A stretch of DNA of 64,000 nucleotides from Adineta ricciae. Lineage: Eukaryota; Rotifera; Eurotatoria; Adinetida; Adinetidae. The stretch lies in contig CAJNOJ010000006.1 in the NCBI GenBank assembly GCA_905250025.1, positions 620,001 through 684,000 of the forward strand, given 5' to 3'. Each line of letters begins with the position of its first letter. Within the stretch, counting starts at the first letter, position 1. The translations under genes were made by a program, and so were the position numbers. The notes beneath the pieces were generated by a model. The model had not been told where the DNA came from. It ran no database searches and saw only the letters and a program-made list of their open reading frames with translations. Shown in pieces: positions 1 to 64,000 of the stretch.

Positions 1-3000
1 GATCATGAACTGATTGAAATCTTGATAAATTTCATTCATGAACATGTTCCATACGAAACTCAACGCGATAAATTGATTGAAGATGAAGTTCTCTACGGTT
101 TACTTTGTCTATTAACATCAATCATCAAACAATATAATAATTCCTCTTTGAAGCAAATCAACGTCAACGATAATCCACATTATAAACAACTGACATTTCA
201 TCTAATCGATCGGGTATTTAAATATCTATTCGAGTTACCAACGAGCGAAAATCGATGTGTGCCGAAATGCAAATCGTTGTTAACACGTGCGAAGTCTTAT
301 GAATTTCTCAATGAATTAATAAAGATCAATCGTGAGAACTTCGTTGAACTACAGAAGAAACTTCTTCAACAGCACAATTCCATCGATCGTCAACAACCAT
401 ACATATGGGATTATTGGCCACGTGATGATGGTCGATTCTATTCGGGATATGTTGGATTAACCAATCTTGGTGCGACATGTTACGCAGCCACAAGTATTCA
501 GCATTTATACATGATACCTGAATTACGCACAGCAATACTGAACGCGAGTAAAACTGGTAAACACGATCTGATACTCTACGAATTGAAACGAATGTTTGCT
601 TATCTGTTGGAAAGCGAGCGTCGTTCGTATAATCCAAAGAGTTTTTGCAAAGTTTACACAATGGATGGCTTGCAATCGTTGAACACAGGTGATCAAAAGG
701 ATATGACGGAATTCTTTACGGATTTGATAACGAAATTGGAGGAAATGTCCGATGATTTGAAGCAACTAGTTCGAGAATTATTCTGCGGCATCTTAACAAA
801 CATCGTTATTTCATTCGATTGCCCGCACATATCAAGAAAGTTGGAAGAATTTTATACTGTTCGTTGTCAAGTGGCTGACATGAAAGATGTGCACGAATCG
901 CTGGCAGAATTAACAGTTAAAGACACACTCGAAGGTGATAATATGTATACATGTTCGAAATGTTCGAAGAAAGTTCGAGCAGAAAAACGTGTTTGTTTTC
1001 GAAAGTTACCGAAAATTCTCTGTTTAAACACTATGAGATATACGTTCAACATGGTCACGATGCAACGTGAAAAAGTCAATACATTATTTCAGTTTCCCAT
1101 GCAGTTGGATATGAGCGGGTATATGGAAACGAATTTGATTGACAAGAATAAACAAATGGGCGACGATAATCATGAATATGACGATGACAAAGACAATGAA
1201 AAGTATGTCGAGTTGTGAACCGAAAAAAAAAGGAAAAGTTTGTTTTTGAAATTTCTTTTAGTTCAAATAGGAATACACCATCATCGCCATCGACTAGTAA
1301 TGAATCTCATTTATTCGAATTAATCGGTGTAACTGTTCATACGGGTACCGCCGAAGGTGGCCACTATTATTCATTTATACGCGAACGTGTCAAACGTCCA
1401 TTAGATAACAATCTTTTGGTCAATTCCGACTCATTATTAGATAATTCATCGCAATCCCAACAGCATCGATGGTATCTATTTAATGATGCAGAAGTGAAAC
1501 AATTCGATCCATCGCAAATTGCCAATGAATGTTTTGGCGGTGAAATCACTTCTAAAGGCTACGATCAAGGTTCAGACCGTTTTCTTGACTTTCAATTCGA
1601 GAAAACTCATTCAGCATACATGTTATTCTACGAACGCATTGATACACCTTTACTTTCAACGGTAACCACCGCATCAAACTTGCCAACCTTACAATTAAAA
1701 GATCCAATACCTTATATCATACCAAAAGATATTTCCGATTGGATTTGGGAAGACAACCGACGTTTTGTTCGTGATCGACATCTCTATGATCATCATTACT
1801 TTACGTTCATGTGGACACTGTGTCATCATCAAGTCTCATCGAGTCTATTGGCCGTCAAAGAAAATGAGCAGAATGAACAAGCAGAAAACACAAACGCAAC
1901 ATCGGAATCCTATGATATGCTGCCTATTCAATTAGCAATCACCTTCGTTTTTGAAACTTATATACATGCCAAAGATAAGCCAACCATGGCCGGTTGGGTG
2001 GAATATTTATGTAAACAGTTTACAGCTTGTAAACCAGTGGCTGTGTGGTTTCTTGCACATATGACACAAGATGATACATGGTTGACTAAGGTCCTAGTGC
2101 GATGTCCGAATCATACGATTCGTCATATGTTCGCGCGTGTTCTTATTGATGTTTTACATAAAAGTCGTTTTCGGTAAGCATAACAGTCACATAGTTCTAC
2201 AAAACGTGTTCAAATGATTCTCTGTATTTTAGTGATTCTTCGAATGAAGACTCATTTGTTGTTCAACAGTTCATTCATAAATACTTGTCGATCATTAGTG
2301 AAGGCGGTGCTCGTTTACCTATTCGATACATGTCGGAATACTTCGTTTTTCTTCACGATTTCGCTCGTAATGGCGTCGATGAATGTTATCTCTTACTCGA
2401 TTGTCTATGTATTCAACAATTAATTACATTCTATATGTTACATCGAGGTCGACAACCGAAACAATCATCATCGAATAACAATAATTGCGATGACGGAAAC
2501 ACAAGTTCAGACGATGAAAATCAATCGAACACGAATCTGCTAATGGCAACAAGTGCCATCGATGATGATATTATTCCATTGAATACCATTCGTCTGCCAA
2601 CGAACAATAACTTGAATCGGCCAGGTATATTCGAGAAGATGTTTCCATTGATTGGACTGCTATTAGAAACTGAACGTGCACGTACAAACTTGGATAATTT
2701 TGATTTTCACCTATTCATCGAAAATGACTTCGCGTTCATTCAACAACAAATTCTTGATAATATCAATCTAAAAGCGACAGCACACATAATTCAATTGATT
2801 TGTTATAAGAACGATGTTTGCGCAAATAAGATTGTCAATTTGTTGTGTCAATGGATCATGAATTCCAACAACGATATGAATAGTTTACAAGCATTATTCA
2901 AAGTCTTGACTTATCTTATTGAGCAGAATCCCAATAATGTCAACAATGAAACCAATGATCAACAACAAGTCGCTTCCATATTAGTACTCGATAAGAACTG

Positions 3001-5817
3001 GTGCGATTTCGCCGCGTTGATAGTTGCGCGTATCGGTAAACTGATCGATATATGTCCAACACAAGTTTTCGAATGGTTTAACAATGTCGTAACAAAATCC
3101 TCGATTATACATCGATGGATTTATAACAACATTCGACCATGGTTGAAGTCCTATTTGCTATATAACACATACACGAAAGTACGAACATTGATTGCACAGT
3201 TATTAGTGGCACTTGTGCCGTCGACAATATTTCGACAAACATATCGTACGGGAAAATATTTTTTGAATCTATCCAAACAACAACTAGCATCAGCTGCACA
3301 AGCAACAACAACGACAGCGACTCACGGAACGATCACATCATTACTTACATTCAATCAACAAGTAGGAGTTAGTTTTGCAACTGCATCAATAAACTTTCTT
3401 CTTTTTTTTTCCATCGTAATAGATGTCAACTGTTCCAAATACATCATCGTTCTCTTCCCTGTTCGATCATCAGCAGTTCGCTCAATATCCATCTGATTTC
3501 ACTTCGGAAACTTACACAATCCTTCGAACGCTATTATCCTATCTCCTCGAACTTCTAGTTGAAATCGGCCATGATCAAAGTGAACTACACATGAACGATA
3601 ATCAACAACGTTTAGTCCAATATTTATCTGTTTTAATACATTTTACTCGCTATTCATCAGAGAAAAGTCTCCTGACAGAAAATGAATATCTTCATTCTCT
3701 CTGTTCGTTAATCTCTCATCCAAAACTAATGGAAGATCATACTATTCATAATGGCAACAAATTATTAATCTTCATCTTTTTACAACAACTATTACATGAG
3801 AAAATCTTCTTAACGAATATTCTCAATTACGAACACGAATTCAAACAACAACTTCCAATGTGTTTAATTATTGTCGATCACGAAGATCAAGAATTGATCC
3901 TGTACAATCGATTATTTCTGTTCATTTACTACAATATTCTAAAACAATTCTGTCAGCATTCATGCGTATATGCGAAAGAATTAGCACCACACAAGAACAT
4001 GTCCTGGGCATTGAAAAACGTTCTTCCTCACGTTCAACTCTATCCTGATGCGTGCGAGCAACTGTTAGGTATATGTAAAATCATTTGCCATATCAACCGA
4101 GAGAATCTTTCTCAAGAGGATCAACAAGTCATTAATGATTTTAAAAAGGAATTATATTTATTAATTTATCGTTTCAATGACATACGTTCAACGTGGACGA
4201 TTATATTAGATTTAACACGTGATATGTGCGATCTACAAGCATCTCATGATGAGCGTTTGCAGATCTTGAGTCGTCGCGGTTTACCCATGTTAACGACCAT
4301 ATTTTTCACGATATTTAATTTGTATCACGAACAAAACCAAACGCAAATCTTGACCATACAGAGTGATTTAATTTATTTGATGAGCCTGATTGGAAATCTG
4401 CTCGATACAGCTGATACGCAAATAAAAAAACAACAAACGAATCCCGCGATCAATATGCGAAATATTGTCGGCGCGCAATGGAAGGAAAAAATGGAATTAG
4501 TCAGTAAATTGCTTCTTCTTTTGAACTCATACAATTCCAGCGAAATTCGACAACGTGCAGTGGATCTTTTAAAGAAAATTATCGTTCAATTGCCTATACA
4601 AGATTTAACACAAGTTGCCTTCAATATAAAAACAATACATGAGCAAGCTGCGGCGCAATCTCATCCACAACTTGGTCCATGTAAGATAAGATAAGAGATG
4701 TGAGTCATAGGAAATCTTCGTTCTTTTGTAGATTTTCCACGTCGAAAGCAGCCAACCAATAGTTCACAACAACAAGGTCAGTTTTTAATCAAAACATTCT
4801 TATTTTCGAAATGAGTCTCTTTCAGGCACGATCGAACGACTAGCGAATGTATCAATACATACTCCATTTCGTCCACATTTCGGCATGTATTTCAAAACTC
4901 AACTACTCGAAACATCCAAAGGTCGTGACTTGGAATTCGATCGTGCTGTTCATGCTTACTATTCACCATATCATATATTCATGGATTCTTTAGCACGTTG
5001 TGCATACAATCAAAATGCGCTCAACGGTTCCATATTAACTCTTGTCACACTTGTTGCTTGTGAAGGCGTCCAGAGCATGCACATTACCTTATTTGCTGAA
5101 TTGTGCTTAGAAATCTCCAATCAATCGAAAACATCTGCACAAACACTAATCCACGATCTTATCCAAATATCGCCGTCGTACTATTTTCTTCATTTAATCG
5201 AAATTCTTCTTATTGATGAACGTATCGCGCTACATCAAGCTGACAATTACTCATTTCTCTACACGTATCTACCGATGATCTTAGCAATGAAGAAATCGTT
5301 GACGACAACGAATGATTCCATCCAAACTTTCATACAAGGTCTGGAACAGCTATTGCACAAAACATGTGAACATTGTTTACAATCGATTTACAACGAATCG
5401 CAAACGAATCTAGATTGGTTACAATCGTATAAAAAACTATCGAAATCGATAAATTACTCACACACACAAATCATCGGAGATGTCAAAGCATTAGAACTGT
5501 ATCTGCATTGTCAATTGATCACCGATAAAAGTAAAATCCAAAGTGTCATTGAACAAAGCGTACGACTTATAGAACAACATTTACAATTGCCACTGCAAAT
5601 CGATGACGAACAACAGGAAAGCGAGGCGACGACGATCGTTGATGATGAAAACAATCCAATAAAGAAACGACGATTGGACGATAGTAATTTAACGATTGAT
5701 ATCACGAACAATGATCCAAAACGTAAAACTATTATGGATGCTCTTCAAGTTTTACAAGTATTTCTGACAAATATGAATACTACTCCTAATGATGAGCCGG
5801 CCACGATTGAACAATAG
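1..5817 (+). CDS. USP34: Ubiquitin carboxyl-terminal hydrolase 34 (USP34), 3' part of gene
   Basis: A cysteine deubiquitinase of the very large USP34 type, known in vertebrates for cleaving ubiquitin in Wnt/axin signalling. The reading frame is open to the left edge, so the 5' half lies outside the window. The catalytic domain is clear: Cys box GLTNLGATCY with the nucleophile Cys codon at about 478, a QKDMTEFFTDLITKLEEMS stretch very close to vertebrate USP34, a CxxC zinc-ribbon pair (about 950-965), then after an intron the His box GGHYYSF (about 1358) and WYLFND (about 1470). Catalytic residues are intact. A long helical C-terminal region follows, as in USP34. Exons are roughly 1-1202, 1262-2173, 2233-3360, 3423-4680, 4732-4775 and 4826-5817, with frames joining at each boundary I checked. 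It ends in an acidic, Lys/Arg-containing tail. Family assignment is secure; USP9X and USP24 fit less well. Confidence 0.93.
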
Positions 5818-6216
5818 TAGTAATGAATTTTCAAACTTTCTATACATTGTCTTTGTCTTTCATATCGAAATCTATAGAACTTCGTGCGTTGTTCAATGGC
5901 AATTGTCCTCAAGTTTTCTTTTTCTTTCGCTTTTCTTTTAGCAGCATTGCGTTGTATTAGGTTCAATCCAGCAAGAAGAGAAAAAGCCATTCACTTCATA
6001 TATATTCTATACATATATATATATATATATATTTGTTGTTACTGTGCGTATTCCAGACTTTGGTTTTTTTTTCTTTTTCTTTTTGTGTCATTTCAACGAG
6101 AAGAAAGCAAACTCTTGATGATTTTCTATGTACATATATACACATATGAGGAAAAAAAAGAGAAAACAAACAAACTTTTCAAACTTATTTATAGATCATA
6201 ATCTTGTGTGGTAATC
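5818..6216. other. Intergenic spacer, USP34 to MROH1
   Basis: An AT-rich spacer with a short (TA)n run near 6012-6030 and pyrimidine-rich tracts. It should hold the USP34 3' end and the MROH1 promoter. I see no coding exon. Confidence 0.6.
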
Positions 6217-9200
6217 ATGGATTCGCAAAATTCTGTGGAAAGTAAGACTCGACTCTGTGTGGCACGCGCGTGCATTACTGCTGACTTTGTTTATCTTCTA
6301 TTCAGCTTTGACTATTGCTTTGATCGATACACTCTCCGATAAAAATGATAAAGTACGCGATAGTGTGGCTCAATCGATAGTTGATACGGGAAAGAAACTA
6401 CCTCAGCTAACTGTAACACTTTGTACGAATTATTTGAATAAACATCAAAAACTTCCTGAAACACATCGAGCTGCGATTCTACGTGTAATCGAACGCATCC
6501 TCAATTATCAACAGCAACAAGGACAAACAAATGAAGAGATACCATTTGACAACGAGACATTCCAATTGTTAACTCGTGTAGCAGCGAATGAGTTGACAAT
6601 GCCAAAAGTTAGTCTTGATTGCTCGAAAAGAAGCACATCTGTTCTCGACGTTCATTTCAGGAAATCGTTCCTGTCTGGCAACAAGCCGCTTCTGATGTTC
6701 TTGTAGAAATTGGCAAATATGAGCCTGACCTCGTCTGTACTGCTATCTCGCCACATATGCCAGCTGGTCAATTGCCACAATTTTTCGTTCTACAAACTGT
6801 TGGCAGTTTAGCAGAAGCAAATCGTAAGTTACTTGTTCTTAGAAACAATAGAAGCACATTTCTACGTTTGACTACTTTCTACATCAAGCACGTGGAATGG
6901 TGCATCAACTTCGACCGATGTTCAGTCGTATATTACCGATGATGGGTATGGTGAAACAAGAAAACTATCGTTGGGTTTACACGGCTGTGCTCTTTAAATT
7001 CTGTCTGGCTCTGATTGATTTTCAAGCAAATGGTGATGAAACAGCACGAACGACATTCGCACCACAACAATTTGAGAATGATGCTTTCGCGGCATACGAA
7101 GTATTTCTAACATCTGCTTGGATTGGTTCGAAAGAACTGAAGGTAGGAAAGATGGGAAAATGAAGAAGAATTCGCTTCTAAGAATCTATACATATAGGTT
7201 CGAAATATTTGTGTTCAAGCTGTCGGTCGTCTAGTCCATTTATTTTCGCCATCAAAATTTACTGAACAATTTCCACGTTTAATGCAAAATGTGCTTGGAT
7301 TTTATCGAAAAAATGTTGATCATTTATACGTCAGTGAAACGCTCAATTCTGTTGTACTTCTAGCCGACCAGTGGAATGTCGCACAATTGAAAGTATCTAT
7401 GGATGCTGTCCTACGAGAAGTTCTAAATGAAGTAATACCACACTTCATCTACCTTGAGAAAAGTATTTTATTAAATTCTTTTCCAGATTCAAAACAATTA
7501 TGAAGCCTTTGAAAATGCAAATGAACAAGCTGTTAAAAATCAAAATGAACTATTACGTACTTTACAAATCCTTGGTATGACATCATTCTAAGCATCGACG
7601 AACATCATCGAGATTCTCTATTTTACTTAGGGAAACATTCGCCGCAGACAATATGGCCGTGGTTATTACAACGCATGGAACAAGCTGGTTCCAATGATAA
7701 ACTTCGTATCGTACTTCTTGTTATTTATCGTCATCTTGTCTATGCCTTTGGAAATGATGCGCCATCAACACCATTTGATTATAAATCATTGCTTGTGTCA
7801 AGTTTACGGCCAACGTTAAACACAGCAACATTGAAAGTACGAAGATACACAAACGAGTTTTGTTCTGGACCATCTTCGTTTGTTTAGATTACGAAATATC
7901 TATCGCAATTAATTGTGGCTATGGCTTGTCATGGCTATTTGCAACTGGAAGGACGACGATTTTTGATTGAATATATCGTGCGAAATTGTACGTATCCCAT
8001 AAGTGGAACCGACGATAATCCTAAACCAGATGCCACTGTACCCACTGCTGATGTGAGAATGATGTGTCGCAACATTCTGAATGCGTTCAGTTCGACTATC
8101 GAAGGCATGGATGAAGTAAAGGATTGAGTTCTTGGATTTCGTAGAGATTTCGCGTTTTATTCAAGGTTTTATGGCCGTTACTGATGGAATTTCTCATTCC
8201 TGAAGTGTACACAGGTGCATTTGGAATAATCTGTAAAGCACTATCACAAGCTGGTCAACAGCAAATCGCAGCGAAGAAAGATACCTTTTGGATTGACTTT
8301 GATGTTCTTGTGAATATACCAAAACCAAACGAAATTATTACACGATGCTTCGTATGTGTTTATTGCAACAAAGAACTGCTTTTCTCGTATACAAACTTTG
8401 ATTTCCGCTTCACTAGGTCCTACTCGGCGAACCGTTAGTTGAAGAAACACGGGGTATATCAATTCTGAATTTTCTTCGTACTGCTGTGACAGAGTTGAAA
8501 GCTGATCTACGAGAATTATGGGACAAAGTCATTCCACGTTTACTACAAAACTTAACTGGCAATGAAGACGACGAAAACAAGAAGTTCGATTCTTCAAATT
8601 GGCAAGATCTTATTCTTAAAGTATATTCTGATCTTTCGTTACTCTGATTAAAAACATTTCGCTTCTCTTGACAGTTCCTTTCGAAAACGCTCGATGTCGT
8701 TGAGCGTGAAGACTGGATCAGTGATGTAGGTGCCTGCTTTGTGAAACAATTACCATTGTATGCAAAATTAGAACGTGAGCGTGGCTTTGCTTATAAATGT
8801 ATTGGTATCGTTCTACGCAAGTCGAAAATTAACGAATTCGTCAGTCGGACATTAGAATCAATGACAACGGTGATTAATTTTCAACATGAACATGAACGAA
8901 ATGGCTGGGCAACAATGTTTGGCCTATGTTCAGCAACGCATCTTGATATAGTCTTACAACGACTCGATCTATATTTAAAAATCGCCGATTCGAAAGGCTC
9001 AGGTTCATCATCAGGTGGTGGTGGCGGTCTGTTCGGGTTTCTTGGTTCGAAAACAGAAACACATTCCGATTTGGCACGTGCGACAACTCTTCTCGCATAC
9101 GCTTACGTTTCAATCTATGCATCGCTAGAATTAATTGTCTCTCGTATGGAAACTAGCATCCTTATTAGCGCCGTAAAAATTGCTCGAACGATCAAGGAAG

Positions 9201-12200
9201 AAACGGGCAAACTCATTGTAGCGAAGTCCTTTATTATTCTCGCACAATCAATGAATAGAGAACATTTGAAGACGGACTTTTCTTTTGCATCAAGAAATGA
9301 TCTTATACAAGAAATGGTCAGTTATATCACACAGGATGCAGCTATCAAATTGCAACCAACAACATTCAATCAGTGTGTGAAAGCATGCCATGCATTGATG
9401 TATGAAAGAAAAAGATTTTCTTGTCAATTGATTCTCTACTATGTAATTTTAGCGTTCTTCAACCTGAACAAACATTGGCCGAAAAGTATCAATTGGCTCG
9501 AGCTGCTATACATTGGTATTGTTCAACAAAATTAGTCAGTATTCGAAAAGCTTCCTTTTCATCAGCTATGATCGGCTTTTATACTTTAGGATATAACACC
9601 GAATCAAAAAGAAGAAATCTCCGCATCACTCGGTGCATTGATCATCGAAATACTTAGTTTAGGAGAGTCACGCGAAACTTTCCCTAGTCTTATAAATGTA
9701 AGAGAAAGTCAACTTTTCGTTACAGGATCAATTATTTCATGAGGATTATTTAGTTACTCGAGCCTTTCTGTTTGTCGCTGCAAGGAAGTGAACGAGCACG
9801 TGCTTTTGATATTCTTAGTCAACTTATTCAATCCGACGCGATGAACAGATTAAAAGAACAAGTATATATTAACTATTTCAAACTACTGTCTAATTCTTCG
9901 TGTGATTTGCATAGAACTTAATCGATATTGGTGGTTTAATGGCTATTTGTCTTATGTACCTAACTGATACAGAGTCGACGGTTGAACTCGCAACAACTGC
10001 AAGCCTTACCAGATTATTACGACTTCAGTCACAGCTAGCGACAGGTAATAGTATTATTTTTTGTAGGTTAGGAATACTCATTAAAAATGTGTATGAATTG
10101 CAGGTATCGTCGAAAATTCCGGTAATGAAGAGAATATTGTTGACCAAGAGAAGGTAGCAAATGATGAAACCATACAAGTAAGATTGATTTGCTCTGATAT
10201 ATAAATAGTATCTATCGAAGATGTTTTATAAATAGCTTTCTAAAAACAGGAAATGTATCGATAATGATGGTCAGGTACTGTCTCATCGTATTGTACAATC
10301 GTTTTGTCTCGCAGAGAAAACAGCTTTTATTTGATAGTGTTCATGTCGTCTGCAGTCATGTGAAGCGATACTTACGTAGACAGTGTATTTATATACTTTA
10401 CTCACATATAGGCTACTTTGCTTTTCGTTTAACTCAATCGATATTGAAAACAGTTTCCATGAATCTCTTTTCTGTTGCTTTTTATAGAGCTTATCGGGCA
10501 ATCTTGAACCGCGTTGTCTCTTACCTTTTATTGAAAAAGCAACTGAAATCATTGCCGATACACGTGCTATTGGATCAGTGGTGGTATGCAATGTTCTATG
10601 TAAAATATTCGACTCACGACATGGTGAATTGGCCGAGCAAGTAATGTCAAGTATATTGTATTGCGCAGCATCGATAGAGATTATTTTGTTGCAGATCGAT
10701 TACATCTTTAGTATTATGCTCAACAAATATAATCAGATAAGCAACGAAGATGTCCTACGAGCATTGCGAGCTGCTTTTAAACAACTGAGTTTATCTTGTT
10801 CAAGTCGTGTATTCAGTACATTGATGAATTTTGGTGTACCATTTACCAAGTAAGTTGTTCGAAGAAAACAGAGTATATCATCCGCGTATTTTCTATTGGA
10901 ATAGAAATCTAGTAACTATTATTCATGATCTTGCTGACAATCGACCATTAACCGAAGCTGTTCTCGCACAAATTATGGAATGTTGGTCCCGTTCATTGCC
11001 CTTTGATGAAAAAGATTCACAACGATATGCAACTGCTCAGCCATTGATGGCGTTATATCTGCTAAACGAATGGCTGCAATCGGACCGTATATGTGATCTG
11101 GGTGAATATGCTTTCCCACGTTTGTTTGTGGCACTTTTTATTCGCATGGCGTCACATGTTGATACGCATCCACCACAAAATGTACCAACGTTGCGTCGTG
11201 TTACACCACCAAATGGTAGTTCTCGGCGTGATTCGGGAGCAAGCAGTGCGAACAATGCACCTTTAGTTAACACAGCAGGAGCGAATGCCAATGCAGGAAA
11301 GAAAACCTCATCACGTTTAAGTCTCTTCGATTCGAAATCATCACGTGGTGCTACGAAAGCAGCAACAACTGCTGAGCAACAACAAGCTAATACTGGACCA
11401 TCGAGCAATGAATTGAAAAAGATCGAGCCATACCGTTTATCCAACGACTGTATGATGCATTTTCTTAAAGTTTATAATTGCCAAACAGAAGTGAATACCA
11501 GTGTACCTTGGGACAAAATGGCTAAATTCGATACAGCCGATTCGGCACTCGAGGCGCTCGCTCAAGGTTTGTCACGCTGTAATCATATACATCAGAAACA
11601 ATTGAACATTATCATTGAATTACTGGGACAAGTATTAGATGGTCCTTATGATATTCAACGTATTTGCGTATCAGCATTTTTCGCTGAATTTATTCGATGT
11701 AATCCCGACGATAGCGATGATCAACGCTTTGTTCGCGAATTAATTCGCTACTTATTGGGACGTTTAGTTGATCATAATATATATGTCCGAAAATTTTGTT
11801 TACGTGGTCTTGGCTGGTGGCGACCAACCCGCGATAGTCAGGAAGACAAAGGCTTACCAACCACGATCCTCGCATCGTTAAGTAAGTAGTTTTCCAGACA
11901 AAGAAAACGGTAGATTACATTTTTGCAATTTGTTCACTTACATATTTAGTTTCTGGTCTCGATGATCGCGATGACAAGAACGATCTCCTCACATTAGAAG
12001 CTATGTGTTCCTTATCAAATGTAATCGCTGTCATGAACGAAGATGAAGTACGACCAATCCTAATGAATGTTCTGTTAAGAATTCGACCTTGTTTCGAAAA
12101 AGTAAAAAGATTCGTCTTTGTATTTATGCTCATACAAGAATATTCGCTTCTCGATCTGTAGGAAGAAGCAAAGGTGCGTTCAGCAGCATTCACGCTATTC

Positions 12201-12765
12201 GGTAAAATGGCATCTGTATGTGAAGGAAATTCACGCGAAGCATTCGTCGAGCAAATCTTTTCATCCTTAGTCACTCTAACATTGCATCTGAATGATCCTG
12301 TTGAAACCGTACGTGAAAGTTGCAAAGTATGTTTTCAATCCATTGCACCATTACTTGATCAACCACTACTAGCCGACTTAATCAAAGAAAATCTTCAACC
12401 AAAGATGTCTCTTTCCTATTCGGAATTCATTGGTGATTTCTGCAAAATCCTAGTTGAGAAATATCCATACAAAATCAATTTTTTCATTATGAACTGTATC
12501 ATATTCTTTAAAAATCCCGTACCAGAGTTGCGAGCCAACGCCGCAGTAGTCGCAGGTTATTTGATAGTTAATTTAACTGAAGAACAAATCAATAATCTAT
12601 CGAAAGAACATATTCTAAATGGTAATTGATTTCATTTTATTTTCTTCACTCTAAAACAAAATGATTCTTGCTTTTCGTTTAGCATTTATCGTTCTATTGA
12701 AAGATTCTAATCCAGATGTACGTTGTCGCGTAGCTGAATCCATGCATTTCATGTATAAATTTTAA
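6217..12765 (+). CDS. MROH1: MROH1-like maestro HEAT-repeat protein (HEATR7A)
   Basis: A long alpha-solenoid of HEAT repeats. MROH1 family proteins are cytosolic or lysosome-associated scaffolds with little defined biochemistry. The gene is split into many exons by introns of about 50-60 nt. The first coding exon (ATG 6217, 25 nt) joins in phase to a second beginning LTIALIDTLSDKNDKVRDSV, matching the MROH1 N-terminus. Further family matches are VPVWQQAASDVLVEIGKYEP (about 6662-6725), FVLQTVGSLAEAN (about 6783) and MMGMVKQENYRWVY (about 6940). A Ser/Gly-rich insert with GGGGGLFGFLG lies near 9000-9050, and a Ser/Asn/Ala-rich linker near 11190-11400 precedes further HEAT repeats. The last exon ends in MHFMYKF. 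Estimated length is about 1,600 residues, similar to human MROH1 (1,641). I did not resolve every exon boundary between 9.4 and 10.85 kb. Confidence 0.87.
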
Positions 12766-13115
12766 TCAAACAATCACATCGACGCAATATATCTTCCTCT
12801 ATGAAACTTTCCATGATTGTCTTTCATCTATAAGTAATTTTTTAATTGAATAATTTCATTGTATGAATGTGTGTATGCAAGTGAGTTATTTTCTTCTTTT
12901 CACTGGACATTTTCGATAGTTTGCAACATGTTCTCTATTTATGAATTCTTCTGACCATAACATATGCATTGTAATTGTTTCCAAAGAATTATTTTAATAA
13001 ATCTTTTTTTTTCCTTCAAACAAATCCATTGGTTTCGATTCTTTTCACATGAATATTATCGAGACGTGTTCTTGCCTTCTGTTCGTACTTATTTTAGATT
13101 TAATTTACTGTTGTG
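12766..13115. other. Intergenic spacer, MROH1 to GPATCH1
   Basis: An AT-rich stretch containing AATAAA near 12996, which fits the MROH1 polyadenylation site, and the short GPATCH1 upstream region. No exon is seen. Confidence 0.6.
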
Positions 13116-16100
13116 ATGAGCTCGAGGTATCCAGGATTTGGTAGTAGACAGGATGACAATGAAAGTAAAGAAGACTTCGTCACTATTGGTACTCATTTCG
13201 ATCCAGCCGAACCAACAAATAGTACATCCATTGTCGCTACGCTAGGTAAATATCGAAAACAATGATTGAGAGGATATTTGTATGTCTTTTCAGGCAGAAA
13301 AGCTTCGAAACTCGTGGATCTATCCTCGTCAACCTATGGTTATGATGGAAAACGTTTTCATGGTGCATTTACCGGTGGTTTTAATGCGGGTTTCTATAAC
13401 ACTGTGGGATCTGTTGAAGGTAAAGGAAATCTAAATCTGGAAGAGGAAACTATCTTTTTCTTGATAGGATGGAGACCAAGCGAATTCAAGTCATCACGAG
13501 CAGATCGTGCTGAGAAACGAAGCTACGAACCCGAAGATTTCATGGACAAAGGAGTAAGTGGCGTAGTTAAAATAAGAAATGCGAACGGAAAGATCATTTT
13601 AAACGATTTGGTAGGATTTCAGTGAACATGGTATCAATCCGAAGCAGATCAAAATTCGTAATACGTTCGATCACAATGAAGCTTTGACACGTAGTACGCA
13701 TAAACAACCATCTGGAAGTTCAAATCAACGAAGTAATGAAGATATACTACGTGATATGATTCAAATAAAATCGTAAGTAACAATTGATTGATTTTCTTTC
13801 GTCTGATCGAAATTTATCTAGATTATCAATTGGAAAGAAGATTCTCATGAGTATGGGCTGGAAACCAGGCGAGGGTGTAGGTGCGAAGATGTTTCGAAAA
13901 CAACGACAGAAGTTGAAATGGTCTTTAACGCAAGAAACACCCAAAGAATTACCACCGTCACCTCCACGTGCCGATCAACAAGAAACAAGCGGTGCAAAAG
14001 TTTATGGTGTAGCTATGCCACCACCATCTTTTCAACAAACACTAACGAAAACCTCCCGACTTGATGATGATGACGATGAGTATTTCGATAATCAAATTGT
14101 AAGTGTATTTTGTAGAGTATGTTCATTTCTCATAGTATTTGATCGCTTTCTTTAGTATGCGAATGTTAGTCTACCACCTTTGGACTATGAAGTTCATTTT
14201 CAATTACAAAAGCATGATCATCATGGTCTTGGCTATAAAGGATTAGAATCTCTGAATGCATTCACTCACACAAATTTATTTGTGCAGCCATCCGTTGAGA
14301 AACAGATTAACAATGTAAAAATTCGCGGCCAAGTACGTTCTCGCATTCGTTTATAGACTTGTTCTCGCAACAGTCTATTGCATTTTGCAGGCATTTGGCG
14401 TTGGTATGGATGAAGACGAAGACGATCGGGATCTTTTCGCGCAAGATGATCTCAAACAATATGATTACGAATTGACTTCGGGAAATGATAATACAACAGA
14501 TATTATGCGACTGAAAACACAAGAGAATAGTTTCGAATTGAAGTTTGTTCGTTACGAATCTATGTCAATGCCAGTCTTTTATACAGCACCTCCAATACCT
14601 ACAACTTTTAAAGTTGGACATCGTTTTCCTAAATCCGCTATGCCACTACCGCCTACTTCTATACCTTCATCGGTTGATAAGCTGAACCAGGAACCATCAA
14701 AACAGTCATCGATCCAACACGATGCCAACACACGTGGTCTTCTTCTTGGCGATCTCTCATTTTTGTCTCGACCGCCACCAAATGTAAATACTCCACCAGC
14801 TGTTGTTTCTCCACCAAAAGTAGAAGAGCAGACAAAGCCAGCGCCGGTACCAACGCCAGCCACATCACTTGAATGGGATATTGAAAAAGAACGTTCTGCG
14901 CATAGTACTCCTGTGCCAGTGAATAACGCCCGAACACAATTTCTCGATGCAGTTAAAAACCGTTTCACTTCATCTTCAGGTGGTCAAAATATCGTTGAAC
15001 AGCAATCGATGGAAGAATCTCTCGCAGTAACTTGATTTCTGTGAAACTTTTCCTGCATTGAACTATATTCTGTTTTTCTTATAGAACGATTTGAAGCAAG
15101 CTGTTTCATTAAACCTTTATGGAGACTTAACTCGATCTGTCCGTGAATGGAAACCTAATCCACTGCTATGTAAACGTATGAACATTCCAAATCCATTTCC
15201 AGAGTAAGTTGATTCGTATAATAACAACACAACGTTCCTACGAGTTTTCTATTCGCAGTGATGCATATGAAGATACAAAAGAATCGAAGAAATCCCGACG
15301 ACAATTGTGCTCGAATCTTTTCGAACATCTTTTTACAACATCAACGAATGACCCGATTCCACCTCCACCGTCGATTACTCTTTCGAACGACGTCATCCAG
15401 ATGCCATTGCCACCATCATCAGCAGTAACACCATCAATTATTCTACCACCAAAGCCGCCTACACATAAACCAGAATCTGCTCCGATCGAATCATTCCAAG
15501 AGGTACAATGTTCAAACATCTAGTTAGATCAATTCTTCTCAAATGTATCTTGCTTTTTCTTTTGTCAGGAAGTGCGAGAACGACCACCTTTAGATTTCTT
15601 CTCAGCAATTTTTGATAATCAAGATTCGGAAGACGAAGATGCGGATGAACCAGACGTTGAAGAAAAAAAGACTGATGAGGGATCAAAACCTACGAATACC
15701 AAAAGTTCCATACAATTAGGTCCTTCAAACGCCACAATTCCTCCAGCATCTTTCAATCGGCAGCAAAGTCGCGATGACGACGATTCGGACAGTTCCGATT
15801 CTAGCATCGAAGAGATTGAAATTCCAGGTAGATCACAAGTTTACTATCTCAATTTGCTTAGAATCTGCTATATTTTTTTTCTCCAATGAATTAGGTAAAC
15901 CATCCCTTGCTTATGGACCTGTCATTCCTACTAATCTGCCAAGTCGCAACACGTCAACCAGTGATAAAACAAGTAACTTATCTTCTTGACTATGCTCTTT
16001 TAAAAAAGTAATTATACCGTTGTTCTAGTATGGGACAAATTAGCTGATCCGAATGTCAAATTCGAAGAATTGAAACATAGAAAAAAGCAGAAGAAAAAGA

Positions 16101-16200
16101 AGAAACATCATAAAAAGGTTTGCTCTCAACCGTTCGTCTTACGCTCACTTCATAATTGATCGTTTCTTTTCTTTTTTAGAGTAAAAAGCATCATCATTGA
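13116..16200 (+). CDS. GPATCH1: G-patch domain-containing protein 1 (GPATCH1)
   Basis: A nuclear RNA-processing factor associated with the spliceosome; G-patch proteins commonly activate DEAH-box helicases. The start ATG 13116 opens [14 protein letters not shown]. The diagnostic N-terminal DUF1604 block is present: [20 protein letters not shown] (about 13351-13410) followed by a GWRPSEF segment after an intron. Then come a G-patch (about 13826-13905, with [10 protein letters not shown]), a YGVAMPPP motif, GLGYKGL and [15 protein letters not shown] (from about 14391), all in human GPATCH1 order. The C-terminal third has [16 protein letters not shown] (about 15130-15175), an acidic PLDFFSAIF block (about 15590) and a Lys/His-rich tail ending near KSKKHHH. 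About a dozen introns of 50-65 nt split it. Estimated length is somewhat over 800 residues against about 930 in human. Confident. Confidence 0.93.
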
Positions 16201-16351
16201 ACTTTTCGATGTTTTGTAAATAATTCATAGGGGAAAAGCCTAAATAAAACAAGATCTATAATTTCTTAATCTGATCAGTATGAATTCCTACTTATTCGAT
16301 CACTTCATTGATTAGCACAAAAGTGCGCGTTTACTTTACCAAATCAAAGGA

Positions 16352-18067
16352 ATGACAGGACAACAGGTCTCATACGAATGGTTTGATTCGAGGGACTCAC
16401 TAACTAAACTCATCGAGAAGATTCCAAATCCATTTGAACGGCGACAGTTTGCGTTTCAAGTTTTGCCAGAAGAAAAAGATCCAATGAGTCGGGCAAAAGC
16501 CTATTCATTCATTATGCCAACATTGAAAACTCGCCTTCAACAATTACTAACAACACGTCTATGGGAATATCTGATGTTTTTGCTGTCTATTTGGTCATTT
16601 ATTCCTCTACTACTTGAACATCAACTACCAGGATTGAGATTATTTTTTGAATTAACACACGAGATTAGCAAAGGTTTGTTCGATTTTTCCTTCATCTCAC
16701 CTGTTCTCCTTGAACTTCTAGCGGCATTGTGTATCGAAGTAGTCTGTAAATTGTATATTGATTATCGTTGGTTTTTCTATGATTATTGGAATCTTTATGA
16801 TTTAACCTGTGTCATCCTTAACTCTCCAGTGAGCACTTATTTCTCTCTAGTGAAAACATCTTTTCGGTCTTTATCAGTTCGTCTACAATCTCTTTCTACC
16901 TGTTCATCTGGGTGTCCCTCAAATGAACAGTGTTCAACGGCTTTTTCGTACATTGCATGCCATTCGTTTGATACGTATTCATTCGCTTCTGAGATTCGTC
17001 GTGGAAACGATTTTCATTGCTCTATCAAGCATTTACAATACCTTGTTATTAGAATTCGTCATTGTAACAGTTTTTGCTCTACTATCGATTGCATTCGAAG
17101 GTGATACATCGTTTTGGGATGCGAATATCAATGAACCCTATGAAAACTATACAGAAGCTCTCTATTCTTATTATATGTGCATCACATTGGAAGGTGTCAA
17201 CGAAGTTGCGGAGGAAATCTTAAATCTCGATTCACCTCAATTCACAACAGTGATTGGCTTAATTTTTTACATCTTTGCTGCAATAGTCACCTATAGTGTA
17301 GGGCAACTTCTCGCAGGTAAAGAGCAGAAAATATATTGGAAAGTTTGATTGAAAATGAATCCATTCACCAGCTGTAATTGCCACACATCTCGGCAATGCG
17401 ATGGATAAGATAACACGTGACAAATCTTCGATGAATCGAGATAAATACAGTACCAAACTAGTTGGTCTACGTCGTCCGACAATTAAAGAACGAGCCGAAG
17501 GTAAATGTCGGTGTACTACAAGCGAACAAGTGCATAATTTTTCTCAATTAAAACCTGATGATCTTGTATTGTTGATTGTACTTTTTCAAAATCTTGATAA
17601 GAATCTGCTGGAATACGATCGTCTTCTTCGCGATATCCATCAAATCGGTGAGTTTATCGCAGATTACAATCCGAGAACTTCTCGTCTGAATTCATCCGAC
17701 AATCAGCAAATATTTCTTAAAAAAAATCGACTGAAGATACTGATGAACACGTTGAGTATGATCTTTTAAGCAAAGCTGAACTGTGTCAGAAAAACTGTTG
17801 TTTGTTTCAGACAAAATTCTGCATCATCTAACGAATCAGGACGAATTGTTGAGTCCCCTCGGTGAATTTCTCTCAAATGAGATTCACAAGACACATCACT
17901 ATCAAGACGATATTCAGAAGATTTTCGCGAATATCGAAGATGAAATAACAAAAATTGAAAATATTCTTCGGAAATCATCTCCAAATACCGAACGAAATCA
18001 ACGGCATCTTCTTATTATTGATCGGCTGAAGGAAAAATTTTATGAAAAAAATCATGCTTTCGATTGA
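16352..18067 (+). CDS. CATSPER4: CATSPER4-like single-domain six-TM sperm cation channel subunit
   Basis: CatSper subunits form the flagellar sperm Ca2+ channel as a 1-2-3-4 heterotetramer. The protein has six membrane spans: S1 near 16560-16620, S2/S3 through about 16828, then exon 2 with an S4 carrying regularly spaced Arg (RLFRTLHAIRLIRI), S5 (LLEFVIVTVFALLSIAFEG), a pore helix and S6. Exon 1 (16352-16828, phase 0) joins exon 2 at 16878 through a 49-nt intron. A third exon near 17371 gives AAVIATHLGNAMDK just after S6, like VVTTNLEQM in CATSPER4. The tail (LIVLFQNLDKNLLEYDRLL) also aligns by eye with the CATSPER4 coiled-coil tail. The filter reads TLEGV where human CATSPER4 has TQDGW: the acid is kept as Glu, but the Trp is lost. 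The subunit assignment is inference; another CatSper or a related channel remains possible. Confidence 0.68.
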
Positions 18068-18120
18068 ATCAAGCACTATACAAAAACAAATAAAAATTGA
18101 ACACGTTCACCTCGTTTTCC

Positions 18121-20501
18121 TCATTGAATCAATGGTGCATCTTCATCGTCATCATCTTCTAATAGACGTTCGACGGAGAACTCTTGAATATTCGATTCTC
18201 GACTACGGATTATTTTCACCAAACTGCTCACAACAAACATCTGAAACACATATCACATGCTAGTCATCCATTCGGAAAGGAATGAAAAGGAAAAACGACT
18301 TACAAGAAGAAATAACCAACTGAGACAAAAGTAAACCGCACCGAAAAACCACACTTTATAGAAAAATCGAAGGATTATACGGCCCATCACTGTCATTTGA
18401 CATTGATCTTAACATAAAATAAACAATGTCGATCTCTCAAAGAAATAAAGATAAACCTCACCAGTGGTAACGTACTGCGTACAAGGTTTAACAACCATTG
18501 TCCCATCCTAAATATAAGCACACCAATAAACTTCAAACATCATGCAAGTCGATAACTACATACATGTTCTTTGACAGCGTAATGTTGATCACCATAAATT
18601 GAATACTGAGGAATAAGAAGATATACGAAGACGTTTATTGCAACGACAATGAACATCATAAATGAACAGAGCATTAAAATAGCTTGTGGTTTTGTTCGTC
18701 CACGAGAAAATCGATACATCTGTAAGAGAAAATTCCGCATTTAATTTAAATTTCGACGATGACCGACGTACTCGAACGCAGAAGTACCAAATACCAAGTT
18801 GTTGCAAACCAAACACAGACGTGAAGATGATATAGACTAGTAACAATGATAATACGATATAATTTGCCGGATAAACCTATTCAAACACAAATTAAAGGTG
18901 CATATTAATCCATCATGCGAGTACTTTCTTTATCTTACCTTTCCGGTCCAAGTCAAAACGATATCAATTGGATTCGGTAAGGTTTTATTCCCTTGAGCAA
19001 ATATTTGTTTAAAATCGACGAAATGTATGCATTTATTAATGTTGCTCATTAGAAGTGAGACGAATATAAGCAGAGCTAATAGAAGTAGTAAAACGCCGAA
19101 GACAATTTGTGTTGGACGATAGATAAAACGACATTTGAAAAAGAAACTTCGACGAACAATTTTAATCGATTCTTCATTTCGACTCAAGACTAGTTCTTTT
19201 TGTTCGAGACCCTCTAGAAAGCAAAGTTCAATGGAACCCATGTGTTTTTCTTTCATTACGATTTATTCATACCTAATTTACGTTTCTCGCGTGATGGCAT
19301 TGAAACATGTCGAGGATACTATTACAAAAAGTTAGCAGCTCGATTTCTATTTCCATGAATTTAGTTACTCGATCTTTTATCGCTTGTATTTGAGCCCGAA
19401 TTCCAGCTCGTTGTTCTTCGATCGCCTCATGTTGTAATCGTGCACTTCTTTTTCCTCGAATAAGCGTTAATGGGCAAGCAATGGAACCATAACCCTGGAA
19501 ATGAAGTCGATCTCGACTCGATCTGATTGGTATGTGAACAAAAACTCACTGTATAGACGGTTAGAAGAAAAAAACCAATGATACTTAATGTAAAAATTGC
19601 AAATGAAATTGAGTCTTGTATTCCTAATATATATCGTGTTTTGTTTAACATGAAGCATTACTGAACGTATTGTTTCGATCTTACTTGGACTGTCAAAATG
19701 ATTGACTAAATATTTGACATTTTCCCATTCGCTAGTGGAATTGTCGGATGGCAGAGATGCCAATTGAGGAACAAATATACTAAACACAATAGAATAGTGA
19801 CGTTTTGAGAGTCTGAGATCTTCGAAAGATCAGTACCCAAGCACAAGTAGAACAACGAGAAAGATTAAAAATCCAGTTGTCCATTTGATTGCCGAACAAA
19901 TTCTCTATTGAAAGAAATGGTAATAAAAAACCATCGAGTTCAGTGAATTTTACCTTCGATATTTTCTCACCTTCCTCTTTCTCTTCATAGTAGAAGAAAA
20001 GGAATGGATTGACAAGAAATGCCATGCCAATGACAAGACCGTAGAGTACTAAAAAAAGCATTTCGTTCGAAATAGAATAACAATCCTAAGAAAATAATCT
20101 TACCGTAGTATCCAATTTCCACGTAGTGCTGAATATCATCCCTCGTTGTCTGATTTTGTGTCCAGTCCTACACGGCATTCTGTTAAATTTCCTCTGATGA
20201 ACATCGTCTTATTTCATACTTTGAATGTTCCATCAGAATTTTTCATAAATGACACGAGAATAACATCCGTTGGCAATAAACTAGCCGTAAGTAAAGCAAT
20301 AATCAACGAAATCGAACAGGTAATCGTAACAAGATAATCTCGTTTCCGCTTCTGTTGATATCGGGAAGTAAATATCAGCGAAAACAAGACGATTAACTAT
20401 TCAGATGATTCGAATAAACAAAAAGAAGACTTATTCTCAATACGTACGATCGTCACAATAGCGAACGGTAGCCAACTACCCAATGATGCTAACACCAGCA
20501 T
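18121..20501 (-). CDS. LMBRD1: Lysosomal cobalamin transport escort protein LMBRD1
   Basis: LMBRD1 is a multi-span lysosomal membrane protein that works with ABCD4 to release vitamin B12 into the cytosol. The minus-strand exons give family landmarks in order: SLLPTDVILVSFMKN near 20250, LYGLVIGMAF and FFYYEEKEE near 19990-20040, STSEWENVKYL near 19720, VFGVLLLLLALLIFVSLL near 19090, QQLGIWYF near 18800, RGRTKPQAILMLCSF near 18690, and an acidic tail DDDDEDAPLIQ at the stop. The chosen start opens with LVLASLGSWLPFAI, which fits the first helix. A 3' splice acceptor sits just upstream of it (about 20535), so a 5'UTR intron or a short extra N-terminal exon is possible. Introns are 50-70 nt. About 330 bp separate it from the divergent Hog-domain gene. 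Confidence 0.9.
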
Positions 20502-20834
20502 TGTTTGTTCAATAAAACAAAGACGAGCAAATCTCTGAAAAGAAAAGAAGATTATATAAAGGAAAAGTATGTTCATAATAGATCGAACAATATCTTGATT
20601 ACAATGTTAACTGATAATGACGAAGACAAAGCCTCGTCGAGACAAAAGATGTATAGACAAATTTCGTGAAATTAGTCAGATGAGTATCTATTTAAGACGT
20701 AAATAAACAGTGTCGTAGTTGGATCAATACGGATTGGAATATCTTTTTTTCATCATTGCATGTGTCAACTATATAAGTAAAGAAGAATAATCAGTTGTTC
20801 AATCATTTGATTGCATTTCTTTCATAAAAGTACT

Positions 20835-22036
20835 ATGACGAACAATCATCGTGCTCTTCTTTATTTGTCTATGCTCTTCGTTTCGATGTTCTCTTCAACG
20901 ATATCAGGAACGCCGAATTGTCCTGTCGAAGGTACAGATAATGAAACATGTGCTTTTTCGCAGATACGTAAACAGTAATTTGTTTTTCTAGCTGATCCAG
21001 CGTCGATTCTAAGCTGTGTTGCGATCGATGCCGTCGGATTAGTTCAAGCAACTAAAGGAAATCTACGAGTATTTTGTACGATGGCAGAACGATTTATGGA
21101 ATGTGTTAAAACAAAGACGCGCGGTTGTCTGGGTGAAGAGGTACGCATTCGAATGAACGTTGTTTGTAACGATTAATTAATTCTGTGTATTTTAGTTTGT
21201 ACGAGGATCTTTAACGGAATTAATTGAATTGTCACAGAAGTGTTGTGTCAATAACAATGAAAAAGTGCATGATGAATGCCCATTTGTTTGTGAGTGTTTT
21301 TTCTTGAAATGATTTTGCATCATAAGAAAAATCTTCTGTATGTCAGCACGACCACAATGTTTCTCCTTAAATGATACCGTTCAAACACCGACTGGTGACG
21401 AAATATTGATTGGGAATCTTCAAATAGGCCAAAAAGTCTTGGCTTTTGATTATAGCGATCAAATCATTCCAACAGAAATTATTGCTATGTTACATTATGA
21501 TGACAAATCTCCAGGTAAATCAAAAGAAAAACCTTCACACCTCGCCCTCAACATTATTCTTTTCTTGTCTAGCGCTGTTCTACACATTCACAACGGATTC
21601 CGGCCATCAAGTGTCACTAACATCAGAACACTTGATTTACATAGGTAATCAAAATTACGTTCAAGCTCGTCATGTCGATTCGAAACTCCATCAACTATTT
21701 ACTATTCAACAAAACGGTCAATTGGAAGCATCATCTATTCGTTCGATCGATGTGCAATTGAAACATGGATACGCAACACCAATTACTCAACACGGAACAC
21801 TACTTGTCAATAGTATTAGTTCATCATGCTATGCATCTATTCATCATCATTCAATAGGACATTTGGCCATGGCACCTTTACGTTGGATTCATCAAACGAA
21901 GCAAATATTTGGTTTGATTAATAAGAACGAGACAAACGAAAATGGTATTCATTGGTACCCGAAAGCGTTGAATAACATCGTTCATACGTTTGTTCCTTTT
22001 CCTGGACTGTTCACAACTACAGCAGGCAAATTATAA
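20835..22036 (+). CDS. Secreted protein with C-terminal Hedgehog-type Hog (Hint) autoprocessing domain
   Basis: Five exons (20835-20931, 20992-21140, 21196-21289, 21347-21514, 21573-22036) join in frame to 972 nt, or 323 residues. The N-terminus is a signal peptide (LLYLSMLFVSMFSSTISG). A Cys-rich segment of about 90 residues follows (NCPVE, LSC, VFC, MEC, RGC, KCC, DEC), which I do not recognise and which is not a Hedgehog signalling domain. At Cys118 the Hint fold starts: CFSLNDTVQTPTGDEILIG, then QIGQKVLAFD; TSEH (T186, H189) is the conserved TxxH of Hint domains. The last part (YATPITQHGTLLVN, SCYASIHHH, APLRW) resembles the Hog region of Hedgehog proteins, where a sterol is attached after self-cleavage. 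The cleavage site would be Gln117-Cys118 rather than Gly-Cys. The fold call is firm. Function as a secreted, self-cleaving ligand is inference, by analogy with Hedgehog and the nematode warthog/groundhog proteins. Confidence 0.85.
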
Positions 22037-22688
22037 AATGTACAAAAAACGTCAACAAAACAACGATCTATTTAGTTTCAAGAATTTTTTTCTCACATTA
22101 GAATATAATCCAAGTTAATCCATTGAAAAAGTGTAAAATAAGGAAAAAATGCAGATCTCACTCACTTGATGTACGTTTTGATTTCGTTTGAAATAAACGA
22201 CGAACAAATATCTTGTAAAATGAGTATTCTTTTGCTTTGTTTTCTTTGACTCATGACTATATCTTTGAATTCGAATGGTAGAGAAGGTGATAAACAGGAA
22301 CGAATGACAACAACTCATACGAACAACAGATGACAGTAATTCATAATCAGACGAACAAGAGAAAAATCCGATCGAGATTTTTAATTTTGATATATCCAAG
22401 ATATGATCTGTCAATTAACAGATGAATGAACCAAAACATGTGCGAATGCTACTATACTTCGTCTAAGTACACTCATAATAACTTATATGTCAGATGTGGC
22501 TTTACGATAAGTGTAGTGCATAGTACGCTAAAGCATGGATGAGTGATTTTCGTTAGTAGAGAGAAAAAAGAAGAAACCGTTACATTGAAATCATACGTAT
22601 ATGTACACATATAGATATACTAACTGAATACGTATACCATTGACTGACATTGTACCATACGTGCAAAGAAAAGGCTCTTTTTCCAATT
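22037..22688. other. Intergenic spacer
   Basis: An AT-rich spacer between the Hog-domain gene and the next gene. Only short chance frames are present, and no exon or RNA gene is recognised. Confidence 0.55.
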
Positions 22689-23603
22689 ATGGTTAGTATA
22701 TTTCGTTTATCCCAAAACCGTTCCCGAGAAGGACAAGACAATTTCTTTCTTTGGTCAATGGTTATTCTTCCATTTTTGGCGCAAGGTGCTTACATATTCG
22801 ATGCGTTTTATTATATAACCCATCAAGAAGATAATAACGGCTACGAAGGTCTACTTTCAACAATTCTCATTGTATTTACATACCTTCGTTATTGTTCACC
22901 GATCGAATGTCGTTTGTCTCTCTGTGTATACTACATATTTTTATGTGTACTCAGTGAGACTGGCAGTATTGTGTACATGATAGCATTTATCATGAGACAC
23001 GATCTGTTTTTCAGCGTTGTCTATGGTATGTGGAGTTTTATTGAAATTATCATGACAATCTTATTGATCTACTGTCGAGTTGTGATGAGATATCAAGTGA
23101 ATTTTATTGTGGAAAATAAACATCTGTTTCATTTTATGTCACGATTAGAAATTATCCTAGCCATCTTCATTCCGTTTTTTATTAGTAAAAATTTTACAAC
23201 ATTAACTAAAGATTCCATTGCTTTCTTTTTACTCTTCGATTTCTTTTCCGATTCGTACTCACGCTTTCAAGGTATATGGATCAAATCAACTCTATATGTG
23301 TTCGTAGCAACTGTCACATTATCCGTTGCCGCCGAATGGCTATACTTTACCGAGAAATCTCATATGTACGAACAAATCTCAGCGGTTAGTGAATTAGTCT
23401 CAGCGGTATTATGCAATTTATTGATTATTTTACAATTCTTTCCTTATCATTTCATTCCGATTCACATCGAAAAGATAGCGCGAGAAGGTTTTATCTTCCA
23501 ACAACGTCTTAGCACGGCTTTAATGAACAAAAAGGAAGAGCAACACATAGCACCGGAAAAATCCAATGAAAAGAAGGTCGCTACTATAGACTCATTTTGT
23601 TAA
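22689..23603 (+). CDS. Orphan multi-span membrane protein, single exon
   Basis: An intronless frame of 304 codons plus stop, unusual beside intron-rich neighbours. The first in-frame ATG is 22689 (MVSIFRLSQ); the open frame continues a little upstream but has no other ATG. I count about seven or eight hydrophobic segments, for example FLWSMVILPFLAQGAYIF, LSLCVYYIFLCVLSETGSIV, FIEIIMTILLIYC, LEIILAIFIPFFI, STLYVFVATVTLSVAAEWLYF and AVLCNLLIILQFF. A Lys/Glu-rich cytoplasm-like tail follows. I recognise no family signature: there is no DRY, channel filter or transporter motif. It is probably a lineage-specific membrane protein. The coding call is good because the frame is long and compositionally consistent; the function is unknown. 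Confidence 0.72.
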   Translation: MVSIFRLSQNRSREGQDNFFLWSMVILPFLAQGAYIFDAFYYITHQEDNNGYEGLLSTILIVFTYLRYCSPIECRLSLCVYYIFLCVLSETGSIVYMIAFIMRHDLFFSVVYGMWSFIEIIMTILLIYCRVVMRYQVNFIVENKHLFHFMSRLEIILAIFIPFFISKNFTTLTKDSIAFFLLFDFFSDSYSRFQGIWIKSTLYVFVATVTLSVAAEWLYFTEKSHMYEQISAVSELVSAVLCNLLIILQFFPYHFIPIHIEKIAREGFIFQQRLSTALMNKKEEQHIAPEKSNEKKVATIDSFC

Positions 23604-24042
23604 AAAAAAGGACATTTGAGATGATTGTTACTTCGGAATTAACTTGGCATTTTCAACTGGTTCGAATCGAATAAGATGCGGATTGTTTACTGGAATCAAT
23701 ATGATCGAACGGTAACATAATTGTTGTTCAAGAAAAAATCTATTGATTTAGAAGATATTTCACATTACGATTAAACAAATTGGTTTGAATGCATTTTTAA
23801 TCAATCTTTTGAACTCGATTTTTTTTTCTCATAGGGGTGATGCAGCATTTCATTTCGAAAAACTATAGCTTAATCTATTTTTCTCTCATCTTTCATTTCT
23901 TTTCAATAAAGTGTCGCCGGAGAGCAATCAAACGAGTATATAGATGTCACTATGGCAAGATTGAATGTTGTCAAAGTAACCTGAGAAATCATGGAAGTAT
24001 GTATGTGAGATATTCTTCTCTTTTCCTTTTTTTGCTACAGAG
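23604..24042. other. Spacer or possible 5' exon region of DYNC2I2
   Basis: This AT-rich stretch may contain the promoter and a 5'UTR or small first exon of the next gene. An acceptor-like pyrimidine tract ends in CAG at about 24040. I cannot fix an upstream coding exon. Confidence 0.4.
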
Positions 24043-26121
24043 ATGCGTAGTTCCAATCGAGATGAAAACGATTCGGATGCTTTCCGAAAAGGACTCGGAT
24101 TCACGGACGAGACATTACCAATTATTTCTTGTAAAGAAGTTGTTCACAAGGATCCAATGTTCGTACTACATATCACTTTTCTTTCTGATTGTGATTTGTT
24201 TGCTTTGATTCGTTCTAGCCATTCAGTAAATGCAAGCGTTCAAACTAAGTTTGAAGTGAAATTAGAAGAAGTTGAATGTCAAAGTGTAAAACGTAAAGAA
24301 CGCGAAGTAAGATTGGAGAAATTTCGTTAGTATTGATATGACTTTTGTTTTAAACAGGTTCAAGTTGATCTTGGAGAGAAATCAGCCAATGACGAGATTC
24401 AAATTGATATGGGACGATTTAATAAATTTCTTGGACGTGTTGAACCACTTGTTCAACACTATTTGGATGAGAATGCTGATCGTCCAAATATCTTACGTGC
24501 GTTTCATTGTCTCCATTAAGATGTTTATCAAGAATTCTGTGCTTTTCGTGTCTAGGACAGATTAAATTGCGACACTTTGGTGATGACAGTGCTCAAGAAT
24601 TGTTTACATTAACCTATCCCGAAGTTCTTGTTGACAAAGAAATTCAAATTACTAGTTTATCATGGTCAGCCAATGGCTCATCGGTATTTGTTGGTTATGG
24701 CAGCACATCTCATGAGGGACTCTGTATGCACAAGGGAGCGGTATGCTCGTGGAATATCGAACGGTACAAAATTAATCCTAGCAAACCGGATATGACTGTT
24801 GAGACAACCAATTGTGTGACCGCACTCGCTTGTCATCCCGAAAGGCCAGGAATTGTAGCGGCTGGTCTTTATAATGGTTGGTATCCTGTTATTTCAATTA
24901 AGAAATGATCTGTTGATGTTTCTCTAGGTGAAATACTAGTTTGGGATTTTCGTGAACAAGATTCGTTGATTGCTCGTGTTCTCGAACGACAAGATCTACA
25001 TCGAGATTCTATCACATCACTTCAATGGATTCGCGAACCGAAATTATCCAAAAAGAAGTTTATTGTAAGGTTATTCTTGCCATTGAACTTGCTTCAAATG
25101 TACTTGCGAATAGCTTGTCTCGACTAGTCAAGATGGTCGCATACTTCTGTGGAATCCATTGCCGAGTAAAAATAATTTGAAATTAAGCGATGCTTACTTT
25201 GTCTCGACAAAAATCAGCAGCAACAGTAAATCGTCAGGCAAACCAATAGGAGGTACGATGAAGTGAATAAAAATTTCGTTTAAACATTCAACATTGTCTA
25301 GTCAGCAGTATAACATTCAATCTCGAAGATTCAGAAACATTTATGTTTGGATGTGATTCAGGCCAATTGTACAAAGGTTCACTCAATTCAGTAACAGCTG
25401 TTCAATCACGTAAGATAAAATATCGACATCGATCGTAATAATTGCTTTAACGTACATATCTTCGTTGTTTTACAGGTGAAGAAGGTCTAGCTGAAATGAC
25501 TGTTCAACCTAAGAATCCAATAACTATGAGTTATCAATCGCATGATAGTCCTATCTATTCGGTGAATTTTTCACCATTCAATCGACATTTGTTTCTTACA
25601 AGTGGTCATGATGGACAAGTTCGCATTTATTCACAACTATTTGTAAGTGAGATTTACTTCTATTTTCCACTAATCGGTGTCTCTATATAGCCAAACTATG
25701 GACGTTGTTTTGCCGCAGCACAAGGCGCAATCTTTTCTTGTCGCTGGTCGCCATCTCGTCCATTAGTTTTCGCAGCTGGAAGTGAACATGGCGGAACGTT
25801 GATCTATGACCTAGAACCACAAGAAGGAGCACCTACTGGCCTTATATCGTCAGTGCCCGTGCAAGAATTACCTTCATCAGATAAAGGATCATCAATTACT
25901 TGTTTAGAATTCAATTATAAAACGTAAAGCAAACAGAATTGTGTATAAAACCTGTTGGAAATAATTATTCGATTTACTTTTTATTTAGACCGAATATTTT
26001 AGCATGCGGAGATAGTGCTGGTGCAGTCATGATATGGAAATTAGCGGAACGATTCACTACAGCACAAAATGATGAAATGGAAAATTTACAGATCCTAGCT
26101 AAAAGTTTTGGTGATAGTTAA
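24043..26121 (+). CDS. DYNC2I2: Dynein-2 intermediate chain 2 (DYNC2I2/WDR34), WD-repeat protein
   Basis: This is an intermediate chain of cytoplasmic dynein-2, the motor for retrograde intraflagellar transport in cilia. The N-terminal part is divergent and charged. Near 24400 comes FNKFLGRVEPLVQHYLDEN, like the light-chain-binding helix region of WDR34. The WD40 propeller then runs from ITSLSWSANGSSVFVGYG (about 24650) through CSWNIERYKINPSKP, ALACHPERPGIVAAGLYNG, ILVWDFREQDSL, GRILLWNPL, IYSVNFSPFNRHLFLTSGHD (about 25555), FSCRWSPSRPLVFAAGSEH (about 25735) and LACGDSAGAVMIWKLAERF to a stop at 26119. These match human WDR34 segment by segment. There are several introns of 50-70 nt. The start is the first in-frame ATG after an acceptor; a short upstream exon cannot be excluded. 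Confidence 0.87.
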
Positions 26122-26604
26122 ATATAAACATGTTTTTCTGTTATCGTATTTCTATGTAAAGACAAATATACGTATTAAATGAGAGTAGCCAGACTGATTG
26201 ATAGATTATCTGTCTTGAGGAACAGATTAAGAAATTCAGATATATGTAAAGTATATTCAAGTAATCGAAGCTAACTGCTAAAAGGTTAGAATAAGTAAGC
26301 CTGAATCGTTGTACTTTCGACATTCTTTCATGAGACATCTAAACGTTGTATATGACCATCCTTTATTGCCAAAGCATAGGCACAAAAGAAGATCGGACAA
26401 TTCTATGGACTATCCGAATTTCTCATTTGTTTTCGAAGAATTTCACTACATAGTAATCGCATATTTGCAGCAAAGATTGCGACTACTTTTTCCACAGATG
26501 AAAACATTTATTAAAAAGATTTCGAATTGTTTCACTCGGTCAAAGTACAAAGCTAGTCTTATGATTATGAGTATGTTATCATCTTCAATAGATTCAAACG
26601 TGTC

Positions 26605-27327
26605 CTATTCATGAGCCTCGCGATTTTCGTGTTGACGAAAGTAATTTTCTGCTTGTCGACGAAGATGTCGTTCATGATATAGATTTCTCAAGCGATGATC
26701 ACTTGCTTCGTCATGTTTCAATTGCTAAAACCACAATTAATATTTCGAACTTTGCAATCAGATCGTTTAGTAAACATACATGTACAGCCAGTGAGTTGAA
26801 CGTTCGTTTCTGTCCAAACTGTTTATCTTTATAATGCCCGCCATAGTTAACGAATGATGGCCGATTGTCAAAGTACTCATGATTACCAACCAAATCACAT
26901 GACGCATACGGTGTTTGGATTGCTTTATAAACATTATACAAGACACGTTATATGCATCGATAGCAATAAAGAATAGAAGTATATACTAACCATATTTACT
27001 TTTTCTCTTCATGAAATTGTCCCAAGTGCAGTTATCTGCCATTCTATCTGACGATGTAGTTTTTGGTCGATTCGAAACTCGAGGGTAAACTGGTCTTGGT
27101 GGCAAACGGGAGCATCTCTGCTCGTATTTAATATTTGCTGCCAATGCATGTTGTCGACCAGCTTCTTTCAAACAGACATCACAAGGACGGTAGTGTGCCG
27201 ATCGAACACGTTCACCTCGAACTTGAAATACGTATGGATCATCATATATTAAATGTGCGTAAGAGTGGGAACATTTGCAAGATTTATTCTGTTGATGAAT
27301 AGGTCGTCTAGATGTAGTAGCGGCCAT
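26605..27327 (-). CDS. Unrecognised small basic protein, three exons
   Basis: Three minus-strand exons (about 27327-26992, a middle exon near 26924-26780, and about 26727-26605) join in frame to roughly 185 residues. ATG 27327 opens MAATTSRRPIHQQ. Exon 1 holds a Cys/His-containing stretch (SCKCSHSYAHLIYDDPYVF and RPCDVCLKEAGRQHA). Exon 2 is Tyr/Phe-rich (VNYGGHYKDKQFG), and exon 3 is charged, ending RQHENREAHE. There is no signal peptide or membrane span. The short, basic, Pro/Tyr-bearing style is reminiscent of microtubule-inner or axonemal proteins, and the neighbour is a ciliary dynein gene, but that is only suggestive. Clean splice sites and consistent frames support a real gene. Confidence 0.62.
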
Positions 27328-27753
27328 GTTTTAATAAATAGAAATCAAAGTAAAAACATCATTGCGAAAGACACATGAAAAACCACAAAAAGGTGTGATG
27401 TTCGTCATTTTCAAAGACGTTGACGTTTCTGTCAACAACCGGGAGAGGAGAACTGGAATTCTCAATGCCAACTCACACAGATGTCAGAATGTAACTATGA
27501 TGTCGCATGTCGAGAGAGATGTGGTTTATTACCGTAAGTATTTCAATCAATGCCGATAGATTCAAATCGAGCAAAAGGAAAACATTAATCCAATCAAAAT
27601 TGTGATTTGTCCTATTCATCCAGTAGGTTCATGGATTCCTAACTGATAAACTATTATGAGGCAAGCAAATCATGCAGATATTCCATCTATTTATTTGAGC
27701 AATCACAATAAAATGAAAGAGAAAATATAACTTCTTATGCTTTCGTCGGTGCA

Positions 27754-28081
27754 TCAAACACCACATTTGCATGCTGAACAATTACATTCCATACAGTCAC
27801 AACTTGGATCACAGTTCGATTTTCCTGCTACAAAATAAATGAGACGTTACTGTAGAGAGACAGAAAGTGATTTTGTTGTGTGCAGATACATACGACAACA
27901 CGATTGGCAGTCGCATGTACACGAGCAATTGTCTTGGCATGCACAGGAAGCATCTTGGCAAGAGGTACCACATCCACATCCACATCCTCCAGCTAAAGAG
28001 AATGAGGCGATGATATACATTAAGGTGATAAGAAGGAGAAAGCAGAAGAGTGTTACCTTTGTGTTGTGAAGTTCCGGGCAT
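27754..28081 (-). CDS. Metallothionein-like Cys-rich protein, copy A
   Basis: A small metal-binding protein of the metallothionein type, expected to chelate Zn, Cu or Cd in the cytosol. Exons 28081-28057, 27992-27894 and 27827-27754 join to 198 nt, or 65 residues. It has 19 Cys in C-x-C, C-x-x-C and CC arrangements, no aromatic residues and no signal peptide. Exon 1 encodes MPGTSQHK, exon 2 a run of 12 Cys starting GGCGCGCGTSC, and exon 3 seven Cys ending NCSACKCGV. It differs from copy B by an additional Gly-Cys unit in exon 2 and by two or three residues at the end. An MRE core and TATA box lie upstream in the arm. The family name rests on composition and Cys pattern, because metallothioneins diverge too much for motif identity. 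Confidence 0.85.
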
Positions 28082-28179
28082 AATGTTGAGTCGTGAGAAG
28101 ATAAGTGGCGAAGTGAGCTGGAAGGTGATGTAATGTAATGGAGTGAGTGAGTGAGTGAATGAAGGTGGATAGCGTGACT

Positions 28180-28186
28180 TTTTATA
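28180..28186 (-). promoter_or_regulatory. TATA box of metallothionein copy A
   Basis: TATAAAA on the minus strand, about 100 bp upstream of the copy A start codon. It is mirrored at the same distance in copy B. Confidence 0.7.
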
Positions 28187-28224
28187 GGTACGGAAACTGT
28201 ATAGAAAAAGTGTTTTTGCGCGGG

Positions 28225-28231
28225 GGGTGCA
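28225..28231 (-). promoter_or_regulatory. Metal-response-element core upstream of copy A
   Basis: TGCACCC on the minus strand fits the MTF-1 metal-response core TGCRCNC and lies about 40 bp upstream of the TATA box. The flank (TGCACCCCCCGCGC) is GC-rich in an otherwise AT-rich region. Binding by MTF-1 is inference from established metallothionein regulation. Confidence 0.6.
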
Positions 28232-28270
28232 GTTGTCGTCATTGAACGGCACCCCCGTCATCGATAGCCT

Positions 28271-28673
28271 TCACGATGACAATCGTGTGTTCTACCAGCA
28301 TATTAGTGCACTTACGAAAGCCAGACATACTTATCACTTAATAAAGAGACCCTGTGCTCCGTGATGTACACGGCAAATGATCGAACAAAGAAGGGCAAAG
28401 GGAACCGAAAAACTAGAGAGCAAGGATATATTCTAGACGAGACGAACAAAAAAAACTTGGCTATTTCTTCATTTATTGGCCACATAATTTGTGTACATAA
28501 AATACATCATTTTATTGGTTTTTAGTTAGTGTATCAACATCGTTGTTGTTGCAAAAACAGTTTATTTTTTGCACGGATTATTGTCAATTACGACTCATTA
28601 GAAGAATGACATGCAACTAAACCTACAAGCCGTGACGGAAAAGATTGAAGGAAATCTCATCGTCTGATAGATA
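28271..28673. other. Spacer between the inverted-repeat arms
   Basis: About 400 bp of AT-rich unique sequence forms the loop between the two metallothionein promoters. I see no exon. It may act as a shared upstream control region. Confidence 0.5.
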
Positions 28674-28719
28674 AATATCAAGGCTATCGATGACGGGGGT
28701 GCCGTTCAATGACTATAAC

Positions 28720-28726
28720 TGCACCC
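28720..28726 (+). promoter_or_regulatory. Metal-response-element core upstream of copy B
   Basis: TGCACCC fits the TGCRCNC metal-response core, about 38 bp upstream of the TATA box, and continues into CCGCGC. It is the mirror image of the site at 28225-28231. Confidence 0.6.
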
Positions 28727-28763
28727 CCGCGCAAAAACACTTTTTCTATACAGTTTCCGTACC

Positions 28764-28770
28764 TATAAAA
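28764..28770 (+). promoter_or_regulatory. TATA box of metallothionein copy B
   Basis: TATAAAA about 100 bp upstream of the copy B start codon, identical in position to the copy A box. Confidence 0.7.
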
Positions 28771-28868
28771 AGTCACGCTATCCACCTTCATTCACTCACT
28801 CACTCACTCCATTATATTACATCACCTTCCAGCTCACTTCGCCACTTATCTTCTCACGACTCAACATC

Positions 28869-29190
28869 ATGCCCGGAACTTCACAACACAAAGGTAATAC
28901 TCTTCTGCTCTCTCCTTCTTGTCATCTTAATGTATATCATCGCCTCATTCTCTTTAGCTGGAGGATGTGGATGTGGTACCTCTTGCCAAGATGCTTCCTG
29001 TGCATGCCAAGACAATTGCTCGTGTACATGCGACTGCCAATCGTGTTGTCGTATGTATCTGCACACAACAAAATCACTTTCTGTCTCTCTACAGTAACGT
29101 CTCCTTTGTTTTGTAGCAGGAAAATCGAACTGTGATCCAAGTTGTGACTGTATGGAATGTAATTGTTTATCATGCAAATGTGCTGTTTGA
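28869..29190 (+). CDS. Metallothionein-like Cys-rich protein, copy B
   Basis: Exons 28869-28893, 28958-29050 and 29117-29190 give 192 nt, or 63 residues with 18 Cys. The Cys lie at 12, 14, 18, 23, 25, 29, 31, 33, 35, 38 and 39 in exon 2 and at 45, 49, 51, 54, 56, 59 and 61 in exon 3. There are no Phe, Tyr or Trp and only one His. The exon boundary falls between an 11-Cys block and a 7-Cys block, suggesting two metal clusters joined by PGKSN. Exon 3 starts at a tandem acceptor (TAG followed by CAG), so use of the second AG would drop one codon. Promoter features mirror copy A. The metallothionein call is from composition and Cys spacing; no close named homologue comes to mind. Confidence 0.87.
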
Positions 29191-29892
29191 TGCACCGACG
29201 AAAATAAGCGACGTGATTTAGCCATATATCTGCGGAAGTTCAACTGCGTATTACCCTTGATTTTTTCTGTAATCCATAAAGTGTTGCTTTTTCTTGACCA
29301 AACTGCAGGAACAAATAAAGCTTCAGACTATATCCAAAGCGAATGCATGGACATATTATAGTCGGCTATTATGAGAATAGGTCAGCCTTTTTCTCTCTCT
29401 GGCTCTCAAGTGGATCACATCGTATTGCTCAGTAAAGGTGATCTGCTAATCTCTAGAACATTTCTTGATAACTATCAAAATGAATCACTTCTGGTTGTTT
29501 TCATATATCTATTTATCACTCAAACTTGAATGCCATTAGACGTATTTATCATGGTATATTCGGTATTAGTTAATTAACTGTAATCACTATGGTTAAGACA
29601 TATAGTACGATCATTCAACTACCTACACATCTGATAATTTTCAGCACATTCTCCATTGGCAATTCCACCTTGGAACATTGTCACGGTTTGCATCCGTTCC
29701 GTAGGATTCTTTTTCGAAGTCAAGGAGATAATGCATTAAATATGACTAGACTAACGTAAACAGGATATTAATCAACACTAAATAGAACAGTCTGTCAAAT
29801 GTATGATTGATACGATAGGAAACGAAGTTGTCATTTGTTTTATTACGACTAGAAAGTAATCAATCGAATGCAAATGCACACTCACACACACG
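29191..29892. other. Intergenic spacer between copy B and stomatin
   Basis: Two genes converge on about 700 bp of AT-rich sequence. AATAAA near 29315 could serve copy B. No exon or RNA gene is seen. Confidence 0.55.
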
Positions 29893-32270
29893 TTATCGTT
29901 TATACAATGGTACAGCCTGTAAAAGTTCAACAGGAACAGGAAAAACAATTGTTGAATTGCGTTCGGCAGCAATTTGTGTTAGTGTTTGTAAATATCGTAG
30001 TTGCATAGCAATAGGTGACTCATTTATGATATCAGCTGCTTCTTTCAAACCGCGACTAGCTTTCATTTCACCTTCAGCAGCAATAATCTTTGCACGAGCA
30101 TCTCGAGATGCTTCCGCTTCGGCTGCCATTGCCTTTTGTAATGCCACTGGAAGACGTACATCTTTAACTTCAACCCGTTCGACTTTAACACCCCAGGGAT
30201 CTGTTGCTTCGTCGAGGGCAGTCTATAGAAAGCAACTATCGACATAAAATTATTTTTTTAGGAGATACTTCTACATGCCTGGATAACAGTATCGATCTTA
30301 TCACGTTCAGCCAGAATTTCATGAAGTGTTTTTGTACCTAAAACCTATAATCAACAAACAAAGAAATATCTCTCGTGATAGATTTATGAAACTAAGCTAT
30401 TGAAATACATTTCGAAGTGTAGTTGCCGCGAGGAGTTTCGTTGACTTGGCCGCATCTTCGACATTCGTTATTGAAATGACTGCATTGAATATTCGAAAAT
30501 AAACGACAGCATCGACGGCTACGGTTACACTATCCCGTGTTAGAATTTCTTGCGGTGGCACATCAAACGTTACTGTTCGAAGATCGACTTTGCTGTATGT
30601 ATCGATACATGGTAGAATGAAGAAGAGACCGGGCCCTAAATAGAATCGACATAGAATAGCTGAAATCCCTCAGTCATTTCGAGGTCATTGCAAATCTCTG
30701 TACTCTGAGTGTCGATTTCAACCATTGAATATCAATCTCCAGATGGTCGTCTTGGTTCTCAGTGTTAATTATCATCTTTCAGCTTAGATGACAATGAAAT
30801 GACACGTCATTATTTTTATCGCTTACTTACCACGTGCTCCATCGGCGAGGATTCGGCCGAGTCGGAATATAACTGCCCGTTCGTATTCTTGCACAACCTA
30901 ATCGTTAGATATGATGTACTTTTGTGGGTTTTTTACTTCGAAATTAATATACTTTCAGACAGAAACATAATGACAATGGAAATGTAATGACGACAAGAGC
31001 ATAACTGAGAACAATAAGTATGCTAAAGAAATAACCTGATTGTTCAGCTTTGTCTTTAAGATCTAAATAGAGAGAAGAAGACAATTCATAAGTGTTATAG
31101 TCTTTTGGCTAGAAAGCCTCTCGTTATTTTCAGTACAATCTTTAACATAATCACAATAATCGAGCAGGGAGACGTTGTTTTTCTGTTCAAACTAATAAAA
31201 ATGATTCAAGTGGAAAATTGTCAATTAGAGCTCTATTATTATCATCTAGATCTACAATCTAATATTGAATTCACTGAAAATATTAACAAACAAAAATTTT
31301 ACCACGTCCATACGACTGACTGCGACTTGTCGGAGGCGAGTATTGATCTATACGAATTCGAGATGGTGATATGTGATGTGATCGGTGTGTTGTTGTTGGA
31401 CGTTGTATTTCTGTATGAGTAGTCCGTCCTGAACTAGGATGAGCATCGCTTTCGTCATATCGATGTCTCATTATTCTGATGGATATAATTTTCTTCTTTT
31501 CTCTTACCAATTCATTTCTCGTCGGATCGTCATCAGATATTAGCAAAAAATGTCGTACATACGCTCTTTTCAGTGCGAATAATCTTGCGTTATAATTGGC
31601 GAAACGTGCACATTTTCTCTCTTATCGTATGAAGCATACGTCGAAGACATCATTTTTTTCTACGGTAGATCTTTCTTAGCCGTGCTCAACTACATATACG
31701 TAGAGAAATATATATACATAGAGAGAGACACGATTTGGTAGACATTAACAGAGTAAATGTCATTCGGGAACGAGTATATATATTACCATCGTATTATAAT
31801 TATTAGATTGTTTCCTCTCTATCATGTCACAATTAAGGTACAGAAGAAACAATTAGCAAACAGTACAAGGGAGACAATTTTATACGAAGAATATGTTGGA
31901 CAATATCTCTGCATATCTTTTCTGTCTGACAACTCGATTTTACCTTGGCATTAGCACAAATATAGTTTTATATGATGGAAACAAAGGGAAAACACGAGAA
32001 ATTTAACATACCATCCGTGACTGGATGTACAAATAAACGAGGTGGAATGATAAATGAATATCGAGAAAGACGCCGAGCCACATTTCCATCCGTTCGTTGA
32101 TTTCCCGGTATCATCGGAGTCAGATAATCTTCTGCTGACATTGAACCAAACTGTGTTCGATATACATCCGCACGATTTGATGCTCGCCGAACACCGTACT
32201 GAGCGGCATAAGTAAAACCACTCGTTGCTGCACCACCGTTGTCTGCATCGAGTGGAGCTGTATCCAGCAT
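29893..32270 (-). CDS. STOM: Stomatin (band 7/SPFH-domain membrane protein)
   Basis: A hairpin-anchored SPFH protein that oligomerises at the cytosolic face of the plasma membrane and tunes ion channels (compare MEC-2 and UNC-1). The minus-strand order is a variable N-terminus, the membrane hairpin ([19 protein letters not shown], about 31039-30955), then [17 protein letters not shown]. Next come [18 protein letters not shown] and [20 protein letters not shown], then [17 protein letters not shown], and the last exon with [33 protein letters not shown] and [14 protein letters not shown]. Match to animal stomatins is near-continuous. Two possible first coding exons exist, 32270-32012 ([13 protein letters not shown]) and 31471-31303 ([13 protein letters not shown]). 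Both end in phase 1 at good donors, so both can splice to the hairpin exon. Confidence 0.92.
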
Positions 32271-33311
32271 ATTGTTCGACGATTAATATGGAATGTCACT
32301 TGAACGATTAATATTTTTCAAGTCGATATATAATTAGAATTCTAAACGACTATTAACACGTATGCTGCACTCTTGGTACTTTCGACACTAGTGAATTCGA
32401 TCATCACCTGCTAGCCAGCGAGAGAACGATTACTTCCATTCAGAACTTCGTCTATCTATGTCAAAATAATAGTTTATGGTTCATTAGATCCCTAAATGCA
32501 TTGGTTATTATTGACTGATACAAGTGACTATGAAAAACAAGAATAGAACAAGAAAATGCTTCACCGAGTGAACCTCCTCTCGACAACTTTCCCTCTTTAT
32601 TTCATTATCTTTTTTCGCTGCTGGTACTTCTAATACAGATTAGCAGTCAACTTGTTACATTTGTCAAAAATTCTCATTAGAAGTTCGATCATATCTGTCC
32701 TTCTTCTGCCTATAGCGTGTCATGGAGAATGAAAATATAAAAACATGCTAATTTTATTGCCACCACCAACCAAGAGCTCGTTACAATCGTTCTAATCTGT
32801 TTCTTCATAAATGCAACTTTTCAGTGCAAAAAAGAAAGAAAAAAAGAACTAGAAGTATGTTGTCGATACTTGAATAGGAGTAACATGTGTAACAATCTAA
32901 AATCGGATTATTTATTCGTCGTTGTCATCGACTTCGTCGATTTCCTCTGTACTATTGATTTCAATACTTTCGCTTAACAAAGACATCGATTCAAAATCAA
33001 GACACAAGAGAAACTCATGCAAATGGATTTCTTTTCCTGAACGGCTACTTCACTGAACAACGAGATCTATAATGCGTATCATCAATACAAATTTTATTAC
33101 GTCCATTGATTTAGAGCGAGAGAATAATAACAAAAAAAAATTGTCCTCTTCTCTTTCGCCAAGATAATTAAACGAACAAATTGGTGTCAGTCTCATCATA
33201 TCAATTAATCAATCTTTAGATCAATTAAATCACCCATCACATCAATTTGAAAACAAATCAGTATAAATATTCCAATCGTCATTGCGAAATGATATTCACT
33301 AACATTCAGCA
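32271..33311. other. Spacer with a possible acidic minus-strand coding tail
   Basis: Mostly AT-rich. On the minus strand at about 33044-32909 a frame ends in a strongly acidic tail (STEEIDEVDDNDE, stop), which looks more coding-like than its surroundings. I could not attach it to a start or further exons. The right end is the upstream region of the next gene. Confidence 0.35.
33262..33268 (+). promoter_or_regulatory. TATA-like box upstream of 33312 gene
   Basis: TATAAAT about 45 bp upstream of the ATG at 33312. The spacing would give a very short leader. Confidence 0.4.
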
Positions 33312-33707
33312 ATGTCAACTATCATCTCATCACCAGTTGTTCATTCCAAAACACGCATGCGACCTTCGACACCTATTCGTCGTCGTTGTCTAGCACCACT
33401 TCAATGCAATTCAACGCGCACCATTAACATTCAACACGTCCTGCACAATCTTATTGATTCTCTCCGAGATTCAACAGATTCTTCAACACAATTATTAATA
33501 CGGCTATACTATCACAAATCATCTCGACTCAACGATCAACCAGACAAACTGCTTCTGTTTCAACAAGAAATCTACTGTAGTCTGCGTCGACTTCATCCAT
33601 CATTGATCAATCCTTCTTTGTTTGATCAAGAAAATCAATTGACAAAGACACCGCAACCGATCGTAACGAGTCGATCAGGACAAGCCACTATTCGAAAACT
33701 GCATTAA
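33312..33707 (+). CDS. Unrecognised small single-exon protein
   Basis: 131 codons plus stop. ATG 33312 opens MSTIISSPVVHSKTRMRPST; a basic segment follows (PIRRRCLAPLQCNSTRT), then a helical stretch (HVLHNLIDSLRDSTDSS, IRLYYHKSS, LLFQQEIYCSLRRLH). There is no signal peptide or membrane segment. A TATA-like box lies just upstream, and AATAAAAG near 33763 could be its poly(A) signal. I recognise no family. The frame is compositionally like the neighbouring genes, which supports it being real. Confidence 0.55.
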   Translation: MSTIISSPVVHSKTRMRPSTPIRRRCLAPLQCNSTRTINIQHVLHNLIDSLRDSTDSSTQLLIRLYYHKSSRLNDQPDKLLLFQQEIYCSLRRLHPSLINPSLFDQENQLTKTPQPIVTSRSGQATIRKLH

Positions 33708-34043
33708 ACGCTTTTTTTTTATTGTATTTTTATTAAGCAATTCGTTGTTTTATTTTCATGAGAATAAAAGAAATAGAAGAAACAAATGCTCTACTGCTTC
33801 GAAAAAAAGTTTCTCACCTACTTTTCTAAAGTCGAGAAAAGAAATATAAAAGAAAAACACGTTTGCATTGTTGGATCACAGTGGAGTTTCTTTCTTCCAC
33901 ACCGATTCTTATTATTCACCCTTCAGCAAAGATAAACTATCGTGAATATAAATTTCTATGGATGCAATATACACAAACATGTTTGACGTCGTTCGAATAA
34001 ATGGAAAGAAGTTGAAATATAAACACGAGTAAAGACTGTTAAA
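33708..34043. other. Intergenic spacer
   Basis: Contains a T-rich 3' flank with AATAAAAG near 33763 and the short upstream region of the LRR gene. No exon is seen. Confidence 0.5.
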
Positions 34044-36596
34044 ATGCTTCTATCAGAGGTAATAGATGAAATCAATTTTTTTTGTCTTCTTAATCACTTC
34101 TCGTTTATCACAAGGGCACCAATGAGGCAACGGAGAAACCCGGGATCCATTTAGGTGATGAAGGGGAAGTGACTGAGCAATTGGATGATGGACAAATCGA
34201 GAACAGTAATGAAGAACGTGTTCGAAAGAGTTCGGTGGATACGAACAATATGAAGGACTTAAATTTACCGACGAGTTTGAAGTCAACGGTGTCGACGACG
34301 CGTGCAGATGCAAAACGTGTGCGAATAACTCATCCGCGTTCGTCAGCTTCGAATGTAAATGGCGCGACTGCCAAACGCGATCCGGTCATTGAATCGATTA
34401 TTGAAGCACGAAAGTTTTCGGTTATTGACAATACGTACACACGTTTAGCACAATTAAATCGACCGCAACAACGTGCTACTCTCTTTGATATACGTCCTCC
34501 AACAACTGAATCGGAAACTAAGCGAAAAGAAAGGGTGGCAAGTTCTCACATTGAACACAAGGAACCGGAACCGACGATAATTGAGTATAGTCTCGATGGT
34601 TGGGATGAAGGTATAAACGAAGAGATTGAGAAAGGTATTGGAAAAGTACTTTTATGAATGAAAGAAAGAAAGAAAGACGAAAAAGGACATTGAATTCATA
34701 GATAATATTCCGCCGGCAGATAAAACATGTGTGCAACTATACGAGGAAAAATGTCGAAGTATGACTATTTGTCCATGTACAATTATCTTGCGAACTTTGA
34801 ACACGACAAAAATCAATCTAACAAATTACGGACTTGGACCAAGAGGATGTGCACCATTGGCAGTTGGATTGCTTGTAAATAATTTTTTCTCGTAACATTA
34901 AACGAATAATTGGCTCTTCTGATGTTTATATTTAGCGTAATACCACTGTGTTGTCATTACTGTTAGGTGGTAACAACATTGGCAATGCTGGAATGACATA
35001 TCTTTATCAAATCATCACTGAGAATGCGTACATTGAGGAATATGTATGTATGATGATGATGATGACTGTATTCGTTGGAATTCTTTGAATCAGTACATAT
35101 CAGTCGACTTTGCTCTCTTATGCATCGTCATAGGCATATTTCTGTAGAATGCGTTACATGTTGACAATTTCGATAACATTTCACAAATAATCCGATGAAT
35201 TCTATTTTTAGGATCTTTCATATAATGGCCTTGGTCCAAAAGGAAATGAAAAACTAGCCAAAGCAATAACCAGTTGCAGTCAATTGAAGTCATTGAATGT
35301 AGCAGGTTTGAAGTGTAATTTGTGCAAATAGGAAATCGTAGAAATCCTATTTGATATCTAGGAAATGAGTTAACGCCTACTGATTTACAATTGCTACTTG
35401 AAAAACTCGAAGTAGACTCTGTCTGTTTTCTTTTCTTTCGATATAATGAGCGAATTTTCATTTAGGATCATTCGCACCTGAAAAATCTCAATCTTAGTCA
35501 TAATAATTTGGATGAGGAAGGTGGGGAGTTTCTTGCCAATTGGTTCGGTAGGATATTCTATTCAATCCATATCGATTTACTTTGATATACTTGTCGCTTA
35601 GCGGAAAATCACTCTCTGGTAAGCCTTGATGCTAGTTGGTGTAGCATACGTTTGAAAGGCGCGGTAGCTATGGCAAAAGCTATCGCTGAAAATAATCGAC
35701 TCGAGATTCTTGATTTGTCGTATAACAGTTTCACAAATCAAACCGTTCCGTCGATTACGAACTCTCTGACCTCGAATTCGTCTCTATCAGAATTGAATTT
35801 ACGCGGTAGTCATTTCATTAGTCGATACGATTCAGCAGTTAAAGAAAATCCTGACCTTATAACTACCGGTAAAAGCTGTCAGATCTATGATATGCTTGTC
35901 GCTGCAACAACCAATCAATCTCTAAAACTACTGCGAGTAAATCTGTTCTTTTTATAGAATCTTATTCGCCATAATCATTTCGTTCAAGTTAGGAGAAAAT
36001 CACATTCATGAAAACTGTCTTATGATCATGTTGGAATCCTTGGCCGAAGTCGAAGATATTACACTCGAAGAATTGGACTTAACAGTATGTCCTAAACTAT
36101 GTTCGAATTGTTCGTCATCTACTTTCCGTTTGTAGGGCATTATAACAAAACAGGATTTGATAAAGAAAGGTCAAGAATTATTTGCAAATCATCCACGATT
36201 AAAAGTTTATGTTGGACCTGTCAAACAAGTCATCGACACGTTTGCAAATAATCTTCTCAGTTTAATACGTGACTATCGTCATGAGAATGAAATCAGCGTA
36301 TCAGATATGTTTATTCCAAATGATAATGCTGCAACACCGGCAACAAGTGTAACTTATGAGCAATTTCTCGATGTTTTACGCGAAGCAAAGATCCCTTTCC
36401 CAAAAGCGATGATTAATGACATTATGAAACATTTAGTAAGTCATAGTTTCTCGGGCAATCGCAATCTAAATCATATTTGTTTGCCTAGGGACAAACTAGC
36501 GAAGAAGGCACTATTTCCATCAAGTAAGTGTAGAAATTTCTAGTAGAATCTTTCGACTTAATATATCTCTTGCGTTATAGGACACTTCAGGGCTAG
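34044..36596 (+). CDS. LRRC74-like leucine-rich repeat protein
   Basis: An intracellular RI-type leucine-rich-repeat protein of the LRRC74A/B group, whose function is little known (LRRC74 genes are enriched in testis and ciliated tissue). The first exon is five codons (MLLSE); the next begins GTNEATEKPG. A basic, Ser/Thr-rich N-terminal region of about 190 residues precedes the repeats. LRR units follow: NLTNYGLGPRGCAPLAVGL (about 34816), LLLGGNNIGNAGMTYL (about 34960), DLSYNGLGPKGNEKLAKAI (about 35216), SLNVAGNELTPTDLQLLLEK, NLNLSHNNLDEEGGEFLANW (about 35490), LDASWCSIRLKGAVAMAKAI and ILDLSYNSF. After the repeats come IMLESLAEVEDITLEELDL and an EF-hand-like region (SVTYEQFLDVLREAKIPFPK) as in LRRC74A. 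I place the stop at 36594 after a short last exon. Confidence 0.78.
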
Positions 36597-38341
36597 TTTG
36601 CTAATGAAAAGATTCTTAAATATTTTCATTTTCTACTATTTTGGTACTTTTAACATATTAATTAGTGTTTGATGCTGACGTCTGTGTATTCATTTGTTTA
36701 CATCATTCAAGTAATTAGTTCGTTTAATCAGCATATTTTGACGATACCAGCAACCAATCCCGTTGTCGACTCTCTTTCACTGGCTTTCTAATTACAGACT
36801 TATTTTTGCTTATTACTCAATCGATATCTTTTTTTCCCTTTCTGTCATTCTTTCGATTTGTTTCATACAGCATACCTTCGACTATTTGTCATGCATTTTT
36901 CTTATGCTTTTCATATATATTTATCATAAACAGATGTGTATAGTTAAGATAGTGATTCGACTTTCTAACAACTTAATTAATATGTCTTGACGCGAAAAAT
37001 CAATAAAACTGATCGGTGTTTAGATACCTCATGTTTATATTTGAGACGCATCTGATTGATAAGATTTATCATCGGCATATCTATATTGAAGTTTTAATGA
37101 AAGGTATACGTGCGCAATGGACAAGAGATGCGCAAACGACAGTATTTTATCAGTTTTTCTTCTCTGACGTCTTCGAACGATTTGCGTCGAAATCAGTTCT
37201 ACTCTCTAAAAGTACTCGTATATATAGACCGTATATTTTTCGTTGAGGCAAGTTAGGAAACCATTAACGGTAAGTATATACATTCATTAACACTTCATTA
37301 AAGTAACCATAGAAAGTATTTTTAGTCTGGATGAAATCTGAAAATAGATTTGTTAGCTCTTGAATGTGCTCCTTGTGGGAGTACTGCTCATGAATGCAAA
37401 CAGAATTCGGTTTGTTTTTTTTTCTACAAAAAACATCCAAAAGAATCTCTTGCCGAGCTGTTGTATATAAAACGAAGTGCGTCATATAATATTTGTACTT
37501 CTTAAAGAATGTTCTTTGCGCGTCATTCTGTTTGAGAAAAGGGAACTTTTCGTTACGTTCTCCTCTTGCCCTCTTTCCTTTTCGTGGTTCTTTTCGAATA
37601 GAAGTATGCTGCTTGATAACATTCACAGTGAGTAAAATGACAAATGCGATCTTTCTTAATCGATTCTTGTTTTTCTTTCGTTCGTTTCATGATTTAGAAT
37701 ATTTATTTTGCAATATCGAACGTAACGGAATACATTCCTATGACATGTTCTTAGTGTCGATCCTACCAGATTTTTCTTTGTTGATATTTTTCTATATGCA
37801 CCGTCTTTTTATATCGTTACAAAGGTACGATGAAAGAAAAGAACAATCGTGACGCGATGTTACGAACGAAAACGGATCTTAATTTGTTGGTGACTAAAGT
37901 TGAAAGAATGGAAGAAAAAAAAACTTTTTTCCTTGCGATTTAAACATACTTATCTTTTCCGTTAGTAAAAAGAAACTCTCGACCGAACAAGAAAATTTTT
38001 TATTCTCTTTACTTTCATATATCATTTTATCGGTAGGACAAATGCGTCATAGTCTTCTTTTCGTTCCTAATGAATTTGATTCTTCGATTATAAAAGCAAA
38101 AGAACGAACGATAGACATGACCATCTATCCTCCGGCGATATAAACTATGCTTGGTATGAGAATTATTTCAATGATGTAGATACAATCTGTGCATACTCTC
38201 ACCATATGTTCGTTTTTTTTCACAACTTTTTCCTCCTTCTTCTAAAAATGAACGAATTAAGAAAGACGTCATATGTATAGGCGGACAATATCATTTCGTT
38301 TCATTTCTCTTTTTAGAATCTATCTAAGCAAACACGTAAAC
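36597..38341. other. Long intergenic region, no gene recognised
   Basis: About 1.7 kb of AT-rich sequence with short frames on both strands that lack family motifs or splice-compatible partners. The right end has an acceptor-like pyrimidine tract ending in TAG at about 38316, just before the VGLL4 start codon. That suggests a 5'UTR intron and an upstream non-coding exon. Confidence 0.5.
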
Positions 38342-39265
38342 ATGAACGGGAATCATCAATGTAACAATGCCGTGTGCAATCCAAATCAGATATCGAAAAA
38401 TCTTCCGTTAAAGAAACGTCGAGCATACCTTACGGGCTCATCAGCGACAAATGCAAACAGTGAACACGATGAAAACTATGCGAACTATTCATCGACAGCG
38501 ATGAGACAGTAAATATTGTTTTTGTAACATGTTCCGTACAGAGGAAATACTCTCTTTTTTTCAAGATCCTATTCAACTGACGACTCTCTTCAAATTCATC
38601 TGCCATCTGTGGCTGTGCCAACGCCACCTTCATCTCCTCACATTGAACTGCTACGACAACACTATGCACATTTACTGGCCAATTCAACGAACTCCTCACC
38701 TCAGCATTTGTATCCACCGCCAACAACATATGAATGTGTTCTTGCACAAAAACTTCTCGCACAACAGTTTCTAGACGAGTATCGAACATCAATGGAACAA
38801 CAACAACAGCAATATCAAAACCAGCAGTTTAGCTACACAGTTATGGAAGGTAAACGGAAAAAGCCCTTTCTTTCGCGTTCAACTCTTATTTTCTCTATGT
38901 AGATAAACAAAAAGAAGCAGATGTGACAATTGATGAACATTTTCGAAAATCTCTCGGCTACAATTACGATAAACCACACGGTGGATTTCTAACACCCGAT
39001 ACTTCATCGTCGAATAGTTCGCCTATTGAACGAACTCCAGGTAAGATGGAAATGAATATATTACCATTCAGTTTTTGTTTCTTGTGTATTCTATCTAGCT
39101 GATTCAATTGAAGAACATTTCGCTCGTTCACTCGGCAAATTTTGGCCATTACAAACTTCATTGCATGACGAGCATAGCGCATCAATGACCGAGTCGGTAG
39201 TTGACGACCATTTTGCTAAAGCTCTCGGGGCAACAACGTGGGAAAAGCTGAAAGAGAAATCTTGA
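38342..39265 (+). CDS. VGLL4: Vestigial-like 4 / Tgi-type transcription cofactor with three TDU motifs
   Basis: VGLL4 and fly Tgi bind TEAD/Scalloped through Tondu (TDU) motifs and oppose YAP/Yorkie in the Hippo pathway. Exon 1 (38342-38508) is basic and polar with KKRRAYLTG. Exon 2 (from 38566) carries VAVPTPPSSPHIELLRQHYA, with Pro- and Gln-rich stretches. Three TDU motifs follow: TIDEHFRKSLGYNY (about 38920-38965), SIEEHFARSLGKFW (about 39106-39150) and VVDDHFAKALGATTW (about 39198-39242). The last is almost the human VGLL4 second TDU. Human VGLL4 and Tgi have two, so a third is unusual. An intron separates motifs 1 and 2. The protein has no DNA-binding domain, as expected for a cofactor. 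Confidence 0.9.
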
Positions 39266-39515
39266 AAAACTTTGAAATGTACGTGGGTGGGCGTGTGTGT
39301 GTATCTGTATTGATCTCTAGCGGCATTTTTTTCCTGTTTATTTGTTATACTATCTCTATTCTTTCTCTTCATATCTGATGGCACCCGGTGTCAATGTATA
39401 CATGACGAATAAAGAGACTTTTTTGTCTGTCTATTTTTAAAAAACTTCAAACTCAATAAATAAATGAATAAGTTCGATTGATATTGTCAAAGATGTTCGC
39501 ATAATGTTCTGATTA

Positions 39516-41386
39516 TTACTGATTTGATGGCCGTTTAGCAGTATAGTTTCGTGTTGGTAATGAATGAAGAAAACATGGATCGGTCAGAAGACCAGGAGCT
39601 GGTCGGCCGCGAAAATCTGGTTGTCTAAGAGACGATTCACATAGATGATCACATTTGCCGAAATTTCTGTGAAATCGACGATGGACTACGTCTAGAAAAG
39701 ATAAACCGATGAAAGAATTTATAAATATCATTGAAAATCTATTCTAAGATGTTTTGAAAACGTATCTCTACTTATCGAGTGCATTTTCTCTACGATTACT
39801 CTTGTTCTTATCTTATCCTTAATCTGAATATACTCGCACTGCATGACATTTATTTTCATTTGTTATCGATCTTTTTGATGTTCTGCAATGACACGCATTT
39901 TGAATATTGACTGACGATAGAAAAAACAAAATTTTGCTCGATTTACTGTACTTCCTATATTGATTAGTAAAATATTGCACGTGCACTTACCACTATCACA
40001 GCTGACCGGACTATGAATGCCATTAGGCGTCATCGTATTGAACGAAGGAAATACCGCTAGAATATTGTATGAATGCAATCATTGTTCAAACAATGGTGAA
40101 ATACGTTGAATGCATGGTGCAATAGGTGTCGATGGCAGATTCATAGCGCAAGTGCGTGGTACGATAGGTGGGCGAGTTGACATAGAAACCGGTTGATTAA
40201 CGGAAGGCATTGTTGATGTAGTGAATTCGTTTTTGATTTTTACGACACCTAAGAAATATGTAATACAAGTGCTTCGAGCGGAGTGAATGTAAATTTGAAG
40301 ATGTTTTTTTAACCTTTTGCTATAATTTCAACATTCTGTGACATTGTTCCGTTCCATGTTTGCGAAAGGTAACTGTAAAAAGTCTATTTGCTAAGTGGAC
40401 AAAGCACAAAAGACAACATACGGAACATGCTGATTAGAAAGATTCAGTTGTTTCTGATTCAGTGGACTGATCCTCAACGTGATTAGAACTTCGTCTCCAT
40501 CGCCTGTCTAGAATGCTTTTCATTTTCATTCAAAATGTTGTACACATTTGATAGTTACTATGTGCAAATCAGAGCTTGGTAAATCTTTTACGAACATGTC
40601 ATTTGAATGTGGCATGGGAATCGAAACAGTAGGAGCTCGTGATTTGTCATGATATACACGTGATGAATCAATTGAACTTTGAGTATCGATGCTAACGTCT
40701 GAATCATTTGAGATTGTTTCTCCGACTTTGTTCGACTTTTTAGTAGTAGTTGCATTCTCCATCTTTGTCTCATACTCGTTTTTCTTATACTACAAACGCA
40801 CTCAATCAATAACAATCAAAAGCCATTTGCAAAATTACATCATCGCCCCCTGCTAAGAAAAGAATCGATCAATTAGAACGAATTAGTCACAAATAATCAA
40901 CTTACATTCCTTCTCCTCCTCGGACTTTTTCTTTCTATAAACAGGCAAAAGTCACAAAATAACTTAGGAAATTCGAACAATTCACTTCGTTTTTTTCTTA
41001 TTATTATTCGACACTTGAAGGTTTGCATTCAATGCTGGCAATAACTTCAACTGATTATTATTCATAAGTGAATGTGAACAATTTGTTTCCTCTCGAGCTA
41101 ATTCAAAGAGTGAATCAGTCAACGTTTGATGATTATCCCGTTGCAGATACTCTGCAAAGAAATCTTTGAGAGCGAACGATGAACAGGCATTTGCCCCATT
41201 GATGCAATCCGATAAATGCAATTTCGTTTTCGATTGAGAAAATAAACAATCGGACAGCTGTGTCGATTGACAAGTATTTAGTTTTGAGATGCGATCCGTT
41301 GTTGATAGTGATACGATATTGTCATCACCTTTTCGAGATATGTTGACACAATATTGTCGAATATCATTGAACAACCGATCGGAAGT
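39516..41386 (-). CDS. Unrecognised multi-exon protein
   Basis: Minus-strand exons join in frame across several 45-70 nt introns. From the N-terminal side: an exon near 41386-40984 (CQSTQLSDCLFSQSKTKLHL), short Lys/Glu-rich exons (KKKSEEEKE near 40940; MENATTTKKSNKVGETISN near 40760), then a segment I join as SSDLHITGDGDEVLITLRIS (about 40585 and 40508). Next come YLSQTWNGTMSQNVEIIAKG (about 40370) and a Thr/Pro-rich exon (TMPSVNQPVSMSTRPPIVPR). The final exon (about 39692-39516) contains HRRFHRNFGKCDHLCESS and GRPAPGLLTDPCFLHSLP. The beta-strand-like pattern around 40600-40320 hints at one small beta-rich domain, but I recognise no family. The start is not fixed; the first exon appears to begin at a splice acceptor at 41386, so an upstream exon is needed. 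Confidence 0.55.
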
Positions 41387-41389
41387 CTA

Positions 41390-42844
41390 AGATACAAAAG
41401 AAAGGACATTTGTCTCTCTTTTCGGCAATAGAAAGGTTAAAGGATTGGTTTTCCTAGAACAGATGTACTAGAAAACATTCCCTCCGATCCAGTAAGAGAA
41501 GAACAAATGAAAACATCGACTGATTATCGTTATAACCCTTCTTTTGCACTTAATAAATTCAATAAACAAGATCTTTTTTATCAAGGAAATTTTTTCGGAT
41601 ACGCACTTCAATGTGCGCTCGTACATTCGAGATAAATAAAACCAATTAGTATTGTTTATTTGCTTTAGAGGAATTAATCAATGTCATTTGTTCTCATTAC
41701 CAAGTACAGATTTACTCTGCATACAAATCTTGTTGTTCGCATCCTTGAACAAAATCATTTGTCTTTCTTTCGTACCTTTTCACAAGAGATTTCCCTCGGC
41801 AATTCACAATTGGATTTGACCCAAGCAGTTGGGAACTGTTCCGTACTCATTGATGGACTAATTTATTTCGATAGGCGACGCATCTGGTTATCAACATATA
41901 AACGATCAATGGTTAATCAGACAAAAGAAAAAGAACTAAAGAGATAATTAACAGCAGTTTGTTTTTTTTGCGCAGAAATCCAAATGAGATATTTTCGTTT
42001 TGTGATGTAATTGGTGTTTTCATTTATTTAATGATAATGAGATCTTCAGAAGATAAAGTAGGAAGAAGAGAGAATAAAGAGTGAACGAGATATCTCGAAC
42101 GCAAGAAAACTGACTTTAACTGTATGTTATATATGAATGTGTGTGTATGTATATGTATTTCCGAAGTCGATTGTTATTTCTATTGTGTCGAAAGTCACAT
42201 CGAGTGTGCAGAAGAATGAAAAAGAAATGTTTAATATGTGTAAAGAATAGAGATTAGAAGAAAGGAATAAATAGAAGGAAAACATATTATCAGGGCGGGT
42301 GGGTAGGTAAGAAAAACACGACAGAGAGAACGAAAGAAAGAAAAAGACATGGATGATACATGTGCATGTATATGAATAAATGAAGACAATTGATTGATAT
42401 GTGAATGAGAGAGAACGAAAATACCTATTGATGCTGTTTAGTTAAAAAAACGAGGATGAGAAAAGAAATGTACAATGGTCATGATAGTAAATTTTGTAAT
42501 GATGTGGAGTTGTTCTGTGTTCTTCTATGCTTTTTACGGGAATGATTTTTGACAGACACTGTTTTACAAAAACGCGCACACAAACGGATAGAACTAGGAA
42601 AAAACGAAGAGAAAAGAGAGGTCATGGCTGCTAGACTAATGAGTAAGAACTAGAGAGCTTATACTTATGTGTATCACAGTCAGACGCTTCTTCATTTCGT
42701 CTTCGAATTAGTAATTTGTTCAGGCGTCTGAACATATTTCATTGTGATAACACATTATATAGAAACACACACATATAGAAAGTATAAATTACAAAGAGAA
42801 GAAACTTAGACATACACACACACAGAGCCACTCTATTTTATCAA
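41390..42844. other. Low-complexity intergenic region
   Basis: About 1.4 kb, purine-rich on the plus strand from 42040 on, with (TG)n, (AC)n and GAGAGA tracts. It should contain the 3'UTR of the minus-strand SRPK gene and the first exon or promoter of the gene to its left. An 88-codon plus-strand frame at 41681 shows no family motif and is not called. Confidence 0.5.
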
Positions 42845-46564
<3,720 letters not shown>

Positions 46565-46846
46565 GTCAATCCTTCATATTAACACGTCCACGGTCACTGT
46601 TTGAACAAATGTCCTTCACTGTATATTCTCCCTCACTTATATGATTTTTCTTCTTTCTTTTACTTGCGCATCATCATCATCCTCAATCATGCATGTCAAG
46701 ACATGTCTATAAAACGCATATATATCTATCTGCCTATTTGACAATGATGATCATGACACATATGCATGTTTTTTTTTTCATTATATATCTAATCAATAAA
46801 AAGAAAATGTTCATCAATTGATGAACACCTTTTTTTCCTTGCTTGC

Positions 46847-47062
46847 CTAATTGCTACTTACAATTTTTTTTGAAGTAGATCTCGCGGTGGTCGAGGTTTT
46901 CCGGCATTTTTCGGCCGACGTTTTCTCACTTGAATTATACGTGCAAGTACTGAAAATTGATTTGGAGAAAAAGAGAACATATTTGTTTCAAAGTTCAAGC
47001 TTTCAAAGTCAAAATGTTTTCTTACATGGTGCAGCATTTGAATTAGCACTTGCTTTGGGCAT
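46847..47062 (-). CDS. Possible tiny two-exon gene, weakly supported
   Basis: ATG 47062 opens MPKASANSNAAP and meets a good donor (GTAAGA). An intron of about 77 nt with a strong pyrimidine tract and CAG acceptor follows, then a short basic, Lys/Arg-rich exon. Two reading frames across the junction are both short (34 and 46 codons), and a further strong donor (GTAAGT) just before the stop suggests more exons that I could not place. It could equally be non-coding RNA exons. Confidence 0.22.
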
Positions 47063-47114
47063 ATTTGAATGTATTTGTAAATTTGTGAAAGAGAAGAATG
47101 TGAAGGATACTTCA

Positions 47115-47335
47115 AGATAATATTAATGATTGAGTAGAAAAAATCATTGAGTAAATGTTAATCTAACGTTCATAGAAGGTTTTTTGATGTATATCTGCAT
47201 CGTTTGAATAAATGTGACAAACGAAAACAGTAGGAGAGAGTTTATCTAGAAATAGAATAAGAAAAAAAAGAGAAATTTAAACTTATGCCGTAGGGGCCAA
47301 CCATCCACAACGACCAATACACAAACATTTGCGAA
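47115..47335. repeat. First copy of diverged tandem duplication
   Basis: About 220 bp matching 47337-47557 with several scattered differences and a small indel region near 47262. The two copies are separated by a single n. Confidence 0.8.
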
Positions 47336-47336
47336 N

Positions 47337-47557
47337 AGATAATATTAATGATTGAGTAGAAAAAATCATTGAGTAAATGTTAATCTAACGTTCATAGAAG
47401 GTTTTTTGATGTATATCTGCATCGTTTGAATAAATGTGACAAACGAAAACAGTAGGATAGAGTTTATCTAGAAATAGGAAGAGAGAAAAAAGAGAAATTC
47501 AAACTTATGCCGTGGGGGCCAACCATCCACAACGACCAATACACAAACATTTATGAA
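47337..47557. repeat. Second copy of diverged tandem duplication
   Basis: Matches 47115-47335 at roughly 95 percent by eye. Divergence plus the lone n suggests two haplotype contig ends placed in tandem, not a true repeat. Confidence 0.8.
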
Positions 47558-47847
47558 GTTGTAGTTGCACTAGCATCAGTAGTTGATTACTTTACTGTTT
47601 TTTCTTGTGATCAACCATCCAGCTATTCGTTTATTTATGATTTAGCATGTCTATGCAGAGCAAACCTATTCTATCATTTGACACATGGAAGGAAAATGAT
47701 AGGAGGCTCATAGACGTGCGTAAAGACGACTTTTCAACCAATCAGAATTGAAAAAGAAGTTTTATTATTCCGAATGACTCATACATTCAGCTGGACGTCC
47801 GCTTGAATTCCTTTTCTTAACTATTTTTATCAGAAACGAATTTAATA

Positions 47848-50697
47848 ATGATTGATAATCCCGAAGAACAACTTCAACGTGTTATTAATCGTCTACGCAA
47901 AGTTGTAGAAGATTATTCTGCACAGGTAATTCAATGAGGGTTGAGAATAGCATTGTTACCTCGATGGATCACATCAACAAAATTGGTCTTCCTGTGCGAT
48001 AGAACCTCATTGAGGAACGGATGGAACATTTCTCTAAAATAGAACTAATATATCAACGACTTTCGCTTTCTTTAGCGTCAATTCGAATCGGCTGCCTTTT
48101 GGGGCGATAAATTACTTTCATTGAACCGAAGTAAATAGGCACATGTTCATCGATTGGAATGAAAAACATTCTTTTTATTTCCAGGTTCGCCGGATGATCT
48201 TCTTTTCGTTGCCAAATGTTTTATGTCCAATGGTGATTACAATCGGACACGAATTCTTCTGGAAAATTCTCCAATGTATCATGTAAGAATATCACTTCAT
48301 CTTTGTAAAGGATATTCTTATTTTTGTCATTGTTTTCCTGTCTGCTCTAGACCGATCCTCAATTCAAATATCTTGTCGCACTTTGTCATGTAAATCACAT
48401 TGATTCATTTCTAAATTGAAGGCAACACCGATGTATTTGTTTTTAGTTTCATTTGAAAGATTATCAAACAGCTGCAAATGTTCTCGAAATCTTAGAAGAA
48501 TTACTTGAAGTCGACCAACAACAACAACCAGGAACATCGTTTAAAACGCCGTTCACACCTAAAACAACGAATATGGAATATTCGAATCCTGTAAGTCATC
48601 CTTTCGCAGAAATCCGTACTTTATCTATATATCGTTCGTCTTGTCCTACAGCTGCGCGCGTCCATATGTTTGTTGCGCGGTAAAGTTGCTGAAGTTCTTG
48701 GTTCGTTACAGCAAGCAATGAAATTTTATGAAGAAGCATTGCGTTTCGATGTCTTCTGTGCGGAAGCATATGAAAAACTAATAAAAAAACATATGTTTAC
48801 ACCTGAAGAAGGTATCTGTAGTTATGTAATCATGTTTCAATCTATGACGGTCTTTGTTTTGATAGAACAACGATTAGTAGAACGCATGATTATTGAGAAA
48901 CAATGTGATACGGATACAGCAGCTGTCGTCAGATGTTTATATGAACAGGAAGTGCATCAAGTAAGTCGCCGTTTTTTCAATTAGGTGAAAAAAGCTTTCA
49001 GTATAATTCATCTTCGTGCTTAGTATATGAAACCGATCATTGTTAATCTTCTACCATTTACCATTGGTTTGTTAAATGATAATGCTGATTATTGTATAAA
49101 TGTATGTCCTACGACATCAAAGAGATCGCGCTATGATATTAAATTGATTTTATTTAGATTGCAGAAAAGTTTTATTACAACTATAAATTTCGTGAATCAT
49201 TCGATTTATGTAAAAAGTAAATGCTCGTTCACTCTCTTCTTAGCCGGGCATTTGGGGTCTATTTTTTCTAGAGTTCTTACCCACAATCCATTTCATCAAC
49301 ATGGCCTATTCATATATATAGCTCTACTCTATGAAATGAAGGACAAGACAGGTAAATAATCTTTTACTACAGTTGATGAGCATTATTTTTGATCTTTTCT
49401 CACAGAATTATTCAGTTTGGGACATCGATTAGCTCGACAATGCCCAAACAATCCTGTATGTAATTTTCCGTTTGATGATGCGTCTGATATGATCGATTGA
49501 CTAAGAAGAATATTTCGAAAATTTAGATTAGTTGGTTGGCTGTTGGTTGTTATTATCTAGTGACGAAAAAGCCTGAACCAACACGTCGTTACTTAGCGTA
49601 TGATGAGAGATATTTGTTCTCATACAATGGATCTAGACTTTCTCTTCGATTATTTTAGAAAAGCTACGTCAATATGTCGAAGTTTTGGTCCTGCATGGTT
49701 AGCATTGGGCCATTCCTATGGTCTGGAATCTGAGCATGATCATGCTATTTCCGCATACTTCACCGCTGCAGATGTTATGCGTGGGTTAGTCATTTCGTTT
49801 GTATCGCCCATTCACCATGCATATTCATTTTTCAGTTGTCATCTACCTATCCTATACGTTGGTTTGGAATATAGTTTAACAAACAATCTTCGCTTAGCGG
49901 AACGTTTATATTCGGAATCCTTAAAGTTTTATCCTGACGATCCAGCTGTACTACATGAATTGGGTGTGATCAACTATCTAAATCGAGAGTATGTTTCCAC
50001 ATCTCGCATTTGAAACATAATACGGCAAATTTTGGTGTTTCAGATATCATCATGCCTTACTATTCTTTCAACGAGCTTTGATTAAAGTCGAAGCCATCGA
50101 TCAAGTTGATCTCTTGCCCTATTGGGAACCATTGTTTAATAACATGGGACATGCATGTCGAAAATTGAAGTAAGATCAATAGTTAACCAGCAATACTTTC
50201 ATTGATTTATCTACATAGGAAATATGATGAAGCAATCATTCATTTCAAGAAATGCTTAGGATTAACACCACGAAATCCGCAAACATTGATTGCGATCGGA
50301 TTTGTGCATGCTTTACAAGGAAATTATGGTCAAGCGATTGAATATCTTCATCAAGTAAGCGTTTCTTCTGTGACATTCAAATGCTAATCTTTCTTCTTAT
50401 GTTCGATTAGGGCCTTTGGTTAAGTCCCGCCAGTTCGTTTGCTCAAACTCTGTTAAATAAATGTTTTAATATGACACAAACGAAAACTTATGTCGAACAA
50501 TTCCCAGGTACGATCATCTTATCGATCTGAAGTTGCTAACCACGCGTATAATTCTAGAACCACCGAGTGATCTAAATGAATATCTGTCAACTCGGCAGAA
50601 TAGTACTATTACTGAAACAGATATTAACGCGGCTGCAATGCCTACCTCTGCTTTAGAAGAATCTGATCAAGGCGGTTCATCGATGATTACAACATAG
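47848..50697 (+). CDS. CDC16: Anaphase-promoting complex subunit 6 (CDC16), TPR protein
   Basis: A TPR scaffold subunit of the APC/C ubiquitin ligase, which drives mitotic exit. ATG 47848 opens MIDNPEEQLQRVINRLRKVV; introns of 50-80 nt split the gene. Landmarks are SAAFWGDKLLSLNR, AKCFMSNGDYNRTRILLE, LLRGKVAEVLGSLQQAMKFY (about 48670), LTHNPFHQHGLFIYIALLYE (about 49275), PISWLAVGCYYL, ATSICRSFGPAWLALGHSYG (about 49662), LLFFQRALIKVEA, PLFNNMGHACRKL, KKYDEAIIHFKKCLGLTPRN and LIAIGFVHALQGNYGQAIEY (about 50285). These match human CDC16 repeat by repeat. The C-terminal tail is short, polar and divergent. Complete, with no broken repeats seen. Confidence 0.93.
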
Positions 50698-50797
50698 ACA
50701 TTGATATTTTTCCAAAATAAATTTGTCAGATAATTTTTTTTTCTTTGTCTATTTTTATTACATACACTTATGTTCAGAGCACTAAGACATCAAGGCT

Positions 50798-51250
50798 TTA
50801 ACTGATTTCATTCTTGTCATTCTTCTTCGGATAGATGTAAACACGTGATAGATTTAATTTTTTATCGCTGAGACCAATTAAATTTAAATCGTTTCCATTT
50901 CCATTACTTGCCGCTGCTGCCTCTTCAGTTCGGTCGCTCGTGCTGGCATTGTCATCGATGTTCGACGACGTCGTACTGAAGAATAAATTTGTTCCAAGAA
51001 TGTAATTGTATTGTCCCTGGAATGTATAGGGACCGATTTGAATAAATGGATTCGTACCGTCAATGTCAATGGCATGAATTTCTGACTTGGTCGCATGTTC
51101 AAGAACAGTTTGCTGGTCGATATCGTGTCCTATGTCAGCCATGATAAGGAATTCTTCGTCTTCCTGTTCGTCGTCCGGTTTTGATTGTTCATTCGTATTC
51201 GGTGAGTTTGTAGGTGGATCAGTCGTGTCTGGAGGCGGATCAACTTCCAT
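50798..51250 (-). CDS. GTF3C6: General transcription factor IIIC subunit 6 (TFIIIC triple-barrel protein)
   Basis: A small TFIIIC subunit that takes part in RNA polymerase III promoter recognition. It is a single exon of 150 codons. The N-terminus is acidic and Pro-rich (MEVDPPPDTTDPPTNSPN). The core contains FLIMADIGHDI, IHAIDIDGTNPFIQIGPYTF and GQYNYILGTNLFF, matching the GTF3C6 triple-barrel pattern (IDTERPILQV, FAGEYEDTLGTCVIF in human). After a Ser/Asn/Glu-rich loop the final strands are KKLNLSRVYIYPKK. It ends tail to tail with CDC16, about 100 bp apart. Confidence 0.83.
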   Translation of the reverse strand: MEVDPPPDTTDPPTNSPNTNEQSKPDDEQEDEEFLIMADIGHDIDQQTVLEHATKSEIHAIDIDGTNPFIQIGPYTFQGQYNYILGTNLFFSTTSSNIDDNASTSDRTEEAAAASNGNGNDLNLIGLSDKKLNLSRVYIYPKKNDKNEIS

Positions 51251-51717
51251 AGCATCGATTTCTTTGAATAAGAATTTTCAAAAGATATTGTCGCTCGATC
51301 ACTGATTGATAATGATTCATCCAGTGATAAAATTGGGTGAACTTTTCGTCACTGACATCTCACTCCCTCTTTCGTAAAAACTGGAAGGAAGCTACCGATC
51401 ACTTTTTCCTATACTAAATTCAATTTTACTACATATTTCTAATACATCGATCATCCCTTTCCGAACAGTAGTGTTGAAAAAGATTGATGAGTGCACATTC
51501 GCATAGCTATTCTATGAACAAGGGTTTATTACGTGCTTTAGGATTATTTATCCAATTGAGGGCGATACATGACGCAAAATATTGCTTGCTGAAGCAATTC
51601 AATGCGTGCCTTTAACAAGTTCCATATAAAAAGGAACATTCAACCGACACTTCCGTAGTAGTTCATAAATAGATTTTACAGGAGTGATTTTGAACCGGCA
51701 GTTATTTCGATAAAAGA
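51251..51717. other. Intergenic spacer
   Basis: AT-rich; it holds the divergent upstream regions of GTF3C6 and the secreted-protein gene. TATAAAA at about 51627 lies about 90 bp upstream of the latter's ATG. Confidence 0.5.
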
Positions 51718-52587
51718 ATGACATCATTTATTCATGCATGCATTTTTATCTTATGTGTTAACTTCTGTCTTGGTCTTCAGTGTACGTATCCAGTTCATAT
51801 ACAACTGTCAGCATACGAACTTACCTTGCCGAATATCGAAGCAAGATTAAATAACTTGAGACGTACTGGTGGAGCGATTTGCGAAGTACACATGGAATTC
51901 GATTGTACTACTCGAATTTTATCGATTGAATTCAAGCAATCCACGGAAGCTGTACACCTTCGTTCGATTGAAAATGTGTACATACATACTATGAAATCCT
52001 TCATATCAGACAAATCAACAAATCAAACAACAACAAAAACAATCATAGATCTACTGTGCTACAGCAATGATCGATGTGATCAGAAGTTTATCCTTGAATA
52101 TTTTAGTCAAATAATCCGGATACATCATTCCTATTGGACATCCATTATTCGACCATTGCTAACTACGGGAAATAGTAAAAAAGGTATGGTCAATACAAGA
52201 ATTATGTTGAGGAAAACACGATGAACTTCTCTTTCAGATGAATGTATGATCGGTATTGAAAATCAGACGAAACTTTGCCCTAACAAAGCATGCTCATGGT
52301 ACTATTCAACTGATACGAAATTTAATGAAGGTAAATGTGAGAATATCGACGATCGGATGCTGCCTATGCTTAAATTCAATATTATCGTAAAGTTATATGA
52401 AAGACAAGCAAATTCGAATGATAATATGAAACCGGCAGCAATTCGAGCTATTTTCGATCACTCTTCATCTATACAGTTCTCGTGTAAATTCAGTAACTGC
52501 AACAGTCAGTATAACGGCAAACTAATTCAACAAGTTCTACAACAGCACGATGATTTTTGGAAAATGTACAAAGTTTGTAGTGGCTAA
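51718..52587 (+). CDS. Orphan secreted Cys-rich protein
   Basis: Two exons joined across an intron of about 55 nt near 52182-52237 give about 270 residues. A clear signal peptide (FIHACIFILCVNFCLGLQC) is followed by a tandem-looking layout with roughly a dozen Cys. Examples are RRTGGAICEVHMEFDC in the first half, LLCYSNDRCDQ in the middle, and LCPNKACSWYYSTDTKF with a nearby Cys and SCKFSNCNSQYNG in the second half. Both halves end with a similar helical stretch (FILEYFSQIIRIHHSYW and IQQVLQQHDDFWKMYKVC), suggesting an internal duplication. I know no named family. The style is that of lineage-specific extracellular proteins. A TATA box lies upstream. Confidence 0.72.
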
Positions 52588-53332
52588 TACGTGCAAATGA
52601 TTTACTAATCAGAATATGTGTCGTTTCTGTGCTATCTGACTATGTTTTATGATTTTTTTTGTTTACTGCTCAAAGAATGAAACGCTGAGAACGGGTAAAC
52701 GAGAGATTTTCAGGTTTATCTAGTATCGAACCTGTACGTTACAATCATCTATCATGCCAACACTTTTAATAAGAAAAGCAAGATTACGTATATTGACTCT
52801 TCGCACCGTGATAATGAATTTTTCCTGGCGCGTGAGCACCGAGAGATAATATTATGAGTTTTTTAAATATTTACACTGTAAAGGTCTATATTTAGAAGAC
52901 GGACGCGAAAGTGGCGAACAACTATCCTTAAACATTTGCGTGATATAGAAGAAAAATCACAACTGAAAGTTCGATACAACCATCGGTGAACCGTGTGTCA
53001 TGAATGAATTTTAAAAGTATAAGCATCTTACGAGCTAATCGGTCGTATATATATGCGCCCATTCGCTTATGTTAATCAGAACAAAAACGTTTATGATAAA
53101 GTATTGAAAGAAGCCAAGTACACATACTACTATGGTGGTTGAGCGTCCGGACTCTTGTCGTTGAAAGAAACCAACTGTATTAGTCATATTTTGTTTTCGC
53201 ATTCGGTCGCAGGTCTAACACTCGATGGTGTACTAAAAGAAACTTGCACTGTATTTTATCGACGTCATTATGAGTTTGCTCAAATAAAAGAAACTACAAA
53301 CGATTCTTTCGTATAACTTTTGTCTGGTCTTA
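52588..53332. other. Intergenic region
   Basis: AT-rich, with no recognised exon. It may include unrecognisable 5' remains of the decayed receptor-like gene that follows. Confidence 0.4.
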
Positions 53333-53880
53333 TTGCACTTTGCACTTCAACAGTTGCACGTTCAGTATATCTCGACATCATGGCCTGTATTAGTCGGACC
53401 TAGTCTAAAACTATTAGGACTATGCCAGAGACTTCAGCATCAGTTTAACACAATGTATAGTTGGTATCATACTTATGCAATGTTCCAATCAGCTATCGTG
53501 TCGTCTCAACAGTATAATATCACTGTAGATGGACAGCCAGCACTCTCTATTGCAATTTCACATTGACCGGCGCTTGTTCTTACGAGAGCTCTACTACTAC
53601 AGTCACTCCGAAAAGATGGATCTATACACGAGCTTTGGACATCAACTTATTATCTATGAAAAAAGCGGGAACGTTCGATCAGCTAAGAACGAAATGGTTT
53701 CAATCGTCGTTGTACTCCGCTAACATTACATCTACCGGCTGCTATGAGTGTTACTTCAATGGCTGAATTGCTTTTGAGATTTGGAATATACAGTCTAGTC
53801 GCATTGCTTGTATATGCATGGAAGAAACGATTCGTCGTGAGAAAACTATTCGTGTTCATAGATCAGAAGTAGCTTTCGAC
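53333..53880 (+). pseudogene. Decayed fragment resembling the C-terminal part of an ionotropic glutamate receptor
   Basis: In one frame (about 53570-53766) SYESSTTTVTPKRWIYTRAL runs into LLSMKKAGTFDQLRTKWFQ, then CYEC. This looks like the end of a ligand-binding domain of the glutamate-receptor / periplasmic binding-protein type (K-x-G-x-(F/Y)-D-x-L-x-x-K-W-F). Just downstream, in another frame, ELLLRFGIYSLVALLVYAWK (about 53766-53825) has the look of the last membrane span with a basic stop-transfer. The pieces are in different frames with no convincing intron between them, and no start or channel domain is found upstream. I read this as a host-gene fragment in decay. A sequencing error or an unusual intron could also split a real gene. 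Confidence 0.42.
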
Positions 53881-54355
53881 TCAGAACTTCAAAACAAATC
53901 TTTTCCGATAGTCATAATCTTGAAAGAGATGCTCTCAATGGTTCATGACGGTTGTTTACAACCGAACTTATCTTCAAAGTAGTTTCTCTATTATTAATTG
54001 AAATTCCATTGTTTACTGTCTAATGACAACATTTCTTTCATGATTATACTCGTATAGAAATGATCCGTAACGGACCGTCAATCGGAATAATCAATCAATT
54101 CGTTAAGAATTTCGAAAGAGAAAAAGTTGTCTTCTTAATTTATTGTCAATGAACAAATATTCTTGACTGTACAGTAGAAAATGATTAACTAGTATTTGTG
54201 TCTTTTTTCGTGACGAAAACGAAAGTTAAACAAGAAAGAGAAAGAACATAAAGAAAAAAAAGAAAATGAGAAAACAAAACATCAATATGATCTAGATATC
54301 ATTTTTTTTCATTTCGTCATTTTCCCTGCACATATTTCCTTCGAAATTCTTTTCA
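53881..54355. other. Intergenic spacer and 3' flank of RBM24/38 gene
   Basis: AT-rich with A-rich and GAAA tracts near 54220-54290. No exon is seen. It should include the 3'UTR of the minus-strand RNA-binding-protein gene. Confidence 0.45.
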
Positions 54356-56862
54356 TCACCATCCAGCTGCAGCGCGTTGATGATGATCACGATCGACTGC
54401 TCCACTGTGATCGTCGATCATATATTTCGCTGCATGCGTTGCATAAACATCATTGAGGCTCGTCGGACCTGTTGGTTGTTGACTCGTACCCGTTGGTAAT
54501 TGTGCATAAGAAAATGTTTGACCAGGAGCAGTAGCGTAGATATACGATGGTTGCTCAATCGATGCTGACGTTAGCGGAGCCGTAGCATACGTTAATTCAT
54601 AATACGATGGCGCGCCATTATTCTGATTTTGTGAAGTATGAGCACCATTTAATGCTGCTGTTGTTGTTGTTTGATTTGGTATTAATGTACTTAGTGTTTG
54701 AGGTGTTGCAGCTGTTGCTAATAAAGTTGTCGTTGGTGGCTGTTGATAATAGATTGGTTGAATACTACGAAGACATATGTTAAATAGATTATCTCAAAGA
54801 AGGAAAAAATCTTTTTTTCATTTCCTCTTTTGTTTATCTAAACTATCTGATTTCGAGGAAAGAAATCTATTTGAACGCGTAAGAGAACAATCACGTCATC
54901 GACATCATCTAGCCATATGGATGTATATACGTGTGCGTCAATGCGCAGAGGGTGGCCTTTCATCAAATTCGCTTGATTAGTGGAATGTTCTGTTTTTCAA
55001 ATAAACATTCTTTCTTTCTCTCTTTTCTTTAAGTTCAAGATTGATTTGATTTCTCTGCAGGGAGTGTACGCATTTAGACGTCAAAATTGAAGCGAACAAG
55101 AAAAAAAAATCAAAATCAACTCACCCATAAGTTGTTGGTAATGCCGCTGAATAAGCACCGGCGAGATGAAGTGGGATAAGGCCTATAATAATAACAATAG
55201 AAGAGTAAATATGCAACGTTTGAAAGGAAAATTCGTCTTAGAAAACATTTTCAATAAATCAAAAATAGACATGTAAGTAAATTGAAAGACAACAAGAACA
55301 ACAACAACAAAATCAATCAGTCAAATCGATTATTGCAATCAAGAAACACCAACAACAACAATCGAGGTGAAACTCTAAAGGCATACAAATCACACATACA
55401 CGCTGTTAGAATTTTGTTATCGGCGATTTATTTATAAAGAATCAAATTTCAATTGTCTCACGACGGAAAAAAAACTAAATTTATACCATTAGATAGAGCT
55501 ATTTGTTCCTGTTTGTCTCATTCGTTCTTTTTCTTCTTCTTCTGCTTCTTCTACAGCTACCACTATTATTATTGAGTGATCAAATAACTAAGAGATGAAA
55601 AATGAAAGCACTGAGAAAAGACACACACGCACACGAAAGCGAACACACGGGCGCAGACATAAAAGTAATAGAGATGGAAAAAGAGGCAGAGAGAAAGAGA
55701 GAGAGAGCATCACCACCACAACAACATCAACGTCAAACACTCGAAAGTCAGCAGCAAAAGAAGAAGAAGACACAGCCCCCATGCCACAATAGTATGGGCA
55801 CTATTATTATCGTTTAAATATCAAACTGAACAAGGAGTTAGTTAAATTAAATGTCTCAATATTAGGTTAAGAGAAAAATAAAAAGAATATAATGATAATA
55901 ATGAAAACATCAAGGAACTGGCACAAATCCGTGCTCAGTCAAACAAACGGCAGCGTCATCCAGAGCATCCACTTACTGTCTAGTTTAATTCTTTTTCTTT
56001 TCTTATGCTGCTCGTACTACAATTAATGAGGAGAGAGTAAGAGAGAGAGTTAAGGAATGTTCATTGAATGATGATCTTTTGTTGTACAGAAAGATATGTT
56101 TTCGTTCAAAGCAGAAGATAACCAAATGAGAATAATTTCGCCTTTTTAAAACTTACCAGCTGGTGATGGGATTACACGTGGCTTAGCACCAAGATAAGCT
56201 AAATTGACGTTTGCTTTTCGACCATCAATTACAGGATTGGCTTCTTTCGTTGCTAAACTCGCAGCTTCTTGGGTGTTCATTGTTACCTGATAATGAAAAA
56301 TAAATGACACTAACAAGATGAGACATTGTTAGGATTTCTCTTTTGCTAATTAACAAACTACTAATCATGTCGATATTTCAGTCTTTAATGTTTGTTCAAA
56401 GTTGAAAAAACATGAGAACAATCATATTGGAAGCAGACATGCATTGATTTCTCTACTGATTGATGGCACGCAAATGATAAGAGAAGAAAGCGATTATCTT
56501 TTAAGACAGAAAACTGGCATATCTGAAGACGCGTGTTAACAATCAATCTTTCTCCGTCTTCCGTTTTTTTTTTACTTACAAATCCATATCCACGTGATTT
56601 GCCTGTTTGCCGATCGGTGATAACCTGTGTTCGATAAGATGAGAACGAATTAATCATATGAGATTTGCAATCATATTGACACTTACGACTGCTTCTTCGA
56701 TTTCTCCGAATCGTTCGAAGAATTTCCGTAAAGTATCATCTGTTGTATGATATGGCAGACCGCCGACGAATATTTCTAAGCGAGACACAAATACATTTGA
56801 GCACAACATGGAGACTTTCGGATCTTCTTACTTGTAAATGTTGTATCTTTATGTAATGACAT
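54356..56862 (-). CDS. RBM24: RBM24/RBM38 (SUP-12)-type RNA-binding protein
   Basis: A single-RRM splicing and mRNA-stability factor that recognises GU-rich RNA (muscle splicing in RBM24 and SUP-12). Exon 1 (56862 down) encodes [10 protein letters not shown]. Exons 2-4 carry the RRM: RNP2 [19 protein letters not shown], then [20 protein letters not shown] spanning an intron with RNP1, and [20 protein letters not shown], which is nearly identical to vertebrate RBM24/38. Exon 5 (about 55185-55125) gives [20 protein letters not shown]. Exon 6 (54768-54356) is Gln/Pro/Thr/Tyr-rich ([16 protein letters not shown]) and ends [11 protein letters not shown]. Intron 4 is about 970 nt and intron 5 about 360 nt, far longer than elsewhere in the window. 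The match cannot separate RBM24 from RBM38, so the symbol stands for the common ancestor. Confidence 0.92.
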
Positions 56863-58339
56863 GAATGATGATGATGATGACGATGATGATGTAAATACTA
56901 CAAGAAAGTGAAATAAAATAGAAAATTTTCTTCCTTCTTCTTCATTTTTACTTTGAATATGTCAACAAAACTATAGCGCTCTCTTACTTTGTTCTGTATT
57001 GCAAAAGAAAAAGTCACATAGAACGATAGAAAAATGAAAGAACAGAACAAGGTAGATGCAATGACACTACTGCTGCCACTACAACCGAACAAATTATTTC
57101 AATCTTCCGTTAGTCACTTTTACTAAAAAAAAGAGAGAGAAAAAAATTCAATTACACAAAAAGCTTCTTCTCGTTTTCTGAGTATAACGCCTTATACTTC
57201 TAACAGGATGAATGATATATGTATATACAAACGGATGGAAAACGAGGAAATAAGAGATCGACTAATTCATCACTAGAGAGACAGACAGACAGAGAGAGAA
57301 TACTACATATACAAGTATGTGCGCGATATGAGATGCTGTAGTATAAGAAGACGAAAAGAAGAAGAAGAAGAAGAAAAAGGGTGAAAGACAAGAACCAATC
57401 ATCGGTATACATATACAATTGTTTTAGAAAGAAGACATCATGCAGTTAGCTATCTTTTCTTTCTTTTTCTCTATTCCGAGATGATGATTCCCGTTCGTTC
57501 ATGTAGAGAATCAATTCTAATGATAAAATAGCAATACACATAGATAGAGAAGCATAACAAATGCATAAACAATATTTTCTTGCTCTTCGACGCGTATGGG
57601 ATTGCTCTCGCGAATCAACAAGACGAAGACGATGACAGAACGGCTTTTTTCCATTAGAAAAAATTTCTGCATATACTCTCTCGTACAAGTATTGTCTAGC
57701 TTTATTTTTGTTGCTTTCGGTAGCAGAATCAACAACACAGCAGGAACGAAGAAAATGATGATACCAAACAAAACGACCTTTTGCTATTCGACGAGCTATA
57801 ATTGTCTGTTCCATACGAATGGAATATGTACATAGAATGGGAAAAGTCGGCACCTACGATTATCATGACATGAGTAACAGCGTATTCATCTATGGTACTA
57901 AACAATTATTCGTAGTACACATAATGTTTGGAAAAAAAGTCAATCAATCATATCGATTCTGTGTTCGACAAAAACGTTCTTCTGAAATATTTCATGTTTA
58001 TGCTACGGAGGATGGATTAGTAGTCATGTGGAGGTAACTTAATGAAGAATTCAGTTCTTTTTTTGGTTATTTGCATGTATGTATTCGTAAATATGTCGAA
58101 CTTATTACCATGCATTAGACGTAGAAACGAGAGATATCTATCTTCTATTACTTCGATTTCCGTACCTATATACAGATATCTAAAGATGGACAAGGCATCA
58201 TGTAATGTATCCGAGATAGATATTTCCGAGAATTGGACATGTTTACTGCTCGGATAGGATTGAAGCTAAACATGAATGTTGGATATTTATTAATACTGGT
58301 TGACATAAAGTGAAAGTCATTGTGTATTAAAGACAAGCA
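56863..58339. other. Long upstream region, no gene recognised
   Basis: About 1.5 kb with polypurine and polypyrimidine tracts, a (GAA)n run near 57352-57378 and GACAGACAGACAGAGAGAG near 57278. Short frames on both strands (for example 57596 plus and 57446 minus) show no family motif and mirror one another, so I do not call them. It is likely the regulatory region of the RBM24/38 gene. Confidence 0.5.
56864..56893. repeat. (GAT)n microsatellite at the RBM24/38 5' end
   Basis: A run of GAT/GAC triplets just upstream of the start codon in the putative 5'UTR. Confidence 0.8.
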
Positions 58340-59312
58340 TTAGAATCGGGGATTTTGGCGAGTATTATCTTGGAAACGCACTGGTGTATTTCCGTACGGA
58401 TACCATGATGATTGAGTTGTTATTTCTCTATGTTTATATTCCGATTCTTGAAACGGATTTCTAAAAACAATAGAAGTGGAATAATCAGTCTATTTACCTA
58501 TTCACTTAACATACGTCATTGGTTCCATACGTAGAGGTACTCCTGCGGCAAGATAATGTGGTTCTCGATCGGTTTGATACTAAAGAGACACGCATGCAAT
58601 TCGAATCGTTTCGTTATCAAGAAAAAAAGAACATATGGTACATACAGGATAACGTTCAGGTCGATGAGTAACACTGGAATCGTACTGAACAAGATTGTTT
58701 TTGAAGCACAAACCATTGACATCGTCGGGTGAAGCATAGGCTATTTTGAAACGACCGGGATATTCATCGAAGGATTTAGACCAGTCATCGTTTGATTGTC
58801 TAATGAAAAAGAAAGAAAACAGACGAGAAGTTCGAGAAGTCTTCTGGAATTATTTCTAGTTTTACGATCTCTGATTGGCAACAGTACGTGGCCGATTGTC
58901 CTAAATGTTAATTAACAAGTTGCTCGAATGAAACTGTAGATAGAAAACATACAAACGAATGCTGTCCAGCTGGTTGAATCGGTTCTTTATATTTCGCGTA
59001 GTCTTTTGGTGGAGCTTTGAACCATTCTGGTCCCAGATATGAATATGATGCACAATGATAATCTCGAGTTCTCTCAGCGTAATTGTCTGTTGATTTTTGC
59101 CAATAACTTTGAAAGACTGGATTGAACGTACGTGTTGTCAGATCGGGACTAGCTTTTGGATAAATAGGATGACTGAAAATGCACAAACAGGCCATAGATT
59201 AGATTAAAGAGAGTATTCCTATAACGAACCGCGTAAGATACGATGGTGTATGTGGAATGGGCAGAATGTGATTGAGATGAGTCGCCGAATCTGTCGTTCC
59301 AAACTGTGTCAT
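58340..59312 (-). CDS. Unrecognised Tyr/Pro-rich protein, multi-exon
   Basis: ATG 59312 opens MTQFGTTDSATHLNHILPIP. The exons then give HPIYPKASPDLTTRTFNPVF, CASYSYLGPEWFKAPPKDYA, a short DNRPRTVANQR exon, SNDDWSKSFDEYPGRFKIAY, REPHYLAAGVPLRMEP, and a last exon with YPYGNTPVRFQDNTRQNPRF and a stop. The length is about 250 residues, Tyr-, Pro-, Asn- and Arg-rich, with no signal peptide or membrane span. Repeated short W/Y-P elements and such composition are common in axonemal microtubule-inner proteins, but I cannot match a named one. Introns are short with clean GT..AG ends. Confidence 0.6.
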
Positions 59313-59942
59313 GATCGAGAGAAAATTACTTTTTATTTTCGATAAAACCCTTCGTTTAGAAATGAAAAAAAGAAATGTTTAGTGTGCATTGTTGTTATTG
59401 ACGTTGCTAAGTTCGACAGTTTTCTTTACTCGCATTTCAAAAGCAAACACACTACTTCATTTTCTTTTCTTTTTTACTTCTTCATCAAATAGAACATTTT
59501 AAACACAGTCATCGCTTGTTTCTGTGATAGCATGTGCGTATTTATTGAACGGCTTTCAGACGTTTTGAGAGAGAGCATGTTCGATCACGCTGCATGAGTT
59601 TTTTATTTTGAAGAAAAAGAAAATTAAATGTTAGACATTGAAGAGATACTGAACTAGACCGCTGATGTTCTGTGGTTAATATCAAGTTAAAACATACAAC
59701 AAGAATCTTTTAGCATCTAGACGCACAAAATCAAGCACAGTAGTTTTCATAGAATCATAAGAAGACAGAAAGACTATCTAACGAAAGAGAAAGAAAGAAA
59801 ATAAGTTGTATACTTTTCTTGACATGGTACAGAAACAGATACACAAGAGAAGAGAAAGAGTCCTGTTTCCTTATATATACAAACAGAGTGAAAATCATCA
59901 ACTACTTTGCTTCCAGGAAGAAATCACTGCTTATTGAACTAG
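59313..59942. other. Intergenic spacer
   Basis: AT-rich; it contains the 3' flank of PAN3 and the upstream region of the preceding gene. No exon is recognised. Confidence 0.5.
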
Positions 59943-62809
59943 TTAAGATGATCCTGTTGAGCCATAATTCATTAGTTCAGTGAAAGCACGGTCGAATGCT
60001 TGATGTAATTCGGAATAACTAACAATAATGACATTTTGGCCATCTCGTGATGTTAAACAGATTTTATCATGTGAACCAGCATCGAACTACATTGAATGAA
60101 AAGAAAACGGTCATTCCGACAACATCATCTATGAAATCTTACTTTATTGAGACATTGAACGATATGAGCAGTATCAACAATAGGTTCGCCTTCGAAACCA
60201 ACTGAGTGAAAGATAAAATCACGAAATAATTTGAGTATATATCGATCGCCTGTTTCCGACCAGGCTTGATTCATTGAATGTCTTAATAAAAAATAAATTC
60301 TTCTTTTCATAGATCCATATACTCTTTCTTACTCTGGTCGTTCGAGTAATGTATCAAGTTTACATACTAAACGAAATAGTCGACCACAATCGAGTTCCTA
60401 CAATTGAAATGAAGACATATTTCTTTTGAGTAACGGTTTGTTTATCATACTTTAGCTAATTCATTTTCAAGAATGTCACCGCGAACATGTAAGTTGTCGA
60501 TTTGTGCATAAAATCGTGCACCAATCATTGGCATACATTCGTTGATATTTTTCGGTTTCATTGTATTCGATGGTAACATGAAATGTCTAGATGAAAAGAG
60601 TGAAATCGACGAAAATTTCATGGGAAGAAACTTACAGGATGAGATTTTTCAGATCACTGGTATAATTTCGTTGAACGATTTCCAGAGATGTTTGTAAATG
60701 CTCTTTTTGTGCGCCAACAATCGAGTTACACGCTAACATTAATATTAAACGACCGAAATCTTGTAAGTCATTTTGCTAGAAGACAAATAGTCAAAAAATT
60801 CTAGTCATAGCCAAGCAGAAAACAAACGTGTATTTACTATATGTTGATGAACAGCTCCGTTTATAGTTCCATCGAGAATATCGGCAATACCAACACCACT
60901 GAGCCATATTCTAGCAGACAAAAGGGGCACGGAAACATCTATACTATAAGACCGAACTTTTTCAATGCGTTCATACCTAGCTTTTCCACGTCCTCCTTTC
61001 GAGTCGCCATCTACAAGAATTCTTGATGATTGTAAGCATCGACTGGTCAATGATAATCCATGTAACGTTCGAATCAATGAAGATATTTGTACCACATATT
61101 CCCAGATCAGTGCTTCCGACAGTAAAGTTGTTTGACTAGTTCCTAAAGACGAAGAATAGCACTCTCGTAATGTGGTATACAGCTGGTGTCTTTTCGTACC
61201 TTTACCAGCACTAAACGGTCGATCTTCACCCGATATGTTATAAGGATTTGCCCAACCTTTTAGTAGACTACTATTCATATTGAAGTGTCGTTTTTGTAAA
61301 GTTTCACAATTGGGAATATAGTCGTAGACGAAGACGATTGCTACAAATATTCAAATGGTTTCTTTGTAATGGATAAAGTGTAACTCATACAAGGTTGTTC
61401 GTCATCGAAATCTCTCGTTAGGAAAACATCCCGTAATTGGACAATACTGGCATGAGAAACCTTCTTCCACGCTTCGACAACTTCGCAAAGGCGCTGGGTT
61501 TGTAATTGACATCCTATGTAATAAATACCAAGCTGCTTTCAACTCTTTCTCGCATGGATCTCCTACCCATCATTCTTTTTAAATAACATATGGCATTCGT
61601 TCGAATATGGTTCGCTTTGTAGCTTATTGTCTGATAATGGAATGTACGAGATTTATGTGGAACATTTGCCTGGTTACTATCAAGTGGTACCAAATTGTAA
61701 TACTCACCAACACGCTCAGGCATAACTAAAAGACACATGATCGAAGTTCAATACTTCTATTGTCTGATACCATCTCACCTCCGGCAACATCTAGATTTGC
61801 GCATACAGTCAACATCTGATTGCGTCTGAGCAGTTCATTTCTAAAGAATCGAGCAAAAATTTCAAGATCTCAAATAGAATTGTATTCTTCAAGCAAGACA
61901 CTCACCTCAAGTCATCATCCATAAAATACGCTGCATTAGATCGCGCCTGCCGAGCAGATGGTATATCAGTTGGAATTGTACGTTCTTTATCATCACGATT
62001 TGTACCACCAATTAGTAGATCATCATCTGTCAATTGTTGCATCTATATATTGACACACGAAGAGAATGTATTAATTCAGGCATAACGGTGAAACATTACG
62101 CTGTATGGTCCGGCTTGTGAGAAAGGGTAAAATTCAAGATTATGGTCAGGTGATATACGGGTAGTATTGTCCGCCGCGGCTGCATCGACTGTGTGAATAA
62201 AAAATATTAATCAGAGTATGAAAAATTGATTGCGATCATGCAAAAGACAAAGGGTAGCGTGCAAATCTTTTTTTTTTGTTCTAATTCAGATCTGTTCATA
62301 CTTGTCATTTGTAAGCTTTTCCGTGCTGAAAGATGCAGAGACGCAACGTAGCACATTCGTAAGGCTATTATTGAATATTCGGTGAACTTACCATGGCTGG
62401 AAACAGGACCGAGACCACTGAATGGGCCAGTGACACCGAAATGAGGTAACCGTGATGCACCGATCATATTGTTCGCCTGAAATAAGTCAACGACGCATTC
62501 AACATGTGGATGAAGCCAGACTACTCACATGTGGAAATTTATTTTGTACGGAATGTCCATGTAAATCAGATAAATAGGTATTGTTATTATTCAACGTTCC
62601 ATCACGTGTCATTAGAGATGGTTGAGAGTAACTTGGGTTATTATAGAATACTGATGGATTACGTGGTGGCGTCATGAATGTCCTTCCCTAGAACGAAAAT
62701 CGATCGTTTTCAATGTACACAGCCAATCTGTATTCTTCAGATCCGCGTTTACTTGCTGGAAAGATGAGGCTCCATACATGTCTCCATCTAATGCACCATT
62801 TGAAAGCAT
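59943..62809 (-). CDS. PAN3: PAN2-PAN3 deadenylase subunit PAN3 (pseudokinase)
   Basis: PAN3 is the regulatory subunit of the PAN2-PAN3 poly(A) nuclease; it recruits the complex to poly(A)-binding protein and begins mRNA decay. The N-terminal part (from 62809) is Asn/Ser/Pro-rich (FMTPPRNPSVFYNNPSYSQP) and disordered. The pseudokinase includes SFQAI-like segments near 61700 (YKANHIRTNAICYLKRM), then WKKVSHASIVQLRDVFLTRD and VFVYDYIPNCETLQKRHFN (about 61330). SEALIWEYVVQISSLIRTLH follows at about 61100. The C-terminal knob domain has TWSETGDRYILKLFRDFIFH (about 60265-60210), HIVQCLNKFDAGS and VIIVSYSELHQAFDRAF, all like human PAN3. The usual C3H zinc finger is not seen in this start, and an acceptor precedes the chosen ATG, so an upstream exon may supply it. 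Confidence 0.88.
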
Positions 62810-63471
62810 GTTTTGCTAGATAACCAAATAGAGAGAGTATTTCGCCATCGTTTCATATCAACTCGACACTTACATATCTAGAAATCGAATCTCTCGTTTG
62901 TACACTCGTCACCGGCAATAAGAAAAAGGACGCACTGCTCTATGCTTCTCTCTTAACGTCGTTGAACGATCATATCTAAAGTAGCGAGAAAGAATCAGAT
63001 ATTTCAATCCTACATTGAAGATTTATTTTATTTCCCTGCTTGTTAAATGATTTAAATGCACGCGTAAATAAATGAAAAAAAAGAGCAACTGCACTCATTG
63101 AATTATCGTATAAGAGAAGAAAATGAATTATTTTTCTTGGCTACACATTCATTCTCTACTACAGACAAACGAACAATTAAGTTTCGAATAACAAACACAC
63201 GCTAAGAGACAATGAAAAAGAAAGAAAAACGAACGAAAGAACACCGTAAACTGATATATCTGAAGCATGCTGAGAGATGACGTAATAGAGAATGAGAGAG
63301 ATAGATCAGAAAAACCCGTATGATCATATAAATTATAACATGATATGAATAATGACATAGATGAATAGAAAGAGGAGAAAACCAAACAATCGTTTGATGC
63401 ACAACACAACATTGAATTATTTTTGGTTTTATTCGTTGATTTTGTTGATAAATACGTGTCGATGACGATAT
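62810..63471. other. Spacer between PAN3 and Jupiter genes
   Basis: Contains a possible upstream PAN3 exon near 62870-62960 and the AT-rich 3' flank of the Jupiter gene. No further exon is firmly supported. Confidence 0.45.
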
Positions 63472-63868
63472 TTACCAAAGTGGACCATTGGATCGACCAC
63501 CAGGCGGATGGAATACACGAACACTTGTATGCGTATTCTACAAAGCAGAAAATCAGATAGTTGCAACCGTGGAATCAGCTGGTATCGAAATAGGAGGCAA
63601 ACTATAAATTTTATTCGTCTTACTTTTGCATTGCTATGTCCATTAGTGTCATTTGAGTGACCATTTGTAGACTTATCAGCTGCTGCCTGTTCTTGACCAT
63701 TTCCATTAGTAGTCGAATTATCATCTGATTTCTCTTCTTGTTCCTGTTCCGGTGTTTTCACTGTGTCATCTGACTGTTTGCCATTATCTTTAATATCCAT
63801 TTGTTCGAGTTTCGAATTTAAACCATCTTTAGTTGAATACGATTCGCCACTAATTGGATTGTAACCCA
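63472..63868 (-). CDS. Jupiter-type microtubule-associated protein, last two exons (partial)
   Basis: The end of a gene that continues past the right edge. The exon from 63868 carries GYNPISGESYSTKDGLNSKL, which resembles GNPVTGEGYK near the end of fly Jupiter, then a Gln/Glu/Asn-rich stretch. After a short intron (about 63537-63625) the last exon reads TSVRVFHPPGGRSNGPLW and stops. Jupiter/JPT proteins are small, disordered microtubule binders with PPGG motifs, and fly Jupiter ends PPGGYSSGLW. The match is short but specific in place and order. Upstream exons with the N-terminal RPPGG motif would lie beyond 64000. Confidence 0.68.
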
Positions 63869-64000
63869 CTAGAAGAAAGTGAAATCAGAGATAATTCCAT
63901 TCGGCTAAATGGAATCGAATATCAAATCATATAGAGAGCACATTGCGAAGCAAAATGAAATGAATTGAAGCAGTAGACTTGTCTCTGTCTGAACATTCCA

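Follow-up and report, generated by a model that had tools for sequence, protein, structure and literature searches.

A palindromic head-to-head pair of metallothionein-like genes in the bdelloid rotifer Adineta ricciae and gene conversion between the arms of a sister palindrome

Two complete genes for metallothionein (MT)-type proteins lie head to head in a short palindrome of the Adineta ricciae genome, within a stretch of 64,000 nucleotides that is referred to here as the window. In the reading that we favor, to which we assign a probability of about 70%, this palindromic layout is old in the MT subfamily concerned and its arms have been homogenised by gene conversion, a process that is recorded directly in a sister palindrome on contig C17, supported in a second one on contig C769, and inferred for the window. 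Throughout, C6 designates the window locus, and C17, C769, C330, C43 and C1 designate other contigs of the same genome.

The two window genes (Table 1) each carry two phase-1 GT-AG introns (64 and 66 bp), and the gene models agree with the original prediction of head-to-head three-exon genes with equal intron lengths that encode proteins of 63 and 65 residues with 18 and 19 Cys and no aromatic residues. The predicted distribution of cysteines was recovered as well, exon 2 holding 12 (gene A) or 11 (gene B) and exon 3 holding seven, with none in exon 1. Cysteine makes up 29% of the residues, mostly in CxC and CC motifs, and each protein contains one His and no Phe, Trp or Tyr. Long open frames that read through the introns were considered and dropped, as the introns recur at the same phase-1 positions in paralogues.

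The genes occupy an inverted repeat (27734-29208) whose arms, aligned base by base, are identical in 516 of 538 columns and differ by 13 substitutions and nine gap columns in three indels, in keeping with the near-identical arms of about 0.53 kb around a loop of about 400 bp that had been predicted. The arms span the promoter, 5' leader, exons and introns and stop about 18-20 bp beyond the stop codons. The 3' flanks of the two genes do not match, and each gene has its own AATAAA, which starts 59 and 124 bp past the respective stop. The predicted near-identity over introns and promoters holds as a 96% identity over the whole arm, but the introns still differ at 6 of 130 sites; the coding exons differ by three substitutions, all of them amino-acid changing, and one in-frame 6-bp indel. 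There is no N in the palindrome, the Ns of the window lying at 45077 (27 bases) and 47336. An inverted-repeat search of the 64-kb window (seed 14, at least 60 bp, arms within 5 kb) listed only the MT palindrome, in two pieces, and no second one. A wider scan took in 209,608 bp selected for proximity to MT genes and to their ohnologs, and hence not a random sample; of the four inverted repeats in it that reach 150 bp and 85% identity, three are MT pairs.

Table 1. Positions of the palindrome, its genes and promoter elements in the window, and of related MT-like genes elsewhere in the genome
Feature	Location	Strand	Basis or remark
Left arm (promoter and gene A)	27734..28271	-	95.9% over 538 columns vs right arm
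Right arm (promoter and gene B)	28680..29208	+	95.9% over 538 columns vs left arm
Loop, 408 bp	28272..28679	.	Alignment to C17/C769 loops no better than chance
Gene A, 65 aa, 19 Cys	27754..28081; exons 28081-28057, 27992-27894, 27827-27754	-	Gene model; phase-1 introns at positions also found in single paralogues
Gene B, 63 aa, 18 Cys	28869..29190; exons 28869-28893, 28958-29050, 29117-29190	+	Gene model
TATA-like box (TATAAA), gene A, 105 bp upstream of ATG	28181..28186	-	Promoter scan
TATA-like box (TATAAA), gene B, 105 bp upstream of ATG	28764..28769	+	Promoter scan
Inverted GCACCCC pair, promoter A; 18 nt apart, one within TGCACCC	28224..28255	-	Motif search
Inverted GCACCCC pair, promoter B; 18 nt apart, one within TGCACCC	28696..28727	+	Motif search
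Head-to-head MT pair	Window (C6)		
Head-to-head MT pair	C17 254623-255932		
Head-to-head MT pair	C769 3199-4503		
Single MT gene C17a	C17 253.5-253.8 kb		
Single MT gene C17b	C17 256.2-256.5 kb		
Single MT genes C330_69k, C330_70k	C330 at 69.5 and 70.2 kb		
Two truncated MT copies	C769 1913-2032 and from 5766		

Metallothioneins lack aromatic residues and are disordered when metal-free. The window proteins have the sequence characters by which the class is described, namely fewer than 100 residues and about 15-30% Cys in CC and CxC motifs (PMC9781358), and we regard their genes as encoding MT-like proteins that are putative metal binders. Metal ions would most likely be held by an N-terminal cluster of 11 or 12 Cys and a C-terminal cluster of seven, with a predicted capacity of about six divalent ions per chain. 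The original prediction of MT-like genes outside the known families was borne out by profile searches, in which the two window proteins matched no family at E up to 10 in Pfam and NCBIfam and six paralogues, which together with the window pair make up eight of the nine distinct proteins, matched none at E up to 10 in Pfam; bias correction for Cys-rich sequence may mask such matches. The lack of matches to MT family profiles is what would be expected if these were Cys-rich proteins of another kind, such as disulfide-bonded structural or secreted peptides that bind no metal. This alternative appears improbable, given the 29% Cys content largely in CxC and CC, the absence of Phe, Trp and Tyr, the lack of a hydrophobic leader visible by eye in the sequence, the dN/dS of about 0.15 between the C17 and C769 genes, and a Cys spacing in three single paralogues that is exactly that of a mollusc MT domain and arose in none of 20,000 shuffles of each. 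Searches against PDB returned one chain at E 6 for gene A, which was judged a chance match, and none for the C330_69k protein.

When the 1033 contigs of the genome (130.5 Mb) were queried with exons 2 and 3 and with the paralogues, at least 10 full MT-like gene models encoding nine distinct proteins came to light (Table 1), all counts being lower bounds. The window genes are placed in this family because they align with the paralogues, the gene A protein being 54% identical to a C17 protein and 49% to the protein of the left C769 gene (C769L), and not because of their Cys spacing. Intron 1 is present in all 10 models in the same phase, and intron 2 is missing in the C17 pair, the C769 pair and C330_69k; elsewhere it separates the two Cys domains. 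The distance between the start codons of a pair is 788 bp in the window, 819 bp on C17 and 790 bp on C769. Single Ns on C769, at 2033, 3629 and 5766, fall at the exact junctions of MT copies with other sequence, and for this reason the layout of C769 may be partly scaffolded. A decayed copy from which several Cys have been lost lies at C1:15814-15924 (15.8 kb).

The closest likeness of the family, whose proteins are small, with 26-30% Cys and no Phe, Trp or Tyr, is to the MTs of mollusks, which share these characters and have domain spacings resembled by those of the paralogues (PMC9781358, PMC7796288). The gastropod beta1 domain is given as [CxC]x3-4[CxC]x3Cx5-6[CxC]x3[CxC] (PMC7796288), and three of the four single paralogues have exactly this spacing (the 0 of 20,000 shuffles mentioned above), with one gap changed in the fourth. 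The C17 and C769 pairs deviate from it in one of eight gaps, and their 12-Cys N-terminal domain shares nine of 11 gaps with the 12-Cys alpha domain of Nautilus, [CxC]x5[CxC]x3Cx4[CxC]x3[CxC]x3[CxC]x2C (PMC9781358), a degree of agreement reached by 0, 0, 0 and 1 of 20,000 shuffles. The window genes fit neither pattern: four of eight gaps differ from beta1, with 4,918 and 4,474 of 20,000 shuffles as good (about 1 in 4), which is no better than chance, and five of 11 differ from alpha, with 379 and 308 of 20,000 as good (about 1 in 50-65). The original remark that the Cys pattern matches no nameable MT class is therefore not fully right: taken by themselves the window genes fit neither pattern, but their paralogues relate it to the mollusc class. 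The window genes are the most derived of the family, lacking the CxC of exon 1. The family also differs from mollusc MTs in that its second domain has seven Cys, whereas the six mollusc domain types described have nine, 10, 11/12 or 14, and in that the beta1-like domain is N-terminal here and C-terminal there (PMC9781358, PMC7796288). Because spacing can converge, the mollusc likeness is a resemblance and not a proof of descent.

That palindromes of this type are old, with arms homogenised by gene conversion, is seen at C17. Under simple inheritance, the arms of homologous palindromes should differ as much within a locus as they do across loci. The C17 and C769 palindromes have loops that align as homologues in the same orientation, with 240 identical columns out of 366 and a score of 199, as against a maximum of 53 in 200 shuffles; one palindrome was therefore ancestral to both. 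Nevertheless, the arms resemble each other more within a locus than across these homologous loci: identity over ungapped sites is 389/428 within C17 and 442/448 within C769 (461/473 within C6), as against 316-331 of 398-423 sites in the four C17-to-C769 arm comparisons. Synonymous divergence behaves in the same way, with NG86 dS of 0.028 and 0.061 within the C17 and C769 pairs and 0 within the window pair (dN 0.020), as compared with 0.915 and 0.984 between the right C17 gene and the left and right C769 genes, respectively (dN 0.139 and 0.134). These values give C17 and C769 a dN/dS of about 0.15; for the C6 and C17 copies the ratio is 0.25, with dS close to saturation. AU tests reject the grouping of the two left genes (p 9.9e-6) and that of the two right genes (p 6.1e-5) of C17 and C769, although in the tree neither pair is well supported as a clade (76/71 for C17 and 56/25 for C769). 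Independently of C769, a trace is found within the C17 palindrome, in which seven consecutive 40-column blocks covering leader, intron and exons are identical in 279 of 280 columns, and a stretch on the loop side of the same arm is identical in 137 of 198 (69%; 0 of 200 shuffles as good). Such a core beside such a stretch denotes an old palindrome in which a tract has recently been converted. Arm-to-arm conversion is supported at C769 too.

At the window, conversion between the arms is proposed by analogy, since its loop is unalignable to the others (a test for homology with the loops of C17 and C769 was negative) and an older, more diverged shoulder was not found in its palindrome. The analogy draws on the converted sister pairs and on the similar spacing of the start codons. 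Of the original suggestion of recent duplication or ongoing conversion, conversion is supported as a process that acts on such pairs, as seen at the sister locus C17, and is probable for the window pair itself. A serious competitor, which we consider possible but clearly less probable than conversion, is that the window pair arose by a recent inverted duplication of one MT gene and has undergone no conversion since. The arms end sharply on both sides with no diverged shoulder, a single event would account for the 13 substitutions and three indels that separate them over 538 columns, the loop has no alignable counterpart, and the ohnologous region on C43 lacks the pair, all of which suit a recent duplication. 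However, the same layout with near-equal ATG spacing recurs at C17 and C769, and there the palindrome is older than the likeness between its arms.

The single Ns at the copy junctions of C769 also raise the question of whether one gene could have been assembled twice in opposite directions, or the arms evened out by polishing, and artificial palindromes produced by erroneous scaffolding are a risk pointed out in a survey of asexual animals (PMC7953838). An assembly artefact is nevertheless very unlikely, as the window and C17 arms have different 3' flanks, some site differences and no N, and polishing would hardly raise an arm of 69% identity to 279/280 in the gene core only.

As for the wider genomic setting, a protein-level comparison shows C17 (230-280 kb) to be collinear with C330 (50-90 kb) across many genes, and the window shares genes in order with C43 (102-119.5 kb), one inversion apart, C43 being its ohnolog; the tetraploidy of bdelloids leads one to expect ohnolog pairs of this kind (PMC5916493). 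The G+C content of the window, 33-40% when taken in 2-kb windows, may be set beside the 35.6% given for A. ricciae (PMC5916493), and both this agreement and the two collinear ohnolog pairs fit a rotifer origin of the MT genes. The C330 stretch (50-90 kb) contains two single MT genes and no palindromic pair, the 17.5 kb examined on C43 contain no MT-like frame and no GCACCCC (a promoter element considered below), and synteny of the window with the examined stretches of C17, C330 and C769 was not found. The inversion relative to C43 spans about 29.5-42.7 kb of the window. One of its breakpoints falls in the gap at 27331-29895, set against C43 107.5-109.0 and 116.99-117.3 kb, and this gap, flanked by open frames that end at 27,330 and begin at 29,896, is filled by the MT palindrome. 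This position, the recurrence of the layout at sites without common neighbours in the stretches compared, and the absence of the pair from the examined C330 and C43 stretches are features that a foldback-type mobile element carrying MT genes among C6, C17 and C769 would explain. We hold such an element to be highly improbable, in that no target-site duplication is seen by eye at the window copy and only three pairs were found. Outside the MT genes, C769:10854-11861 matches C330:52.6-53.6 kb at the protein level, with about 40% identity over 308 residues.

Returning to an old, converting palindrome as the preferred reading, the two window genes, each with its own promoter, would supply a small metal-chelating protein in nearly equal amounts, and the mirror arrangement would let one copy serve as a repair template for the other, so that conversion would keep two matching copies per locus and the loci would diverge under purifying selection. 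Metallothioneins, MT duplications and converting palindromes are already known kinds. The Y palindromes of human and chimpanzee and the palindromes of Adineta vaga, as presented in PMC7953838, likewise have arms whose similarity within a locus exceeds that across homologous loci, and conversion-like tracts with a sharp edge, as at C17; those described here are set apart by single-gene arms of about 0.3-0.6 kb and loops of about 0.4-0.7 kb. Annotation-based surveys give zero palindromes for A. ricciae (PMC5916493) and for three bdelloids other than A. vaga (PMC7953838), and a 2020 survey states that gene conversion rates have not been estimated directly for rotifers (PMC7953838). If the preferred reading is correct, the locus would be a small natural system in which to test gene conversion driven by palindromes, in animals thought to lack conventional sex, and would add gene models, Cys patterns and a putative promoter element of a rotifer-type MT family that, being undetected by Pfam, profile-based surveys would miss. 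Among the matches listed in the literature on metallothionein in rotifers, bdelloids and Adineta, no paper on a rotifer MT gene was found; literature on MT genes with concerted evolution and gene conversion yielded none, and that on metallothionein with head-to-head and gene conversion yielded matches on other subjects only. In an acanthocephalan study, two MT-like sequences are reported as most similar to those of an acanthocephalan and several rotifers, and the PF01439 row of its Pfam table reads 1/1 for one column, 0/1 for a second and 0 for the remaining nine (PMC12274423).

The candidate promoter element, GCACCCC, occurs in eight of the 10 MT promoters, in two or three copies each, with 19 sites within 450 bp of the ATG; they lie at -124 to -289 overall and at -148 to -168 in the window genes. 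The background, 192,530 bp taken from the same contig stretches, has it on neither strand. The promoters of C17b and C330_70k lack it, and as the promoters of a pair are near-copies, the ten are not independent and reduce to five lineages that have the element and two that do not. Repeated GCACCCC upstream of the TATA box probably drives transcription of the genes, and metal induction could act through it. The metal-responsive element (MRE) bound by the factor MTF-1 has the core TGCRCNC. MT control by MRE and MTF-1 resembles the present arrangement in its repeated G+C-rich sites just 5' of the TATA box, and the one TGCACCC per window promoter fits that core; it differs in that the leading T is absent from 14 of the 19 GCACCCC sites. 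TGCRCNC itself is present in six of the 10 MT promoters, five of them by way of a GCACCCC site, and 67 times in the 192,530 bp of background, or about 0.16 per 450 bp.

MREs are located at -173 and -127 in Biomphalaria, where two of the three form a bidirectional palindrome (PMC5578137). The zinc-finger region of MTF-1 is 84.0-85.7% similar between a sipunculan and eight other species (PMC11242308). With a provisional human MTF-1 zinc-finger query, and in genes split by introns, 17 zinc-finger matches of 40-49% identity and none above 49% were obtained, and as a lead MTF-1 may be missing or much changed in this genome, although MT genes are present. A likeness of kind only is offered by MTCM1, an MT-specific promoter motif of the Tetrahymena subfamily 7a genes that is also repeated and partly inverted but is another motif, from a ciliate, in which apparently neither an MTF-1 ortholog nor a canonical MRE was found (PMC1808422). 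A broader proposal, advanced tentatively and with considerable doubt, is that a presumably asexual animal keeps its MT genes as miniature gene-converting palindromes, a single-gene analogue of Y palindromes, preserved over a synonymous divergence of about 0.9, near that of ancient ohnologs, and equipped with a GCACCCC switch read by a factor other than MTF-1.

Across 130 Mb, inverted GCACCCC pairs (5-35 bp apart) occur at seven places, three of which are MT promoters, with none in the control. Pairs in the same direction occur at 20 places, three of them at MT promoters, with eight in the reversed-pattern control, and for this reason only the inverted pair can be considered specific. Nine of the 20 same-direction places represent one dispersed repeat-like sequence: a 27-bp sequence, GCACCCCATTT...TTTGCACCCC, is found at nine places (C98, C133, C161, C233, C302, C311, C324, C376 and C602) and is probably a dispersed repeat. 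A 17-mer from promoter A, searched in the genome with up to two mismatches, found only itself. Away from the MT genes, GCACCCCC-like sites are clustered, much as in MT promoters, on C325:67400-69200, at about 775-945 of that stretch, upstream of a different open frame (from 1444 of the stretch) that is zinc-finger-like by eye and has sub-threshold Pfam matches only. Finally, one of the seven inverted GCACCCC pairs, on C67:169200-171200 at about 947-970 of the stretch, lies beside a minus-strand open frame whose product resembles an arrestin-domain protein.
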